Assembly (NCBI RefSeq): GCF_937770335.1
Contig: NZ_CALJHY010000016.1
Span: forward strand, 1 to 64,000
Source: an uncultured Glaciecola sp.
GTDB lineage: Bacteria; Pseudomonadota; Gammaproteobacteria; Enterobacterales; Alteromonadaceae
Direction: 5' to 3'
DNA: 64,000 nt
The position numbers and the translations under genes were made by a program. Within the stretch, counting starts at the first letter, position 1, and each line of letters opens with the position of its first letter. Shown here in pieces: positions 1 to 64,000 of this stretch. Under the pieces are notes generated by a model. It was not told the origin of the DNA. It was given only the letters and a program-made list of their open reading frames with translations, and did no database searches.

Positions 1-1
1 T

Positions 2-805
2 GACGGTAGCATTCAAGCAGTCGACCCGGTTAAATCAGCAAGTGCTATGTGGGGGGCGGTTTTTTGGATACCTGTTTGGTTATATTCGGTTGAGCAAGAA
101 CACCAAGAAAGTGCCTACTTGCAGTGGGAGTCCATAATTAAATATGGTTTACACGCGGGTCCTGACAAGTTTCAGTTTTCGTGTATCGAGCTTCCCAAAC
201 AACCGCCTACTCTTGATGGATTTGATAGAAGCGAACAAAACCGTATCAAGCAAGAAGCATTTTTTCATATGGGCTCGATTTTCTTCAATCAAAAAGGATT
301 TAAAGGCACCTCTCTCGACGAACTAGCGCAATCCCTAGGCGTGACCAAAGGGGCTTTTTACTACCATATAAAGAATAAAGACGATCTGTTAATCAAGTGC
401 TTTGAGCGCACAATCGATATTGAACGCTTTGTACTGCAAAACGCATTGGCTAAAGAAGATTGCACTGGTATACAAAAGCTCGCTTATGCAGCTCAGCAAT
501 TGTATAACATTCAATCTGGAGAACAGGGTCCGTTAATTCGATATACCCGCATGTGGTCGTTGGATAGTGAAAAACGCCAAAAAATGGAAATTGAAACGAC
601 TAAAATTCGTCATTTGTTTAGTGACATTATTCAATTAGGTATTGAAGACAACAGCCTTAAAAACACCGATTTATTGGTTGCTGGGGCTATTATTGCGGGC
701 GCTATTGAATCGATTCCAGACTTGGGGGATGCCATTAATCTGAATAATATCATGCAAGACTCAGCCGACTTCTTGCATATATTCTTCAATGGCATCGCCA
801 CTTGA
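2..805 (+). CDS. Double-domain TetR/AcrR-type transcriptional regulator (5' end outside window)
   Basis: The reading frame is open from base 2, so this is the C-terminal part of a longer protein; the ATG at 47 is internal. A helix-turn-helix typical of TetR repressors lies near residues 75-120 counted from that ATG (GFKGTSLDELAQSLGVTKGAFYYHIKNKDDLL), preceded by about 65 residues that look like the ligand-binding end of a first TetR domain, and followed by a helical domain. I infer a regulator with two fused TetR units, as seen in a minority of the family. It converges with the acyl-CoA dehydrogenase, 23 bp away, which suggests lipid or CoA-ester metabolism as its sphere. The ligand is unknown. 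Confidence 0.75.
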   Translation, partial: DGSIQAVDPVKSASAMWGAVFWIPVWLYSVEQEHQESAYLQWESIIKYGLHAGPDKFQFSCIELPKQPPTLDGFDRSEQNRIKQEAFFHMGSIFFNQKGFKGTSLDELAQSLGVTKGAFYYHIKNKDDLLIKCFERTIDIERFVLQNALAKEDCTGIQKLAYAAQQLYNIQSGEQGPLIRYTRMWSLDSEKRQKMEIETTKIRHLFSDIIQLGIEDNSLKNTDLLVAGAIIAGAIESIPDLGDAINLNNIMQDSADFLHIFFNGIAT

Positions 806-828
806 GCTAAGCTAAAATCAAGCTTTAA

Positions 829-2634
829 CTACAACCAATCAGGGTGAGTATCAAAACTCGCGCTGTCGATATTTTTCACTAAATTACCCCAGTGATAGGT
901 TAATGGAAGCTCGCTTGCATAAAAGTACTTCATTGCTTGAATCTTGCCCTGATAAAACTTTTCATTATCGACGTGCAACTCAGTCTCAAGCGCTTTTGTT
1001 GCAATCCCTGCCTGCTTTAGCCACAACCAAGCAATAGTCACATGGCCAAGCATATTCAAATAACTCACTGAATTTGAAAATACTAGATCAATATGTTGTG
1101 TTTGAGCGGCGTTCATCACCGCTGTTGTTACTTGTTCGATATTATTCAATGCATCGTTCAATTCATTCGCAAATTTTTGCAAGCTTGGCGTCGACTTCAC
1201 ATTCTCGGCTGTTGAGTACATTTCATTTAAAAACGTGTGATAACCAGCAAAATCGTTCATTGGTACTTTACGTCGCAACAAATCTAGCGATTGAATACCT
1301 GTCGTACCTTCATGAATTGGATTGAGTCTATTGTCACGATAAAACATTTCAACCGGATGCTCGTTTACGTAACCATGACCACCTAAGACTTGAATGGCTA
1401 GATCATTTGATTTAGGTCCCCATTCCGATGGCCAACTTTTGATAACCGGAGTTAGAAAATTAAGGATAGTTGAGGCTTTAACTCGCGCTTCTTCCGTTGT
1501 TGCTGTTTGTTCGTCCTCAGCTAATGAGTGCCCATACAAACATAAAGCATACGCCCCCTCTGAGTAGGCTTTTTGAACAAGTAGCATGCGCCTTACGTCA
1601 GGGTGCTCAATAATGTTTACCGGCGGTGACAAAGGGTCTTTGGCGGACAATAATCTGCCCTGCGGTCTTTGTTTTGCATAATCAAGCGAATATTGAAAAC
1701 CAGTTAAGGCGGTGAGTGCGGCACCCGTTCCAACCAAAATACGCGCTTCATTCATCATATGAAACATGTACATCAAGCCTTTATTTTCCTCCCCAACGAG
1801 ATAACTAACCGCGCCGTCTTTTTCACCAAAACTCAACGCTGCTGAGGTGTGTCCGCGTCCGCCCATTTTATGAAATAGCCCCGCTAAAGCAACTTCGTTT
1901 CGCTCTCCAACACTGCCATCTTCGTTGACCAAGAATTTAGGTACAATAAATAGTGAAATCCCTTTTACCCCTTTTGGCGCACCTTTTACTCGCGCTAGCA
2001 CCAAATGCACAATGTTCTCTGAAAGGTCGTGGTCACCACCTGATATCCAAATTTTATTACCGCGCACTCGATAAGTTCCGTCCTCTTCTTTAGTAGCAGC
2101 AGTTGTGAGATCAGCCAAGCCCGACCCCGCACCAGGTTCAGTCATTGCCATAGTGCCAAAGAAGCGCCCTTCTCGCTGTGGTGCAACCCATTTTTTAATT
2201 TGCTCAGGAGTACCATGTGCTTCAATTAGATTACAGTTTGCGTGGGTTAATGAAATATAACCGAGGCTAGTACTTCCCGCTGCCGACAAGTAAGCAAAAG
2301 CACCACTCGCTGCAATTAAAGGCAGTTGCATACCGCCTGACTCATAGTCAGTTGTCGGGGCAGTTAAACCAGCGTCGATAACCGCATCAAGGCCTGCTTT
2401 GATCTCAGGTATCAAATGTACATTGGTCCCATCAAAAGTAGGCTCGTTGGTGTCCACTTTATGTTGAATTGGCAGATAATATTTTTCCGCGATCGCTTGG
2501 GCGATATTGATCGCCGCATCAAATGATTCACGATCATGGTCTTTGTAACGTTCACGGTTTGTTAAAGATTCAATATCAAACATTTCATACAAAAAGAATT
2601 CGATGTCTCTGCGACTAACAATAGGTGCTGGCAT
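829..2634 (-). CDS. Acyl-CoA dehydrogenase, 601-residue class
   Basis: FAD-dependent alpha,beta-dehydrogenation of an acyl-CoA. At 601 residues it belongs to the long bacterial class that includes the DmdC/3-methylmercaptopropionyl-CoA dehydrogenases and FadE-like enzymes, with an N-terminal extension before the usual domains. The middle domain shows the family signature around MTEPGAGSGLADL and KIWISGGDHD. The C-terminal helical domain has VLGGHGYVNEHPVEMFYRD and the terminal extension typical of this class. The ATG at 2634 gives the expected MPAPIVSRRDI start. Substrate chain length cannot be read from sequence, so no symbol is given. A palindrome 60-80 bp upstream could be an operator. Confidence 0.9.
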   Translation of the reverse strand: MPAPIVSRRDIEFFLYEMFDIESLTNRERYKDHDRESFDAAINIAQAIAEKYYLPIQHKVDTNEPTFDGTNVHLIPEIKAGLDAVIDAGLTAPTTDYESGGMQLPLIAASGAFAYLSAAGSTSLGYISLTHANCNLIEAHGTPEQIKKWVAPQREGRFFGTMAMTEPGAGSGLADLTTAATKEEDGTYRVRGNKIWISGGDHDLSENIVHLVLARVKGAPKGVKGISLFIVPKFLVNEDGSVGERNEVALAGLFHKMGGRGHTSAALSFGEKDGAVSYLVGEENKGLMYMFHMMNEARILVGTGAALTALTGFQYSLDYAKQRPQGRLLSAKDPLSPPVNIIEHPDVRRMLLVQKAYSEGAYALCLYGHSLAEDEQTATTEEARVKASTILNFLTPVIKSWPSEWGPKSNDLAIQVLGGHGYVNEHPVEMFYRDNRLNPIHEGTTGIQSLDLLRRKVPMNDFAGYHTFLNEMYSTAENVKSTPSLQKFANELNDALNNIEQVTTAVMNAAQTQHIDLVFSNSVSYLNMLGHVTIAWLWLKQAGIATKALETELHVDNEKFYQGKIQAMKYFYASELPLTYHWGNLVKNIDSASFDTHPDWL

Positions 2635-3031
2635 AGGAGTAATTCCAATAGTGCTTATATTATATTGTGTACTTTATAATTATTTTAAAAAATTGTTGTC
2701 ACTTAGGTGACACTAGGAGTAACGCTGTCAAGACTAGGTAAGTGAGTAGATTGAATTAGCCAGTATTAATTTGCACTTAAAACTGACCCACAAATGGCAT
2801 TGAGCTTTAATCCACCTCACAAGTTTGATTTCCGTCAATGTTACCGTACGTTTTTTGCTAACATTAATGCAGACTCAAAAGTTCCAAGCGTAAATACGGA
2901 TCAGTAAACAGTCCCCTACTCTGATTTAATCGACTCCTTCAGATCCAAAGGAGGAGCCTCACATCAATAACAAAGAAATTTGATCGATATCAAAAGTATA
3001 CGTAACCAACTCAGTATGCTCATACTTTGGT
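2635..3031. other. Non-coding gap with promoter region of the acyl-CoA dehydrogenase
   Basis: No convincing gene in either strand. The part next to the dehydrogenase is very A+T rich and should hold its promoter. A perfect 16-bp palindrome sits at 2697-2712. The rest shows no structure I can name. Confidence 0.5.
2697..2712. promoter_or_regulatory. 16-bp palindrome, possible operator
   Basis: TGTCAC-TTAG-GTGACA, a 6-bp dyad with a 4-base centre, lies about 65 bp upstream of the acyl-CoA dehydrogenase start. TetR-family operators often have this size and symmetry, and a TetR-type gene converges on this enzyme from the other side. The link is inference. Confidence 0.35.
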
Positions 3032-3049
3032 TTGAACATGGCGATAATG

Positions 3050-3253
3050 ATGAATATAAAACAAGTAGCTGCAATTGCTAAAAAACACGACGTTACGTTG
3101 GGTAAGCTAAAGAAGACTGACTTAATAAGAACCATACAACTGCAAGAAGGCAATTTTGACTGTTTTGGTAAAGCAACTACCGGAGAGTGCGACCAACTAA
3201 ACTGTTGTTGGCGCAGTGATTGTCTTGTGCCGCGGAAACAGCTTAATCACTAA
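3050..3253 (+). CDS. Small SAP-domain-like protein with cysteine-rich tail
   Basis: The frame opens at 3032, but MNIKQVAAIAKKHDV from the ATG at 3050 is the more natural start. The N-terminal half resembles a SAP/Rho-N helix-extended-loop-helix (KQVAAIAKKHDVTLGKLKKTDLIRTIQ), a nucleic-acid-binding motif. The tail has four cysteines (CFGKATTGECDQLNCCWRSDC), suggesting a small metal-binding knuckle. Proteins of this layout are found as stand-alone small genes in other proteobacteria; their role is unknown. It has its own upstream region and no operon partner. Confidence 0.65.
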   Translation: MNIKQVAAIAKKHDVTLGKLKKTDLIRTIQLQEGNFDCFGKATTGECDQLNCCWRSDCLVPRKQLNH

Positions 3254-3472
3254 ATTGATTTAATCAATAATTGGCTGATTTAAGTAATCGTCTCAGGCAA
3301 TTTAGCTAAGCTACAGAGCATTAAAAAACACCTAAAAATGATCCTTAATTGTTTGCTTACGGTTTGATATTTCAAGCTCAAATTATCAGATATATATCCA
3401 AAAAATGGACTGTCTGATGTTTACAAGAAAGCACTGCCCTTTAAATTTACTTAGCAATGTGAAGAATAATAA

Positions 3473-4417
3473 ATGGCAACATATACCCAATTAGATCAGC
3501 AAGAAATTCAAACCTTAGCTGATTATTATCAACTCACTGTGACCGAATTTGAAGCTTTGGACGGTGGTAATGGTAATTCTAGTCATTTGATAAAGACCAA
3601 GGAAAAAACTTACGTACTAACGGTCTGTGACGATAAAATTTTTGATGAAGTATTTAATATAGGACAGCTATTACTGTTATTAGAAAAACAAGATATGCCT
3701 TGCACGCGTTTAATATCCACAATTAATAGTGATATTCTAACAAGTTATAATAACAAACCCGTAATGCTGAAAGTGTATATTGAAGGCCAGGTACATGATA
3801 ATTTAAATGAAACAATGCTATTTCAACTTGGCATTCAAGCCGCTAGATTAAATCAGATAGTCGCACCAGATTATTTACCTACCAATCACCCCTTTGGACA
3901 TCAACTTTTCCCCCGCATTATTGGCCTTAACATTGATAAAAAATATGAAGTATGGCTAGCAAATGAAATTACTCACTTGAAAAGTAACTTATCTGACAGT
4001 TTACCCCGGGGTTTAATTCATGGTGATTTGTTTAATGATAATTTATTATTTGAAAATGGCAAATTTAAAGCGATTATTGATTTTGAAGAAGCTTGTTTTT
4101 ATTACAGTGTGTTTGAATTAGGTATGGCTATTGTCGGAAATTGTTTCAGTAACACTAGTATAGATTTTAATAAAGTAACTGCGTTAGTTGATGGCTATCA
4201 GCAGATTCGTCCATTAGAGCCTATAGAAAAAGATAGCTTACAAACGTTTGTTCGATACGCGGCAACAGCCATCTCTTATTGGCGTTTTAACAAATACAAC
4301 ATTGACATGCCCAGCGAAGACAACGCTGACTATCATTGGCAAATGGTAAAGATCGCAAACGAAGTCAGTGCTATTTCAAAAACCGAGTTCTTGGCGGCAA
4401 TAACTAACATAGATTGA
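3473..4417 (+). CDS. APH-fold phosphotransferase, homoserine kinase type II-like
   Basis: A kinase of the aminoglycoside phosphotransferase/choline kinase superfamily. The catalytic loop GLIHGDLFNDNLLF and the metal-binding AIIDFEEA are intact near residues 182-210. Length, spacing and the C-terminal region (ETAISYWRF-like stretch) match homoserine kinase type II (ThrB2-like) better than antibiotic kinases. It would phosphorylate homoserine or a similar small alcohol with ATP in the cytoplasm. It stands alone, not in a thr operon, so the substrate is uncertain and the symbol is withheld. The start ATG follows a GA-rich stretch (gtgaagaataata). Confidence 0.75.
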   Translation: MATYTQLDQQEIQTLADYYQLTVTEFEALDGGNGNSSHLIKTKEKTYVLTVCDDKIFDEVFNIGQLLLLLEKQDMPCTRLISTINSDILTSYNNKPVMLKVYIEGQVHDNLNETMLFQLGIQAARLNQIVAPDYLPTNHPFGHQLFPRIIGLNIDKKYEVWLANEITHLKSNLSDSLPRGLIHGDLFNDNLLFENGKFKAIIDFEEACFYYSVFELGMAIVGNCFSNTSIDFNKVTALVDGYQQIRPLEPIEKDSLQTFVRYAATAISYWRFNKYNIDMPSEDNADYHWQMVKIANEVSAISKTEFLAAITNID

Positions 4418-4642
4418 TTATCAGAAAACTAAATGTATTTCGTTGGTAAATTATGTTGAAACACTACCCCCCCACCCGCAGGGCTAATACAATAGCTATC
4501 TGTTGAATAGATCAGGCTTATGGTTTATTTTACTTATACTCAACACATTCGCCGGTATATAGCGCTAGTGCAATCAACTGCGCATCAACGCACAATGCTG
4601 GTCACTTAAACGCAAATAGCATAACAATCGAAGGAAGACTAA

Positions 4643-4873
4643 ATGGAAGCACCTATACATACTATGGAATTACTTTTTCAACAGCTGGGCTTAGATGGAA
4701 CAAGCCAAGCTGTTGCTCACTTTATTGATAAAAACTCCCCTATCGCCCAAGGTGTGAAACTGCATGAAGCAGCTTTCTGGACTGAATCGCAATCTCTATG
4801 TCTAGCAGAAATGATTGATGAGGATGCTGATTGGGCGGAAATAGTAGACCAACTTAACGTGCTACTTCGTTGA
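4643..4873 (+). CDS. DUF2789 family small protein
   Basis: 76 residues matching the DUF2789 pattern: N-terminal HTMELLFQQLGLDG, central PIAQGVKLHEAAFWT and C-terminal DADWAEIVDQLNVLLR. Function is unknown for the family. A good Shine-Dalgarno (AAGGAAG) lies 7 bases before the ATG. The gene is monocistronic; a 14-base sequence upstream (4500-4513) recurs upstream of psiE. Confidence 0.85.
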   Translation: MEAPIHTMELLFQQLGLDGTSQAVAHFIDKNSPIAQGVKLHEAAFWTESQSLCLAEMIDEDADWAEIVDQLNVLLR

Positions 4874-4916
4874 GAACATAGCTAAAAATTAAAGCGTATA
4901 GCTTACAGATTTTTTG

Positions 4917-5372
4917 CTATACGTCATCCATCCTTTGCAACCCATGCATTATTTGCTGGTTAGTTTGACTCAAATAGTCTACTAAATCCTGGATATATTC
5001 TCTAGCATCGCTGTTTATGATTGCTGTTGAAACTGATTTTAACCACGCTTCTACTTTCTCATTTACTTCCATCAGTACTAGCAATATTTTATCACTTTTT
5101 GCATCAGGCTCTAAGGTTAGTTTTTCTATGAAATCTAATAATAGTAAGTCAATCTCATCATCAAACCACATTTCAAACATTTTAGACGGTCCATCTGCCA
5201 ATGAAGCCATTAAATGATCGTTTTTGACCTTTTGCTTGGTTATTAGATAATGTAAAAACATTCTAGCGCGTTCTTGCTTTACTACTTCAAGGCCTCTCTC
5301 ATAAAACGCTAGCGTTGCCACATTTAATGTAACTAGATGTCCAAATACTTCACTTAACTGATGATAACGCAT
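4917..5372 (-). CDS. Uncharacterised all-helical protein
   Basis: I do not recognise a named family with certainty. The 151 residues are predicted all alpha-helical, in long amphipathic segments without membrane spans or signal peptide (MRYHQLSEVFGHLVTLNVATLAFYERG at the start), reminiscent of a four-helix ferritin-like bundle of the stress-protein type, though no clear metal-ligand ExxH pairs are visible. Codon use resembles the neighbours, and the start is preceded by AAAGGAAAG, so it is probably real. Confidence 0.6.
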   Translation of the reverse strand: MRYHQLSEVFGHLVTLNVATLAFYERGLEVVKQERARMFLHYLITKQKVKNDHLMASLADGPSKMFEMWFDDEIDLLLLDFIEKLTLEPDAKSDKILLVLMEVNEKVEAWLKSVSTAIINSDAREYIQDLVDYLSQTNQQIMHGLQRMDDV

Positions 5373-5988
5373 AACTTTCCTTTAAACCCTGGATTTATCT
5401 GTCTCTAATTTTTTTAAAAAAATATAAGAATTAATTTCTACATTTAGAAAATTTTGTCGATTTTTATTGCCCCTAAAAAGTTTTATGACGCTGGAACTCT
5501 TTATTTTTCTGAGCCTAAGTAGACAATGTATGACCTTCGTTTACACCATAATCTAACATAATTCTAACTGTTTAGATATTCAGACTTAGTCCTTGGACAC
5601 ACTGCTATTCCCCTAAATATGGAGGCGTTGTTTACTGAGTAAATGGATTTTCCCAAACCCGATAGACAAATATTATCTATCGTCCGACTTCCCCCAGTGT
5701 TCAGTTAATATGCCCTCCCCCTACAAAATCGATGGCTGTTGAATAGATCTAATACATCGTTTAACATGCCTAAAGCGTTATTTAACGACTCAACGGCTGC
5801 AACTTGAAAGCGAATTAATGGACGCTCTGCTCAGCGATAGCTTTCTCTTCAGAAGAAATTCTGTGTGAAATTATTAGACTTTTTTATACTTGGAGTGAAA
5901 TATTATTATCCATAAAAACACTTACAAAAAATCGGCCCCAATTCAATCCGATCAAAAATTCTCTTCAATAGATGAATGAATCTTATTT
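5373..5988. other. 616-bp non-coding gap before psiE
   Basis: No credible gene. The region contains a 7-bp-stem hairpin at 5660-5682 (CGATAGA...TCTATCG), the second copy of a 14-base repeat at 5736-5749, and an A+T-rich stretch that should hold the psiE-nhaC promoter. No Pho box recognisable to me. Confidence 0.45.
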
Positions 5989-6435
5989 ATGACTTCAGAC
6001 AAAAAAAATGACGAAAACGGCAACTCTGACCCGATAAAACACACTGAAGGCCCAAATGCAGGAAAAGCTGAAAGGTCTTTAGCGCTTAGTATTTTTCACC
6101 TAATTGAGCGAATAATATTAATGATCGTCGTTTTAATGACGCTTGGAGCCGTGGCATTTGAAATCCATACAATTTATGTAGCCCAAACCATCAGTCTTGC
6201 AGACATACTATTAATGTTTCTTTATCTCGAGGTTATCGGCATGGTGGCTGTATTCTACTCGGATCCACGCTCGGCGTTTGTTTATCCGATTTTTATTGCT
6301 ATCACAGCAATCGCTCGATTGATTGTTCTGCAGGGCAAAGATATGGCACCTGAGAATATTCTGTACGAGGCAATAGCTATCTTGATTCTTTCCATTGCAG
6401 CTATAGTAATTATCCGAATGCGCAATGACGGATAA
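5989..6435 (+). CDS. psiE: PsiE family inner-membrane protein
   Basis: A small membrane protein of the phosphate-starvation-inducible PsiE family, function unknown. After a hydrophilic N-terminus of about 28 residues come four hydrophobic segments; the family hallmark LYLEVIGMVAVFYSDPRSAFVYPIFIAITAIARLIV is intact (cut here from residues 78-112). The nhaC gene follows after 31 bp in the same direction, so the two probably form an operon. The upstream gap shows no obvious Pho box, so phosphate control is not supported by sequence. Confidence 0.85.
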   Translation: MTSDKKNDENGNSDPIKHTEGPNAGKAERSLALSIFHLIERIILMIVVLMTLGAVAFEIHTIYVAQTISLADILLMFLYLEVIGMVAVFYSDPRSAFVYPIFIAITAIARLIVLQGKDMAPENILYEAIAILILSIAAIVIIRMRNDG

Positions 6436-6466
6436 TAGTTAGGAGTAGCAAAAAAGAGGTATTTAA

Positions 6467-8014
6467 ATGAAACGGACAAAACATCCAAAGCCCGGCCTAT
6501 TGCTTGCCTTGACCCCTGTCGTGTTAACTCTGCTCATTCTTGGGACGCAAATTTTCCACTTTGGCGTTTTCGAGCCACATATCCCTCTTGCCATTGGCTT
6601 AGCCATTGCGAGTGTTGTAGGAATTAAGCTAGGAATGAAATGGAAGGAGATTGAAAGAGGAATTTTTCATGTTATTCACGTCGCTTTGCCTTCAGTATCT
6701 GTTTTAATAACGGTCGGGATGATCATCGGAGTTTGGATTGCAAGCGGTACGGTGCCAAGTATTATTTATTATGGCTTAAAGGTACTTTCGCCAGAAATAT
6801 TCCTGACTGCTGGTATGGTAATTTGCGCCTTAGTTTCGGTTTGTCTTGGCACCAGCTGGGCAAGTGTAGGTACAGTTGGTTTGGCTTTAATGGGGATTGG
6901 AGAAGGCTTCGATATTCCAGCGTATTGGACTGCTGGTGCTGTCGTTTCAGGTGCATTTTTTGGCGATAAAATATCACCACTTTCCGACACAACTAATTTG
7001 GCTCCTGCGGTCACCGGCACCGACGTTTTTTTTCATATAAAAAATATGATGGCGACTACGATTCCAGCCATGCTGATTGCTCTAACCATATATACGCTCG
7101 TTGGATTTTTTGTAATCGACACCCAAAGTATTTCATTTGAAAAAATTACCGATATCACTAGCGCCTTAGATGAAAATTTTTATATTTCAGGATGGGTACT
7201 ATTGCCAGTACTAATTGTGATGGGATTAGCTATAAAAAAATACCCCCCTCTTCCATCACTATTCGCCGGCGTTTTAGCCGGTGGCGCAACCGCAATGATT
7301 GTTCAGGGCGAAAGTCTGCAATCAATTTTCGATTTTGCGAACAATGGTTATTCAATAAACACCGGTATAGGCGAAATTGACAGTCTGTTAAATCGCGGCG
7401 GCATTCAATCCATGATGTGGACTATATCCCTAATATTAATTGCTTTGGGCTTTGGCGGAGCGCTAGAGAAAACAGGCTGTTTGAAATCGATAATTAATGC
7501 CATTAAGAGTAAAGTCAGTAGTTTTGCTGGCACCCAAACCGCAGCCATTGGAACCGCATTTGCGACTAACGTAGTAGCAGGTGACCCTTACTTATCTATC
7601 GCTTTACCGGGAAGAATGTACTCCCCAGTTTATCGTGGTATGGGTTATTCAACGTTAAATTTATCACGTGGGATTGAAGAAGGCGGCACATTAATGTCTC
7701 CCCTAATTCCTTGGAATGCGGGTGGCGCATTTGTAATTTCAGCTCTCGGTCTTGGCATAGCTGATGGCAATATAGAAAACCTTTTGTACATACCACTTGC
7801 CTTTGCCTGCTGGACTGCTCCCCTGATTGGAATTTTCTACGCTTACACTGGGTTATTCTCGCCCAAAGCAACAGATGAAGAACGAGAGGGCTGGGAATCT
7901 TCAGGTGAAGCGATAGCCGAATTTAATTCTGATGGTACGCCAAAAATCGAAGACGAAGATACAGACACTGAGGACGAGCATGCCGACGACGAATCAGAAA
8001 AGAGCAAATCTTAG
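6467..8014 (+). CDS. nhaC: NhaC family Na+/H+ antiporter
   Basis: Inner-membrane sodium/proton antiporter of the NhaC family, 515 residues with about 11-12 hydrophobic spans. Diagnostic stretches include GTSWASVGTVGLALMG, the ion-path sequence FFGDKISPLSDTTNLAPAV and a second repeat FATNVVAGDPYLSIALPG. The C-terminal 45 residues are strongly acidic and hydrophilic (EDEDTDTEDEHADDESEK), an extension beyond the usual core that could sense pH or ions. It is likely co-transcribed with psiE. A marine host needing sodium export fits. Confidence 0.9.
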   Translation: MKRTKHPKPGLLLALTPVVLTLLILGTQIFHFGVFEPHIPLAIGLAIASVVGIKLGMKWKEIERGIFHVIHVALPSVSVLITVGMIIGVWIASGTVPSIIYYGLKVLSPEIFLTAGMVICALVSVCLGTSWASVGTVGLALMGIGEGFDIPAYWTAGAVVSGAFFGDKISPLSDTTNLAPAVTGTDVFFHIKNMMATTIPAMLIALTIYTLVGFFVIDTQSISFEKITDITSALDENFYISGWVLLPVLIVMGLAIKKYPPLPSLFAGVLAGGATAMIVQGESLQSIFDFANNGYSINTGIGEIDSLLNRGGIQSMMWTISLILIALGFGGALEKTGCLKSIINAIKSKVSSFAGTQTAAIGTAFATNVVAGDPYLSIALPGRMYSPVYRGMGYSTLNLSRGIEEGGTLMSPLIPWNAGGAFVISALGLGIADGNIENLLYIPLAFACWTAPLIGIFYAYTGLFSPKATDEEREGWESSGEAIAEFNSDGTPKIEDEDTDTEDEHADDESEKSKS

Positions 8015-8089
8015 CTATAACTTAGTTATTTAAACTACGGATGAATTCGTAGAATTTGATACCGTATTGGAATATATGTAGAGGAGGTT

Positions 8090-8110
8090 GATGGCGCCAA
8101 ACGCGCCATC
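8090..8110. terminator. Perfect 8-bp hairpin between nhaC and dps
   Basis: GATGGCGC-CAAAC-GCGCCATC, perfect stem, 5-base loop, in the gap between convergent nhaC and dps. There is no T-run on either side, so it may only stop or protect transcripts weakly. Confidence 0.5.
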
Positions 8111-8139
8111 GTAGATAAAGGTAACTCGCTCAGCGGAGT

Positions 8140-8715
8140 TTAAGAAAGTGCAGACTTTGCTGCAGCTAACTCGGTTTGGCTGTTGGCAGTGAGTAAATCA
8201 CCATCAGAAGATTCAAGATGTGCACGGATAAACCATTGAAACTGCTCAAGATCAGTCAACTGACCAATTAGCATGTCTTCCGATACCGGATCAAGTTCTG
8301 CCATTTCACCAACTGCTTTGCGATGATCACTGTTTACCCCGTTATATACCAAATCAAGGGCGCCCAAATGCTCGATGGCCAATGCCTTACCTAGCGAATA
8401 GTCATGCCAAGTACGACGGTTAGCAATAGATTGCGGAGTTCCTACCGGTGAACCGCCCAAAGTAGCTATTCGCTCTGCGATGGTGTCGGTCATCTCGCGT
8501 ACCGCGTCTACTTGAGGGTCTAGCATTTCATGAACGCCGATGAAATTGGGGCCAACAACGTTCCAATGAACGTGCTTTAGTGTAAGGGCCAAATCGAGCA
8601 GCGCTACCATACGATTATCTAACGTAGATATTGCTCGGTCAGCAGACGTTTCATCCATGCCTGGCACTGTGAATTTCGTTGCTTTTTGCTGATTGCTTTT
8701 ATTACTTATGGTCAT
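8140..8715 (-). CDS. dps: Dps ferritin-like DNA-protection protein
   Basis: Dodecameric ferritin-like protein that binds DNA and oxidises Fe(II) with peroxide. Ferroxidase ligands characteristic of Dps are visible: LTLKHVHWNVVGPNFIGVHEMLDPQVDAVREMTDTIAERI. The frame extends upstream to 8772, but the ATG at 8715 (MTISNKSNQ) is preceded at the right distance by AGGAGAAAT and gives a 191-residue protein of normal Dps length. The lysine-containing N-terminus may contact DNA. Confidence 0.92.
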   Translation of the reverse strand: MTISNKSNQQKATKFTVPGMDETSADRAISTLDNRMVALLDLALTLKHVHWNVVGPNFIGVHEMLDPQVDAVREMTDTIAERIATLGGSPVGTPQSIANRRTWHDYSLGKALAIEHLGALDLVYNGVNSDHRKAVGEMAELDPVSEDMLIGQLTDLEQFQWFIRAHLESSDGDLLTANSQTELAAAKSALS

Positions 8716-8850
8716 TATTTCTCCTGTATGGTTTAAAATAACCGGAGAGGTATAGCTTGCCAAAATCGGCAAAAGCGCCTCTCCTAGACTCGGCTACGCT
8801 ATCAAACCCGCAAGCCCTTTGTCAAATTGGTTATCTGCGTAAAACATTCA

Positions 8851-9747
8851 TTAAGTCTGTAAAAAAGCATTACCCGCAGCGATACCGGCACGGTAATCAT
8901 GGTCTAAATCCATGTCTGAACTACCTAACCGTTTACTTCGAAGCTTCTCTTTAGCAAAAATTTGAATGAGTTCAGCATCGTCAGGAGGGTCAGCGATAAA
9001 GGAAAGCTCTTTGCGATAAGCTTGCTCATGCTGGACCAAGTAATCAATGGTTTTTGGGCAATGCCCAGACGAATAAATCCATGACTTTAGTTTTTTTAGC
9101 CAAACCGACTGGTCATGAAAATCAGCATTAACAGTGCGAATAATAACTATTTTTCGAGCACCGCGGCGATAGGCTTCACGCACGGGTAACGGCGCAGCAA
9201 GGCCACCGTCAAGGTAGTAATCAGTTTGAGGTGCTTGTGCCTTATTAAATGAACGAGCCGTTAACCTAGGAGTGAGTTTAACTCCTTCTCTATATAAAAA
9301 AGGTAATGCACTAGAGGCTTTAAGCAATTTTCGCCAATGATTACTATTGCCGTTTGGGCGCAAAAAATAACCTTGCCTATCACGTGAATTTGTTGCTGTG
9401 ATCAATAATTCTCGGTTTCCCAATGATTTCTTTGCCGCCGCAAAGTCTAAGGCAAATCTACCTTGAATAGTTTTATTAAAGTACCAATCCAAATCCACAA
9501 CGTTGCCTCCCACTAATCCACGGCCTAGCTTATAAAAACGCTTTTGACGCGACAAACCACGGATTAATTGTTTGGCATAGCCTTTTTGACGAGATAAAAA
9601 GCTCGTGATATTTTGCGAGCCCGATGACGTCCCTATAAATAAATCGAACGGATCGAAATCATTCTCTAACCAGGCATCTAAGACACCTGCAGTGAATATT
9701 CCTCGTTGACCACCACCCTCAGCAACCAGTGCTATTTTTACACTCAA
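8851..9747 (-). CDS. Patatin-like phospholipase
   Basis: Serine acyl hydrolase of the patatin family. The oxyanion-hole glycine run EGGGQRG is at residues 10-16, the nucleophile is Ser41 in GTSSG, and the second catalytic residue is the aspartate of DGGLAAP near residue 176. No signal peptide; cytoplasmic, with YjjU-type bacterial patatins as the closest layout. The gene ends facing dps and starts 17 bp downstream of the Tricorn-like protease gene on the same strand, so they may be co-transcribed. The lipid substrate is unknown. Confidence 0.85.
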   Translation of the reverse strand: MSVKIALVAEGGGQRGIFTAGVLDAWLENDFDPFDLFIGTSSGSQNITSFLSRQKGYAKQLIRGLSRQKRFYKLGRGLVGGNVVDLDWYFNKTIQGRFALDFAAAKKSLGNRELLITATNSRDRQGYFLRPNGNSNHWRKLLKASSALPFLYREGVKLTPRLTARSFNKAQAPQTDYYLDGGLAAPLPVREAYRRGARKIVIIRTVNADFHDQSVWLKKLKSWIYSSGHCPKTIDYLVQHEQAYRKELSFIADPPDDAELIQIFAKEKLRSKRLGSSDMDLDHDYRAGIAAGNAFLQT

Positions 9748-9763
9748 ATCAAATCGCCCTTGG

Positions 9764-12700
9764 CTACTTACCTAGTTTAGTGGGAAAGGCTGGCGCTTTA
9801 TCGTGACGCACAGGTTTGTAGGTTTTAAGCTGCTCTAGCACTTCAGTCACCGCTCTTTGCAGCTGCGCATCTTCGCCTTTGTTGACTAAGCTTGGATCCA
9901 GTTCAACTTCTATGTCTGGTGCCACACCTTCGTTCTCAACTCGCCATTCGTGATCAGGCGTGAAGAAGCGGAAGTGCGGTACAGTTTGACCTCCACCATC
10001 TATCAATGAGCGGTTAGCTGAAATGCCAATTAATCCACCCCAAGTAGTTTTACCTATTAGTTTACCTAAACCCATGCGTTTAAAACTATAAGGCAAAAAG
10101 TCACCACCAGAACCTGCGTCTTGGTCAATTAACATCACTTTAGGACCATATATAGCGGCACCAGGAGTACTCAATACCATGTCTCCAGAGCGATATTGCC
10201 AACCGGCTAAATATTCGCGGCTTAATACATCGGTGATGTAATTTGCTGCCTGACCACCGCCATTGCGTCTTTCGTCGATGATCATGGCGCGTTTATCAAT
10301 TTGCGCAAAAAACATCCGGTTGAAATAAGTGAATCCACCAGATGCGGTATTCGGCAAATATACATAACCAATTTTGCCATCACTGAGTTCATCGACTTTT
10401 TTACGGTTAGACTCGATCCAATCCCAGTTACGCAAACTGGTTTCGTCGGGGATGGGCTCTACCACAACAATTTTAGCATTTTTCTCAGAGCCGTCTCGGC
10501 TAATGGTTAAGCTGGTTTGTTTGCCAACAGTGTTGACAAAAAATTGATGGAAGTTGGTATCAGCAGTTAGTTTTTCACCATTCACGGCAAGAATATGATC
10601 GCCTTGTTGAACACCTATTCCTTGCACGGCTAATGGCGCTTCAACAAAAGGATTCCACGAGCCACCAGTATAAATTTTTTCGATAACGTATTGGCCTTTT
10701 TGCAAACGAACATCTGCACCTAATAAGCCCACTTGCACTGGTGTCTCTTTGTGTAGGTCGCCGCCATAAATACGGTTATGACCCACTTCCATTTCAGCAA
10801 TCATTTGCACCATCAGCCAATTTAAGTCTTCGCGGCTACCAACATGGTCGAGTAATGGGCGATATTGTTTATAAACGCCAGCCCAATCTAAACCGTGGAT
10901 ATTGGGATCGTAAAAATAATCTCGTTCGTTGCGCCATGCTTCATTAAATATTTGCAGCCATTCTTGTTTAGGATCAATCAGGGCTTTGACATCTCTAGTA
11001 TCTAAGTCTTTAGTCTCGAACTTTTTAGCGACTTCGCTGACTTTTATTTTATTTTTAGCAAAACCTAGTAAGGCTTGTTTACCGTCAGCCGACAAACCAA
11101 AACTGTCGACTTTTTCTAGCACAGTTTCGACTTTTTTGTCTTCAGCGTTAAAGCGTAATAAGTCTGAAGAGTCTAGCGCTCTGCCGCTTGGCTCAATACT
11201 GGCACCAGCTTGGGTATTCTCAAGAAAATACAACATGTCGTCATTGGCCACCGCCAAATCTGAATAAAAGCGTTTTGGCACGGGCAAGGCAACTATTCTA
11301 TCGATTAAGCCTTTGGCATCCACTTTTACCTCTGGTGCTGCTGTAGTGGATTTTTTGTCCTCTTTTTTCTCAGCTTCTATCTCTGCAGATTCATCACCAC
11401 TTTTTGGCAACAAAGGCGATTTACCATCAGCCTGCAAAACCGCCGCATATAAACCAAAACGTTGAGGACGTTCTTGGGTGGATAAATCCAACCCAAAACT
11501 ACTCGGCCCCGCGTTAGTTGAAGACGCAAAATACAAATATTGACCATCGCGACTAAAGGCAGGCCAATCATTATGACTAAGACCATCGGTTAGGCGTATA
11601 GTTTTCTGGCTAGAGAATTGATAAAGATACAGATCCCATAAATAGTTATGACCACTTTTGGTGTAAGCCAACCAATCACCGTCAAAAGACACGGCAGTAT
11701 TAAAGCCCAGCATATTACTCTGTTTGGCTATTTGTTGGCGTTTGCCAGAGTCTAAGTTAAGCGACCACATCACGAGATTAGAATCCGCATACACAATATT
11801 CTTGCTGTCAGCTGTCCAGTTTAGCAAGCTAAAGTCAGCGTCATAGTCACCAAATGAATGGGTGCTTAAGGCTTTACCAGATTGCTCGGCAATGACTAAT
11901 TTTTGCTTGTTTCCTTTATCCGAAATATAAGCAATTTTCTCACCTTTAGGTGACCACAATGCATCTCTTTCGTTAACCCCAGAGGTGCCAGTGATATTGC
12001 GAGTACTGCCGTCTTTAACCGGTACGGTAAAAACTTCACCACGTCCACTGATTAATACACGTTTGCCAGTACTAGAAAGTTGGCTGTCGGTCATGGCCTG
12101 CATGGCGTCTTTCCATTGAGGTCTTAATTGCGGTAAATCTGGCTTTATATCTATGCTGAGTTTGTGTGTTTTGGCGCTTTTGGTATCAAGCACATATAAG
12201 GCCGTACCTTTAGCATAAATAATGTCCGTACCAAAAGCGTTGGCACTATCAATATCCCAATCAGTAAATTGAGTGATTTGTTTAAGTTTACCTTTTAAAA
12301 AGCTGTATAAATTTTTGGTCTTGTCGCGGTCAGATAAAAAATAGACCTGGTCATCTACCCACATTGGATTGGTGTCAGATGCATTTTCGTGCGGAACTTC
12401 GATATAGCTGTTTTTGGCTAAGTCCATAATCCAAATAGGTGGTGTGCTGCCACCCCGGTGATTACGCCATCCACTGGCACCTATGTGTGCAGTGCGATAA
12501 GGGCGATAGGCCAATAATTTACCGCTGTTGTTATAACTGCCCTCAAACGCCAGCGCTTGCATGACTTTGTCTGGGGTACCACCATTGGTTTCAATTTGGT
12601 ATAAGTGTCCTGAACGGCCACTGGCCATTTCTCTTGCTGACATAAACACCACTGACTTCCCGTTGGGATTCCAGCCAACTACTTTATCGCTACTTGGATG

Positions 12701-13030
12701 CCAAGTAAGGCGGCGTGGCTGTCCACCTTTTACATCAATCAAATACACATCGTTATTGCCGTCATAATTAGCGGTAAAAGCAATAGTTTCCCCGTTAGGC
12801 GAAAAATGTGGAGCTTGTTCAACGGCCGGATGTGAGGTTAATCGTTGTGGGTTTTCACCCTGACGGTCAGCAACATAAATATCCCCTGCATACACAAAAG
12901 CAATCTGGGTTTTGCTTATGGCAGGTTGTTGTAACATTAGGGTGTCAGCCTGCACGTAAATTGGCACAGTGAGTAAGGCCAAATACCATGCTTTTGGAGT
13001 GGTTAACCAGCTAAAAAGTCCTTTATACAT
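9764..13030 (-). CDS. Tricorn-like periplasmic S41 protease
   Basis: Large (1088 residues) serine protease of the S41B/Tricorn type. A signal peptide is visible (cleavage after IYVQA near residue 28), so it acts in the periplasm. The N-terminal half has repeated WD40/TolB-like propeller blades (for example TSHPAVEQAPHFSPNGETIAF). A second propeller follows to about 540, then a low-complexity charged linker (EIEAEKKEDKKSTTAAPE), a core domain, a PDZ domain and the catalytic S41 domain. The nucleophile is predicted as Ser974 in GSGGD. Such proteins degrade peptides; the physiological substrate is not known. A neighbouring patatin gene is 16 bp downstream. Confidence 0.88.
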   Translation of the reverse strand: MYKGLFSWLTTPKAWYLALLTVPIYVQADTLMLQQPAISKTQIAFVYAGDIYVADRQGENPQRLTSHPAVEQAPHFSPNGETIAFTANYDGNNDVYLIDVKGGQPRRLTWHPSSDKVVGWNPNGKSVVFMSAREMASGRSGHLYQIETNGGTPDKVMQALAFEGSYNNSGKLLAYRPYRTAHIGASGWRNHRGGSTPPIWIMDLAKNSYIEVPHENASDTNPMWVDDQVYFLSDRDKTKNLYSFLKGKLKQITQFTDWDIDSANAFGTDIIYAKGTALYVLDTKSAKTHKLSIDIKPDLPQLRPQWKDAMQAMTDSQLSSTGKRVLISGRGEVFTVPVKDGSTRNITGTSGVNERDALWSPKGEKIAYISDKGNKQKLVIAEQSGKALSTHSFGDYDADFSLLNWTADSKNIVYADSNLVMWSLNLDSGKRQQIAKQSNMLGFNTAVSFDGDWLAYTKSGHNYLWDLYLYQFSSQKTIRLTDGLSHNDWPAFSRDGQYLYFASSTNAGPSSFGLDLSTQERPQRFGLYAAVLQADGKSPLLPKSGDESAEIEAEKKEDKKSTTAAPEVKVDAKGLIDRIVALPVPKRFYSDLAVANDDMLYFLENTQAGASIEPSGRALDSSDLLRFNAEDKKVETVLEKVDSFGLSADGKQALLGFAKNKIKVSEVAKKFETKDLDTRDVKALIDPKQEWLQIFNEAWRNERDYFYDPNIHGLDWAGVYKQYRPLLDHVGSREDLNWLMVQMIAEMEVGHNRIYGGDLHKETPVQVGLLGADVRLQKGQYVIEKIYTGGSWNPFVEAPLAVQGIGVQQGDHILAVNGEKLTADTNFHQFFVNTVGKQTSLTISRDGSEKNAKIVVVEPIPDETSLRNWDWIESNRKKVDELSDGKIGYVYLPNTASGGFTYFNRMFFAQIDKRAMIIDERRNGGGQAANYITDVLSREYLAGWQYRSGDMVLSTPGAAIYGPKVMLIDQDAGSGGDFLPYSFKRMGLGKLIGKTTWGGLIGISANRSLIDGGGQTVPHFRFFTPDHEWRVENEGVAPDIEVELDPSLVNKGEDAQLQRAVTEVLEQLKTYKPVRHDKAPAFPTKLGK

Positions 13031-13188
13031 TTTATTTATCTTCTTTAGTTAGTGAGTTAATAAAAGTAAATGCTATGCCTAAACTGTTCACACTATTTTG
13101 TTTCGTACATAATTCACTTTTCATTTACAATTTTAACACGTTAGCAGTAATTATTTACCTTATCAAACACAAACCCAGTTAGAGAAAA

Positions 13189-13215
13189 GATACTGTCAAG
13201 TTAACGAACAGACTC
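13189..13215 (+). repeat. Left inverted end of the IS6-type element
   Basis: 27 bp beginning GATACTGTCAAG; its reverse complement recurs at 15166-15192 with two mismatches. Confidence 0.75.
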
Positions 13216-13237
13216 TAAAATGCCCGATAATCAGGGT

Positions 13238-13360
13238 ATGCAAAATACGACTATTTATGCCGGATATCGCTATCCATTCCAAATTATCAGTCGCACTGTG
13301 TGGCTTTATCATCGATTTACACTTAGCTTTCGTGACATCGAAGCATTGCTGGCAACATGA
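13238..13360 (+). pseudogene. IS6 family transposase, N-terminal 40 codons only
   Basis: Starting at ATG 13238 the frame reads MQNTTIYAGYRYPF..., with IISRTVWLYHRFTLSFRDIEALLA typical of the IS6 helix-turn-helix N-terminus. TGA follows at 13358-13360, where homology to transposase ends. The DDE catalytic domain is absent, so the gene is dead. Confidence 0.75.
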
Positions 13361-13648
13361 AGTATTGCCGTCAGTTACGAATACATCAAAATTGCAGCAA
13401 GCTCAGGACGCAACAATGAAAGTGCTGACGACAATGTTATTGTTATTGGCCTTGGGGTTCGTAGCCGTCTTACAGAAAAATTTGAAGTTGATGGTTCAAT
13501 TGGCTACGTTGATATTGCGGATGAAAGTGAAACTGCATTTGATGTGAGTGGTTATTACTACTTTACTAATGAACTTGCATTAGGCGCACATTATTCTTCA
13601 ACAGCTGATGTCAGTATTTACGGTGCTTCTTTACGTTACTCTTTTTAA
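13361..13648 (+). pseudogene. C-terminal fragment of an outer-membrane beta-barrel protein
   Basis: In the same frame as the transposase stub, directly after its stop codon, 95 codons read as alternating beta strands (FEVDGSIGYVDIAD, GYYYFTNELALGAHYS) and end in SLRYSF, the terminal phenylalanine recognised by the Bam machinery. This is the 3' end of an OmpA/OprW-like small barrel gene whose 5' end was replaced by IS6 DNA. No start or signal peptide remains, so it cannot be exported as it stands. A long hairpin follows at 13693. Confidence 0.65.
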
Positions 13649-13692
13649 GATATAAATCTTAATTATTAAAGCCGCTCCTTATTAGATTCATG

Positions 13693-13725
13693 TAGTTCAA
13701 GAGACAATGATTGTCTCTTGAACTA
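13693..13725. terminator. 15-bp perfect hairpin
   Basis: Arms 13693-13707 and 13711-13725 (TAGTTCAAGAGACAA and its exact complement) with a 3-base loop, 45 bp after the barrel fragment. No T-tract follows. Probably the original terminator of the barrel gene and also the end of the convergent gene at 13791. Confidence 0.6.
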
Positions 13726-13790
13726 TGGTTAATATAGAACTGTCCTGATTTATCGAAAGATGTTGCAAAAATAGTAAAATGGTAATGAGT

Positions 13791-14249
13791 CTAAAGTTCA
13801 ACAACTCGCATTCCGACCAACAATGAATTTTTCTTGATATCAGATAAGGCTAATTCATCCGATATTACATGATTATGCATTGTCTGCAATTCTTCCAATG
13901 AATAACAAACCTTATGCTTACTCGATGTACTAGTTATCTCTTCTACCCGCATGATTACTTTTAAACCACTAGTCACTCGTTCTCTTAGTGTAAAAATCGC
14001 TATCAGTGTTTTGTAATTTGAATAAACAAGTACCAATAGAATTAATATATGCGATAAAAAAATATAATTATTATTCTGCAAAGATACAAACACATATATC
14101 GAGAAAGCAAGACTTAACAAAACAATCAGAATGTTAAATTGAAAAAATCGTTTTTTTAACTTTGTTTTTTTTCTAATAGCAGCCACCAAGCGCAGATCAA
14201 CTTCAGGTAAATACTTCCTGAGCTCCGTAATATAAAATTGCTTAATCAA
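13791..14249 (-). CDS. Uncharacterised membrane protein, two spans
   Basis: 152 residues, unrecognised. A basic N-terminal stretch (RKKTKLKKRFFQ) precedes two hydrophobic segments near residues 39-57 and 63-79, followed by a cytoplasmic tail of about 70 residues. It is A+T rich compared with the core genes and sits between the two IS6-type ends, so it looks acquired. Topology with both termini inside is likely. No function can be given. Confidence 0.55.
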   Translation of the reverse strand: MIKQFYITELRKYLPEVDLRLVAAIRKKTKLKKRFFQFNILIVLLSLAFSIYVFVSLQNNNYIFLSHILILLVLVYSNYKTLIAIFTLRERVTSGLKVIMRVEEITSTSSKHKVCYSLEELQTMHNHVISDELALSDIKKNSLLVGMRVVEL

Positions 14250-14772
14250 AATAATCCCTTAAGTTAACTTCCGTATTAACCATAAATCACCCGTCTACAA
14301 ATCAACACTAATAGCGAAGCATGGTCTAATCTCTAAGAATAACGTTTGTTCAGAATTAGAACAATTATCTTGATCCATACTAGGGTAATAAAAAGCTATA
14401 TATTTACAACGTTTTAGGTTGCAGTGGCATAGTTAATACTGACAGACTCTGAAATTCGACTGTATCTGAAAGATGCGGACTTTATTGTTTAAAAGTTTTT
14501 GTTTTACGCAATGACAGGAGACAAATCATTGAGCCTGGCCTTGTGATTTAAACCTTCTCATCTTAAAGTAGCAATCTGGATTTAGCCTCATTGTATATTC
14601 GTTATTGGCTATATCTGCGATAACAGCATTGTTACTTTCGAACCGTAAAGCGGGGCTTGAAGTGGCGTAAGGTCAAAAGCAAAAAATAGACGTTAGCCAC
14701 TATTTTTTTGAATAAAGTACTATATGCTACTCTAAGTAATCGAAACATAATCGGCGTTTAAAAGCAGGTGGC
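14250..14772. other. 523-bp non-coding gap inside the IS6-bounded segment
   Basis: No gene seen. A possible weak promoter for the next gene (TTGAAT near 14709 and TACTCT near 14731) lies at the right-hand end. Confidence 0.4.
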
Positions 14773-15150
14773 ATGAACAAGACAGTAAAAAAATTGGAAG
14801 GAAACCTCATAAGAGCACTTACATCGGCATGTGAAAAAGCTAAAATCGAAGTAAGCGGATTCGAATGGTTAACCCATACCGCCAACTATGCAAATTTTCC
14901 CAACAGTCTCGTTGTTATATGTATATTTGATGACGATTCGTCGTTAAATAAAGCCAAAGATGCCGCTCAGGAGTTAATAATAATTACGTGTATCCATAAA
15001 TCGTTGCTAAACGCTGGTATTTTATTAAAGACCCCTAAACAACATATACGGTTTGATACTGAACAAGCGTGCGAACGAGATCATCAAGGAAATTGGAAAA
15101 AAAGAATACACTCAATGGTACTGCCAAGTTACCGGGAGCGGATGAATTGA
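14773..15150 (+). CDS. Uncharacterised conserved-looking 125-residue protein
   Basis: Cytoplasmic, no signal or membrane span, with an N-terminus (KKLEGNLIRALTSACEKAKIEVSGFEWLTHTANYANFPNSL) resembling a group of small proteins annotated loosely as regulators in other marine gammaproteobacteria. That annotation is not supported by any motif I can see. AGGTGG precedes the ATG. It ends 15 bp before the right IS6-type end, and its last 27 bp recur at 18053-18079, so its 3' end may be shared mobile DNA. Confidence 0.55.
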   Translation: MNKTVKKLEGNLIRALTSACEKAKIEVSGFEWLTHTANYANFPNSLVVICIFDDDSSLNKAKDAAQELIIITCIHKSLLNAGILLKTPKQHIRFDTEQACERDHQGNWKKRIHSMVLPSYRERMN

Positions 15151-15154
15151 ATGG
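15128..15154 (+). repeat. 27-bp direct repeat, copy 1
   Basis: GTTACCGGGAGCGGATGAAT plus TGAATGG; the second copy at 18053-18079 matches at 24 of 27 positions. Here it encodes the YRERMN* tail of the preceding gene. Confidence 0.6.
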
Positions 15155-15165
15155 CACCCGTTTCT

Positions 15166-15192
15166 GAGTCTGAACGTTAACTTGACAGTATC
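15166..15192 (-). repeat. Right inverted end of the IS6-type element
   Basis: Inverted partner of 13189-13215, 25 of 27 bases matching, ending GACAGTATC at the outer side. Confidence 0.75.
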
Positions 15193-15310
15193 GGCGATAA
15201 CTCTATTGCACATCAAATAGTGATCTTTATCTCCCATTGAGAATACCAAACACTAAGAGCAGGTCTGTTACACTACGAAGGTACCTGCCGTTAATGTCAA
15301 AGAGGAAATT

Positions 15311-15757
15311 ATGAGTACATATCAAAAATCACAGGATGCAATTTCTGCCCTGACCCCGGAGCAGTTCCGAGTGACCCAAGAAAATGGCACTGAACATCCT
15401 GGCACCGGTGAATTTTTAGACAATACTTTGCCTGGTATTTACGTAGATGTTGTTTCTGGAGAGCCTTTGTTTGCCTCTTCTGCCAAGTACGAATCAGGAT
15501 GCGGTTGGCCTAGCTTTACTAAGGCCATAGACCCAGTCAATGTAAATGAAATTACGGATAACACCCTTGGCATGACTCGCACTGAAGTGCGTTCTTCTCA
15601 TGGTGACAGTCACTTAGGCCATGTGTTTCCTGACGGGCCCAAAGACCAAGGCGGTCTGCGATATTGTATTAATTCTGCTTCACTGCGTTTTATCCCTCGG
15701 GATGAAATGGCAAACAAAGGTTATGAAGCTTATTTAGATCAAGTAGAGGATATTTAG
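15311..15757 (+). CDS. msrB: Peptide-methionine (R)-S-oxide reductase
   Basis: Reduces the R-diastereomer of methionine sulfoxide in proteins. Core signatures [28 protein letters not shown] and the catalytic Cys in [10 protein letters not shown] are present. The four zinc-binding cysteines of the CxxC pairs seen in many MsrB proteins are absent (VVSGEPLF and SHGDSHLG in their place), so this is the zinc-free type. It lies 2 bp upstream of msrA in a clear operon. GAGGAAATT precedes the ATG. Confidence 0.93.
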
Positions 15758-15759
15758 TT

Positions 15760-16266
15760 ATGGCAAACGAACGCGCAGTATTAGCCGGAGGTTGTTTTTG
15801 GGGCATGCAGGACCTTATTCGTAAAATGCCTGGGGTTATATCAACTCGGGTGGGTTATACCGGTGGCGAAGTGCCAAATGCGACATACCGCAATCATGGT
15901 AACCATGCAGAGGGTATTGAAATACTGATTGATAATGAAGTTATTACCTATCGACAAATTTTAGAGTTTTTCTTTCAAATTCATGATCCCAGCACGCAAA
16001 ATAGACAAGGTAACGATACCGGTGTGTCTTATCGCTCGGCGATTTACTATGTGTCTGATGAGCAAAAAGCAGAAGCATTAAGAACCATTGCTGACGTGGA
16101 TGCCTGTGGATTATGGCCTGGCAAAGTAGTGACTGAAGTGGAACCTGTTAGTGACTTTTGGGAAGCTGAAGCTGAACACCAAGACTACTTAGAAACACGC
16201 CCCAATGGCTACACCTGCCATTTTGTAAGACCTGGCTGGAAACTACCTTCAGCTTGGCGAGTTTGA
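15760..16266 (+). CDS. msrA: Peptide-methionine (S)-S-oxide reductase
   Basis: Reduces the S-diastereomer of methionine sulfoxide. Catalytic motif GGCFWGMQ lies at residues 10-17, followed by [26 protein letters not shown] and [28 protein letters not shown], all canonical. It follows msrB by 2 bp. There is no C-terminal resolving Cys cluster beyond the YTCHF region, where Cys159 may serve. Cytoplasmic. Confidence 0.95.
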
Positions 16267-16310
16267 CTACGTGTGACTTTTTGTAAACTAGTATTTAAAG
16301 AAATTAAAAC

Positions 16311-16826
16311 ATGACAACTGCCCCTAGTAAAATTGGTTTAGGGGGTGGTTGTCACTGGTGCACCGAGGGCGTATTTACATCACTTATTGGTGTAACTAAA
16401 GTAAATCAAGGATGGATAGCTTCAAACGGCCAGCACTCTAGCTTATCTGAAGCGATAGAAGTTTATTTTGACCCAGCAATAATATCGCTATCCGACTTAA
16501 TCGAAATCCATTTGCTTACCCATGCCAGTACATCCAATCATTCTATGCGCGGGAAATACCGTTCAGCCATATATACTTGTGACGATGTTCAATTTAAGCA
16601 AGCTCAAGGTATATTAAATTTACTTAGTGCTGATTTTCATAAATCAGTCATTACTCAAGTCTATCCATTTAAACGTTTTAAACAGAATAAAATTGAGCTT
16701 TCGGACTACTACTATTCAGCGCCGGACCGGCCATTCTGCCAAACCTATATTCGACCAAAAATCAGCTTGCTGTTAGCCCGTTTCAATCGCCATGTGAACC
16801 GAGATAAAGTGGTTGAATTTAACTAG
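16311..16826 (+). CDS. Divergent MsrA-like protein
   Basis: A second MsrA homologue 44 bp after msrA. The active-site motif is GGGCHWCTEGVF in place of GGCFWG: the catalytic Cys is kept, the usual Phe is His, and a second Cys follows two residues later, making a CHWC pair. The central part FDPAIISLSDLIEIHLLTHASTSN and KYRSAIYT follow the MsrA fold, but substrate-pocket residues differ (HDPT is HAST). It may resolve disulfides differently or act on another sulfoxide. Its A+T content is slightly higher than msrA. Confidence 0.75.
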   Translation: MTTAPSKIGLGGGCHWCTEGVFTSLIGVTKVNQGWIASNGQHSSLSEAIEVYFDPAIISLSDLIEIHLLTHASTSNHSMRGKYRSAIYTCDDVQFKQAQGILNLLSADFHKSVITQVYPFKRFKQNKIELSDYYYSAPDRPFCQTYIRPKISLLLARFNRHVNRDKVVEFN

Positions 16827-17076
16827 GGGTCCATACAGAGCCTAAAAAGGGGGGATAGCAAACTAAAAACGTTTGTACTTTTATTGGATAAAGCTAAACA
16901 TTTAAAGAAGACTAGTTAGAATATAAATGAATCAGGTAGTATTATGTTGCAAAAAAAAACAGGGGTATTGATGTATCTATAAAACACCAAAACCCTCTTT
17001 TAAATCATTTCTTAACAACGAATTTGAAAGTTAAAGTAAGTGCAGTTAGCTATATTTTTCCGTTTTCAACGACTGA

Positions 17077-17442
17077 TTATGAGCCTTCTAACCACTCTAC
17101 GATTGTGTCTGCTTGGCATAACGTTATGTTCGTTAAATCATTGCGGCTCATGGAAGTATTTATACGCGACTGCTCAACAAGCTTAATTCGTTTATCCATT
17201 TTATCTGAGTATTCCAAAGCGATTGCAGTCGTCTGACTTTTACAAACCTTTGCAGCTGCGTCACTCTTTGATATAAATTGGTAACTTGAGTAATACACAG
17301 TAATTCCAAATCCATCTTTTCGATTATCTACACTATACTGTGGGTCTTTATCGTATGTCGACTTTGTGGTATTTGTATGACTAACTGGAGCCGCACAGCC
17401 TGATAAAAAAAGGCTTAAAGTAATTAAAATTGGTACTCTCAT
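17077..17442 (-). CDS. Small uncharacterised lipoprotein
   Basis: 121 residues with a lipobox LSGC at residues 13-16 after a short hydrophobic signal, so an acylated protein anchored in a membrane. The rest (SKSDAAAKVCKSQTTAIALEYSD) has two further cysteines that could form a disulfide, and no known domain. ATG preceded by a weak GGAAGGGATC. Monocistronic; function unknown. Confidence 0.65.
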   Translation of the reverse strand: MRVPILITLSLFLSGCAAPVSHTNTTKSTYDKDPQYSVDNRKDGFGITVYYSSYQFISKSDAAAKVCKSQTTAIALEYSDKMDKRIKLVEQSRINTSMSRNDLTNITLCQADTIVEWLEGS

Positions 17443-17684
17443 CCGTGATCCCTTCCATGTGTATAATTAAATGTGAGCATGTCCATGCCCGGGCGCGCAT
17501 CGTATCAACCTACTAAGCAAAACACAAATTAAAAACCACCCCAAACTTTAGACTCTGACTGTTAAGCATTACAATGAGCAGCTTTGCTATTGGCCTCTGT
17601 AATTTATAGTGTTTTGAGGGTAAATTTCATTAAACACTGTGTTATATTCAATGTTTTAAAATCATCTATTTGGCTGAAAATCAA

Positions 17685-17936
17685 ATGGCCAAACCCAATA
17701 AAAAAATCCCAGAGTCTTCTGTAGCCATTTACTGTAAGCAGTGCAAAACTCAGTTATTTAAATACCGCAAAGGCGGCAAAGGAACACTGATCAAATGCTT
17801 CAAACAACGTATTACTAAAGACTTTACTTTGGTGCCCTGCACTTGCCCAAATTGCAATACCATTTTTGCCAGAGATACCTTAATAAGAGGCACGCCAGCA
17901 TTTAAAATCATCGGCGGCAAAGTATTTAGTAAATAA
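17685..17936 (+). CDS. Small zinc-ribbon protein
   Basis: 83 residues from the ATG at 17685; the frame can be opened 15 bp earlier with TTG, which is less likely. Two CxxC pairs, YCKQCKTQLFKYRKGG and PCTCPNCNTIF, form a zinc ribbon with a basic insert (KCFKQRITKDF). The C-terminus ARDTLIRGTPAFKIIGGKV is characteristic of a conserved family of unknown function in Alteromonadales and Shewanella. Nucleic-acid binding is plausible but unproven. Confidence 0.75.
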   Translation: MAKPNKKIPESSVAIYCKQCKTQLFKYRKGGKGTLIKCFKQRITKDFTLVPCTCPNCNTIFARDTLIRGTPAFKIIGGKVFSK

Positions 17937-18255
17937 CGCTCAGTGTATGATCGGTGGTTAATAAACCCGTCATGTTTTTGCTTGGGTTATAAACTTCAAT
18001 TGTTGAATTCACCCTTTTTTAGGATATTTGATGGGCTATTTGATAGCCTTGAGTAACCGGGTTCGGATGAATTGAATGGGATGTTAACTATCCTAAAGGG
18101 CGAGTCGATTTTAACTGCAAAATCAACAGTCACATTACCCAAGCAGGGTTAGTGTTTGATGCGCCTAATCACCCAGCAGTGCCATTCCATGGTCTCAGAT
18201 TAAGTCGCCGGATTGTAACGTTGTGAAGTCCATTATCTTCAACATGCATGAATCA
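17937..18255. other. Gap with a 27-bp repeat and a gene fragment
   Basis: Contains copy 2 of the 27-bp repeat (18053-18079). After it, a frame without a start runs to a stop near 18229 and reads WDVNYPKGRVDFNCKINSHI, then LVFDAPNHPAVPFHG. It looks like the tail of a real protein, family unknown to me, so probably a remnant. Confidence 0.4.
18053..18079 (+). repeat. 27-bp direct repeat, copy 2
   Basis: GTAACCGGGTTCGGATGAAT plus TGAATGG, 24 of 27 bases as at 15128-15154. Confidence 0.6.
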
Positions 18256-18675
18256 TTACCAGCCTTCAGCCTCAAAGCGAGCAACTCTTGCTTCTGCCTC
18301 GGTGCAATGGGTAAGTAATATCAATTCTGATAACGTGATACTTGGGGTTTGCGTGATCAATCGAATTAACTTTGCTTCTAATGTTTCCAATTTATCAGCA
18401 TGTCCCAATAAAGCATTTTCAATCTTCTTGATAAGGTAATGAAACTCACCATAACCTTGTTTATTTAGCTTCTGTGAAATCATTTGATGTGCTTTTAGCT
18501 GTGCGCCATAGGTTTGAACCTTTATCGCATCACCCGTTACACTCCAATTTCTTGAGCGACGAATTCGTTTTAATTCGCATTGATACTGTAATGCAATTGC
18601 TTTAGCTTGTTTAGCGGTCTCGCCTCCGATTCGGTGAATTAGCGAAGGAAGCGCAATGACGATATCTTCATTCAT
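18256..18675 (-). CDS. RRF_GI family protein (ribosome-recycling-factor-like)
   Basis: 139 residues. The N-terminal half IALPSLIHRIGGETAKQAKAIA and QCELKRIRRSRNW matches the RRF_GI family (PF12614), annotated as ribosome recycling factor found on genomic islands. It is unrelated in length to true Frr, and its action is not established. The C-terminal helix region ends TLSELILLTHCTEAEARVARFEAEGW. It lies in the patchy region between IS6 remnants and the integrase remnant, in keeping with an island gene. Confidence 0.75.
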   Translation of the reverse strand: MNEDIVIALPSLIHRIGGETAKQAKAIALQYQCELKRIRRSRNWSVTGDAIKVQTYGAQLKAHQMISQKLNKQGYGEFHYLIKKIENALLGHADKLETLEAKLIRLITQTPSITLSELILLTHCTEAEARVARFEAEGW

Positions 18676-19140
18676 GACAGTGAGTGCGCAAGTTTAATAA
18701 GGCTTTATGACCACTATTAAATCATTAAGTAGGATATTTCCCCACTACTTTTTGCTGTTCAACGAATAAAGCAAAAACTCATTAATAAAGTAGTTGTGTG
18801 TAAAAAGGATATATAGATCAAAGAAAGAAAGCTTCAACTGTTGAGAAGCGTATTTAAGTAGGATGAAAAAGCTACATATTTGGCACTATGCGGAGTAATA
18901 CAATAAATTATCTCAATCAGCGGGATCTTAACTAGTAGTAATTGATATGCAGGATGTTCAACTTTATTAGGGGGAGGAGTCTAGTATTGGTAGTCTAATT
19001 ATGAGTATTTGAGCACTTAGGCAACTGCATTCGAGCTCTTAGGCAGCTGATTGTATTGATAAATTTAGAATGCTACACTCCTGCATCGAACTAGATTCGA
19101 TTAATTAGATAATCATAAAATAAATAATAGGGAATGTTGT
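18676..19140. other. 465-bp non-coding gap with a 22-bp-period repeat
   Basis: No gene. Two 17-bp near-identical units, GAGCACTTAGGCAACTG (19011-19027) and GAGCTCTTAGGCAGCTG (19033-19049), are spaced 22 bp start to start, about 90 bp before the lipoprotein pseudogene. Confidence 0.5.
19011..19049 (+). repeat. Two 17-bp direct repeats, 22-bp period
   Basis: Units match at 15 of 17 bases. A period of two helical turns puts both on one DNA face, as in tandem protein-binding sites. Confidence 0.5.
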
Positions 19141-19477
19141 ATGTTTAAAATTCTAATAGCTTCTACTTTAACTTTAGTAATTATTTCAGGTTGTGCCACT
19201 AGACCTGAGGGGATCACTGCTCAGCATGTATCATGAAAAATACACCGGCTTAACTTGTGAAGGACTTGTAACTCAGTTAGTTGATGCTCGACACAAACTT
19301 GCTGACTTTTCAGATAGACAAGATACTAAAGCGAACGTTGATGCAGGTGGAGTATTTTTGGCTCTGATACCTGTTAGCGCATTTACTGGTGATTATGAAG
19401 GTGATGTGGCTCAGTGGAAAGGTGAGGTTCAAGCCATTGAAACTGCCCAGATTATAAACAAGTGTAAGAATATATAA
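19141..19477 (+). pseudogene. Lipoprotein gene broken by a one-base frameshift
   Basis: From ATG 19141 the frame reads a lipoprotein signal MFKILIASTLTLVIISGC (lipobox ISGC) and continues ATRPEGITAQHVS, then meets TGA at 19235. Dropping one base there lets it continue EKYTGLTCEGL in the next frame through VDAGGVFLALIPVSAFTGDYEGDVAQWKGEVQAIE to the stop at 19477. The joined product of about 111 residues is a normal small lipoprotein of a family common in proteobacteria (glycine-rich segment in the middle). Either a real lesion or a sequencing error. Confidence 0.7.
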
Positions 19478-19644
19478 AATTACTTGAAATAGCATAATAA
19501 ACTCAAGGCATTTTAACTCACATTTAGGTGCCCTGAGCTTTTCTCAATTAAAACTGAATACCCCATGTTCCAAGAAGACATAAAACTATTTATCTAGTTA
19601 CGTAAACCTACGATTGCTTAACAAGCACGGCGCTAAAGTCCTAA

Positions 19645-20478
19645 TTACTGTATGTAGCTGTATTTACGATGATTTTGTTCGTTGCGGGCACACATTAGAA
19701 GTGTATCTCTATACTTGGCTATATCCTTTTGAGTGACGAACTTAATATCCATATCCCCAAAGATAGCTACAAAACGCTCAACCTTAGCTCTGGTCTCGTC
19801 TAGTGTTTTTAACCTGCTTTTGTTGCTTTTGTTGCTTTTGTTATTGAGAATGTCTGACTCTCTGAATTCCTTATAGACACTAGAAATAGACGTTTCAGTA
19901 CCGACACTAGATCTTGAGGTTTCATTAGGATCCACTTGAACGGACAGTGGCTCACTAGCCAACTCTAAGGGCACTGGTTCATCATTCCAATTGTTCTTAT
20001 GTCTGCTTAGACAAAGCCGTTCTAAACCCTTTAGATGCTGATAGAAGGCTTCTGCTAAGACAATATAATCCTTGCTGGAATGACTTACTGATATACCTTC
20101 AACAATCAACTGAGAGTCGATGTATTCTGATAACTCTAACGACTGTTCTCTTAGTTCTTCGTCTGACGCTTTAGGGGGTTTTTACTACCTTTGATGCGGT
20201 TGACATTAGGTGTAAGAATCACACTACCATCAAGGCAAAGGGTATCAGATAGACCAAACGCATATTGATTTCCATTAGCATCAATATCATAGCTTAAAAA
20301 CTCGCTGTAGTTGTCTGATGCCTGAAGTTCAGCTCTGGTGCTTGAGTACCATCGATTAGTAATCCCATGGCAATCCCTATTAGTAAGCTTACGGGAGTTA
20401 TCGTTAACCTGAGCGGAGTTAGCTTCATTAAGCTTAAGTCTTGCGAGTGCATAAACTGAATAATCAGTCTTTAAGCTT
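19645..20478 (-). pseudogene. Remnant of a tyrosine recombinase (phage-type integrase), frameshifted and truncated
   Basis: The intact lower frame (20109 to 19645) ends in a core-binding SAM-like segment, ARAKVERFVAIFGDMDI then KFVTQKDIAKYRDTL, as found before the catalytic domain of integrases. Upstream, a different frame from about 20478 reads ARLKLNEANSAQVND and RWYSSTRAELQASDNYSEFL; it joins the lower frame if one base is changed in the C-rich run near 20175. The catalytic R-H-R-Y domain is missing. It abuts the far att copy of the island from outside, so it is probably the left-over of an older insertion at the same tRNA. Confidence 0.65.
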
Positions 20479-20583
20479 CATTTAGATTCTTGGTACCTAA
20501 TGAATTCTTGAATTCAGTCTTACCAATGGCAGACCTACATTTTAAAATCACAGCCCCGCGTGATGCAAGGGCTAGACAGTGTA

Positions 20584-20656
20584 TGGCGGAGAGAGAGGGA
20601 TTCGAACCCTCGTTAGGTTTAACCCTAAACACACTTTCCAGGCGTGCGCCTTCAGC
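20584..20656 (-). repeat. Distal attachment site: 73-bp copy of the tRNA-Ser 3' end
   Basis: Exactly identical to 36686-36758, running from the CCA end through the variable arm and anticodon stem to the D-arm side. It stops before the 5' acceptor strand, so it is not a functional tRNA. It marks the far end of the 16.1-kb island. Confidence 0.92.
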
Positions 20657-20731
20657 TGTTATTCCAACTAGGATAAGTAACTCAACCAATACAATTCAAG
20701 TGATACTGTGCAATAGCAAGACTAACAGAAT

Positions 20732-20751
20732 ATACTCATAAATCTACTCAT
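20732..20751. repeat. Putative integrase arm-type sites, distal end
   Basis: ATACTCAT (20732-20739) and TCTACTCAT (20743-20751) in direct order, 11 bp apart. The same octamer TCTACTCA is doubled 11 bp apart at the other end (36542-36560). Confidence 0.5.
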
Positions 20752-20912
20752 GAATAACAATATAGGTGACATTATTTAGAACTATGATTAGGGTGAGCTT
20801 CCCCTACTTTCACTGTAACTTGTACCATACACCCTCCATATGTATAGGGAAAAGTGTAAACCTATACTCTCTAGCTTCTATAACATTACTGTATAAAGCG
20901 TACACAGGAAAA

Positions 20913-20951
20913 AACGTTTCATTTTTCCTTAAAGAACTTTATAAATGAAAC
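20913..20951 (+). repeat. 39-bp direct repeat, copy A
   Basis: Starts AACGTTTCATTTTTCC and ends ATGAAAC. Copy A is itself an inverted repeat (GTTTCATT...AATGAAAC). Copy B is 368 bp to the right; the outer 24 and 7 bases agree with two mismatches, and the middle 8 differ. Confidence 0.7.
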
Positions 20952-21019
20952 AAAAAATAAGGCCTATAATTCAGGTCCCGAGCTCACAAGGAAGTGCATT
21001 TACATGTGCGATTCTTAAT

Positions 21020-21048
21020 TGCGCTTGTGAAAATTCCCTGCAAGCGCA
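21020..21048. repeat. 8-bp inverted repeat
   Basis: TGCGCTTG and CAAGCGCA separated by 13 bases, in the non-coding island end. Confidence 0.5.
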
Positions 21049-21280
21049 GTGCGGCAGGTGTACTTAAATGTACTTATATTAAGACCACTTATTAACAAAG
21101 CTGTGTACTTATCCCCTAGATTTAATAACAGTCAAATATGAACATCATAGGGGGGTGTAATCCAGTGAATAAGTGCGATTGGTAAGTAATCCCCTCTGAC
21201 TAAATGCGATTAGTTCTGTGTATGGCTGAGACAGTTAACGGTTAATGTCTGGCTGAAGGGAAACTAGGGGTAAATACAGA

Positions 21281-21319
21281 AACGTTCCACTTTTCCTTAA
21301 AGAATAAAAATAATGAAAC
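21281..21319 (+). repeat. 39-bp direct repeat, copy B
   Basis: Starts AACGTTCCACTTTTCC and ends ATGAAAC; partner of 20913-20951. Confidence 0.7.
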
Positions 21320-21509
21320 GAAAATATCCCCACCATATCCCATATAAAGGTGGCCATCTCGTTCCTGCGCCGTTGGGAAGGAACACAGTGATGCGCTTAA
21401 CTTTAATATGAAATACCCTATTTGTGGTAGTGCCTGATATCTAATGCTATTGCATCGGATGGCGATTTACTGGATTATATGTTTCCAGTAAAACTGAGAT
21501 TACGGTTAA

Positions 21510-22169
21510 GTGAAAAACAAAATAAGAGTCCTAGTGCTTGATGACAACGAAGTCTTGGCCAAAAAATTTTCCAGTGTCGTTTCTCAATGGGAAGATGCGG
21601 TTCTTGTCGGTTGTTTTTTTACACTTAACGACGCTTTGGACTTTATCAAGGCAAATGATATTGACTTACTTATCACTGACATCAATCTGCCAGATGGTTC
21701 AGGTATTTCGGCAATAGAGACGATGACCTTGCTGCACCCGCAAGGACAGTCCATCGTGATTTCGGTTTTAAGTGAGAAAAACGTGGTGGTGGATGCCATA
21801 AAAGCTGGAGCGGTGGGATATTTGTCGAAGGATGACACAAACATGAATGTCCTCGCGTCGCTGAAGTCCGTAATGGCAGGGAACTCTCCAATTTCGGTTA
21901 ATATAGCCCGTCACATTCTCTCTATGCTCAAACCCAATGAAGTTGCAGTTCAGGCTCATGAACATTCAGATATTTCGCTTACCACACGGCAAACCGATGT
22001 GCTTTTTGCTATATCTAAAGGCTACACTTACCGTGAAATTGCTAAACTATATGGGATCTCTGACCAAACTGTTCCAGTTCATGTGCGTAACATCTATCGC
22101 AAGTTACAGGTTAAAAACCGTTCTGAGGCAATTTATGAAGCATCGCGACTGGGTCTTATTGGTTTATGA
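21510..22169 (+). CDS. NarL/LuxR-type response regulator
   Basis: 219 residues. The N-terminal receiver has acidic pair Asp11-Asp12 and predicted phospho-acceptor Asp57 (LLITDINLPDG). The C-terminal LuxR-type helix-turn-helix is SLTTRQTDVLFAISKGYTYREIAKLYGIS, ending KLQVKNRSEAIYEASRLGLI. The start is GTG. It overlaps the kinase by 4 bp (ATGA), so the two are translationally coupled partners. In the helix-turn-helix, TVPVHVRNIYRK departs slightly from the common TVKNHV form. Targets unknown, perhaps the secreted and secretin-like genes downstream. Confidence 0.9.
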   Translation: MKNKIRVLVLDDNEVLAKKFSSVVSQWEDAVLVGCFFTLNDALDFIKANDIDLLITDINLPDGSGISAIETMTLLHPQGQSIVISVLSEKNVVVDAIKAGAVGYLSKDDTNMNVLASLKSVMAGNSPISVNIARHILSMLKPNEVAVQAHEHSDISLTTRQTDVLFAISKGYTYREIAKLYGISDQTVPVHVRNIYRKLQVKNRSEAIYEASRLGLIGL

Positions 22170-23986
22170 GGTTCTTAACCGGACACGCTCGAGCTTTACT
22201 GGGGTTTATCTTTATATTATTAGTTGTTACCCGTGTAATAACGATACAGCAAACTGAAGTACTCCCGAAATACGAGCTTGCTTTAGTCGAAAGTAGTGGA
22301 AATGTATCTCAACTGCCGTTTAAATGGAGAGCTGAAAAAGGCCAACTTGGAACACAAAAATTTGTTTTTAACGTACAAAAAGCATCTTTATCTGCTGGTC
22401 AAAATGCTTTGTACATTCCTTACTACGAGCAGGTGCTTGAACTTTCTATTAATGGCAACAGCTTAGATTTATTTGTTGCTCTACCGGGTTTGTATGGCTC
22501 TATTGAACGTCTCTCGGGCTATGTGATTTTAGACAGTAACTGGTTTGATCAAGAACGAAATAAGCTTGAAATTGATGTGCAAACGGGGGGCTTTGTTTTT
22601 GCTAGCTTATCTAAAGTTTATTTGGGTCCTGCTGACGAACTAGCAAAAGCCTATCATTTACAACAATTTCTTCATAAAGACTTAAAAATCCTTTTGTTTG
22701 GAATGCAATTTCTACTGTTTCTTTTTTGTACATTGAGCTTTTACTGCCGTCCACAAGATCAAAGTTCAGCTTGGTTAGCCCTATTTTGCTTACTTTCGTG
22801 CATAATTGGGGCAGGTGTGTTTATTCCTCGAATACCCTCATTGTCGTATGTCTTGCCTTATCTTTTCCTGCTAACACCCATTATCGGTATCAGTATTTTT
22901 GCTTTTCGAAGATCTATTTTAAAGCAAGATATGCCGCGTTGGACAGGCGTCTTTATTGCATTTTATTTCCTTATTATTGGTTTCAGTATTTGGTTTGTTG
23001 ATATACCGATAAATGTTTTAGTCATTTTTGTTGCATTGCCTATTGCATGCATGTTCACAGTTTGGGTTATGTTGCTATACCTGCGTGATTTATGGCGCAC
23101 AGATAATCCTTACGACGCACTTATTTTTGTTTGCAGCATTATGGTCGTTCTTGCCGTTGTGCACGATGTGACGGCGAGGATATCGAGCTACAATTCGGAT
23201 TTGCTTTTCGCGCCAGCGGGACGTTCATTGTTGTTAGTGAGTTTGGCTTTCTTATTAGTAAAGAAGCAAACAAACACATCCAACACTTTGGACAACGCAT
23301 CGCGAGAAGCCTATCGCAAGTTGACTTTGCGAGAACAAGAACTTGGTCGTTTGTTCGAAGTGCAGCGTTTACAATCATTGAAAATAGTGAGAGAGCAAGA
23401 ACGTAAACGTATTACTGAGGACCTACATGATGGCGTAGCTGGGCATTTAACCACAATTTTGGCGCTGATTGAGATGGGGGATGCTGACAATGACAATTTG
23501 AGTAGCATCGCGAGTAGTGCTCTTACCGATCTGCGTATGGTGATTGAGACACTCTCATTGCCTGACGGCGAGCTTCGAAGTGCACTCGCGGCTTTCCGAG
23601 AGCGCTGTGTTGCGCCGCTGCACTATTTAGGTGTTGAGATAGAGTGGGATTTTATTGACTTACCTGAGATCGAGTATCTAGACTCTGAACAAGTGCTTTC
23701 AATCCTGCGCTTCATTCAGGAGGCCTTAACCAACTCGATGAGGCACGGTAAGGCTAAAAGAATAGAAATATATGCTAGCGTTACCGTTTCCGATATGGCC
23801 AAAATAAGTGTCATCAACAGTGGCGGTGAGGCCTTGGGTTGTTACAAAGAAGGCCATGGTATTCGGAATATGCGTAAACGTGCGGAGAGTCTACGAGGAC
23901 AGTTCAATATCGATGTTTTGAGCGACGGCGCGGTGGTTGAACTATTGTTTCCAGTGTCTGACGCAAACGCTACTGTAATGGTCTAA
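22166..23986 (+). CDS. NarX/DesK-type sensor histidine kinase with 7TM-DISM-like sensor
   Basis: 606 residues. A signal/anchor and an extracytoplasmic beta-rich domain (to about residue 165) precede seven hydrophobic spans (about 170-390), the layout of 7TMR-DISM sensors that bind carbohydrate-like ligands. A coiled coil then leads to the HisKA_3 dimerisation box ERKRITEDLHDGVAGHL with His421, and an HATPase domain (FIQEALTNSMRHGKA; GHGIRNMRKRAESLRG). Partner of the overlapping response regulator. The last codons and stop lie in the end of an IS3 remnant (23979 onward), so the native C-terminus may have been slightly different. Confidence 0.9.
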   Translation: MRFLTGHARALLGFIFILLVVTRVITIQQTEVLPKYELALVESSGNVSQLPFKWRAEKGQLGTQKFVFNVQKASLSAGQNALYIPYYEQVLELSINGNSLDLFVALPGLYGSIERLSGYVILDSNWFDQERNKLEIDVQTGGFVFASLSKVYLGPADELAKAYHLQQFLHKDLKILLFGMQFLLFLFCTLSFYCRPQDQSSAWLALFCLLSCIIGAGVFIPRIPSLSYVLPYLFLLTPIIGISIFAFRRSILKQDMPRWTGVFIAFYFLIIGFSIWFVDIPINVLVIFVALPIACMFTVWVMLLYLRDLWRTDNPYDALIFVCSIMVVLAVVHDVTARISSYNSDLLFAPAGRSLLLVSLAFLLVKKQTNTSNTLDNASREAYRKLTLREQELGRLFEVQRLQSLKIVREQERKRITEDLHDGVAGHLTTILALIEMGDADNDNLSSIASSALTDLRMVIETLSLPDGELRSALAAFRERCVAPLHYLGVEIEWDFIDLPEIEYLDSEQVLSILRFIQEALTNSMRHGKAKRIEIYASVTVSDMAKISVINSGGEALGCYKEGHGIRNMRKRAESLRGQFNIDVLSDGAVVELLFPVSDANATVMV

Positions 23987-24608
23987 TCCCTTTGGACACT
24001 TAGTTAGGCACTTTTTACATTTCTCAACTCATATTCTACTGGGGAAATGTTACCAAGGTTAGCCTGCGACGACTGTCATAAGAAGCGTCCATTTCGTTGT
24101 GAACCGTCTCTATAGCAGCTATTAGCCTTACTTGCTCTGCTTTAATTGGCTTCGCTTTGCTCCGAGCATAAAAAGTACTGCGTTTAACATGCAAGCACCT
24201 GCATATATCACTGACTTTGTATTCTGCCTTTTTCAGCTTCAGCGCGACTTGTTGCTGACATTCATTTCCATGGCGAAAAAAGCTGAAGCTTTTTTTAACA
24301 GATCATTATCACCTTTCAATTGCTTCACTTGGGCCTCAAACTCCAGAATACGGCGATGCTCATCTGTCATTGCTGTGGCTTAAGGTGTGATACCCATATT
24401 TTCTTGTTTATATTGTCTCACCCATCTTTGCAACGTCGATTGGTCTATATTCATGGCCTCAGCGGCATTTGTAACTTTATAGCCTTGCTTTATCACATGC
24501 TCCGTACATTCGCGCTTGAATTCGACGGTGAATAGTATTCTACCCATTTTAAACCTCGTTAGTTTTGGTTATATTACCTCTAACTAGGTGTCGAGGAAAA
24601 TTAGACCA
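23979..24608 (-). mobile_element. IS3-family remnant (630 bp) with terminal inverted repeats
   Basis: Ends TGGTCTAAT... at 23979 and its complement at 24600-24608 continue into partly matching inner ends (GACACTTAGTTAGG versus GACACCTAGTTAGAGG). Inside, on the minus strand, are a disrupted orfA and a short orfB start; most of orfB is gone. No target duplication is recognisable. Confidence 0.8.
24036..24547 (-). pseudogene. IS3-family transposase remnant (orfA plus start of orfB)
   Basis: From ATG at 24547 the frame reads EFKRECTEHVIKQGYKVTNA and STLQRWVRQYKQENMGITP, then hits an in-frame TAA. It resumes ATAMTDEHRRILEFEAQVKQ through DNDLLKKASAFFA to a stop. In the next frame orfB begins KAEYKVSDICRCLHVKRSTF then EMDASYDSRR and stops at 24036, before any DDE residue. 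Inactive. Confidence 0.8.
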
Positions 24609-24733
24609 TCACAAATCCTCTTAGAATGTGTCACAAGCCATTACCCTCGGAAATACCTAAAATAGGGTATATTCAATTTTTAGAATCAAGCTTAACCTTC
24701 CAACTCGTTAAATAAAAACATGAAAGAAGTATT

Positions 24734-25165
24734 ATGATTAAAATGCGATTCAAACTTAAAACGCTTGCAGTAGCTACTCTAGGCGCTGCCATATTGATGG
24801 CACCGACAGCACATGCAGCAACCAAATTGTGCGGGCTCTTAAATGAAGTAGGGTCAATCAGCAATGGCGATAGGGTCACATCCGGCGTGATTATGGAATA
24901 TAACGATGCGAACTTTACTAGTACTGTTTTTAGTAGCTGTAAGGAAATGCGCGACAAATTGATAAAAGACGGTGTCCCATATACAAGCCAAATAAATGGG
25001 GCTAATCCACCACAAACGCATCGCGTCCACATGCTCCAAAATGACAAAGCCAAGTCATCGTGTGAGCCTGATAAACTCATGAAACAAGACGACATATACC
25101 AAGTTCAATGGGCTCAACCAAAAGATGGAAGCGATACCTGTTGGAATGTAGTTCGGGTGAAGTAA
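24734..25165 (+). CDS. Secreted uncharacterised protein
   Basis: 143 residues with a clear Sec signal peptide (hydrophobic VATLGAAILMA, cleavage predicted after AHA near residue 28). The mature part has five cysteines (CGLLNE, SSCKEM, SSCEPD, TCWNVV), so probably disulfide-bonded outside the cytoplasm. No family recognised. It stands between the sensor kinase/IS remnant and a secretin-like lipoprotein gene, transcribed the same way, and could be a target of the two-component system or cargo of the lipoprotein. Confidence 0.65.
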   Translation: MIKMRFKLKTLAVATLGAAILMAPTAHAATKLCGLLNEVGSISNGDRVTSGVIMEYNDANFTSTVFSSCKEMRDKLIKDGVPYTSQINGANPPQTHRVHMLQNDKAKSSCEPDKLMKQDDIYQVQWAQPKDGSDTCWNVVRVK

Positions 25166-25451
25166 ATTATCTAACTCGTAAATCCAATTTTGCACATCTG
25201 TGATATGTAGTATTGCAATTTCGAGATGGATAACTTCCATCTCGCGTTCATTGGGAAGACGTTCCTTTATTTTTTTAGAGATTTATTTTCAATATAAATT
25301 GGTTCAAAGAAACCTGTCAGTTTGTATTTGAAAGCTTTATTTCTCTGCGATCTAGGTTGATTTGATGACAGAATTTCGTGGCATAAGGTTGGGCAGTCCA
25401 ATACAGAAAATATCATGGGCACTAGCTACTTTACGAGAAAAAAAGGGTGCA

Positions 25452-26924
25452 ATGAATATTCCTCTTGTGGTGCTAGTTTCATGCAGCATCATCGCAGGTT
25501 GTAGTTCGTTAAATACGTCTCAGCAAAACAACGATCGACTTCGTGATTTAGTCTATGGTTCCAATGACCAACCGCAAATTGACCCTCTTGATGGCGATGC
25601 CCATTTAAATAACGGACTAGCGTTACTCGCGAGATCAAACAAATCTCCAGGTGAGCTCTATTTTGCGCGCTCTGCATTCGAGCGTGCAGCTGTCTTAAAA
25701 ATTGATGACCCAAGACCACACTTTCTATCTGGCTATTCAAATTATCTTTTAGGCGACTATGGTGCAGCATACCAATCCTTTGTTTCCGCAGCAGTTTTGG
25801 ATAAATCAGCGGATGGCTGGTGGCTGGCGTCGCTTTCGGCGCTTCAAGGTCGTAATGAGTTGTTGGCACAAGCGCTGTATAACATGGGCCTCAAAGTATC
25901 ACACAGCAGTTCAGAGCTGTTGGGCACATTTATGGATAGAATCTACGGCGGTTCACAGGGGCTTGAAAATAGGGTAGACAGAGTAGCCGAAGTTTCATAT
26001 GACAACTTCAACTGCACTACTCCAGCAGATGATCCTTTGCACGGAGAAATCAGTTGCGAGGGCGATGCAAAAGTTGAGTTTTTTATTGTTCAGCGTTCCT
26101 CAGCTGCGGGTGCCAGTATTGGGCAAGATCTTGTATCAAAACTTTCTGTAGGCCTTGGTGGGAGCTTGTTAAGTTTTGATCGTAGCTATTTTAAAGATGA
26201 CTCAGGCAGCTCAACTGAAACTACAAAAAACAGGAATGTGTCGGTTGATTTACCAAGCATTAATTACGCTCTGAGTTTAGCCGCAGACAATGGTTCAGTT
26301 TCTTATGTAAACTCCATGCCTATCTTGAGCGCTCGTCTAGGCGTTGAGTCAAAAATATTTTCCGGTCAAAGTATTCAAGTATTAGCTACCGGCGATGGAA
26401 GTTCTGTGATTAATGAGGACGTAGGAACAACGGTTTCTTTTAACTTAGTTGGTTTTACAGAAAGTGAGGCTATCTTTGATGCCAATGTTGAGATGTCGGA
26501 CTTTTCTGCGCCTACATTCACTGGTAACTTCGCTCAACTTGGGACCAACACTACAAGTGTATTCGCATCGGCTAGCGTGCCATACAACAGAGCTTTTTTA
26601 CTTGGTTCACTTGAATATACATCACGAACAGATATTAACAGTGGCCAAACTGGAATTCGTGATATTCCTTTTGTAGGTAATTTATTTTCTAATCACCGCT
26701 CAGACCTCTCGCGAATGGAAACCGCCGTCTTAGCAATTATTCGCCCACCTTCGAAAATTGGGTATGATCAGGAATCTGTAGATTTGAAAGCCATGAAAAA
26801 GCTTGGGGTAATTACGCCTATCAAGGCAAGTCGCCGTCCTATCGCGCACCTAGCACCAACAATGGGCATGGTACTTTCTGAAATTGGTATTCTTTCAAAA
26901 GCGGAGCCGGCACTATACAAATGA
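25452..26924 (+). CDS. Lipoprotein with TPR-like repeats and secretin-type C-terminus
   Basis: The frame opens at 25362 but the ATG at 25452 gives a normal lipoprotein start, MNIPLVVLVSCSIIAGCSS, with lipobox IAGC. Residues about 35-170 are helical repeats (NNGLALLARSNKSPGELYFARSAFE, then YLLGDYGAAYQSFVSAAVL). The C-terminal 200 residues resemble the beta-rich secretin homology domain, with the family landmark GIRDIPFVGNLFS near the end, followed by AVLAIIRP. Secretins form outer-membrane rings in type II/III secretion and pili; no other secretion gene is nearby, so this is an orphan. About 490 residues. Confidence 0.7.
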   Translation: MNIPLVVLVSCSIIAGCSSLNTSQQNNDRLRDLVYGSNDQPQIDPLDGDAHLNNGLALLARSNKSPGELYFARSAFERAAVLKIDDPRPHFLSGYSNYLLGDYGAAYQSFVSAAVLDKSADGWWLASLSALQGRNELLAQALYNMGLKVSHSSSELLGTFMDRIYGGSQGLENRVDRVAEVSYDNFNCTTPADDPLHGEISCEGDAKVEFFIVQRSSAAGASIGQDLVSKLSVGLGGSLLSFDRSYFKDDSGSSTETTKNRNVSVDLPSINYALSLAADNGSVSYVNSMPILSARLGVESKIFSGQSIQVLATGDGSSVINEDVGTTVSFNLVGFTESEAIFDANVEMSDFSAPTFTGNFAQLGTNTTSVFASASVPYNRAFLLGSLEYTSRTDINSGQTGIRDIPFVGNLFSNHRSDLSRMETAVLAIIRPPSKIGYDQESVDLKAMKKLGVITPIKASRRPIAHLAPTMGMVLSEIGILSKAEPALYK

Positions 26925-27017
26925 ATAATGAGAAATGAAAACTGGACGAAATGCCCCCTGCCCAATCAAATGGCTAATTGCCTAGGTAATGCACCCATTT
27001 TTGATTAATTCGATTGG

Positions 27018-27301
27018 GTTAGTATCCACACGCCCAAGGATCTATTAGCTAGCCCTGTAATACGCTATTTAAAGCTGATCCTAGATGAAGCGATGCAAAA
27101 TGATGGCTACTTTAAAGCGACAGATAAAAAAAATTGCCCACCAAACTCGTCAGGCAGGCAAGTGCTTTATTACCTGAGTTCGCGGTGTCTCAATTTACAC
27201 GAAACATTAGCATTAGTAAATTTGCAGGGAACAATGAAGATAAGTTTAATGCCCTGCACTATACCCGAATATTAGCTGAATTAAGAATGTGCCAGCTTTA
27301 A
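27018..27301 (+). pseudogene. Frameshifted gene fragment, pRiA4b ORF-3-like
   Basis: Frame one reads IHTPKDLLASPVIRYLKLIL and DEAMQNDGYFKATDKKN; after the A-run near 27131 the next frame continues LPTKLVRQASALLPEFAVSQ, then NNEDKFNALHYTRILAEL, ending at 27301. The joined text resembles the C-terminal part of plasmid pRiA4b ORF-3-like proteins. One-base slip in a homopolymer, and both ends are missing. Confidence 0.45.
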
Positions 27302-27409
27302 ACACCTTTCTCTATATCGGCACTTACCCTATATTGAATGGATATTATTATATTCAAAGACTACCTTTTTTTACTATAGTAGACAATATTGTATCCAATT
27401 TGGCTGAGT

Positions 27410-27520
27410 ATGAAATTTTTACTTTTAGATGACACAGACGTTAGTGAAGCTTTTGCAGCCCATCTTCGTGGCTTACGTGAGCAAGCTAAGCTATCGCGAG
27501 AGGCGCTCGCACAGCGATGA
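27410..27520 (+). pseudogene. Xre/HipB-type antitoxin fragment
   Basis: ATG 27410 reads MKFLLLDDTDVSEAFAAHL then LRGLREQAKLSREALAQR and stops at TGA 27518. This is the first helix-turn-helix half of an Xre-type regulator as found paired with HipA-like toxins. The rest and any toxin are not readable. Confidence 0.5.
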
Positions 27521-27949
27521 TTATGGCAATCAAAAGGACAAATAACATTTGCTTTTCATCCTTCGTAGCTTATTTTAACCAACTATTATTTGTCTCTTAG
27601 TGAGGCGGTATTAAACGTCAGCTATCGAGAAGTAGTTTCATTATCAACCGTTGAATGAGCGTAAATTCACATCATATATCGTTGGCAAAGAATACCGCCT
27701 TTTCACTCTTGCTATGCCAAATACAAGAAAGCCTCTATGTCGCCTAACTGCCCAAAGCACCAGTTCAAGGATTGATGTTCCTAGGTCCGCTTTTGGCACA
27801 AAGCGCCAATTGGCTAAAAAGCAGTGACAGTCGGCTTTTGCCGTATTGAAGACCTGAGTGAACAGGAAAAAATTAGCATTTCTAGTCCCTCGTAAAATTG
27901 AATCTGGCTCTTAGTAATACTATATATTTTGTAAGCTTTTTAGCATTTC

Positions 27950-28315
27950 TTATTGCTCATTAGCCCTCTCTTTGAGCATAGATTCTAATACAACCCGAGA
28001 CCAACTTTTCACGTTTTCTATATCAAGTTTGGAAGCGCTGTTGTCAAAATAAACTAGAATTGGATAGCCACCGCTGGGGCAGTATGGCGTTGGTTCAAAT
28101 CCGCCATACATCAAGCCAAGACCGGCAATGCTTTTACCAGAATCACCGGTCACCCAATAGCTGACCCTATTGTTGAACCCCTTACTGAAAATTTCGCTTC
28201 CCACGTTGGCAGCCTCTTCTTGGGAATCAAAACAAGGACTGCTATAAAGTACGTTTGGAGTTGATGAGCAGGAAGCTAGAAGAGTACAAACACAAATTAT
28301 CAAAAAATATTTCAC
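27950..28315 (-). CDS. Small uncharacterised lipoprotein
   Basis: 121 residues with lipobox LASC (residues 13-16) after a hydrophobic signal. The mature part has two more cysteines (SSPCFDSQEE, TPYCPSGG) and no recognised domain. It lies 41 bp after a secreted-protein gene on the same strand, so the two are probably one transcript. Function unknown. Confidence 0.6.
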   Translation of the reverse strand: MKYFLIICVCTLLASCSSTPNVLYSSPCFDSQEEAANVGSEIFSKGFNNRVSYWVTGDSGKSIAGLGLMYGGFEPTPYCPSGGYPILVYFDNSASKLDIENVKSWSRVVLESMLKERANEQ

Positions 28316-28356
28316 ACGTCCCTCCTTGAAATGTAACCTTAATTATCGTGCAAATA

Positions 28357-28890
28357 TCATTTGCTGAATAAAACTGATTGAACAGGAGGCAATCCTCTCA
28401 ATATGCGCTCTTTGTCTGTAATTGAGATATTTTGCAAATAAACCCTAGTTTTATCATATTTAAGGCCGTATTTATTGACATTAATTGCAGCATTCTCTAA
28501 ATATCGATTGTATGTAGCCGCTATAAGCCACGCACCCTTCTCATGACCTAATTGATACGCTTTTTGTGCCAAATAGTAGGCTAACAGATGATTTTCATTG
28601 CTCGCACTTTTTAATTCTTCACTAACAAATTCGAGATTGGTATGCTGAAGTATTATCGAGGCATAAAAAAAATCGTCCGCAGTATTTAAATCACCGTTTG
28701 CCAGCGCACTAAAAACATATAGACGCCTTGCGATCTCATCTTTTAAGTCCGGAGTTTTTCCATTTTGACGGCTTTCTTCAGATCGAATCTGTTGATCCTC
28801 TTCAAAATGTTTTTTGAGTCCTGAATTTGATTCGGCATGGATTGAAAACGACAGAAAAGCTAACGTTAGGCATAACAATGCTAGTCTCAT
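28357..28890 (-). CDS. Uncharacterised periplasmic protein
   Basis: 177 residues with a Sec signal peptide (cleavage after SIHA near residue 19). The rest is helical (EIARRLYVFSALANGDLNTADDFFYASIILQHTN; YLAQKAYQLGHEKGAWLIAATYNRYLE), like a Sel1/TPR-type single repeat region, ending ERILRGLPPVQS. This resembles small proteins in which repeated helices bind peptides, but no assigned family fits. Probably in operon with the lipoprotein 41 bp downstream. Confidence 0.6.
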   Translation of the reverse strand: MRLALLCLTLAFLSFSIHAESNSGLKKHFEEDQQIRSEESRQNGKTPDLKDEIARRLYVFSALANGDLNTADDFFYASIILQHTNLEFVSEELKSASNENHLLAYYLAQKAYQLGHEKGAWLIAATYNRYLENAAINVNKYGLKYDKTRVYLQNISITDKERILRGLPPVQSVLFSK

Positions 28891-29413
28891 GTTAATTTAG
28901 TCCTTACTTGTAGAATGATTCATCACTGCAATTTGATAAATTCGTTAAATCCTCATGATTTCAGAAGCTTACTTTCTTTGCAATAGTAATTTTCAAGCGT
29001 GACGCTTATGTATTTACGCACACATAGTAACAAGGTGAAGAATTGTAGGTTTGAATACGATATGTAACTCGTCTTTAGGCTTTTTGTAAAATGTGGATTG
29101 CTTAGAACCTATGACGAGGAACGTCCGCTCTTCATCTTGATGAGTAATTATATCAATCGAATTGCGTTGGTAGCAAATTGCGCAAACCTGTTACACAATT
29201 TCAAATGGCGTACGTCGGCAATTGCCGTTGAGCTGCCTAAGACAAGTTCGGGCAGAACGGAGCCTGTCGTCAAAATCGATTAAAGGGTGGCGTTGAGCGA
29301 TAAACAGCCAGCCGGTACCCACAATATTTACAACAAGTTTACTGAGAAAGCAGCCGCACAAGTTGTAATTTTTTTTTGACCAAACACACACTTCCCACTC
29401 GCTTAATTTCACT
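28891..29413. other. 523-bp non-coding gap with a palindromic repeat unit
   Basis: No gene supported. A 31-bp hairpin-forming element at 29207-29237 recurs at 33510-33540. Confidence 0.5.
29207..29237. repeat. 31-bp palindromic repeat, copy 1
   Basis: Begins GGCGTACGTCGGCAAT and ends GAGCTGCC; inner arms CGGCA/TGCCG and outer GGC/GCC. Agrees at 26 of 31 bases with 33510-33540, and the flanking ACAATTT is shared. Confidence 0.6.
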
Positions 29414-30238
29414 CTATTGCATATCTTGAACAAATCGTTCAGATTGAAAATATGTATATAAAGCTGAGATTTCTTCGTCTGAAAAAAGAGAAAAACGCTC
29501 TTTACTACTTACGCTCATCAAACCCAAATCTCGTTCTCCTAAACCAATTCCTTCAGTCATCAAAATTTCGAAATCTTGACCTTGATATGCCAAACTAGTC
29601 AACAAGCTAGGCGAAAAATCTTTATAACCCTTCAAATCAACTCCATGACATTCAGCGCAAACAGAGTAGGCAAGATACTTTCCAAGTTTTTCAGTATGAT
29701 TGCGGGGCGTTAGTTTGGGTGGAATGTGTGTGAGGATAGAATCTACAATCGGTTTGTGCTCTCCTAGAATAATTCCTATTCGATAATGAAAACTCGGTGA
29801 CAAATAATCTATATTTTTAGACTCGTCCTCTAACGACCTTATATAAGTAATGATATGGCTCAAATCGAGATCAGATAAATACTGATAAGTATTAGACGTC
29901 ATCGAGTAAACGCTTGTACCGTCAGGCCGAATTGCCTGTCTTATCGAGCGCTCCAGATCATTATCAGAATATTGTCGTGATATTATTGTTAAGTTTGGCG
30001 CACGAAGTCCATAAAAATCGCCTCCTGCAAGTCTTTTTCCATGACAATCATTGCAACCTCTGATAGTAGCAAGTCGCTTCCCTTCCTGTACATTGGCGTC
30101 ATGGGAAATAACGAAGGAACGATCTTGTGAAGGATGCTTTTCCTTCATCATCCAACTGCTTGCACCGTAAATACCTGCAATGATAGCCAGTCCAAAAAAT
30201 AGACCAATAAGACCCGCCCATATTAACAACGTTTTCAT
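29414..30238 (-). CDS. Membrane-anchored dihaem cytochrome c
   Basis: 274 residues. An N-terminal hydrophobic helix (IGLFFGLAIIAGIYG, residues 11-25) anchors or exports the protein. Two cytochrome c domains follow, each with CxxCH: CNDCH at residues 62-66 and CAECH near residue 194, with possible distal methionines (YSMTSN; LMTEGIG). This resembles cytochromes that hand electrons from periplasmic dehydrogenases to oxidases. There is no dehydrogenase nearby, so its partner is unknown. The start ATG at 30238 follows the A+T-rich sequence AGTGAAAT. Confidence 0.85.
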   Translation of the reverse strand: MKTLLIWAGLIGLFFGLAIIAGIYGASSWMMKEKHPSQDRSFVISHDANVQEGKRLATIRGCNDCHGKRLAGGDFYGLRAPNLTIISRQYSDNDLERSIRQAIRPDGTSVYSMTSNTYQYLSDLDLSHIITYIRSLEDESKNIDYLSPSFHYRIGIILGEHKPIVDSILTHIPPKLTPRNHTEKLGKYLAYSVCAECHGVDLKGYKDFSPSLLTSLAYQGQDFEILMTEGIGLGERDLGLMSVSSKERFSLFSDEEISALYTYFQSERFVQDMQ

Positions 30239-30646
30239 ATTTCACTCAGGTGACGATAGTGTTCATGAATATAAATATGAATGATCAGAGTGTTTTAAGC
30301 AACCTTAGCGGCTATAAAACTGCCAAAGCGCAAAGCACCAGCACGTACTTCAGGTATATTAAATACATCAAGCTAAGAAGCCAAGCTTAACGTTAGTTGT
30401 CTGCTAACTAGATTCGCTACTTGGTTAATTCCTCTATGAGCGCAGTTGGCACAAAGCTCCTATACGAATTTGGACCGTGTATGTCTCCTTATGCCGTACT
30501 GATCCTGCCCCATAAAAATGGACATAAGGAATATTCGGTTTATGATTGAACTAAAGATCTAAAGCAGACATTAACGCCCCAATAAGCCTGCACAAAGAGC
30601 GCAACGAACTAAGGTCGAATTAATTGGATTGTTATGTGCTGCTAAC
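30239..30646. other. 408-bp gap containing an orphan integron attC site
   Basis: No gene. The attC-like element is at 30569-30637. The rest contains short inverted words (AACGTTAGTT near 30393) without clear meaning. Confidence 0.5.
30569..30637 (-). other. Integron attC-like recombination site
   Basis: Read on the minus strand the site starts CATAACAATCCAATTAA and ends TTATTGGGGCGTTAATG. The outer ATAAC/GTTAAT boxes pair, and CCAATTAA pairs with TTATTGG leaving one unpaired T, the extra-helical base expected of attC. The centre TCGTTGCGCTCT is typical of attC loops. It lies 10 bp after the stop codon of the gene at 30647, the normal position in a cassette. No integron integrase is in the window. 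Confidence 0.65.
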
Positions 30647-30913
30647 TCAATCATTTACAATCTCTTCCTGTAGTTTTTTTAGCATACCGATATTAGTACT
30701 TGAAAATGCACTGATCTTATCTGTTGGTATTAATTCATACGTTTTATGAAACTCATGAGTTTCTGCATCAATCTTCAAAGCGAGCCAGTTGTTGGCATAT
30801 TTCCTTATCAATACATAATTTGGCTTTGCTTCAGAAGTTAAGAAATATTCTTGTTTATTTGCTTGATACCCTCCGGCTAGGTATGAAAATATAGAGATAA
30901 GATAGATAAACAT
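30647..30913 (-). CDS. Small protein of an apparent integron cassette
   Basis: 88 residues, unrecognised, with an N-terminal hydrophobic stretch MFIYLISIFSYLAGGY that could be a signal or membrane anchor, followed by a polar beta-rich part (NYVLIRKYANNWLALKIDAE). The stop is followed at once by the attC-like site, which is why I take it as a captured cassette. No recognisable upstream ribosome site. Expression would depend on an outside promoter. Confidence 0.55.
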   Translation of the reverse strand: MFIYLISIFSYLAGGYQANKQEYFLTSEAKPNYVLIRKYANNWLALKIDAETHEFHKTYELIPTDKISAFSSTNIGMLKKLQEEIVND

Positions 30914-31133
30914 GAGAAGTAAAAATAGGATTGCGCCTGTTTTTTTTGATGGCGCAATAACCTATAGCTTCGAGATAGGCTTTATCAGCTCAGGTGATTA
31001 TACCTTAGCGCTTACTTGCTCATCAGACACCGATCCAGAGGGTGATGATGATATTGAGTTTATAGCTATAACTGAAACAAACGTCGGTGAAAACGGTTCA
31101 ACGACTGTAGTTAGCTTCATTGTCACTGACTAA
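30912..31133 (+). pseudogene. C-terminal fragment resembling DUF4382 lipoproteins
   Basis: 73 codons: DGAITYSFEIGFISSGDYTL then CSSDTDPEGDDDIEFIA and FIVTD at the end, which resembles the C-terminal beta strands of DUF4382-type surface lipoproteins. Nothing corresponding to their lipobox N-terminus lies upstream; the cassette gene starts there on the other strand. A truncated remnant is the simplest view. Confidence 0.5.
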
Positions 31134-31168
31134 GTGGGAATATAGGGCAGCAGAATGGTTTATTTAAA

Positions 31169-31933
31169 TCATAATTTAGCCTGCATTAAGTCTGCCTTGA
31201 TGCTTCCTAGAGCGCCGAGTTCAAGGGTTACGCGCTGCAAAACACCATCTGTTCGAGCTAGATTGCTGAGGAGTTTGTTTTGGATGCTTTGATTTGTGCG
31301 AATGTTCTCGAGTAAACAAGCAGTATCAAACGTGGCATCGGTTAGCCTGGCTGCCTTTGGGTTTGCTTTTTCATCCAAAGGACTCTCAAGTAAGGGCGCT
31401 GGTATTAAGTGCCGTGGGAACGCATCGCTATATGTATCACCCAAATTCGCCAAGGCAGTAAGGGTAGTATTGAGTTGCCTGATCACAGTATGTTGATCCC
31501 TGTAGTTCAATAAAGCCGGCCGCACGGCTTGTCCTAATGGCGTGAATAAACTACTTTTAGATAGAACTTCATCCAACGAGCCAAGCGGTGCTACCGGATA
31601 AAATATCAGGTGTGACGACCACATCGCTCTGCACTGCGCATCCCTACTTATCTCTTGTTGAGGCTTATTCTGTATGATATCTACCGCCTCCACTAACGAT
31701 TGGCGATGTAGCTGTGTTTCTGATAGCCAATTAGTCTTCAATTTTACTGCCGCTTCAACATCGCTCTTAAGTTGCGACAATAATTGACGCTCTGCTGCTC
31801 GTGCTGTGTTCACAGTATTCCAGTTATTGACCTGTAAACCGATGAACACGCCGAAAACGACGATCAGCGTCTCAACAAGAACAGTGAACCAGTCTTGTTT
31901 TTTAATTGCTGTGGCTATACGACGCAGGATCAT
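31169..31933 (-). CDS. Membrane-anchored paralogue B (DUF6090-like)
   Basis: 254 residues. A short basic N-terminus (MILRRIATAIKKQDWFTV) is followed by one membrane helix (LVETLIVVFGVFIGLQVNNW) and a long helical periplasmic domain with heptad-like spacing. The helix ends in the motif QVNNWN typical of DUF6090-like proteins. It overlaps by 4 bp the 3' end of a related gene (31930-32718), so the two are co-translated and probably act together. Role unknown. Confidence 0.7.
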   Translation of the reverse strand: MILRRIATAIKKQDWFTVLVETLIVVFGVFIGLQVNNWNTVNTARAAERQLLSQLKSDVEAAVKLKTNWLSETQLHRQSLVEAVDIIQNKPQQEISRDAQCRAMWSSHLIFYPVAPLGSLDEVLSKSSLFTPLGQAVRPALLNYRDQHTVIRQLNTTLTALANLGDTYSDAFPRHLIPAPLLESPLDEKANPKAARLTDATFDTACLLENIRTNQSIQNKLLSNLARTDGVLQRVTLELGALGSIKADLMQAKL

Positions 31934-32718
31934 GGCTTTTCACTCGACTCAAAGCCATCTAAAAATGGGGTAGTAATAGGTTCTAGGCAGTCACCATGAT
32001 CTTCTAACCAAGTTGAATTGAAGCGTTCTACGCGACCATGCAGGTCTTCGCTTTGAGCGACTGTCAGCTTAAGATTAAGCGCTTCAATCTCTCGAACAAT
32101 ATTCCCGCTAATTTGTCCCATGGTAACACCATAATTATCAAATTCAGCCACAAGCTGGAATAATCGATTTCGTTCCACTCGGTTTAAAGTAGTCGTCTGG
32201 CTGAGTATCGCTAAACGCGATTCATTGGTAACGCTATAAATCCCAAATAACTCCAGGAGCTCTACATACGCGAAAATCTCATCAATTTGATTTCGCCTTG
32301 CCGCGTCCATACGATAGAAATTTCCTCGCGCCAGCTCAGCATCCCACACGCGATACTTCCAGAGGTTTGATGGCAGCGCCACGATATTTTCGAATGCGGA
32401 CCAGTCTTGGTCCCAAAGGCCATCAGATATAGCAATCCATTCATCACTGTCCCCCATCAAACGCTTGCCAACATCACGTAAGACGTTCAAGCGACATTGC
32501 TTGACTGCAACTTGACGCTTAGCGTTATGATAATTACCGATCAGATCTTCAGTTAAAAAGATTTCGGCTCGGGCAAAGGCAGCTTTTTCTTGTTGCGCGT
32601 CGCTCCAACTCGTAATCTGAAAGGCAAGAAGAATACCCACAACAACGATCACAAAATCTAGCGTGACAGCGAACCAGTTTTGTTCTTTTATGTGTTTAGT
32701 TATTGAGCGCAGTAGCAT
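31930..32718 (-). CDS. Membrane-anchored paralogue A (DUF6090-like)
   Basis: 262 residues with the same layout as its neighbour: basic start MLLRSITKHIKEQNWFAV, one membrane helix LDFVIVVVGILLAFQITSW, then a helical domain of about 220 residues. The N-terminal 40 residues of the two proteins align closely (KxQNWF/KxQDWF), the rest hardly, so this looks like an old duplication with divergence, or two subunits of one complex. First gene of the pair; the start ATG lies 55 bp from the nearest A+T-rich promoter-like sequence. Confidence 0.7.
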   Translation of the reverse strand: MLLRSITKHIKEQNWFAVTLDFVIVVVGILLAFQITSWSDAQQEKAAFARAEIFLTEDLIGNYHNAKRQVAVKQCRLNVLRDVGKRLMGDSDEWIAISDGLWDQDWSAFENIVALPSNLWKYRVWDAELARGNFYRMDAARRNQIDEIFAYVELLELFGIYSVTNESRLAILSQTTTLNRVERNRLFQLVAEFDNYGVTMGQISGNIVREIEALNLKLTVAQSEDLHGRVERFNSTWLEDHGDCLEPITTPFLDGFESSEKP

Positions 32719-32980
32719 ATTATGTTCGACCTATTTTGTGATTTCCACCTGCAAAGTTCAAGAAAGATAGAACATAAGCCTGATATACGCAACAGGTTAT
32801 GATTTTGCTGACAGCTGGCTTCATGCCATTATTATTACAGACACTTCTGAGTTGTTCTGAGTATTAGTTTTTGCCTAGTCAATCAGAGTGCCGATATTGG
32901 AAATACTATCGGCAAGTGGCCAAATTGACTTGGCCACTTGCCTGTGGGCTTTTCTAATGATGCAACATAATGCAATTTAG

Positions 32981-33170
32981 CTACCTATGTTGGTCAATCA
33001 AGATAGGATTACCATCAGGGTCTGTCAGCATAAAATTTGCGGGTCCTTGTTGTTTTCGCCAATCATCTGACCACAATCAATGCCTTTGTCGATAAGCATT
33101 TTTTGACGTTAGCTTACATCTATATAATCACCGAGTATAGGAAAAATTAAAGCTATTTACTAGCCTTTGT
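32981..33170 (-). pseudogene. Glyoxalase/VOC-family fragment
   Basis: The minus strand reads MLIDKGIDCGQMIGEN, then after a frame change KQQGPANFMLTDPDGNPILI DQH and a stop at 32981. The LTDPDGNPI motif is the standard C-terminal strand of VOC (glyoxalase/bleomycin-resistance) domains. Only the last third remains and it is frameshifted. Confidence 0.65.
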
Positions 33171-33509
33171 CACCGCTGATTTTTAGAATAGCTAGATGTT
33201 TTTTGCGAGAATGTTCTGGTAGTTTTTACTGATGTGACAGGTTTCAGATTTGGTCTTGTTAGACCTTTGGTACAGCAATATTGGAAATTGAGTGCAGGCT
33301 CTCCTACCATGAGATTGTACATTTCTTAGTATCTTGTGTTTTGCTTGTTGTCTATGCCCCAAAATTGAAGTCGTGTAGAATAGTGAACTCGTTTGCTTGC
33401 TGTTCGCCAGGTGGTGCACGCAATGGTGGCAAAAGAGATCGTCAAAAACAGTTTTTTCGAACCAACTCTACGACCGGTATTGGCACATTCTTTCCGTACA
33501 ATTTTGAAC

Positions 33510-33540
33510 GGCGTACGGCAGCTATTGCCGTGGAGCCGCC
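33510..33540. repeat. 31-bp palindromic repeat, copy 2
   Basis: Begins GGCGTACGGCAGCTAT and ends GAGCCGCC. Arms ACGGCA/TGCCGT around GCTAT, outer GGCG/CGCC. Partner of 29207-29237. Confidence 0.6.
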
Positions 33541-33638
33541 AATCAGGTTTGGTTTAATACTGAATTTAAGAGCTTAGAATTAGGTGTTGGCTTATACACA
33601 TTAGGTAAAATTACGTAAACTTTCGTCGCTTACGAGTC

Positions 33639-33827
33639 TTATATTTGGAGACTGCTGACTATCAAAGCAAGCTTCGTAAGCGCTTCACGTTTCTCATCCA
33701 AATAATCATACCGATCATAAATCCCCTCAACACCTTTTAACTTTTGATTCAGACACCTTTCAGCAACATGGCCTGGTGTTTCTAGTTTTGCTAACAGTGC
33801 AGGAAAGGTTCTAGGAAAAATATTCAA
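33639..33827 (-). pseudogene. Integrase C-terminal fragment
   Basis: 62 residues: RTFPALLAKLETPGHVAERC then NQKLKGVEGIYDRYDY and EKREALTKLA. This is the end of a P4-type tyrosine recombinase, with the HVxERxLNH-like box and the tyrosine region (GIYDRYDY), but without the rest of the catalytic domain. It overlaps the end of the polymerase-like gene by 4 bp, so it may still be translated. It implies another integrase once stood here. Confidence 0.7.
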
Positions 33828-35347
33828 TCAGATATTCTCACCTCAAACGCTGTCTGAGCCATAATTGCTTTTTCAAACACTTCGAAAGCTAGTTCTTGCC
33901 TACTGTAAATAGCGTCATGCACTGGTATACCGTCATCTACGATGGATAGCATGGCATCTCGTATTTGCTTCTCAAAATATGTCCAGATAAAGAAGAACAC
34001 GCTGGCCTTGTCTCGAGCCTCTTGTGAAGAGTTTTCCTTTTCTATGTTCTGCCAATCTTGATCCTCTGGAAAGCTATTTTTAGATTGCTCAGTAGCAGAT
34101 TTACGTAGTTTAGGTTCATATATATCAATAACAGCGATGACCTCTCTTCGGAGTTGGTCTGATTGCTCAGAAAACTCTTTTAATTCAGTGCTTTTACCAA
34201 CTTGTTTTTGACTGCCATTAGCATAGGCTGTTAGTAGTCGTTTAACCTCATCAATGGACAAATCTAAATCATCCGCAATCTTTTGTCTCAACTTGTTCTT
34301 ATATTCAGGGTCAAAACCGTAATTGAATATCACCGAAAAAGCGGCTTGCAAATCGCAGAAATCATGATATTTAGAATGCGGATACTGATATAGAATATTA
34401 AAACAGATTATTTGTAAACCACCGCTGATATCATAGTTATGATAACCAAGTGCCTTACGCTCACTGCTCCGTAATCTAGAGAAGATGTTATAGGTACGAC
34501 CTTTCTCAGGGTCAACACTTGCTAGGTTTGTTAATGGGACTGCAATACAACTAGGGGGTGCTGGGTGTGCGATACTCATAACTTGAATAAAGGAACGCAT
34601 TGACAGTTTAGCTAGGTCTTGTACTTCTATAAGAAAGTGGTCTTGAGCCATAAAGGTATCAACTTTACCAAGCTTTACACTTTTGCCGGTACACAATGAT
34701 TCCGCTATATGTACAGGGAAATATGTAAGCGCACTCATAGACCGATTATATTCATCTAGTAGTTCTATTGTTAAGTCTACAATCCGCTTATTTGGTAGTT
34801 CGGCTTTATTTGTTAGCTTCCAAGTCTTCGAATAAGCGTCACTTCTATAATTAATAGACCTAACAAACAAAGAGGCAACCAAAATGCTTTTATTTAGCTG
34901 GGTCAACAAATACCTAGCTGCACCATTTTGACTATGAATAGGTGTTCCATTAGTTCCTTTTCTAGACTCGACCTGTGTGACTAGCTTCATGTATTCAAGC
35001 CCGACCCTTATGATCCTTTTAGGTGTTTTTATATTGTTGATAAAGTCGGTATCTTTTCTCAGCACATATCCCGCTACAGCACCCATGATCTTTAAGAAAT
35101 GTTGTTTATCCGAACCCGAGCTTAAAGCGAGGTCTACATAGGTTTTAACTAATTTACTGTCCACAAAATCAAGGTCTGTTTTAGACGGCACTGGAGCTGT
35201 TTTTAAATACCCTTTAATATCATCTTTTAGTTTGTTGATAGTTTGCCTTGATAAGCCCGAAAGCTTCGCTAACTCTGTTTGGGGAGTACTTTCTGCAACA
35301 TGCCTAGACTTTAGCACTCTCAGTACTTTTTCAAGTTCTTGGTTCAT
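33824..35347 (-). CDS. Putative miniature single-subunit (T7-like) polymerase with N-terminal HTH
   Basis: 507 residues, not a known annotated family to me. Residues 21-45 form a helix-turn-helix (TELAKLSGLSRQTINKLKDD). The C-terminal half carries, in order, the marks of the T7 RNA polymerase/family A palm: GRTY (residues 283-286, like the conserved GRVY), motif A-like YDISGGLQ with Asp306, motif B-like KRLLTAYANGSQKQVG (369-384; T7 has KRSVMTLAYGSKEFG) and motif C-like IPVHDAI with His477-Asp478 (T7 LIHDSF). It is much shorter than T7 RNAP (883), lacking room for the promoter-recognition parts. It lies 43 bp after the integrase gene stop-to-start, same strand. Polymerase activity is inference; structural homology needs a profile search. 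Confidence 0.6.
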   Translation of the reverse strand: MNQELEKVLRVLKSRHVAESTPQTELAKLSGLSRQTINKLKDDIKGYLKTAPVPSKTDLDFVDSKLVKTYVDLALSSGSDKQHFLKIMGAVAGYVLRKDTDFINNIKTPKRIIRVGLEYMKLVTQVESRKGTNGTPIHSQNGAARYLLTQLNKSILVASLFVRSINYRSDAYSKTWKLTNKAELPNKRIVDLTIELLDEYNRSMSALTYFPVHIAESLCTGKSVKLGKVDTFMAQDHFLIEVQDLAKLSMRSFIQVMSIAHPAPPSCIAVPLTNLASVDPEKGRTYNIFSRLRSSERKALGYHNYDISGGLQIICFNILYQYPHSKYHDFCDLQAAFSVIFNYGFDPEYKNKLRQKIADDLDLSIDEVKRLLTAYANGSQKQVGKSTELKEFSEQSDQLRREVIAVIDIYEPKLRKSATEQSKNSFPEDQDWQNIEKENSSQEARDKASVFFFIWTYFEKQIRDAMLSIVDDGIPVHDAIYSRQELAFEVFEKAIMAQTAFEVRISD

Positions 35348-35390
35348 ATTAAATTACCAGACTTCAATAAAAAATGAGCGGTAAACAAAA

Positions 35391-36527
35391 CTACTGTAAA
35401 CATTTTAGCTGATCAAGGTATTTCGACCATCTATACATCAACTCTCGTCGCTCTTCAAGCCTCATAGAACGATCATACGCAGCTTTTACCTTGTTACCCT
35501 CAATATGCCCTAACTGAAGCTCTATTAGATCACCATCAAGCCTACAGTGTTCTCTAGCTAGGGTAGAGAAACTAGAACGAAAGCCGTGGAACACATGGAT
35601 GTCTTTATGAATGCCAAGTGACCTCAATGCTTTGTTTAATGTGTTTTCACTCAAGGGTGATTGTGCTTTGGTTCCGGTAAACAGATAGACGCTATCAGAT
35701 GCTTCAATAGCTAGTTCTAAAAGCTTAATTAAGGGTTTTGTTAATGGGATCCAGTGCTCTCGCCCCATCTTGTCTTTAGGGATGATCCAAAGTTTTCTGT
35801 TGAAGTCGATATGATCCACCTTAGCAATCCTAATCGATTCACTGCGCAGGAATACATATGGTGCAACTTGAAGACAAAGCTTAACAGAAGCCATGAGATT
35901 CTCTGCATTGTCTATAGTTCTGAGAAGTTGAGTAAACTCAGCTTCTTCTATAATTGCCGGCATGTTTCGCACCTGAGGCTTCTTTGTACAACCTTGTAAT
36001 GGTTGGGATGGGTTGCTCTCACAGTAAAGATTCTGTACACCGTATTTGAAAATCTGACTGAGGATGTTCTGAACTCTTCGAGCTAGTTCAAGATGTCCCT
36101 TGGCTTCAATCTGTTTAAGAATAGGTAAAATATCTTTGGGTTTGATGTGTGAAATGGTCATGCTGCCTAGCTTTGGCAAAAGGTAGTTTTCAATCCTACG
36201 GCTAACTAAGTGCTTGTTTTTAAAACTAGTATAGCCTTTGTATTCAAGCCATTCAGAGGCTGTGTCTATAAATAGGACACTCTTGTATTCCACTACCATT
36301 GCAAGTTCATCACGAAGCTCCCGTGCCTTTTCAATAGATGTATTGGGATATGAACCTAGCGTTTTCATTGTCCATGAACCCGCATAGTTTTTATATCGAT
36401 ATCGCCATATCCTAGAGCCTGATTTAGTCAGCTCAATGTACAAACCGTCAGAGTCTAAATAACGTTCAATTTTAAGAGGTATTTTGAGGCGTTGTATTTT
36501 GGTATTGGTTAACATATGTCTACTCAT
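35391..36527 (-). CDS. P4-type tyrosine recombinase (island integrase)
   Basis: 378 residues. N-terminal DUF4102-like arm-binding domain (LDSDGLYIELTKSGSRIWRYRYKN), a core-binding SAM-like domain near residues 98-190, and the catalytic domain with Arg in FLRSESIRIAKVDHID, HGFRSSFSTLAREH, LGHIEGN and the nucleophile in AAYDRS (Tyr about 358). It lies 158 bp from the tRNA-Ser 3' end, the normal place for the integrase of a tRNA-targeted island. Intact, so excision could still occur. Two starts are possible: ATG 36527 or 36515. Confidence 0.93.
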   Translation of the reverse strand: MSRHMLTNTKIQRLKIPLKIERYLDSDGLYIELTKSGSRIWRYRYKNYAGSWTMKTLGSYPNTSIEKARELRDELAMVVEYKSVLFIDTASEWLEYKGYTSFKNKHLVSRRIENYLLPKLGSMTISHIKPKDILPILKQIEAKGHLELARRVQNILSQIFKYGVQNLYCESNPSQPLQGCTKKPQVRNMPAIIEEAEFTQLLRTIDNAENLMASVKLCLQVAPYVFLRSESIRIAKVDHIDFNRKLWIIPKDKMGREHWIPLTKPLIKLLELAIEASDSVYLFTGTKAQSPLSENTLNKALRSLGIHKDIHVFHGFRSSFSTLAREHCRLDGDLIELQLGHIEGNKVKAAYDRSMRLEERRELMYRWSKYLDQLKCLQ

Positions 36528-36541
36528 TCTGTTGCAGATAA

Positions 36542-36560
36542 TCTACTCAAATTCTACTCA
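36542..36560. repeat. Putative integrase arm-type sites, tRNA end
   Basis: TCTACTCA at 36542-36549 and again at 36553-36560, 11 bp apart, in the short gap between the integrase start and the tRNA. Mirrors the pair at 20732-20751. Confidence 0.5.
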
Positions 36561-36685
36561 TTTGAAACAGTAAAACTTACCAGAACTGAACATGTGGAAT
36601 TTATCTATAAAAACCCTACACGTCAGTAAACACAGTACTTCAAAACGAAAAAAGCCAGGCTATAAAGCCCAGCTTTTATTAGTAT

Positions 36686-36775
36686 TGGCGGAGAGAGAGG
36701 GATTCGAACCCTCGTTAGGTTTAACCCTAAACACACTTTCCAGGCGTGCGCCTTCAGCCACTCAGCCACCTCTCC
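36686..36775 (-). tRNA. tRNA-Ser (anticodon GGA)
   Basis: 90 nt with a 7-bp acceptor stem (GGAGAGG with TCTCTCC), long variable arm, T-loop GGTTCGAATCC, encoded CCA. The anticodon loop CTGGAAA gives GGA for UCC/UCU codons. Its last 73 nt serve as the attachment site of the island. Confidence 0.96.
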
Positions 36776-36823
36776 AATTGGCGCGTATAGTAAGGAAAAG
36801 CTTTACAGCTTTCAAGTACTGAT

Positions 36824-37888
36824 TTACGCATTACCTTTTAATGTCATATTTAACTCAGCAGCAAAGCTAAGCATTCTATCTAACGGCACCAGTGCGCGCT
36901 GGCGCAATGTTTCATCTATAAATATCTCTTTGCCTGCATGATTCACCAGAGCGTCTCTCATGGCTTCTAAGCCATTCATTGCCATCCATGGGCAAAGTGC
37001 ACAACTGCGGCATGTGGCGCCATTGCCAGCGGTCGGTGCTTCAATAAATTCTTTGTTTGGTGACAGCTGCTGCATCTTATAAAAAATGCCTTTATCGGTA
37101 GCCACAATAAACTTCTGGTTAGGAAGCTCTGTAGAGGCTTTTATTAGCTGAGACGTAGAACCAACAGCGTCTGCCATTTCAACCACACTAGCGGGCGACT
37201 CAGGGTGCACTAGCACCGCAGCGTCGGGGTGTAAGTGCTTTGCTTTAAGCAATGCTTGCGCTGAAAACTCATCATGCACGATACACTCGCCGTTCCACAT
37301 GATCATATCTGCGCCGGTTTCTTTTTGAATGTAAGCACCTAGATGTCGATCCGGGCCCCAAATGATTTTTTTACCTAGGCTGTCGAGGTGCTCAACAATT
37401 TCAAGTGCGATACTTGATGTTACTACCCAATCGGCTCTCGCCTTCACGGCAGCTGAAGTATTTGCGTAAACCACAACGGTGTGATCAGGATGAGCGTCGC
37501 AAAATGCGGAGAATTCTTTAACAGGGCAGCCTAAGTCGAGCGAACAGGTCGCTTCGAGCGTTGGCATGATGATGGTTTTTTCTGGGCTTAAAATTTTTGC
37601 CGTTTCACCCATAAACTTCACGCCAGCAACTAATAAGGTTTTTTGCTCAGCATCGCGGCCAAAACGCGCCATTTCCAGTGAGTCTGAAATACAGCCGCCG
37701 GTTTCTTCCGCTAGCGCTTGAATAACTGGGTCAGTATAATAATGCGCAATTAACACGGCATTTTTTTGCTTGAGGAGTAATCTGATTTCTGATTTAAGCT
37801 GCTCGGCATAGTCCGACGTGATCGGTATGGGCCTAGCTGGAAAAGGATAAGAAATACGTTCTGATTGTGCTGCGTAGGTCATATGCAA
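36824..37888 (-). CDS. nadA: Quinolinate synthase A
   Basis: Iron-sulfur enzyme of NAD biosynthesis that condenses iminoaspartate with dihydroxyacetone phosphate to quinolinate. 354 residues. The three cluster cysteines are expected in [23 protein letters not shown] and the [10 protein letters not shown] region; [15 protein letters not shown] and [20 protein letters not shown] are standard. Two near starts (MHMTYAAQ) are possible, ATG at 37888 or 37882. Monocistronic, between tRNA-Ser and tRNA-Lys genes. Confidence 0.96.
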
Positions 37889-38031
37889 ATTGTATAATTT
37901 GTTGCGGTCCGAGCAGTATAACTCAGTGTGACCAAAAGTTCACAGATTGGTGTTAACAAATTTCCAAGCTGGGCTTGTTTATTTGTAAACCTTTTGGGGA
38001 GGTTTGCATTTTGTGAACATAAATAAAGAAG

Positions 38032-38107
38032 TGGTGGGTCGTGCTGGGTTCGAACCAGCGACCAATTGATTAAAAGTCAACTGCTCTACCAGCTGAGCTA
38101 ACGACCC
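38032..38107 (-). tRNA. tRNA-Lys (anticodon TTT), copy 1
   Basis: 76 nt, GGGTCGT acceptor, GACTTTTAATC anticodon arm, GGTTCGAACCC T-arm, encoded CCA. Sequence identical to the copy at 38138. Confidence 0.96.
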
Positions 38108-38137
38108 ACTTTCAAAAAGACTGTTGTTGTAGATAAT

Positions 38138-38213
38138 TGGTGGGTCGTGCTGGGTTCGAACCAGCGACCAATTGATTAAAAGTCAACTGCTCTACCAGCT
38201 GAGCTAACGACCC
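38138..38213 (-). tRNA. tRNA-Lys (anticodon TTT), copy 2
   Basis: Second identical tRNA-Lys, 30 bp from the first, on the same strand, so likely one transcript. Confidence 0.96.
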
Positions 38214-38336
38214 AATGTGCTTTTCCTGCGTTGCTTATCTACCTCAACGGCGGCATATAATACTGAAATCGAAACTCGGTGCAACCTTTAAATACGATTT
38301 ATTTAATTTAACTTTAAAACTGTGTGTAAAGTAAAC

Positions 38337-38370
38337 AAAAAGCTCGTAGTTTAAAAACTACAAGCTTTTT
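38337..38370 (-). terminator. Intrinsic terminator of the tol-pal operon
   Basis: Read on the minus strand, AAAAGCTTGTAGTTT and AAACTACGAGCTTTT pair (one G-U) around TT, ending in T5. The left arm overlaps the cpoB stop codon. A strong terminator for the leftward operon. Confidence 0.85.
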
Positions 38371-39188
38371 AATTGCTCATTTGCCAGACGACTCGGTGTT
38401 GAGTCAGGGTACTCTGCCACAACTTTTTCAAACAAAAGCTTCGCTTTTGCCTTGTTATTGACTGATTTTTCAACCATACCGAGCTTCAAAATCGCATCAG
38501 CACGTTTGGGCGAATCAACAAATTTATTCACTACACTTTCAAATTGTTGTCTCGCACCATCCCAATCTTGCTTGTTAAACAATAACTGACCTAACCAATA
38601 ATGTGCATTATCGGTATAACTCGAGCTTGGAAAAGTACTTAAAAAACCTTGAAATGCAGGAATCGCATCGTCGTAATTACGCTCTTTCAGTATCAAATTT
38701 ACCGCAGTCTGGTAAGCCTGCTCTTCAGATTGCCCTGCTGGACGAGCAGTTTGTGTGTTTGGTGCAACAACCCCCACTGAACTTCCAACTGATGCTGTCT
38801 GTTCTGACAAGTTTGAGAAACGATTTTCTAACTCGAGATAAAGCTCTCGCTGTCGCTCTAATATTTGCTCTAATTGATGATTATGAAGTTCAATTGAACC
38901 CCTTATCTCATCGACGTCGCCTTGTAACATGTCGAGTTGCTGCTGAACGCGCTGTTGAGCCTCAACACGGCTTTTGTCTTTGCGTTCTAGTATCAGCAAG
39001 CGAGTGGCTACGTCCGTTGGATTAGTGATAACCGGAGGCGTATTTTGCGCAATGGCATTTTGAGTGATTATGGTTTGTGCCTGATTAGCTTGTTTTGGGT
39101 CGTTTAAATCGACAACAGGCGCTTGAGCAAAAGCCCAAGCGCCTGTGAAACTAATCAGACCAACTACGATAATTGGTTTAATCATCAC
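38358..39188 (-). CDS. cpoB: Cell division coordinator CpoB (YbgF)
   Basis: Periplasmic protein that links Tol-Pal to peptidoglycan synthesis. 276 residues: signal peptide (GLISFTGAWAFAQA, cleavage near 22), a coiled-coil trimerisation region (residues 70-125, QRVQQQLDMLQGDVDEIRGS), then TPR repeats (YQTAVNLILKERNYDDAIPAFQGFL; YWLGQLLFNKQDWDGARQQFESVV). Last gene of the operon, 3 bp after pal. Confidence 0.95.
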   Translation of the reverse strand: MMIKPIIVVGLISFTGAWAFAQAPVVDLNDPKQANQAQTIITQNAIAQNTPPVITNPTDVATRLLILERKDKSRVEAQQRVQQQLDMLQGDVDEIRGSIELHNHQLEQILERQRELYLELENRFSNLSEQTASVGSSVGVVAPNTQTARPAGQSEEQAYQTAVNLILKERNYDDAIPAFQGFLSTFPSSSYTDNAHYWLGQLLFNKQDWDGARQQFESVVNKFVDSPKRADAILKLGMVEKSVNNKAKAKLLFEKVVAEYPDSTPSRLANEQLKSL

Positions 39189-39191
39189 TAT

Positions 39192-39767
39192 TTACTGATA
39201 AACCACAATACCACGACGGTTTTGAGCAAATGCATACTCAGATCCGCCTTGAACTGCTGGTTTTTCTTCACCGTAAGAAACAACTGATACTTGTGAAGAG
39301 CTAACGCCCGCGTTCATCAAATATGTTTCTACAGATTTTGCACGGCGCTCGCCTAATGCAATGTTGTATTCTGGCGTACCGCGGTTATCACAGTGACCTT
39401 CGATTACAATTGACTGACCTGCGTTCTTTACTAGGAATGCAGCGTGCATATCTAATACTGAATGGAAGTCAGATTTAACTGAAGCGCGGTCAAAGTCAAA
39501 ATAAACCACGTTTTGAGCAACAAGCTTGGCTTTTTCATTTTCTACCATTTCTTTTGCTTTTTGAAGCGCATCAGCTTTAGCAACTTCAACGCGCTTGGCG
39601 TCGGCATCTGCAGACGCTTTTGCATCAGCAACTTGCTGTGCAGCAACTTCTGCTTGACGATTCGCTTCAGCTTCCATTTCTGCTTCTGAAGGGCCTGACT
39701 TACAAGCCGCTAAAGTTACTAAAGGCACAACAATCAAAAGAGTTTTAAGTGCATTTTTATTCAACAT
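39192..39767 (-). CDS. pal: Peptidoglycan-associated lipoprotein Pal
   Basis: Outer-membrane lipoprotein that binds diaminopimelate in peptidoglycan. 191 residues, lipobox LAAC at residues 19-22, an Ala/Lys-rich helical linker (30-75) and an OmpA-like domain with VVYFDFDRASVKSD, IEGHCDNRGTPEYN and LGERRAKSVETYL. The standard spacing and NR-rich motif are intact. Between tolB and cpoB. Confidence 0.97.
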   Translation of the reverse strand: MLNKNALKTLLIVVPLVTLAACKSGPSEAEMEAEANRQAEVAAQQVADAKASADADAKRVEVAKADALQKAKEMVENEKAKLVAQNVVYFDFDRASVKSDFHSVLDMHAAFLVKNAGQSIVIEGHCDNRGTPEYNIALGERRAKSVETYLMNAGVSSSQVSVVSYGEEKPAVQGGSEYAFAQNRRGIVVYQ

Positions 39768-39798
39768 ACTAGATCCTTATTATATTTTAAAATTCATT

Positions 39799-41187
39799 TT
39801 ACAGTAAAAACGGCGACCAACTAGGAGATTTGACTTCCCCATCAGCCACTGGTTCTTTAAACGAAAAGCGTCCATCAAGTGAAACCCATGCTAATGCTGG
39901 TATTCCATTTTCTAATACGCTGTAGATTATCATACTTCCGTTCGGGGAAATACTAGGCGACTCGTCCAGATAAGTATTCGTCAGCACCAACATGTCACCA
40001 TTTTTTAAATCTTGCTTAGCTATATGATAATCACCTCTTGTGCGATTTACGATAACTAATTGCGAATTATCAGGCGTTACTGCCCCCCCTAAATTCATCT
40101 CACCTTCAAATGTTAGCCTACTTTTCCGGTTAGTTGCTAAATTTACTTGATAAATTTGCGGTTTACCACCCCGTTCCGAAGTAAATATCAAGCTTTTTCC
40201 ATCTGGCGTCCAAGACGGCTCTGTGTCGATTGCTCTATTTCGAGTAATTCGCGTTAAATTACGAGTTTGTAAATCCATGACATAAATCTCTGGATTACCG
40301 TCCTTAGACAGCACCATTGCTAGCTTCTTGCCATCAGGAGAAAAATTTGGCGCGCCATTTATACCGGGAAAATCGGTTAATCTGGTACGACTAGTTGTAT
40401 AAATATCCTGTAAATAAATTTGCGAACGTTTATTTTCAAAACTCACATAAGCCAAAGTGTTGCCATCTGGCGACCATGTTGGAGACATTAATGGCTCGGG
40501 AGACGACAACAACGTTGTTGGATTTACATTGTCGTAGTCTGCTATGACTAAACGAAATGGTTTTGGGTTAGTATCACGGTCTAACACTTTAATGTAGGCG
40601 ATGCGTGTTAGGAATGCGCCTCTTTCACCCGTCAACTTTTCATACACAATATCACTGATAATATGGGCATATTGTCTAAAATCACTGCCATTAATTGTTT
40701 TAGTGCGTTTTTCGATAACGTGGTCACGCGTCATCACCAGCTTTCCATTCTCTAGCGTCTTAGCTTGTCCCCCTGTCGCTTGGGCACGCAGGACGTCAAT
40801 GAGTTCAAATGTAACTAAAAATTGGTTCAGGCCTGTCGTTTCGACGCTACCAACTAACACCATATCGACCCCTTTTTGTGCCCACGCAGCATAGTTTACT
40901 TCAGTATCCGTTGTTGGAAACTGGGGCATCGAAGATAGTTTCGAGGGATTAAACTTACCACTGCGTTGCAAGTCAGAAGCAACTACATCACTTAAATTTT
41001 CTGGCAGAGTTGAATTGCCTAAATATTTAAAGGGCACTACGCCAATTGGGCGAGCGGACTCAATACCGCCCGTAATGATTATTTCATTCGTTGCTGCACT
41101 TAATTGAAAATTGAAAAATAATAGTGCTGCAGCAGCTGCCACTATGTTTAATTTTTTACTGCTAAATTTGAATATCCAAGTTGTCAT
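39799..41187 (-). CDS. tolB: Tol-Pal system protein TolB
   Basis: Periplasmic beta-propeller protein that binds Pal and TolA. 462 residues: signal peptide (cleavage near 32, FQLSAA), an N-terminal domain to about 165, and six blades with repeated SP.WSPDG motifs (for example [39 protein letters not shown]). The extended N-terminus holds the TolA-box region. Fifth gene of the operon, 146 bp after tolA. Confidence 0.97.
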
Positions 41188-41333
41188 GAATTTAGATAAT
41201 CCTCTGGTTGTTATAAGTGGCTTAGATAACTGCTTGTTAGCAGTTACAAAAATATTGGTTAACGTTGCTTACTCAAGCTAATTTATAAAACCATCTTAAT
41301 TAGTGCATATTCTAAGCAGCAACATAATGCTAG

Positions 41334-42179
41334 TTAATTTTCATAAACCAACGTCGTATCTCTTAATTTCTGATTAACATCTTTATCACTTGGCATTGGT
41401 AACGTTCCCGCTTTCAATGCGGCCGTGCGCAACGCCAAACATAAAGACTCATCGCCAGTCCCTACTGCATCTAAAACTAAACCATTAGATGCAATGCGCA
41501 ACCGCAGTCGGCAAGACTTTCCTACTATACTGCCCGTTTGTATCAAATTTTGTTCAATTCGCGCTTTAATTTTACTATTGGCAATTTGCAATTCAGATAA
41601 TATCTGACGCTGCCTACGTTCATTGCGGTCAGCTTGCTCCATCTGCATTTGTTCTTGCATTGCTCTGTCTTGTGCTGCGCGTTCCTGCTCTAACTTATCT
41701 TGGCGCGCCTTTTCAATTTTTTCTTGTTGCGCTTTCTCTTGCGCTAACCTAGATTTTTCCTGCAATTCACGCTCTTTGCGAACCTGTTCTTCTTTCTGCT
41801 TTTTAGCATCGGCTGCTTTTTTACGCTTTGCTTTATCTGCGCTTTCGCGTTCTTTCTTTTTACGTTCTAATGCTCGACGTTTATTCGCCGCTTCTTGATC
41901 GCGTTTTCTTTTCACTTCAGCTTCAGCTTGTTGCTTCTCACGCTTGTTTTGAGCTAATACGTTACTGTCTATGAACGTTGCTTCAATAATATTTGGCGCT
42001 TGCGTATCTTTGTTACCTGTCGCTAGGTCGACGGGTGTTGCTGAAAATTGAAAGCTCACCAAGAGTGACACGACAATAAAAACGTGCGCAGCAGCAGAAA
42101 TCAAAAATGATTTTTGCTCTAAGGTTAGCGACTTTTTCTCTTTCTTATCGCTTGGCTTTGGTTGCTGTTCTACACTCAT
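41334..42179 (-). CDS. tolA: Tol-Pal system protein TolA
   Basis: Inner-membrane protein that reaches across the periplasm to TolB and Pal. 281 residues: one membrane helix at about 27-46 (SFLISAAAHVFIVVSLLVSF), a long charged coiled coil (residues 75-195, repeated KRKR/EREL), and a C-terminal domain with SCRLRLRIASNGLVLDAV. The helical rod is shorter than in E. coli. It follows tolR by 3 bp. Confidence 0.93.
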   Translation of the reverse strand: MSVEQQPKPSDKKEKKSLTLEQKSFLISAAAHVFIVVSLLVSFQFSATPVDLATGNKDTQAPNIIEATFIDSNVLAQNKREKQQAEAEVKRKRDQEAANKRRALERKKKERESADKAKRKKAADAKKQKEEQVRKERELQEKSRLAQEKAQQEKIEKARQDKLEQERAAQDRAMQEQMQMEQADRNERRQRQILSELQIANSKIKARIEQNLIQTGSIVGKSCRLRLRIASNGLVLDAVGTGDESLCLALRTAALKAGTLPMPSDKDVNQKLRDTTLVYEN

Positions 42180-42182
42180 CGA

Positions 42183-42605
42183 TTACGCTTTATTTGGGTC
42201 TGTCATTAAGCCTACCGATGGCGCACCGGCATTTTGTAACAACACCATCAACTCAACTACTTTTTCGTAACTTACTTTACCATCGCCATTAACTACGACA
42301 GGGATAGTTGGGGTTTGCGTCAGTTTGGCTTGCACTAACGTAGCAACATCAACCGCGGTTAATTCTTCGTCGGGATTATCGCCTATGTTCAAAAAATACT
42401 GTCCAGTTGCATTAATAGAGACAATTAACATGTCGTCTTCTTCAGTCTCAATAGTTTTCGCGTCGGCTTTGGGTAGGTCAACTTTCACGCCCTGTGTTAC
42501 TGCGGTTGCCGTCGCCATAAAAATAACCAAAAGCACCAACATGACGTCGATGTATGGCACCACATTAATTTCTGATACTGGTTTTCTACGTTTTCTCACA
42601 AACAT
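42183..42605 (-). CDS. tolR: Tol-Pal system protein TolR
   Basis: ExbD-like subunit that works with TolQ to use the proton-motive force. 140 residues, single helix VVPYIDVMLVLLVIFMA with the essential Asp22 in YIDVMLV, then a periplasmic domain. 38 bp after tolQ and 3 bp before tolA. Confidence 0.96.
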   Translation of the reverse strand: MFVRKRRKPVSEINVVPYIDVMLVLLVIFMATATAVTQGVKVDLPKADAKTIETEEDDMLIVSINATGQYFLNIGDNPDEELTAVDVATLVQAKLTQTPTIPVVVNGDGKVSYEKVVELMVLLQNAGAPSVGLMTDPNKA

Positions 42606-42643
42606 CTTAGCTCTCCTAATTCAGGTCAATAAATCTAATGAAA

Positions 42644-43336
42644 TTATTGAGACTGTTGATTGGAGGACGCCATGTTCTGGCGGTTTAATATAGCTGAAAA
42701 CTCTTCCATAAAGTTACCATAAGCATTTTCTAACTTCTCAACACTATGACTGAAGCGGTTATATGCCACTACTGCTGGAATTGCCGCAAACAAACCGATA
42801 GCAGTTGCAATAAGCGCCTCTGCAATACCAGGCGCAACCATCGCGAGAGTAGCTTGCTTCACTTGACCTAGTGCAATGAAGGAATTCATTATTCCCCACA
42901 CCGTACCTAACAAACCAACATACGGTGAAATTGAACCTACTGTAGCCAAGAATGGTAAGCGAGCTTCAAGCTCGTCAACTTCACGTGACATAGTCACGCG
43001 CATTGAACGATAAGTACCATCCATAATAGCGTCGTTTACCGCACCCGATGTTTTACGCAGGCGAACATATTCTTTAAAACCAGCGCAAAAAATAAGAGGC
43101 AAACCGGTTAATTGAGCGCGTGATGAGAGTTCCTGGTAAAGCTTGTTCAAGTCAGCACCTGACCAAAACTTGTCTTCAAAATTTTTCATTTCTTTTGTTG
43201 CTGATCTCAATACAGCATTTCTTTGAAAGATAAATGCCCATGAAACAACCGACGTGGTTAGTAACAACAGCATAATAAATTGCACAACAATGCTTGCTTC
43301 TAAGAACAAGCTGAGGATAGAGATTTCAGACGTCAC
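42644..43336 (-). CDS. tolQ: Tol-Pal system protein TolQ
   Basis: MotA/ExbB-type proton-channel subunit. 230 residues with three membrane helices (about 15-35, 132-155, 170-195); the conserved [18 protein letters not shown] and [28 protein letters not shown] are intact. It overlaps the end of ybgC by 11 bp. Confidence 0.97.
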
Positions 43337-43790
43337 GTTTTATTTCCCTTAATATAAAATCAGGTATAGCTATTGGTTTCATTTTTACCAAATCAACACA
43401 AGCTACCCTGACCTCGGCGCTAACGAGTAGTTCTCTTTCAGTACTCATAGCATTTTTATTATTATTTTTATGTGTATTAGCAACATCTTTTACACGATAA
43501 GCGTGCTGCTTAAACAACATGCTTGCCTTCTTTAATTCTACAACTTGACAGCTAATACTCAACATATCATTGAACACCGCAGCTTTACTATTTTTCATAG
43601 TCAGGTCTATGACGACAAAACCGATGGATTGTTCCAATAAACTTTGTTGTTCTATGCCTAAATTTCTTAACCACTCGGTACGCGCACGCTCCATAAATTT
43701 CAAATAGTTCGCATGATAAACCAGCCCGCCGGCATCCGTGTCTTCATAATATACCCGAATAGGCACAGAAAAAATTTCCTTATTTGACAA
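43326..43790 (-). CDS. ybgC: Acyl-CoA thioesterase YbgC (hotdog fold)
   Basis: Hydrolyses acyl-CoA or acyl-ACP, and is the first gene of the Tol-Pal operon. 154 residues. Hotdog-fold signature [24 protein letters not shown] with catalytic Asp20. The basic C-terminal tail has an unusual run KNNNKNA around residues 115-120 that other YbgC proteins need not have. Confidence 0.94.
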
Positions 43791-43972
43791 AAAACGGTTC
43801 CTTTTAGGTTAGATTTTATATAGCAAAGCGAACACAATCATGAATTGATATAACTCATAGTAAATACGAATATGATCATAGTAAGGCCGCATATAGTATC
43901 GAATTTAAAGGAATAAAACACAACACAAATATTGGATTAGAAAAACTAATCTAAAAGTAGAATTTTTCTAGC

Positions 43973-44000
43973 TTGATATCTCATCGGCTCTGTCTATAAT
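43973..44000 (+). promoter_or_regulatory. Strong sigma-70-type promoter
   Basis: TTGATA at 43973-43978 and TATAAT at 43995-44000 with a 16-bp spacer. Transcription should start about 44007. Confidence 0.75.
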
Positions 44001-44006
44001 GCAATT

Positions 44007-44116
44007 CACTAATTAGTTGTTACAACTTAGTTGTGTAGCTTTTATGTGTTCCCTGACAACGGTTTTTCTTCCGTCTTACTTGTTGTTTTGCCCATGCATT
44101 GCATGGGCTTTTTTTT
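44007..44116 (+). ncRNA. Candidate small RNA (about 110 nt)
   Basis: A consensus promoter feeds a unit ending in the perfect terminator GCCCATGC-ATT-GCATGGGC (44090-44108) and eight T. No ribosome site or reading frame of note lies in it. It contains GTTGTTACAACTTAGTTG near its 5' end and CGGTTTTTCTTCCG in the middle. No matching known RNA family comes to mind. It stands alone between convergent-free ybgC and ruvB genes, both reading left. Confidence 0.6.
44090..44116 (+). terminator. Intrinsic terminator of the small RNA
   Basis: 8-bp perfect stem GCCCATGC/GCATGGGC, 3-base loop, T8. Confidence 0.85.
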
Positions 44117-44138
44117 GCCTAAAATAGCTGATTGCTAT

Positions 44139-45149
44139 CTAATCAATTTTTGGCATGATTAAACCAAAATGTAAATACGCATGCTGTGTTGCAATTCTCC
44201 CGCGAGGAGTGCGCTGTAAGAAGCCTTGCTGAATTAAATACGGCTCAATAACGTCTTCTATCGTTTCTTTCTCTTCACCTATGGCCGCTGCGATATTATC
44301 AAGCCCTACCGGACCACCCATAAACTTCTCAATAATGGCTAGCAATAATTTGCGGTCCATGAAATCAAAGCCTTTATTATCCACATCAAGCATATTAAGC
44401 GCTTTGCCTGCTACATCGGCGTTAATATTACCGTCGGCTTTAATTTCAGCATAGTCCCTGACTCTGCGCAATAATCGGTTAGCTATTCGAGGCGTACCGC
44501 GTGAGCGCTTAGCCATTTCGAACGCCCCTTCTTTGTCTATACTTAAATTTAAATAAGAAGCGCTGCGCTGAATAATATCGGTCAAATCGGTTACGTTATA
44601 AAACTCTAAACGCTGCACAATACCAAAGCGGTCTCGTAACGGAGATGTCAGTGAGCCCGCTCTTGTAGTGGCACCTATCAATGTAAACGGTGGAAGGTCG
44701 AGCTTAATGCTACGCGCTGCTGGGCCTTCACCAATCATGATATCAAGTTGATAGTCTTCCATCGCTGGATACAGAATTTCTTCGACAACAGGGCTTAAAC
44801 GGTGAATTTCATCTATAAACAATACGTCATTTTCTTCAAGGTTCGTAAGCAGTGCAGCAAGATCACCGGCTTTTTCAAGCACTGGACCAGAAGTCGTTTT
44901 TATGTTCACTCCCATTTCGTTCGCAACAATATTTGCCAATGTTGTTTTACCTAAGCCTGGCGGGCCGAATATAAGTAAATGGTCAAGGGCATCATTACGC
45001 TTTCTGGCTGCTTGAATGAAAATTTCCATTTGTTCACAAACATGATCTTGACCGGTGTAATCACTGAGCATTTTGGGTCGAATGGCACGGTCGATAACTT
45101 CATCTTCCGGATCAGCAATGGCTTGTATTAAGCGATCAGCTTCAATCAT
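44139..45149 (-). CDS. ruvB: Holliday junction branch-migration ATPase RuvB
   Basis: Hexameric AAA+ motor of RuvABC. 336 residues with Walker [10 protein letters not shown] at 58-66, Walker B FIDEIHRL, sensor 1 IGATTRAG and the C-terminal winged helix ([17 protein letters not shown]). It is the last gene of the ruvCAB run, with 93 bp between ruvA and ruvB. Confidence 0.97.
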
Positions 45150-45242
45150 AACGACTCCCTGCTTTGTTGTATTCTTTGTGGATGAAGAATGACGAGGATG
45201 TGCGTCATAAAATAGTCAGAATGTATATTAATCATCATACGG

Positions 45243-45872
45243 TTAAACCATCGCCTTGAGTGATTCTCTAATCGCTTGCTCACTTGTCATACCTTCAGTA
45301 TAAACCTGCTTTATAACCCTCTCAGCCTGAACAGGCTTATAACCTAATGCAAGCAAAGCACTTAAGGCCTCATTTTTAGCATGCGCGTCGCCTCGCAATG
45401 AAGGACGTTGAATAGAACTATTTGGTGTGGCTGGCCCCGAGGCATCAAAATGCGTATCGGTGCGTGAAAGTTTTTCTAATTTGTCTTTTAATTCGACAAC
45501 TAAACGCTCAGCGGTTTTCTTACCTACGCCGGGAAGCTTAACTAAATTTGAGATATCTTCATGAATAACGCATTGCACAAAATCTTGCGCCGACATACCG
45601 GATAAAATGGTACACGCAAGTTTAGGACCGACACCGTTGGCTTTTATGAGTTCTCGAAACAAGGCGCGCTCTGAGGTATCTGAAAAACCAAAAAGTAATT
45701 GTGCGTCTTCACGCACAATGAAGTGAGTATAAATAGTAGCCACTTCACCTATATTAGGAAGCTGATAGAAACTGGTCATCGGCAATTGAATCTCATAGCC
45801 CACACCGTTCACATCCACTAAGACATCGGGTGGTGTTTTATCGATTAACGTACCTTTAATTCTGCCGATCAT
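45243..45872 (-). CDS. ruvA: Holliday junction branch-migration protein RuvA
   Basis: Tetrameric DNA-binding subunit of RuvABC. 209 residues: OB domain at the start ([28 protein letters not shown]), two helix-hairpin-helix motifs ([35 protein letters not shown]) and the C-terminal RuvB-binding domain ([19 protein letters not shown]). It follows ruvC by 21 bp. Confidence 0.97.
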
Positions 45873-45893
45873 CGGATTGCTGCCCTGCCTTCT

Positions 45894-46430
45894 TTATCTT
45901 CTTAAGCGACCGCGTACGATCTTCGAAATTTTACCTGTCGTTTTGCCTGACATTTTAATTAGGCTTTGCGATGTATGAATATGACATAAAGCAACGGCCA
46001 ATGCATCAGCCGCGTCAGCCTGAGGTGTAGCGTTTAATTTTAATAAGGTCATTACCATATGCTGAACTTGGCTTTTATCTGCTCCGCCCGTTCCCACTAC
46101 CGATTGTTTAATTTGGCGTGCTGAATATTCTGCAACTGGTAGGTCGAAGTTGGTCGCAGCTACAATTGCGGCCCCGCGCGCCTGACCCAGTTTAAGCGCT
46201 GAATCTGGGTTCTTTGCCATAAACACTTGCTCTATCGCAAATTCGGTAGGAGCAAACTGGGTAATAATTTCACTAACGCTGTCAAAAATACGCTTCAAAC
46301 GAATGGAGAGTTCGTCATGCGTTAAGCGAATACATCCGCTGCCTAAATAGCTCACCTTGCCACCAGTTAATTTAATAACGCCGTAGCCTGTAATCCTTGA
46401 ACCTGGGTCTATCCCTAAAATGATGCTCAT
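45894..46430 (-). CDS. ruvC: Crossover junction endodeoxyribonuclease RuvC
   Basis: Resolves Holliday junctions. 178 residues. The acidic catalytic residues are found in [12 protein letters not shown] (Asp7), FAIEQVFM (Glu66 area) and [14 protein letters not shown] (Asp139, Asp142). The C-terminal tail [12 protein letters not shown] is basic. It starts 3 bp after nudB. Confidence 0.97.
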
Positions 46431-46433
46431 AAT

Positions 46434-46868
46434 TTAATCCGGGACAAACTGGGCAATCGCATCTCGGTTGGTTTTTGACCAAACTCTTTGCATTGCATCT
46501 TGTTTGCTTGTCCAATTGAAAGCGGTGTGTTCAGTTAACACTATAGGCAGACCAGCTGGCACTTTAACGCTAAATACATACTCATTATTAAATTCAGAAC
46601 CTGGCGGATATCTGTATAACCATTCCAGGCGAATTTTATATTGATTCATGAGTCGACAATCTATTATTGGATGAGTCGATTTTGACAATACAATTCCGGT
46701 CTCTTCAGCCAACTCGCGATAGGCTGCGTTTAAGGGTATTTCTCCCTGCTCAATAGTGCCGGTTACCGATTGCCAAAAATCAGCATCATCATCACGCTGC
46801 ATAATCAGCACTTGTTTGTTCTCATCTCTGATCACAACCAGTACTGATTCTGTGCGTTTTAGTTGCAT
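46434..46868 (-). CDS. nudB: Dihydroneopterin triphosphate diphosphatase
   Basis: Nudix hydrolase of folate synthesis, removing pyrophosphate from dihydroneopterin triphosphate. 144 residues with the Nudix box GTIEQGEIPLNAAYRELAEETGI. Position between aspS and ruvC is the usual one (here without yebC). 4 bp after aspS. Confidence 0.93.
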   Translation of the reverse strand: MQLKRTESVLVVIRDENKQVLIMQRDDDADFWQSVTGTIEQGEIPLNAAYRELAEETGIVLSKSTHPIIDCRLMNQYKIRLEWLYRYPPGSEFNNEYVFSVKVPAGLPIVLTEHTAFNWTSKQDAMQRVWSKTNRDAIAQFVPD

Positions 46869-46872
46869 GGCT

Positions 46873-48660
46873 TTATTCAGCGTCCTTATCTGACTTTTTA
46901 GTGTCCGTTTTAATTACCGTGGCAATTGACAGCTCAGCCAATTGTGCTGGACTTGCAAAACCAGGAGCATTGGTTAATGGGCAAGCTGCTGTTGTCGTTT
47001 TAGGAAATGCCATTACGTCACGAATTGAATCCGCTCCGGTCATTAGCATAACCATTCTGTCTAAACCAAAAGCGAGCCCAGCATGCGGTGGCGCTCCATA
47101 GCGCAATGCTTCTAATAAGAAACCAAACTTTTCATTCGCTTCTTCGTCCGTGATACCCAGTAGTTTAAAGACTGTTGCCTGCATATCCATGTTATGAATA
47201 CGAACCGAACCACCACCTAGCTCAACGCCATTAAGCACCATGTCATAAGCATTCGACAAGGCCTCTGCCGGATTCGCTTTTAGTGCTTCAATATCGCTAT
47301 CACGAGGTGCCGTAAACGGATGATGTAGCGCATATAATTGGCCATCAGCTTCTTCGAACATTGGGAAATCAACGACCCATAATGGACGCCAATCGCCTTG
47401 TAATAAATCGAAGTCTTCGCCTAATTTCAAGCGCAAGGCACCCATTGCATCGGTAGCAACAGTTTTGCTGTCAGCGCCAAACAATAGAATGTCACCGGTT
47501 TGTGCACCCGTTCTTTCTAGTAAAGCGCTGATGCTGGCTTCATCGAAAAACTTAAGGATAGGCGATTGCAAACCTTCAAGACCATTGCTGAGATCATTAA
47601 CCTTAAGCCATGCCAAGCCTTTAGCTCCGTAAATACCAACAAACTTACCGTAATCATCAATTTGCTTGCGCGATAATGTGGCGCCACCAGGCACTCGAAT
47701 TGCCGCTACACGACCTTTTACATCGTTTGCTGGACCGCTGAATACTTTAAAATCGCTGTCTTTTACAATGTCATCTATGTCGACTAATTCAAGTGGGTTA
47801 CGCAAGTCAGGCTTATCACTACCAAAGCGCTGCATCGCTTCTGCATAACTCATTGTTGGGAAGTCACCTAAATCAACGTTAAGCAATTGAGAAAAAAGTG
47901 AACTCATCATTTTTTCTGTAATTGCCATGACATCCTCTGCTTCCAGGAAAGTTGTCTCTATATCTATCTGGGTAAATTCAGGCTGGCGATCAGCTCGTAA
48001 ATCTTCATCACGGAAGCACTTTACAATTTGATAATATTTGTCCATACCCGACATCATCAGTAATTGTTTAAACAATTGTGGTGACTGTGGTAATGCGAAA
48101 AACTGACCTTTATGTGTGCGACTTGGCACTAAATAGTCGCGCGCACCTTCTGGTGTCGCCTTAGTCAAGATAGGAGTTTCGATATCAAGGAAACCACCAT
48201 CTTCAAGGAAACGTCTAACAGCTGCAGTTACTTTGGAGCGGAAAACCAGACGTTGAGTCATCAAAGGACGACGTAAATCTAAGTAGCGATATTTTAAACG
48301 CTGCTCTTCCGAGTTATCTTGGTTCCAGTCAAGTGGCAGCGCCGGTGCGCTATTAAAAATTGATAACTCTCTGCCAAGTATTTCAATTTCGCCAGTTTTC
48401 ATGTCTTTGTTTATTTGTGAATCTGGACGCATACGCACGGAACCCGTAATAGCGACACAGAATTCGTTACGCAAAGTGGAAGCAAGTTCGAAGGTTGCAG
48501 CCGTGTCTGGGTCGATAACAACCTGCACAATGCCTTCACGATCCCGTAAATCGATAAAAATCACACCGCCCAAATCACGTCTTTTGTTCACCCAACCATA
48601 AAGTGTGACTTCTTTGCCGGCATAACTTACATCAATATTTCCACAGTAATCTGTGCGCAT
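46873..48660 (-). CDS. aspS: Aspartyl-tRNA synthetase
   Basis: Class II aminoacyl-tRNA synthetase, 595 residues, bacterial type with an N-terminal OB fold ([38 protein letters not shown] cut here), motif 2 [18 protein letters not shown], a GAD domain in the middle and motif 3 [13 protein letters not shown]. First gene of the aspS-nudB-ruvC-ruvA-ruvB run. The C-terminus has an extra [10 protein letters not shown] tail. Confidence 0.98.
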
Positions 48661-49012
48661 AAACTTAATCCCAATAGTGCTATGTTTGTTTTGTATTTTG
48701 TAATATTAACGTTACTTGAAGTTTCCTGTTCACTGTTGATAGATGACAGGGAGAGCAAACGCTAATCTGAATTATGTCAGGCTTCTATATTGAAGCTACT
48801 GAAAGAGCGAAATTATAAACTAAACAATGCGGATTCTAAACGACTGAATGAATATATTCGGTAACTAATTAGGGGAATAGGTAAGTTAATCTGTCATTAG
48901 GTCATCAATTCAGCATGGCTAGACAAGATGGCTTGTCACAAAACAGATTAATGCGGTTCGACAATCCTATGTCTTTGTTACGAAGGCTGCTCCAGCAATA
49001 CCCGCTCGATGA
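48661..49012. other. 352-bp gap between aspS and the ferric transporter operon
   Basis: Upstream region of aspS and downstream end of fbpC. Contains a weak inverted repeat around GCTTCTATATTGAAGC; nothing else recognised. Confidence 0.4.
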
Positions 49013-50104
49013 TCAATTCGGAAAGCAAATCACGTGCTCTACTTCTAAGTGAATACCAAACGACTCACCTAGTTTATGGTCATGGTGGCTAGGCGCTAAG
49101 CACAGCAGCGGTTCGGTATCATTCAAAGACAATCGATACAATATGTGAGCACCACGAAATGAGCGCCCTACCACCTTGGCTTTTAAGACGCTTTCGTCCT
49201 GATGTCTTAAATCATCAGGCCTGACTAGCATTTTAGCAGTATCACCCGCTTTAAATGTGCCGTTGACTATGTACTCTTCAGGAAGAAGAAAGCGGCCTAA
49301 CTGTGTTTCAAGCCAAAGAAGCTTGTCGTCGCTAGGTTCGATTGTACTTCCCGTATCATTTTCATAAGCCACTACTTTGACTGGAATAAAAACACCTTCA
49401 CCTACAAAATCGGCAATAAACTCGGTTGCGGGTTCGTGATACAAATCGTAAGCCGTGCCCCACTGTTGACATTGTTCATCGTGCAGGACGCCTATTTTAT
49501 CAGCCATCGCAAACGCTTCTGTTTGATCATGCGTAATCAACAATGCGGTTATATTTTGTTGCTTAATAATATGGCGAATTTCACTAGAAAGGCGCTCTCT
49601 TAAGTCTGGATCCAAACTTGAAAAGGGCTCATCCAGCAGCAACAAATCAGGTTTAGGAGCAATAGCTCTTGCAATAGCAACGCGCTGTTGCTGCCCGCCG
49701 GATAGTTCATGCGGGTATTTCGTTTTAACGTCGTTCAGACCAACTAGCTCGACAGCTTGTTCAGCGAGTTTATGTGCTTCTGATCTTGATAATTTACTCA
49801 AACCATAAGCAACGTTTTTAAGCACGCTCAGGTGTGGAAATAGAGCGAAATCCTGAAATACCACACCAATTCTGCGTTTCGCCACCGGCATTTGCTGTTT
49901 AGCATCACTAACTACAATATCATTAATACTAATACTGCCTGCCTGCACAGACTTAAAGCCTGCAATTGCACGTAACAGCGTAGTTTTACCACAACCTGAG
50001 GGCCCTAAAATGCAGCCTATTTCACCCTGCTGCAATGAAATTGTCAGGTTTTGTAGCACTTTTTGTGTGCCGTAACTTAACGATAGATTATTTATATCAA
50101 GCAT
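49013..50104 (-). CDS. fbpC: Ferric iron ABC transporter, ATP-binding protein
   Basis: 363 residues. Walker A GPSGCGKTT at 34-42, signature LSGGQQQRV, Walker B LLLLDEPFSSLDP. A C-terminal regulatory/TOBE-like extension (from about 235) is as in FbpC/FutC. It overlaps the permease by 8 bp at its start. Confidence 0.94.
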   Translation of the reverse strand: MLDINNLSLSYGTQKVLQNLTISLQQGEIGCILGPSGCGKTTLLRAIAGFKSVQAGSISINDIVVSDAKQQMPVAKRRIGVVFQDFALFPHLSVLKNVAYGLSKLSRSEAHKLAEQAVELVGLNDVKTKYPHELSGGQQQRVAIARAIAPKPDLLLLDEPFSSLDPDLRERLSSEIRHIIKQQNITALLITHDQTEAFAMADKIGVLHDEQCQQWGTAYDLYHEPATEFIADFVGEGVFIPVKVVAYENDTGSTIEPSDDKLLWLETQLGRFLLPEEYIVNGTFKAGDTAKMLVRPDDLRHQDESVLKAKVVGRSFRGAHILYRLSLNDTEPLLCLAPSHHDHKLGESFGIHLEVEHVICFPN

Positions 50105-51761
50105 TTTTTCGGTCTATTCCATCCAGCGTTCTGGTTAGTATGATAACAGGCAAAATGCCTACTAAAACGATCGTAATTGACGGTAGTGCTGCGTCAATCA
50201 GACGCTCATCTGAGGCTAATTCAAAAGCTTTAACTGCCAAGGTATTGAAATTAAAAGGCCGCAGCACGAGTGTCGCAGGTAGCTCTTTGAGTATATCGAC
50301 AAATACAAGTAGGCCAGCACTCAAGATACTCGCCTTTAATAACGGGATATGTATTCTGAACAGACGCTGTAATGGCGAATCACCTAATACTTTTGAGGCT
50401 TCATCCATACTGGGCTTGATACGTTGAATCCCTGCCTCAGTATTGTTTAAGGCAACACTCATAAAACGAACAGCATACGCGAAGATGAGCGCGAACACGG
50501 TACCGGAGAATACCAAGCCGGGCTGAAAATCAAACCACATATTGGTAAATACATTGAGTTTCATATCTAACCACCCAAGAGGAACTAATACACCAATGGC
50601 GATGACGGTACCCGGAAGAGCATATCCCAGCGATACTAACTGAATAAATCCACTGACTGTTTTAGAGGGATGTAGCCGCTTTGCATAACTAAATAACAAT
50701 GCCATGGCGACAATAACCACAGACCCTATGCTTGCCAACATCGCCGAATTTATAACGTATTCAGGATAATCAGCCAGATTCGATAAATCTGAAAAACTTA
50801 ATGTCCAAGTCGCTAATTGTACAAACGGAATAATAAAACCAAATGCCACAGGTAAGATACACAGCAAAAATATAAATACGCCATTAAGCCCTTTTACTGG
50901 TTTGGGCTGCGCTGATTTACCTTGCCTAGATGAATAGTTTTGCGAGTCTCGTCTACTCATTCTTTCTATCATTATCAAAATGAAAACAAACAAACACAGG
51001 AAACCTGACAGCTGGGAAGCAGCCTTGATATCGCCCATACCAAACCAAGTCCGGTAGATACCTGTAGTGAAAGTACTAACACCAAAATACTCAACCGTAC
51101 CGAAATCAGCGAGCGCTTCCATCATAGCTAAAGCTGCCCCCGTCATAATTGCAGGACGAGCCAGAGGTAGTGCGACTTTAAAGAAGTGCTTTAGGGGGGA
51201 AACCCCAGCAAGTTGACTTACTTCACGGTATTTTTGCGACTGCTCAGAAAAAGCCGTTCTAGCAAGAATATATACGTATGGGTAAAGCACTAACGACATT
51301 AGTATGATGGCACCCGACAACGATCTCACTTCTGGAAACCAATAGTCTTGTGCGGTTAAATCGAATGTATCGCGGATCAGGATTTGTATAGGCCCAGCAA
51401 AATCGAGTAAGCCGGTGTAGGTATAGGCAATGATATATGCTGGCATGGCCAGTGGCAGTAATACCATCCACTGAATTAATCGACGGCCATAAAAATCGTA
51501 ATTAACAATTAGCCACGCTAGGTACGTGCCCAATAGTGTGGCGCCGGAGCCAACACCAAAAGCAAGAATTACGCTATTACTTATATATTTGGGAAGAACC
51601 GTGGTAGAAAGATGCTGCCAAATGGCATTATCCCAATAAAAAAAACTGAAAAATATAACAAAAATTGGCAAGCCTAATAAAAGACCCGCCAAAACTGAAT
51701 ATACTGTAAAGGCAGAACCTTTAAATGCCGTTTTTATCAATCGATTAACGCCAACCCGCAC
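50097..51761 (-). CDS. fbpB: Ferric iron ABC transporter, double permease
   Basis: 554 residues, two fused permease halves with about 12 membrane helices, each with a coupling EAA-loop (SQLAGVSPLKHFFKVALPLARPA; SKVLGDSPLQRLFRIHIPLL). Typical of the FbpB/SfuB type. Overlaps the binding-protein gene by 17 bp on its upstream side and fbpC by 8 bp on its downstream side. Confidence 0.95.
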   Translation of the reverse strand: MRVGVNRLIKTAFKGSAFTVYSVLAGLLLGLPIFVIFFSFFYWDNAIWQHLSTTVLPKYISNSVILAFGVGSGATLLGTYLAWLIVNYDFYGRRLIQWMVLLPLAMPAYIIAYTYTGLLDFAGPIQILIRDTFDLTAQDYWFPEVRSLSGAIILMSLVLYPYVYILARTAFSEQSQKYREVSQLAGVSPLKHFFKVALPLARPAIMTGAALAMMEALADFGTVEYFGVSTFTTGIYRTWFGMGDIKAASQLSGFLCLFVFILIMIERMSRRDSQNYSSRQGKSAQPKPVKGLNGVFIFLLCILPVAFGFIIPFVQLATWTLSFSDLSNLADYPEYVINSAMLASIGSVVIVAMALLFSYAKRLHPSKTVSGFIQLVSLGYALPGTVIAIGVLVPLGWLDMKLNVFTNMWFDFQPGLVFSGTVFALIFAYAVRFMSVALNNTEAGIQRIKPSMDEASKVLGDSPLQRLFRIHIPLLKASILSAGLLVFVDILKELPATLVLRPFNFNTLAVKAFELASDERLIDAALPSITIVLVGILPVIILTRTLDGIDRKNA

Positions 51762-52764
51762 TGTCCATTAACATAAGCGCTTCTGCGTTGGTCTCACCCA
51801 CTTTTGATAATGATACTTCTTGGCCTTTAAATGTACCCATATTTTGTAGGGTCGGACTCCATTTTATGCCGTCTTTAACCGGATATTCATGATTTGTCTC
51901 AGCGTACCAAACCTGAGCCTCGTCCGATAACATAAAACCGATAAGTGCTTTAGCAGAAACTACATTTTTAGCATATTTGGCAATGCTTGCGCCTGAGATA
52001 TTAACGTGTGCTCCAATAGTTTCTTGGTCTGGCCAAAATACGGCTATTTGCTGAGCAGTTTGTCTAGTGGCTTCGTCTTCAGCATTCAACATACCCGCCA
52101 GGTAATAAGTGTTAGCAATCGCAATGTCACACTCACCAGCAACAACCGCTTTTATTTGGTCACGATCGCCACCCTTTGGTGTGCGCGCAAAATTAGCAAC
52201 AAGGCCTTTGGCCCATGCCAGCGTTTGTGCCTCACCTTGGGTTTGAATCATGCCTGAAATCATAGATTGATTATAGATATTGTTAGATGAACGAATGCAA
52301 ATCCGATTTTTCCATTCTCTATTGGTTAGTGCCTGCATGGTTGATAATGACGCGGGGTCAACGCGGCCTTTAGCATACATAATTGGGCGAGCTCGCAATG
52401 TAAGTGCCGTCCAATGCAAGTCTTCATCACGTAAATAGGCTGGTACATTTTTCAGAATGGTTTCATCAGCGTTGGCTTGAGTAACACCGAGTTTCTTTGC
52501 TCTCACCAAGCGACCAACATCAGTTGTTATAAGAACGTCTGCAGGACTAAACTGCCCTTCCGATTTCATTCTTGAAATTAATGCGTCAGCATCGCCCGTA
52601 ACCAAATTCACTTTGATGCCAGTTTGTTTACTAAAATCATTTAAAATGGGTTTAATCAACGCTTCTTTGCGCGCAGAGTACACATTAACTTCAGTACTGA
52701 CGCTGTGTGCAGAGAAAATAGCTAACGAAAATAATACGAACAAACGAGAAATACTTAAGGTCAC
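51745..52764 (-). CDS. fbpA: Ferric iron-binding periplasmic protein
   Basis: 339 residues with a Sec signal peptide (cleavage after HSVS near 23). Mature start EVNVYSARKEALI and the ligand tyrosines in the ANTYYLAGML stretch are as in FbpA/FutA. First gene of fbpABC, with a Fur-type box about 50 bp upstream. Confidence 0.95.
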   Translation of the reverse strand: MTLSISRLFVLFSLAIFSAHSVSTEVNVYSARKEALIKPILNDFSKQTGIKVNLVTGDADALISRMKSEGQFSPADVLITTDVGRLVRAKKLGVTQANADETILKNVPAYLRDEDLHWTALTLRARPIMYAKGRVDPASLSTMQALTNREWKNRICIRSSNNIYNQSMISGMIQTQGEAQTLAWAKGLVANFARTPKGGDRDQIKAVVAGECDIAIANTYYLAGMLNAEDEATRQTAQQIAVFWPDQETIGAHVNISGASIAKYAKNVVSAKALIGFMLSDEAQVWYAETNHEYPVKDGIKWSPTLQNMGTFKGQEVSLSKVGETNAEALMLMDSAGWR

Positions 52765-52814
52765 TTTTTTCCCTTTTCTTTAAACTTTTTGAATGAAGTA
52801 AATACATGTTAGTT

Positions 52815-52833
52815 GATAATAGTTCTCAATTGC
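52815..52833. promoter_or_regulatory. Fur-box-like sequence
   Basis: GATAATAGTTCTCAATTGC matches the 19-base Fur consensus at 12 positions and lies between divergent fbpA and yciH. It is well placed to repress fbpABC under iron. Confidence 0.55.
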
Positions 52834-52938
52834 AACTAGGGATCACAAAAATCGCTTTAATTGGCCTAAATAGCTTTGATTCGGTCCATAGGATATACTC
52901 AGAATACTTATTTGTGCTGAATATATGATTTTTATCGA

Positions 52939-53262
52939 ATGAATGATTCAAGATTAGTTTATTCGACCGATACAGGTAGAATAAAAGATAAAACCGTTAG
53001 CTTACAAAACACACCGAAAGGTGATGGTATTGTAAGAATACGAAAAGAAACTAAGGGCCGTAAAGGCAAAGGCATGAGTATTATCGACGGTCTCGAAATG
53101 AGCGAAGCTGATCTCAAAAAATTATGCACAGAGTTAAAAAAACAATGTGGTTGCGGTGGCGCGGTGAAGGAATTTAGCATCGAGATCCAAGGCGATGTGC
53201 GCGATAAACTTAAACAAATTTTAGAGACCAAAGGAAAGCGCGTCAAGTTAGCCGGCGGCTGA
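52939..53262 (+). CDS. yciH: YciH/SUI1 translation factor-like protein
   Basis: 107 residues, homologue of eIF1/SUI1; in E. coli YciH acts in the stress-time inhibition of translation initiation. The C-terminal GRKGKGMSIIDGLEM, KKLCTELKKQCGCGG and KLKQILETKGKRVKLAGG are typical. Followed by a two-receiver gene after 22 bp. Confidence 0.92.
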   Translation: MNDSRLVYSTDTGRIKDKTVSLQNTPKGDGIVRIRKETKGRKGKGMSIIDGLEMSEADLKKLCTELKKQCGCGGAVKEFSIEIQGDVRDKLKQILETKGKRVKLAGG

Positions 53263-53284
53263 AATTTTGAGAGATAACTGAGTA

Positions 53285-54091
53285 ATGCATAAACTTTCCA
53301 TATCTGATCTGCACATATTATTAGTCGAACCGTCTGATACCCAGAGCAAGATCATCAAAGCACTGCTGCTCGCAGAAGACGTGCAAACAGTGGATGTTGT
53401 GCAAAACGTCGCGCAGGCCATATCTTCCATAAAAACCCATGGTGCAGATATGGTAGTAAGTACGATGTACTTGTCAGACGGCAGTGGTTTAGATATTTTA
53501 AAGTTCATTAAAGACGATGGAGCTAATGCATCGATGCCATTTATGCTAGTGAGCAGCGAAAATAGCATCAGCAAACTCGACGAATTTAAACAAGCGGGTG
53601 TCGCTGCTATTCTTCCAAAACCGTTTGAGCCGATTCATTTATCCCGTGGACTAAATGCGAGTTTACAACTCATCAATACCGAAGAAATTAATTTAAACTA
53701 TTTTGATGTACACGATGTGCGCGTGCTTGTGGTTGATGACAGCCGCTTAGCCCGAAACCATATTCGCAGAGTATTGGAAGGCATGGGTTTAACAAGGCAC
53801 ATGGAAGCCGAAAATGGCGCACATGCACTGACTATGTTAAAAGATAACGAATTCGATTTAGTTATTACTGACTATAATATGCCTGAAATGGACGGCCGGG
53901 AGCTTTCTGAGTTTATTCGATTCAATCCATCGACAACTCATATCCCCATTATCATGGTTACGTCTGAGTCAGCATCTAGCCCGAAAATGGCGAATATACA
54001 GCAAACAGGTGTAAACGCGTTGTGCGATAAACCGTTCGAATCAGATGAAGTAAAAGCAATGTTAGTACGATTATTGGATTCTGACATATAA
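53285..54091 (+). CDS. Double receiver-domain protein without output domain
   Basis: 268 residues, two CheY-like receivers (1-130 and 140-268). The second has the canonical acid pair (VVDDSRLARN) and phospho-acceptor in LVITDYNMPEMDG. In the first, the corresponding position is occupied by Thr/Ser (MVVSTMYLSDG), so it is probably a pseudo-receiver and may tune the second. No DNA-binding or enzymatic output. It follows yciH by 22 bp, so the two may be co-transcribed. Role unknown; a CheY-like adaptor is possible. Confidence 0.85.
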   Translation: MHKLSISDLHILLVEPSDTQSKIIKALLLAEDVQTVDVVQNVAQAISSIKTHGADMVVSTMYLSDGSGLDILKFIKDDGANASMPFMLVSSENSISKLDEFKQAGVAAILPKPFEPIHLSRGLNASLQLINTEEINLNYFDVHDVRVLVVDDSRLARNHIRRVLEGMGLTRHMEAENGAHALTMLKDNEFDLVITDYNMPEMDGRELSEFIRFNPSTTHIPIIMVTSESASSPKMANIQQTGVNALCDKPFESDEVKAMLVRLLDSDI

Positions 54092-54269
54092 AATAGGATA
54101 CTTAATGCCAGAAATACGGATATTAAGGCAAATTTTCCTTTTATCCATTGACAGTGCGCGGCCACTTACTTACATTTCATAATGGTGCGTTTATTCGCAA
54201 TCCCTACTTGAACCAAATAGCTTTCGTGAGCAAACATTTGGCATTAACCGTTTACTCGAAGGAACTGAA

Positions 54270-55451
54270 GTGCCCAAACAAGAACTCGAAGAAATACGCA
54301 AAAAAATTACGTCACTTGATTCAGATTTACTTTCTTTATTAGCAACTCGTCAGGCGCTAACCAATCAAGTTGCAGAAACAAAAGTCAAAAACCAAATTCC
54401 AGTGCGTGACCAGGCAAGAGAAGAGCAACTGCTCATACGCCTAATCAAACAGGGGCAGAGCGAAGGCTTAGACCCTCATTACGTGACCAAATTATTTCAT
54501 GTCATTATTGAAGATTCAGTATTAAACCAACAAGCAATGTTAGCTCGTTGGGCCAATCCCGGTAATGAAAAACAACTTAATCGGGTAGCATTTTTAGGTG
54601 ATAAGGGCTCTTACAGTTATCTTGCTACAAAGAAATATTTCTCAAGACGTCCAGGAGATGTGCTAGAAATAGGCTGTCAAAGCTTTACTGAAATCATACA
54701 TAAAGTGGAATCAGGTGAAGCTGACTATGCGGTTCTGCCTATTGAAAATACATCGTCCGGCAGTATTAATGAGGTGTACGATCAATTACAACATACGCGT
54801 TTAAGCATTGTTGGCGAACTTACTCACCCAATTAAACATGCTCTTTTAGTTTCAGAAGGTGTTGAAATAACTAAAATCAAAACACTCTATGCACACCCGC
54901 AAGTGTTTGCTCAATGCAGTCATTTTTTAGCTGAGTTAGGCAATATAGAAGTGAAGCCTTGCGACAGCACTTCAGCCGCAATGGTTATTGTGAATGAATT
55001 ACGTTCAGGTGAAGCTGCCGCAATTGGCAGCGAGGCTGGCGGCAGTTTATATGGTTTGAAAGCAATCAAATCAAACTTAGCTAATCAGAAAGAAAATCAC
55101 AGTAGATTTATTATAGTGGCCAGTGATTCAGTGAAAGTGCCGTTACAAGTTCCAGCAAAAACAACATTAATTATGTCGACCGTTCAACAACCCGGCGCCT
55201 TAGTTGAGGCTTTACTTGTGTTGAAACAAAACAAAATCAATATGACTAAGCTAGAATCTCGACCTATTACCGGTAATCCATGGGAAGAAATGTTTTACTT
55301 AGATGTTGAAGGCAATATTGCTGATGGACCCATGCAAAATGCAATGGAAGCCTTACGTGGAATGACTCGCTACTTCAAAGTATTAGGTTGTTACCCTGTT
55401 GAGGAAGTAAGTCCAACTAAAGTCGCTGCAGTAAACGCACTAATGGAATAG
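54270..55451 (+). CDS. pheA: Bifunctional chorismate mutase/prephenate dehydratase
   Basis: 393 residues. N-terminal AroQ chorismate mutase (LEEIRKKITSLDSDLLSLLATRQALTNQV, about 1-90), prephenate dehydratase (VAFLGDKGSYSYLATKKYF to NHSRFIIVA), and C-terminal ACT domain (TTLIMSTVQQPGALVEALLVL; the phenylalanine-binding ESRPI is intact). Makes phenylpyruvate from chorismate, feedback-inhibited by Phe. The start is GTG with AAGGA before it. No Phe-codon leader or attenuator is visible upstream. Confidence 0.97.
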   Translation: MPKQELEEIRKKITSLDSDLLSLLATRQALTNQVAETKVKNQIPVRDQAREEQLLIRLIKQGQSEGLDPHYVTKLFHVIIEDSVLNQQAMLARWANPGNEKQLNRVAFLGDKGSYSYLATKKYFSRRPGDVLEIGCQSFTEIIHKVESGEADYAVLPIENTSSGSINEVYDQLQHTRLSIVGELTHPIKHALLVSEGVEITKIKTLYAHPQVFAQCSHFLAELGNIEVKPCDSTSAAMVIVNELRSGEAAAIGSEAGGSLYGLKAIKSNLANQKENHSRFIIVASDSVKVPLQVPAKTTLIMSTVQQPGALVEALLVLKQNKINMTKLESRPITGNPWEEMFYLDVEGNIADGPMQNAMEALRGMTRYFKVLGCYPVEEVSPTKVAAVNALME

Positions 55452-55464
55452 CCTTTTGGCTATT
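55447..55464 (+). terminator. Weak hairpin after pheA
   Basis: AATAGCC-TTTT-GGCTATT overlapping the pheA stop codon; few T residues follow. Confidence 0.45.
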
Positions 55465-55601
55465 TCAACTTCACATCCCCCGCCCTAAGTACTAAACCAA
55501 TATAGGCAGAATTATGGTAGATTTGGGCTAGCTACTTTCTTTGCCACATCTGCAAATTAAAGGTAACGTAAACACTATTCATCACGCTACGAGGCTAGCA
55601 A

Positions 55602-55985
55602 ATGTTCATAATTAGTCAACTCGCAAAGGCCGCGCAAGTCAACGTAGAAACCATCCGTTTTTATGAACGCATCGGCTTACTCGAACAACCAATTAAACCA
55701 GCCCGAGGTTATCGTCAATATTCAGAACAAGCATTGACGAGTATCTTATTTATAAAACGAGCAAAACATTTAGGTTTTACTCTGGCCGAGATTACTTCCT
55801 TAGTAAAGTTGAGCGCGGCCAATTGCGATGATGTTCAACATTTAGCTGAAAATAAACTTATACTTATTGAAGATAAAATAAACGATTTAATCAAGTTAAA
55901 AGAGAGTTTAGTCGGTCTTATTTCTGCCTGTAAAAGTAATCCAACCAACAAAAGCTGCCCCATTATTGACTCCCTCCAACCATAA
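55602..55985 (+). CDS. merR: MerR-type regulator, mercury-sensor class
   Basis: 127 residues. Helix-turn-helix start FIISQLAKAAQVNVETIRFYERIGLL, dimerisation helix, and three cysteines laid out like the Hg(II) ligands of MerR: Cys in SAANCDDVQ (residue 78), SACKSNPTN and KSCPIIDSL. Unlike the classical divergent arrangement, it reads the same way as merT, with a MerR-type operator between them. It may sense mercury or another soft metal. Confidence 0.9.
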   Translation: MFIISQLAKAAQVNVETIRFYERIGLLEQPIKPARGYRQYSEQALTSILFIKRAKHLGFTLAEITSLVKLSAANCDDVQHLAENKLILIEDKINDLIKLKESLVGLISACKSNPTNKSCPIIDSLQP

Positions 55986-56008
55986 ATTTCTTTTCATCAC
56001 CGCACCTA

Positions 56009-56039
56009 TTGACTCCGTACTGTAGTACGGAACTTATAC
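56009..56039 (+). promoter_or_regulatory. MerR-type promoter-operator of merTP
   Basis: TTGACT and TTATAC separated by 19 bp, with the dyad CCGTAC-TGTA-GTACGG (56015-56030) between the two hexamers. The over-long spacer is the hallmark of MerR-activated promoters, in which the activator untwists DNA. Confidence 0.85.
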
Positions 56040-56073
56040 TTATGTCATTGGAGTAATAACACGGCGAGACAAT

Positions 56074-56418
56074 ATGCAGAAAAGTAATCAAGTCCCCATT
56101 ATAGGAGGTCTAGTCGCAGCAATTGGAGCTGGATTATGTTGTGCCGGCCCGCTCATCCTTTTGTTGCTAGGTATCAGTGGTTCATGGATCAGTAACTTGA
56201 CCTTGTTAGAACCATTTCGACCTATTTTCATTTTTATGGTGGTTAGTGCATTTGGTTTTGCGGGTTGGAAAATATATCGACCCATTGAAGAGTGCGCAGA
56301 TGATACAGCATGTGCGGTCCCTCAAGTGCGCAGAGGGCGGCAGGCTATGTTCTGGATTTCATTGCTCATCGCGCTTCTTTTCGTGACTAGTAATTATTGG
56401 ATTGTTTGGGTGGTTTGA
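56074..56418 (+). CDS. merT: MerT-like mercuric ion transporter
   Basis: 114 residues with three membrane helices. The vicinal cysteine pair in the first helix (AGLCCAGPLI) and the cytoplasmic-loop pair (EECADDTACAVPQ) are as in MerT, which passes Hg(II) inward from MerP. There is no merA, so the metal would not be reduced here. First gene after the operator. Confidence 0.9.
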   Translation: MQKSNQVPIIGGLVAAIGAGLCCAGPLILLLLGISGSWISNLTLLEPFRPIFIFMVVSAFGFAGWKIYRPIEECADDTACAVPQVRRGRQAMFWISLLIALLFVTSNYWIVWVV

Positions 56419-56452
56419 ATATCACTATTTATATAAATTAATGGAGAAAAAA

Positions 56453-56728
56453 ATGAAAAAATTAAACATGCTCACGTTACTACTTATTTGCAGCGGTAGC
56501 ACATTTGCCAAAGATGTAACCGTTACGCTTGAGGTTCCCTCAATGAATTGTGCCATTTGTCCGATAACAGTTACCAAAGCTTTAGAGGTGGTCAACGGCG
56601 TTCAAAATGTTGAAGTTACTTTTAAAGACAGATTAGCTGTAGTGACATTTGATGATGAAAAAATTAATGTAGGATCGTTAACAAAGGCGACTAAGGATGC
56701 CGGTTATCCCTCATTGATAAAGCAATAA
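56453..56728 (+). CDS. merP: MerP-like periplasmic metal-binding protein
   Basis: 92 residues from the ATG at 56453, which has the ribosome site ATGGAG 7 bases before it; the open frame to 56402 overlaps merT and is less likely. Signal peptide (cleavage after STFA), then a heavy-metal-associated fold with the ligand motif MNCAIC near residue 34 (MerP: GMTCxxC). Hands metal to MerT. Confidence 0.9.
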   Translation: MKKLNMLTLLLICSGSTFAKDVTVTLEVPSMNCAICPITVTKALEVVNGVQNVEVTFKDRLAVVTFDDEKINVGSLTKATKDAGYPSLIKQ

Positions 56729-56781
56729 GAACATAATCACAGAGCAATCAATCGAACGATTAATAATAAGGACTTACTTGG

Positions 56782-56997
56782 ATGTCAAAAATAGATCTTA
56801 CTTCCACAATAACGTGTCCACATTGTCAGCATAGTCAGGCAGAGATAATGCCTACTGACGCCTGCCAATTCTTTTACCAATGCACAAGCTGCAAGAGTTT
56901 GATTAAACCCCTTAGTGGTGATTGCTGCGTTTACTGCTCATATGGCACAGTGAAATGCCCGCCGATTCAAGAAGGGAATGCATGTTGCGGCGTTTAA
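56782..56997 (+). CDS. GDCCVxC domain protein
   Basis: 71 residues with many cysteines: TCPHCQHSQ, QCTSCKSL, GDCCVYCSYG and ACCGV. This is the GDCCVxC family, commonly found near mercury and arsenic resistance genes; selenocysteine variants exist. It follows merP by 53 bp in the same direction. Cytoplasmic thiol-rich metal or redox carrier by inference. Confidence 0.8.
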   Translation: MSKIDLTSTITCPHCQHSQAEIMPTDACQFFYQCTSCKSLIKPLSGDCCVYCSYGTVKCPPIQEGNACCGV

Positions 56998-57250
56998 CTG
57001 TTGTTGGTTCATAACCACGGGGTATTATCAGGCAGCTCCGTTTATCTGACGGGTGTCTTTATTAACAAAAATCCTAATGAAATCGCTCAATCAAAAATAC
57101 GAGTTGGACCAAAGCCAGCTCACCTCAACTTGAAATATATTGAGTCCTATCACGGTCAACTGAAATGACTCTTACAAGAAGTAAGCTACAAAAGATCAAC
57201 CTTGTGACGAGTAAAGACAAATAATCAGTCAATATTATGAGGAATTTATA

Positions 57251-57709
57251 ATGAATACCAAAATACAAGCTAATCTATCCGGTGCTGCTCTCGCTCTTGC
57301 TATGGCAAGTTTATCTGGACTCACAATGGCACATGAAACAAGCACTGCACCGATGGCTGCAGGCCAAACTGATTTGGTACATTGTTACGGCGTTAATGTC
57401 TGCAAAGGTCACAATGACTGCAAAACAGCAGACAACGCTTGTGGTGGTCAAGCAAGTTGTAAAGGTACTGGTTTTGTTGGTATGCCATCAAAAGCCTGTG
57501 CTGACGTTGGTGGCACTCAAGAAGATGAATGGGAAGGCCAAGTCACCAAAGTAGATTTAGTTCAATGTTACGGCGTTAATATATGTAAAGGCCATAACGA
57601 CTGCAGTGGTGCAGATAATGCTTGTGGCGGAATGGGTAGCTGTAAGGGCACTGGTTTTGTTAATACGACTGCTAAATCATGTGGTGACATTGGTGGTAAA
57701 GTAAGTTAA
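57251..57709 (+). CDS. bufA2: BufA2-type bufferin precursor with duplicated core
   Basis: 152 residues. Signal peptide (cleavage after TMA, about residue 27), then two copies of a cysteine module, residues 45-83 and 106-144. All six Cys are displaced by exactly 61 residues (45/106, 51/112, 57/118, 64/125, 70/131, 83/144): CYGVNxCKGHNDC, [14 protein letters not shown]. Bufferins are RiPPs in which an MNIO enzyme (BufB) modifies cysteines so that the peptide binds metals in the periplasm. Known BufA2 precursors are about 100 residues with one module. Made with BufB and BufC of the next genes. Confidence 0.85.
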
Positions 57710-57724
57710 TTAGGCTTACGTTCT

Positions 57725-57760
57725 GATGGCTCTGTATGTAATTATCTATATCGAGCCATC
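57725..57760. repeat. Hairpin between bufA2 and bufB
   Basis: GATGGCTC (57725-57732) and GAGCCATC (57753-57760), perfect 8-bp stem, 20-base loop. It may set the ratio of precursor to enzyme messages. Confidence 0.5.
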
Positions 57761-57797
57761 AAGTTATTTACAAAGGCCAATAAAAATAGGATATCCC

Positions 57798-58742
57798 TTG
57801 TCAGATAAGCATATTAAAGAAGACTTTCTCGGATTCGGCTTAGGTTTACGTACTGACCACTTTGAGCATATTTTACAGCACCAACCCGACATAGATTGGT
57901 TCGAAATTCTATCTGAAAATTACTTAGTCGCCGGCGGTAAACCTCGTTATTATCTTGAAGCAATTGCTGAACAGTATCCATTAGTGATGCATGGCGTATC
58001 GATGTCGATAGGTAGCACTGATCCATTAGATATGGACTACCTCAAGGCTTTAAAAAAGCTCAGCAACGACATTCAGCCTAAATGGATATCTGACCATATT
58101 TGCTGGACATCAATCCATGGCATCAACAGCCATGATTTACTACCCTTGCCGTATACAGAAGAAACCGTTAAGCATGTAGCCGAGCGTGTTCGAATTGTGC
58201 AAGATATTTTAGGCCGACGAATTTTATTAGAAAATGTATCTAGCTATTTGTCTTACCAAGACTCGACCATGGATGAATGGGATTTTCTAAGCCAAGTGGC
58301 TGAAGCTGCAGATTGCTTGATTTTACTCGATATCAATAATATTTATGTCAGCGCCCGCAATCATCATTTTGATCCACTCGATTATCTGAAGAAAATCGAC
58401 CCACGTAGAGTACAACAGTTCCATTTAGCGGGTCACAGTGATTTTGGTGATTACGTTATTGATACTCATGATCACGATGTCTCTCCTCCAGTTTGGGCTC
58501 TATACAAAGCCGCGCTTGAACGATTTGGTGCTGTCAGCACAATGATTGAACGTGACGCGAACATTCCAGAATTTCCAGCGTTATATAATGAATTACTGGA
58601 AGCAAAAAACATAGCAAAGTTAACTTTACCCGATCATCCAGCGTTAGCTAGATCAAACTTTGGGGCTCGGAAACTGAACAAGGCTAGTCAACAAACTTCA
58701 GTAGTTACCCAGCATGCAATGCAGCAAAAGCTTAGGGGATAG
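57798..58742 (+). CDS. bufB: BufB, MNIO-family (DUF692) maturase
   Basis: Multinuclear non-haem iron oxidase that modifies cysteines of the bufferin precursor. DUF692 signatures: GFGLGLRTDHFEHIL, WFEILSENYLVAGG, MHGVSMSIGSTDPLD, ISDHICWTSIHGINSHDLLPLPY, LLENVSSY, LLDINNIYVSARN, GHSDFGDYVIDTHDHDV and MIERDANIPEF. The frame is open from ATG 57726, but that ATG falls in the intercistronic hairpin and yields an unusual MALYVIIYIE lead. TTG at 57798 (SDKHIKEDF), with AGGAT upstream, is the better start. Confidence 0.88.
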   Translation: MSDKHIKEDFLGFGLGLRTDHFEHILQHQPDIDWFEILSENYLVAGGKPRYYLEAIAEQYPLVMHGVSMSIGSTDPLDMDYLKALKKLSNDIQPKWISDHICWTSIHGINSHDLLPLPYTEETVKHVAERVRIVQDILGRRILLENVSSYLSYQDSTMDEWDFLSQVAEAADCLILLDINNIYVSARNHHFDPLDYLKKIDPRRVQQFHLAGHSDFGDYVIDTHDHDVSPPVWALYKAALERFGAVSTMIERDANIPEFPALYNELLEAKNIAKLTLPDHPALARSNFGARKLNKASQQTSVVTQHAMQQKLRG

Positions 58743-58744
58743 AC

Positions 58745-59590
58745 ATGAGCCGTTTAGTTGAAATTCAACAACAATTTATGCAATATTTACTTTCTGATGA
58801 AGGAAATGATGATCACGAACAAATTAAGTCTGTCATGCAAGCCAATGTGTCTAATCAAGCAGGGATAAGTTCCGACATTCGACTTGCCATCTATGCCAAT
58901 GCCTATCGGATTCGTCTAAAAGAAACGATCGAAACCGATCATGAAATGCTCGGGTTATATTTAGGCGACGATTTGTTTGACAAAATGGCCTCAGATTACA
59001 CGCGCACTTATCCTTCTAGTGAAAAGTCATTACGACAATTTTGCGACGCACTGCCTGAGTTTTTGCAACAAGACGAGTTTTTTAAACAGCATCCAATCAT
59101 TGCTGATTTAGCCCTGTTTGAACGCCGGTTGCTTAATGTATTTGACGCTGCCGATAGTCATCGAGCTAGCGTTAGTGAGTTACAAGCTCTTGCTCCAGAG
59201 CACTGGCCGAGTTGTTGTTTGCGATTTCATCCTAGTGTGCAAATTTTCACTTGCAACAGTAATGCAGTCGAAGCTTGGCAAGCCTTAAAAATAGACAAAG
59301 CACCACCGGCTCCAAACTATTTGTCACCACGTGCTTGGTTACTATGGCGAGGTGAATCACGTTTGACTGAGTTTACTTCATTGTCTGAAGAGCAATATGC
59401 ATTATTATTTGGCTTTATTCAGGGCCATAATTTTGCGTCTCAATGTGAAGAAATGCTTAATTGGCATGACGAGCAGTCTGCACCGCTAATGGTATTGCAA
59501 ACCCTAAACCTATGGTTTCAGCAAGGCCTAATTCGAGCTGTAGTGAGCAATTCAACAGATTTTACTGCACCAACTTTAGGCTCACTTTAA
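58745..59590 (+). CDS. bufC: BufC, partner protein of the MNIO maturase (DUF2063)
   Basis: 281 residues. N-terminal HvfC/BufC domain of DUF2063 type (EIQQQFMQYLL, SDIRLAIYANAYRIRLKETIETDHEML, YPSSEKSLRQFCDALPEFL, ADLALFERRLLNVFDA) that presents the precursor to the maturase. C-terminal half ends with a region binding the substrate or scaffold. It starts 2 bp after bufB, so co-translated. Last gene of the operon. Confidence 0.88.
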   Translation: MSRLVEIQQQFMQYLLSDEGNDDHEQIKSVMQANVSNQAGISSDIRLAIYANAYRIRLKETIETDHEMLGLYLGDDLFDKMASDYTRTYPSSEKSLRQFCDALPEFLQQDEFFKQHPIIADLALFERRLLNVFDAADSHRASVSELQALAPEHWPSCCLRFHPSVQIFTCNSNAVEAWQALKIDKAPPAPNYLSPRAWLLWRGESRLTEFTSLSEEQYALLFGFIQGHNFASQCEEMLNWHDEQSAPLMVLQTLNLWFQQGLIRAVVSNSTDFTAPTLGSL

Positions 59591-59687
59591 ATAAGCCTGA
59601 ACGCAAGTACAGCCGATAATGGAGAAATTAAGTTTATTACTGCGGGAAGTCTATAATATTTGCGTAACGTAAATAACCGACAGTCAA

Positions 59688-60842
59688 TTACGTTTTCCTC
59701 AATAGTTGACTATCGTCAGCCTTTAGCAACAGTTGTTTACTGTCCATTAAGCATTGCTCAGCATAGTCGCCAAACCACAACTTTGTTTCATTAAATTGGG
59801 AAACAAAAGACGTTTTATCAACGTTCTCAACAAGGTTCAAAGCTTCTCCAAATCGAGCATGAAAACGCTTTAACAGCGCTAAGCTTTCTTCGTTATTAAA
59901 AATAATATCTGCATATAATTCAGGTGATTGAGCAAACAGTCTACCCACCATTGCTAATTCTAAGCGGTAAATCGGCGAACTGAACATCAATAAGGATTTC
60001 AAACTGGGATCTTCTTCTTTCAGATGTTGGCCATACACAAAGGTACTGAAGTGTCGCATAACTTGAATAAACGCCATTGCGCTGTCGTGTTCTGTACTAG
60101 AGGATTCATGCAGGACCGCACCCCAAGTTCGCATTTGCTCCAGTAGCCATTCGTATTTATCAGCCTCGCGGCCGTGACATACAACAACTACCTGCTTAAT
60201 CATACCCGGGCTATCAGGACCAAACATCGGATGCAAACCAATGACGGGTCCCTGATGCACTTTCAGCATAGCTTGCAGGGGGTCATTCTTTACACTGGTG
60301 ATATCGGCCAGAACACAATGCTTTGGCAAAGCAGATAAACGTTGAATAACCGATACGGTTAGCTTTATCGGTACTGCAACAATAACTAAATCGGCTCCGT
60401 CAAAAATAGCTTCCGCGCGTGCCCAATCATCTTTTTCTAAGGTTGCGACCGTGTAGTCGCTTTGCTCAAAGAGTTTAACAAACACCTTACCTAATGCGCC
60501 CGCACCACCAATAATAACTACCTTATTAATACTCGGGTTAATACAACGATAGTTAGTATGTTGACTCCGGTAAGAGTCACGTATTACTCTGCGCAACACG
60601 TCTTCAGCCAAATCAGGCGACAAGCCAATCGATTCCGCTTGTTGGCGCCGTGCCGCAATCATTTCAGATTCTCGACTTGGCACATATATCGGCATACCGG
60701 TTTGGCTTTTAACTTCACCCACCTGACTAGTAAGCTCATTTCTGAGTTTTAATAACTGTATCAGTTGGCTGTCGACATCATCAATGTGATCACGCAGCCC
60801 AGCAAGTGTTTTATCGATTTCTAACATACCCGTTTTATGCAT
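59688..60842 (-). CDS. tyrA: Bifunctional chorismate mutase/prephenate dehydrogenase
   Basis: 384 residues. AroQ chorismate mutase at the N-terminus ([30 protein letters not shown]), then an NAD-binding dehydrogenase ([23 protein letters not shown]) with LHPMFGPD. Makes hydroxyphenylpyruvate from chorismate. The first ATG at 60842 overlaps aroF by 8 bp; ATG 60827 is an equally good start. Operon with aroF. Confidence 0.96.
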
Positions 60843-61923
60843 TTAAACGCTTTGTTTGGCGCATTGGTAAAACGGTAATGAGCCTATCACGAGTTTGTAA
60901 AATCAAATCATAAGTTTGTTGCCAATTAATACAACCATCCGTAATCGACACACCATAATCTAAATCGCTGAGCGTTTTACCTGTTGAACTTTGGTTTCCA
61001 GCATTTAAATGGCTTTCCAGCATGATGCCAATTATTGACTGATTACCTTCTAAAATTTGATTAACAACATTCTGAGCAACCAAAGGCTGTCTACGATAAT
61101 CTTTTGCGCTGTTTGCATGACTGCAATCAACCACAAGGCTTGAGTTAATGCCAGCATCGCTCAACTCTGACTCACAATCAGCCACACAAACTGAATCGTA
61201 GTTAGGTTGTTTACCACCGCGCAGAATAATATGACCGTCAGGATTACCTTGCGTTTTAATCACACTCACCTGCCCTTGTTTGTTGATACCCATGAATCTG
61301 TGCCCTGATGCCGCAGATTGAAGTGCATTAATAGCGATGCTCAGTGAGCCATCCGTTCCGTTTTTAAATCCAACTGGCATTGATAAGCCACTCGCCATCT
61401 CACGGTGAGTTTGCGACTCAGAGGTTCTTGCACCAATTGCAGCCCAACTAAATAATTCGCCTAAGTATTGCGGACTAATTGGGTCTAATGCCTCAGTTGC
61501 GACAGGCAGACCTAATTCAGCTAACCAAATAAGTAACGCTCTTGCTCTGCGTAAACCGGTTTCAATATCAAACGTATCATTCAAATGAGGGTCGTTAATT
61601 AAACCTTTCCAGCCTGTTGTTGTGCGTGGTTTTTCAAAATAAACCCGCATAACGATATAAAGAGTGTCTTTGGAAGACTCATGCAAGTTTTTTAACTTTA
61701 TCGCATATTCTTTTGCCGCATCAATATCGTGAATTGAACATGGACCACACACGACTAATAAACGATGGTCTTCACCATGGATAATATCTGAAATGACTTT
61801 TCTAGATTCAATAACGCCTTGTAAAGCCTTTTCACTTACGGGAAGTTCGATGCTCAGTTCATCAGGAGTGACTAATACTTCTTCCGAAGAAACGTGAATA
61901 TTATTAAGTGTATCTTTTTGCAT
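60835..61923 (-). CDS. aroF: DAHP synthase, tyrosine-type
   Basis: First enzyme of the shikimate pathway: phosphoenolpyruvate plus erythrose-4-phosphate to DAHP. 362 residues, class I with [52 protein letters not shown] and DCSHANS. Its pairing with tyrA under a TyrR box makes the tyrosine-controlled isozyme AroF the natural name. Start ATG at 61923. Confidence 0.95.
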
Positions 61924-62417
61924 TTTTTTACTCTTTTATAAGAAAACGATGAGATGTTAAACGTGAGACGGAAACAGCAAGAGAAGGCATAAAAATATAG
62001 AGAACTTTACTACCAAACCAAGATGTAAATTTTTATTTACACTAGAAATTACCGAAAAAATAGTGCTATTTGACTTTTTAACAAACTATCAACTCAGCTT
62101 CAAGTTGAATATGCATTAATTTGCAATAATCACAAAAAAACGCTGATTTATGGAATAAACCAACCTTTTTTCACAATCTTAACCTTTTACTGCAATTACA
62201 CCTACTGCTGTTGTGATAATAAGCAAACTCATTTTAAAGGTAAGAAAACACGGCATTAGGATAACCGGGTTCTTCGGTCAAATTTATAAAAGCCGCGGTG
62301 TTTGGATTTCCGACATAAAAGAGTAAGTCGGCATCAAAAGTTCAAATAAGTGACTCTACAACATACGACTCGTGGATAATGTTGCGAGGTGCGTTGAGAC
62401 AGAGCCCCTGATGAGCG
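61924..62417. other. 494-bp upstream region of aroF with TyrR box
   Basis: Contains the TyrR box at 62024-62041; the rest A+T rich with no gene. A short poly-A/T rich stretch lies before the next gene. Confidence 0.5.
62024..62041. promoter_or_regulatory. Perfect TyrR box
   Basis: TGTAAA-TTTTTA-TTTACA matches the TyrR consensus TGTAAAN6TTTACA at every fixed base. About 100 bp upstream of the aroF start, it should mediate tyrosine-dependent repression of aroF-tyrA. Confidence 0.8.
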
Positions 62418-62669
62418 CTATTTGGTCTTGGTGATGTTCCTAAGAGCCGTATCTATATGGGTATTATTCGCATAGGCATAAATGTTCACATCGCCATCTA
62501 TATCGATCCCATCGCCTATTTTGATATTTGATTTTTCTAGTAGGTCCCATCGGTAACGTTTCGCGGTTAATCCGAGCGAGGTATAATTGTCGAGGCTGAG
62601 GCCGGTGCGATCTATGGTGCGTTTAATCGCACGTTGCAAAACCGCATAGTCGTCTGCTGTTATTTTCAT
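62418..62669 (-). CDS. Uncharacterised small protein
   Basis: 83 residues, cytoplasmic, unrecognised: helical N-terminal half (DDYAVLQRAIKRTIDRTGLSLDNY) and a beta-like C-terminal end (GDGIDIDGDVNIYAYANNTHID). It begins with MKITADDY at 62669, preceded by AAGGAACACC. It is monocistronic, with no phage genes around, though the size and composition fit small phage-derived proteins. Confidence 0.55.
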   Translation of the reverse strand: MKITADDYAVLQRAIKRTIDRTGLSLDNYTSLGLTAKRYRWDLLEKSNIKIGDGIDIDGDVNIYAYANNTHIDTALRNITKTK

Positions 62670-62930
62670 TTTGGTGTTCCTTCATTATCAAAAATGGTCT
62701 GTTACTGCAGGAATAGTTAACAATGAGCCGGATATACCGACTCACTTCTTTATAGAGTCACCAGCGCTAGCCCTGAAATTCGGACGCTAAATTGTAAGTC
62801 AGGTTACTTGCAACTGGCTCTATTTAAAGAGTGAAGTATAATTTCACCCCTCGCATTTGAACTGTAGACAGTATCAACAGCTAATCCGCTTTGAAGTATT
62901 AACTTCAAAGCGGACTAGGTGTTTTTTTAC

Positions 62931-64000
62931 TTAGATAGTAGAAGGCTTAAAGGGAAGATCCCTATATCGCTTGCCTGAAGCGGCAAAAACTGCATTACTT
63001 AAGGCTGCTGGGAATGGCCCTAAACCAGGCTCTCCAAGTCCTGTCGGTTTATCACCGTTATCAATAAAGTGCGCTCGTACTGTTGGCATTTCATCGATTC
63101 TGAGTACTGGATAGTTATGGAAGTTTGAATTCACTACGGCACCCTCTCTAAATACAATCTCCGTGCGCAACGAAAGTGCTGTCGCCATGACCACAGCCCC
63201 CTCCATTTGAGCGGTAGCGCTGTCTACATTTAATACCTGTCCACAATCTACAGCACAATCGACTTCGAGTACTTTTATATCGTCACCGTTAACTTCAACG
63301 AGCACTGCCATAGCGACATAAGATTCAAAGCTATAATGCACAGCTATGCCTATTCCTTGATTTTTAGGCAATTTATCTCGTGAGAACCACTTTGATTTCT
63401 CTGCGGCTAGAGCAAGTGCGCCTTTAGAACGTCGCACTTGAGTCTCTTGTTTTGGATCGTTGTTGTTATCGTAAATATTATTCAACAACGTTAGCGTATC
63501 TTTGCCTACTTTATTCGCTATTTCGTCGGCGAATGTTCCAAAAGCGAAACCATAGAAAATAGCGTAAACGGCTCTATACCAGCCAATCCTAGTATGCCGT
63601 TTGGCCTCTCCTGTTTCGGTTCGAATATTTTCGATACCAAATGGGTGATTAAATATATCACCTAAATTAGCCGCCGGTGCACGCTCAACTTGATCGTCGA
63701 ATAAAGACGCAATTGGCATAAAGGCAGCTCGGTGCAGCCAGCCAGAAACATTACCGTCTTCATCAATAGCAGCTTCAATATGTTGGGCATTAATAGAATG
63801 ATAGTAACCAGTGCGAGTATCTTCTTCTCTTGACCACGTTAATTGTACTGGTGCATTAACTGCTTTGGATAAGGCTGCGGCTTCTTGTACATAATCACAT
63901 TTAAATTTGCGACCAAACGCACCACCGGCCATCGTTACATGAACTAAAATATCTTTTGGATCGCGGTCTAGATATTGTGCCAACACTTTCTGTATATCTG
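62931..64000 (-). CDS. Molybdopterin-dependent aldehyde/isoquinoline oxidoreductase, large subunit (partial)
   Basis: C-terminal part of a xanthine-dehydrogenase-type large subunit; the frame is open to the right edge, so the N-terminus is missing. Molybdopterin-binding landmarks: HVTMAGGAFGRKFKCDYVQEAAALSK, SREEDTRTGYYHSINAQHI, GWYRAVYAIF and TGLGEPGLGPFPAALSNAVF with the invariant Glu. The glycine-rich pieces and length resemble isoquinoline 1-oxidoreductase beta subunit (IorB). An Fe-S small subunit should lie to the right. Confidence 0.88.
   Translation of the reverse strand, partial: DIQKVLAQYLDRDPKDILVHVTMAGGAFGRKFKCDYVQEAAALSKAVNAPVQLTWSREEDTRTGYYHSINAQHIEAAIDEDGNVSGWLHRAAFMPIASLFDDQVERAPAANLGDIFNHPFGIENIRTETGEAKRHTRIGWYRAVYAIFYGFAFGTFADEIANKVGKDTLTLLNNIYDNNNDPKQETQVRRSKGALALAAEKSKWFSRDKLPKNQGIGIAVHYSFESYVAMAVLVEVNGDDIKVLEVDCAVDCGQVLNVDSATAQMEGAVVMATALSLRTEIVFREGAVVNSNFHNYPVLRIDEMPTVRAHFIDNGDKPTGLGEPGLGPFPAALSNAVFAASGKRYRDLPFKPSTI

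Follow-up and report, generated by a model that had tools for sequence, protein, structure and literature searches.

The locus raises the question of what a 507-aa protein with polymerase-like motifs does directly behind the integrase of a genomic island. We analysed it in the window, i.e., the whole stretch of 64,000 nucleotides from an uncultured Glaciecola sp. (contig NZ_CALJHY010000016.1, positions 1 to 64,000). An initial annotation, made from the letters of the sequence, had read the product as a compact T7-like polymerase domain with its own helix-turn-helix (HTH) next to an island integrase, and had named primase, terminal transferase and element-specific RNA polymerase as options. We consider it probable that this product, encoded behind the tyrosine integrase of a small tRNA-Ser element, is a primase-polymerase of the superfamily-A/TV-Pol fold in a divergent and minimal form. 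The features of the window that bear on this reading are the following.

33824-35347, minus strand: gene of the 507-aa TV-Pol-like protein, intact, with ATG start; helical N-terminal part, weak HTH and C-terminal superfamily-A-like palm
33827-34660, minus strand: modelled polymerase domain, residues 230-507 (best of five models: mean pLDDT 76.6, pTM 0.67)
35228-35281, minus strand: weak HTH match, residues 23-40 (HTH_3, E 0.0067, below the curated cut-off)
34496-34498, minus strand: codon of Arg284 in GRxY, candidate for the conserved template-contacting Arg described in PMC2579912; invariant in 6/6 copies
34430-34432, minus strand: codon of Asp306, motif A, candidate metal ligand; invariant in 6/6
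34241-34243, minus strand: codon of Lys369, candidate fingers Lys; invariant in 6/6, with the Arg at -4 absent in 5/6
33914-33916, minus strand: codon of Asp478, motif C, candidate metal ligand; invariant in 6/6, with model pLDDT <50 at this place
33639-33839, minus strand: remnant immediately following the polymerase-like gene and resembling a second integrase at its C-terminal end (label by eye)
35391-36527, minus strand: tyrosine integrase of 378 aa, separated by 43 nt from the polymerase-like gene downstream (Pfam; alignment A8)
36686-36775, minus strand: intact tRNA-Ser(GGA), the integration target
36686-36758, plus strand: att repeat on the tRNA side, 73 bp, perfect direct repeat
20584-20656, plus strand: att repeat on the distal side, 73 bp, perfect direct repeat

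The motifs were located exactly as the initial annotation had given them, in the order GRTY (residues 283-286), YDISGGLQ (305-312), KRLLTAYANGSQKQVG (369-384) and IPVHDAI (474-480), with the aspartates at D306 and D478. Motifs are named here as in Pol I; in T7 RNA polymerase, motif B holds K631, R632 and Y639. The place of Tyr639 is occupied by Asn377 with Tyr375 two residues earlier, again as annotated, and both residues are invariant in the six copies now known (the window and five relatives), together with G283, R284, Y286, D306, Q312, K369, H477 and D478. G378 is kept in all five copies that are readable at that position, while T285, S308, G309, G310, L311, R370 and S379 vary, position 370 reading R, A, A, E, K and E across the six. 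The background in residues 236-507 is 34% invariant positions, and in residues 1-120 it is 7-8%. Two copies contain DLH, which resembles the DIH of Pol I. Four residues before K369 stand I, I, I, R, L and L (window, L009, L010, L011, L015 and L017, respectively), and RxxxK thus occurs only in L011; the fingers Asp, D332, is present in 5/6 copies and replaced by Glu in the frameshifted L017. We also confirmed the adjoining integrase, whose arm-binding, central and catalytic Pfam domains all score above their cut-offs. The HTH claimed for the protein itself was recovered as a match, but a weak one (16.9 bits against a Pfam cut-off of 23).

The five relatives came from a search of an 84,980-species collection with two narrow patterns, which would miss more distant members; it returned 34 stretches, five of them encoding relatives. 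These belong to Opacimonas viscosa (70% identity to the window protein), Glaciecola sp. HTCC2999 (64%), Thalassotalea loyana (41%) and two gammaproteobacterial MAGs (46% and 42%), and the MAG4 copy (L017) is frameshifted. In genome sets that overlap one another, a match was found in two of 98 relatives (the window's own genome and G038), and 395 family genomes gave six matches at E ≤ 0.001, of which four were kept (own, G038, G104 and G240) and two judged to be chance, one of these after inspection. The 369 class genomes gave three matches at E ≤ 0.01 (one kept, the own genome) and the 394 order genomes four (two kept); within the genus of G104 a match was present in 2/10 genomes and within that of G038 in 1/3. 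The plasmids and phages searched held no relative, a lone phage match at E 7 being taken as chance, nor did the viral contigs, either in four scans with the protein or its alignment or when scanned with the integrase alignment. Among the weak matches attributed to chance were those in G115 and G147 (L006 and L007), the latter in a stop-containing frame opposite an ORF that looks kinase-like (L047) and the former uninspected, and those within a PpiD-like ORF of G1115 (L023), a membrane-protein-like ORF of G777 (L018) and an EF-G-like ORF of G547 (L019), all these ORFs being labelled by eye. The match in G1049 (L024) was taken as chance uninspected, and a viral contig with DGIPVHDA (L049) proved to contain an unrelated ORF.

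At the present depth, sequence tests neither support nor refute a palm, because T7 RNA polymerase and Pol I mostly fail in them against each other as well. Pfam returned weak HTH matches near residues 19-40 and one chance-level match, leaving the C-terminal part without recognition; PHROGs and NCBIfam gave zero matches to the 507-aa protein, and a PDB search by sequence nothing credible. With profile HMMs built from nine T7-like RNA polymerases (alignment A3) and eight Pol I-type enzymes (alignment A5), both used without a positive control, the family fell among shuffled sequences, at ranks 52-910 of 1154 for the former (7/7 family rows listed) and 49-648 of 1136 for the latter (5/7 listed). 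By hhalign, the family reached at most about 1% probability against either group, and the control with true relatives, T7-like RNA polymerases against Pol I, reached 1.3%. When ordered T7 blocks were placed, 2, 2, 22, 8 and 12 of 60 shuffles reached the scores of the window, L009, L010, L011 and L015, respectively; with Pol I blocks the numbers were 0, 8, 7, 7 and 0, and the two zeros lend no support since motif C is the only one that the best placements of the Pol I blocks put at the proposed site (4/5). The block controls behaved similarly poorly, 1/8 Pol I-type enzymes beating its 20 shuffles with T7 blocks and 1/8 T7-like enzymes with Pol I blocks. T7-style motif patterns occurred in 227/20000 (loose), 5/20000 (middle) and 0/20000 (strict) shuffles, which is suggestive only, as the patterns were composed after the protein had been inspected and match 8, 7 and 5 of nine T7-like enzymes, respectively. 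PF00940 had no match in the own genome, a result of little weight because the control likewise matched nowhere.

The fold was more informative for residues 230-507, for which the initial annotation had proposed a fold search. A first model of the full-length protein (four sequences) had a pLDDT of 54.6, with the palm largely below 50 and residues 1-100 helical (block means 68-89), and no polymerase was found among its best 50 of 117 PDB rows. A second run on residues 230-507 (seven rows) gave a best model with pLDDT 76.6 and pTM 0.67; the other four had values of 72.1, 63.3, 53.4 and 49.6, i.e., only two of five lay above 70. Residues 473-479 around HD478 are below 50 in this model, so that active-site geometry and metal site are not visible in it, and the place of R284 has no strand, though the Arg is invariant in 6/6 copies and stands in the expected order. 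Helices lie upstream in both models and may or may not correspond to the two-helix thumb module of TV-Pols. Searched against 350,542 PDB chains, the second model found Bst DNA polymerase I at ranks 1, 2, 4, 7 and 20 and T7 DNA polymerase at rank 41, matches that are individually non-significant (best E 0.22, probability 0.41, TM 0.29, rmsd 9 Å), with unrelated proteins filling the remaining rows of the first twenty. Pol I thus came first, weakly, and T7 RNA polymerase was absent from the best 50 of 163 rows. Among the predicted viral proteins of BFVD, six matches reached probability 1.00 (E 6.3e-4 to 6.5e-2, one at E ≤ 0.001; query TM 0.49-0.58, rmsd 5.5-9.3 Å, alignments of 287-335 columns including gaps for 278 residues), and at the seventh, a PolA, the probability dropped to 0.13. 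One of the six is named by function, as ‘Putative DNA helicase/primase/polymerase [Qinghai Lake virophage]’; another is an uncharacterised phage protein and four are without a name. Overall, the model suggests a superfamily-A/TV-Pol fold for residues 230-507.

The genomic setting was compared among the copies. In the window, the 16.1-kb island is bounded by a perfect 73-bp repeat that corresponds to the 3' end of tRNA-Ser(GGA); these bounds, at 20584-20656 and 36686-36758, lie beyond the coordinates covered by the initial annotation. An integrase is located upstream on the same strand in 5/6 copies, at distances of 43, 38, 49, 54 and 32 nt, and the integrases of the relatives are 69-82% identical to that of the window; in L017, no integrase adjoins the gene among the ORFs listed. 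A genome survey for co-occurrence with tyrosine recombinases, likewise proposed in the initial annotation, bore out the linkage, as integrase matches at E ≤ 1e-60 occurred in 4/345 family genomes (five places) and the same four genomes carry the polymerase-like gene among the 395. Complete tRNA-Ser genes adjoin the window, Opacimonas, Thalassotalea and JN10.006 copies (GGA, GGA, TGA and TGA, respectively), and in L017 a tRNA-Ser(TGA) lies about 6 kb away. The cleanest copy is that of Thalassotalea (L011), where the two units of a 90-nt repeat (96% identity) enclose 5.3 kb containing the integrase, the polymerase-like gene and two other ORFs of at least 100 aa. Judged from these sequences, this is a small element that inserts into tRNA-Ser genes and carries the polymerase-like gene directly behind its integrase.

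HTCC2999 contains traces of further events. Its intact copy lacks a complete tRNA and lies between two tRNA-Ser-like 3' pieces (L010:5720 and 11186) that resemble two different tRNA-Ser genes, one piece being identical by eye to the 73 bp of the window; given these flanks, the copy has probably left the site where it first inserted, or else forms part of an old array. The fifth integrase place, also in HTCC2999, is truncated and is found next to a gene that by eye is NadA-like, an arrangement shared with the window, with the polymerase-like gene not adjacent. At L012:7792-8097 in the same strain, an ORF that is otherwise unrelated closes with the final 44 codons of the polymerase-like gene, and behind it lies an integrase-like remnant similar to that of the window. 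Taken together, the integrase linkage, the att repeats, the truncated integrase and the 44-codon fragment indicate that the integrase and the polymerase-like gene move as a pair and have repeatedly inserted and decayed. The island of the window is probably composite, since the remnant resembling a second integrase lies directly behind the polymerase-like gene.

These observations can be compared with the TV-Pols described by Iyer, Abhiman and Aravind in 2008 (PMC2579912). These proteins of 400-600 aa comprise the superfamily-A catalytic core in its minimal form, occur in virophages and mobile elements and were predicted from their context to prime and polymerise. The same description includes the Sputnik polymerase, a subset in which the N-terminal domain is all-helical and a lambda-type integrase is among the gene neighbours, and a figure legend that lists gammaproteobacteria such as Alteromonas and HTCC2143. 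The 507-aa protein resembles TV-Pols as described there in size, in having no nuclease fusion and in sharing the architecture of the integrase-linked subset on mobile islands; R284 is a candidate for the absolutely conserved Arg of the beta-hairpin that precedes their palm. It shares with them a predicted superfamily-A palm with two conserved Asp (D306 and D478, 6/6), the fingers Asp (D332, 5/6) and a mobile element with one of the partners integrase, resolvase, transposase or D5 helicase, here the integrase (5/6; att repeats in the window and L011). It differs in that the fingers RxxxK is absent in 5/6 copies, and no match was obtained at the sequence level, TV-Pols being compared by description only. 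We therefore find TV-Pol-like the best label, rather than proven TV-Pol membership, because RxxxK occurs in only 1/6 copies, despite conservation of the two catalytic Asp and the one in the fingers. The named virophage match (A0A0R5K514 in BFVD; probability 1.00, TM 0.55) appears by analogy to be itself a TV-Pol; it is similar in predicted fold but has 839 aa and is also named a helicase, whereas the 507-aa protein is without a fused helicase.

The broader part of the initial annotation, a palm of the superfamily of T7 RNA polymerase and Pol I on an integrase-bearing island, agrees with the fold matches; its specific assignment to T7-like RNA polymerases does not, as Pol I leads and T7 RNA polymerase is absent from the best 50 of 163 PDB rows. 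Among its three options, primase has become the best one, the sole functionally named one of the six viral matches being a virophage helicase/primase/polymerase. Terminal transferase, and likewise an anti-phage role, were considered and set aside, the evidence pointing neither way. The statement that no description was known holds for the six-copy family, for which none was found in the open PMC library, but not for its kind, which was described in 2008 as TV-Pol in PMC2579912.

Our best guess, by analogy, is that the protein works in the same mode as TV-Pols. The integrase would excise the element, as suggested by the att repeats and by catalytic residues recognised by eye in alignment A8. 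The N-terminal part, helical and bearing the HTH, might then bind DNA of the element, perhaps at an origin, and the C-terminal palm, with two metal ions on D306 and D478, would lay down and extend a primer on exposed single strand. In this way the excised circle could be copied before reintegration or onward passage.

Two other groups of element-borne polymerases provide partial parallels. CcPol, counted among the TV-Pols, is reported to require its partner MP for making primers (Rice 2023, PMC10061031), and CcPol-MP lacks the N-terminal domain of many TV-Pols according to the same source. CcPol-MP and PolA-SSB, as described in PMC10061031 (see also PMC7581432), are similar to the present case in that a superfamily-A polymerase domain serves as the primase of an integrative element beside a recombinase. 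They differ in occurring in SCC and other elements of Bacillota, where a helicase and a partner with an OB fold accompany them and the recombinase of SCC is of the serine type. The present element belongs to another phylum and neither a helicase nor an OB-fold partner was recognised in it, OB folds not being visible by sequence. Pipolins (PMC7385651) likewise are integrative elements with their own DNA polymerase, piPolB, but this is of the B family, not the A family; piPolB can make primers (PMC10061031).

An alternative explanation, which we consider unlikely, is that a palm-derived protein has ceased to polymerise and acts as an HTH regulator or recombination-directionality factor, with the fold kept as a scaffold. 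The missing RxxxK in 5/6 copies, the position directly behind the integrase and the low model confidence at motif C would be consistent with this, and RRM-core partners that are possibly vestigial and inactive are mentioned in PMC10061031. A scaffold, however, would need none of the residues that are kept, namely both metal-candidate Asp, the Arg of GR and Lys369 in 6/6 copies and the fingers Asp in 5/6, and these stand against the 7-8% of invariant positions in residues 1-120.

An element-specific single-subunit RNA polymerase of the T7 type, transcribing the element or making an RNA primer at one promoter, appears improbable to us. GRxY, DxS..GLQ and K(8)GS do resemble T7-like enzymes (A3), none of the 20000 shuffles contained the strict pattern, and T7-type enzymes and Pol I form one superfamily. 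The four-motif order is shared with T7 RNA polymerase, but the spacing of motif A is one residue short, Asn replaces Tyr639 in 6/6 copies and Arg632 has no conserved counterpart, though that of Lys631 is kept. T7 RNA polymerase was also absent from the best 50 of 163 PDB fold rows, which Pol I headed, and a length of 507 aa against 883 aa would leave little room for the N-terminal and specificity parts of the T7 enzyme. Finally, it seems improbable that the protein is of an unrelated kind with chance resemblance, as the silent sequence profiles and the poor first model might suggest, because two fold libraries place polymerases first or among the first and D306, D478, R284, K369 and HD, named in the initial annotation without any relatives, turned out to be invariant.

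Within the preferred reading of a TV-Pol-like primase-polymerase, a bolder version is conceivable, although we regard it as doubtful. The protein might be a one-protein replicon starter, in which the HTH finds the origin and a palm with altered fingers (no RxxxK, Asn for Tyr639) primes without a helicase or SSB partner, using rNTPs, dNTPs or both. The 5.3-kb element of integrase and polymerase would then be among the smallest self-copying elements of its kind. The family provides named strains in which the att sites are clear, Thalassotalea loyana LMG 22536 and Opacimonas viscosa LMIT007 (tRNA-Ser(GGA) site), and with them a test case of 5.3 kb. It would test whether priming by a superfamily-A palm is possible in the absence of a helicase or SSB partner, and how much drift the fingers motif tolerates. 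For integrase-linked TV-Pols, the 2008 prediction was made from context (PMC2579912), and priming has been reported for CcPol-MP (PMC10061031). The present case was missed by the sequence libraries used and was suggested only via fold search.

The remaining content of the island was examined with Pfam. Nine island proteins of the window were scanned, and they include a response regulator and a histidine kinase, a secretin-like protein and a cytochrome c, while four had no match at E ≤ 0.01; a tenth protein, outside the repeat, also had no Pfam match. No helicase was recognised among the nine by Pfam, and inspection by eye of the listed ORFs of the 5.3-kb element revealed none either. The cargo at 21510-26924 consists of a LuxR-type response regulator, a histidine kinase and the secretin-like protein. 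At 31169-32718, two adjacent proteins of ~255 aa have N-termini that are alike by eye, one of them with a weak DUF6090 match below the cut-off, and they are possibly membrane-anchored paralogues. Proteins of 242-244 aa that are alike by eye, without credible Pfam match, are encoded downstream of the polymerase-like gene in the opposite direction at L009:10266-10994 and L011:7594-8328. No such protein is located behind the gene in the window; it is a possible second core gene of the element.
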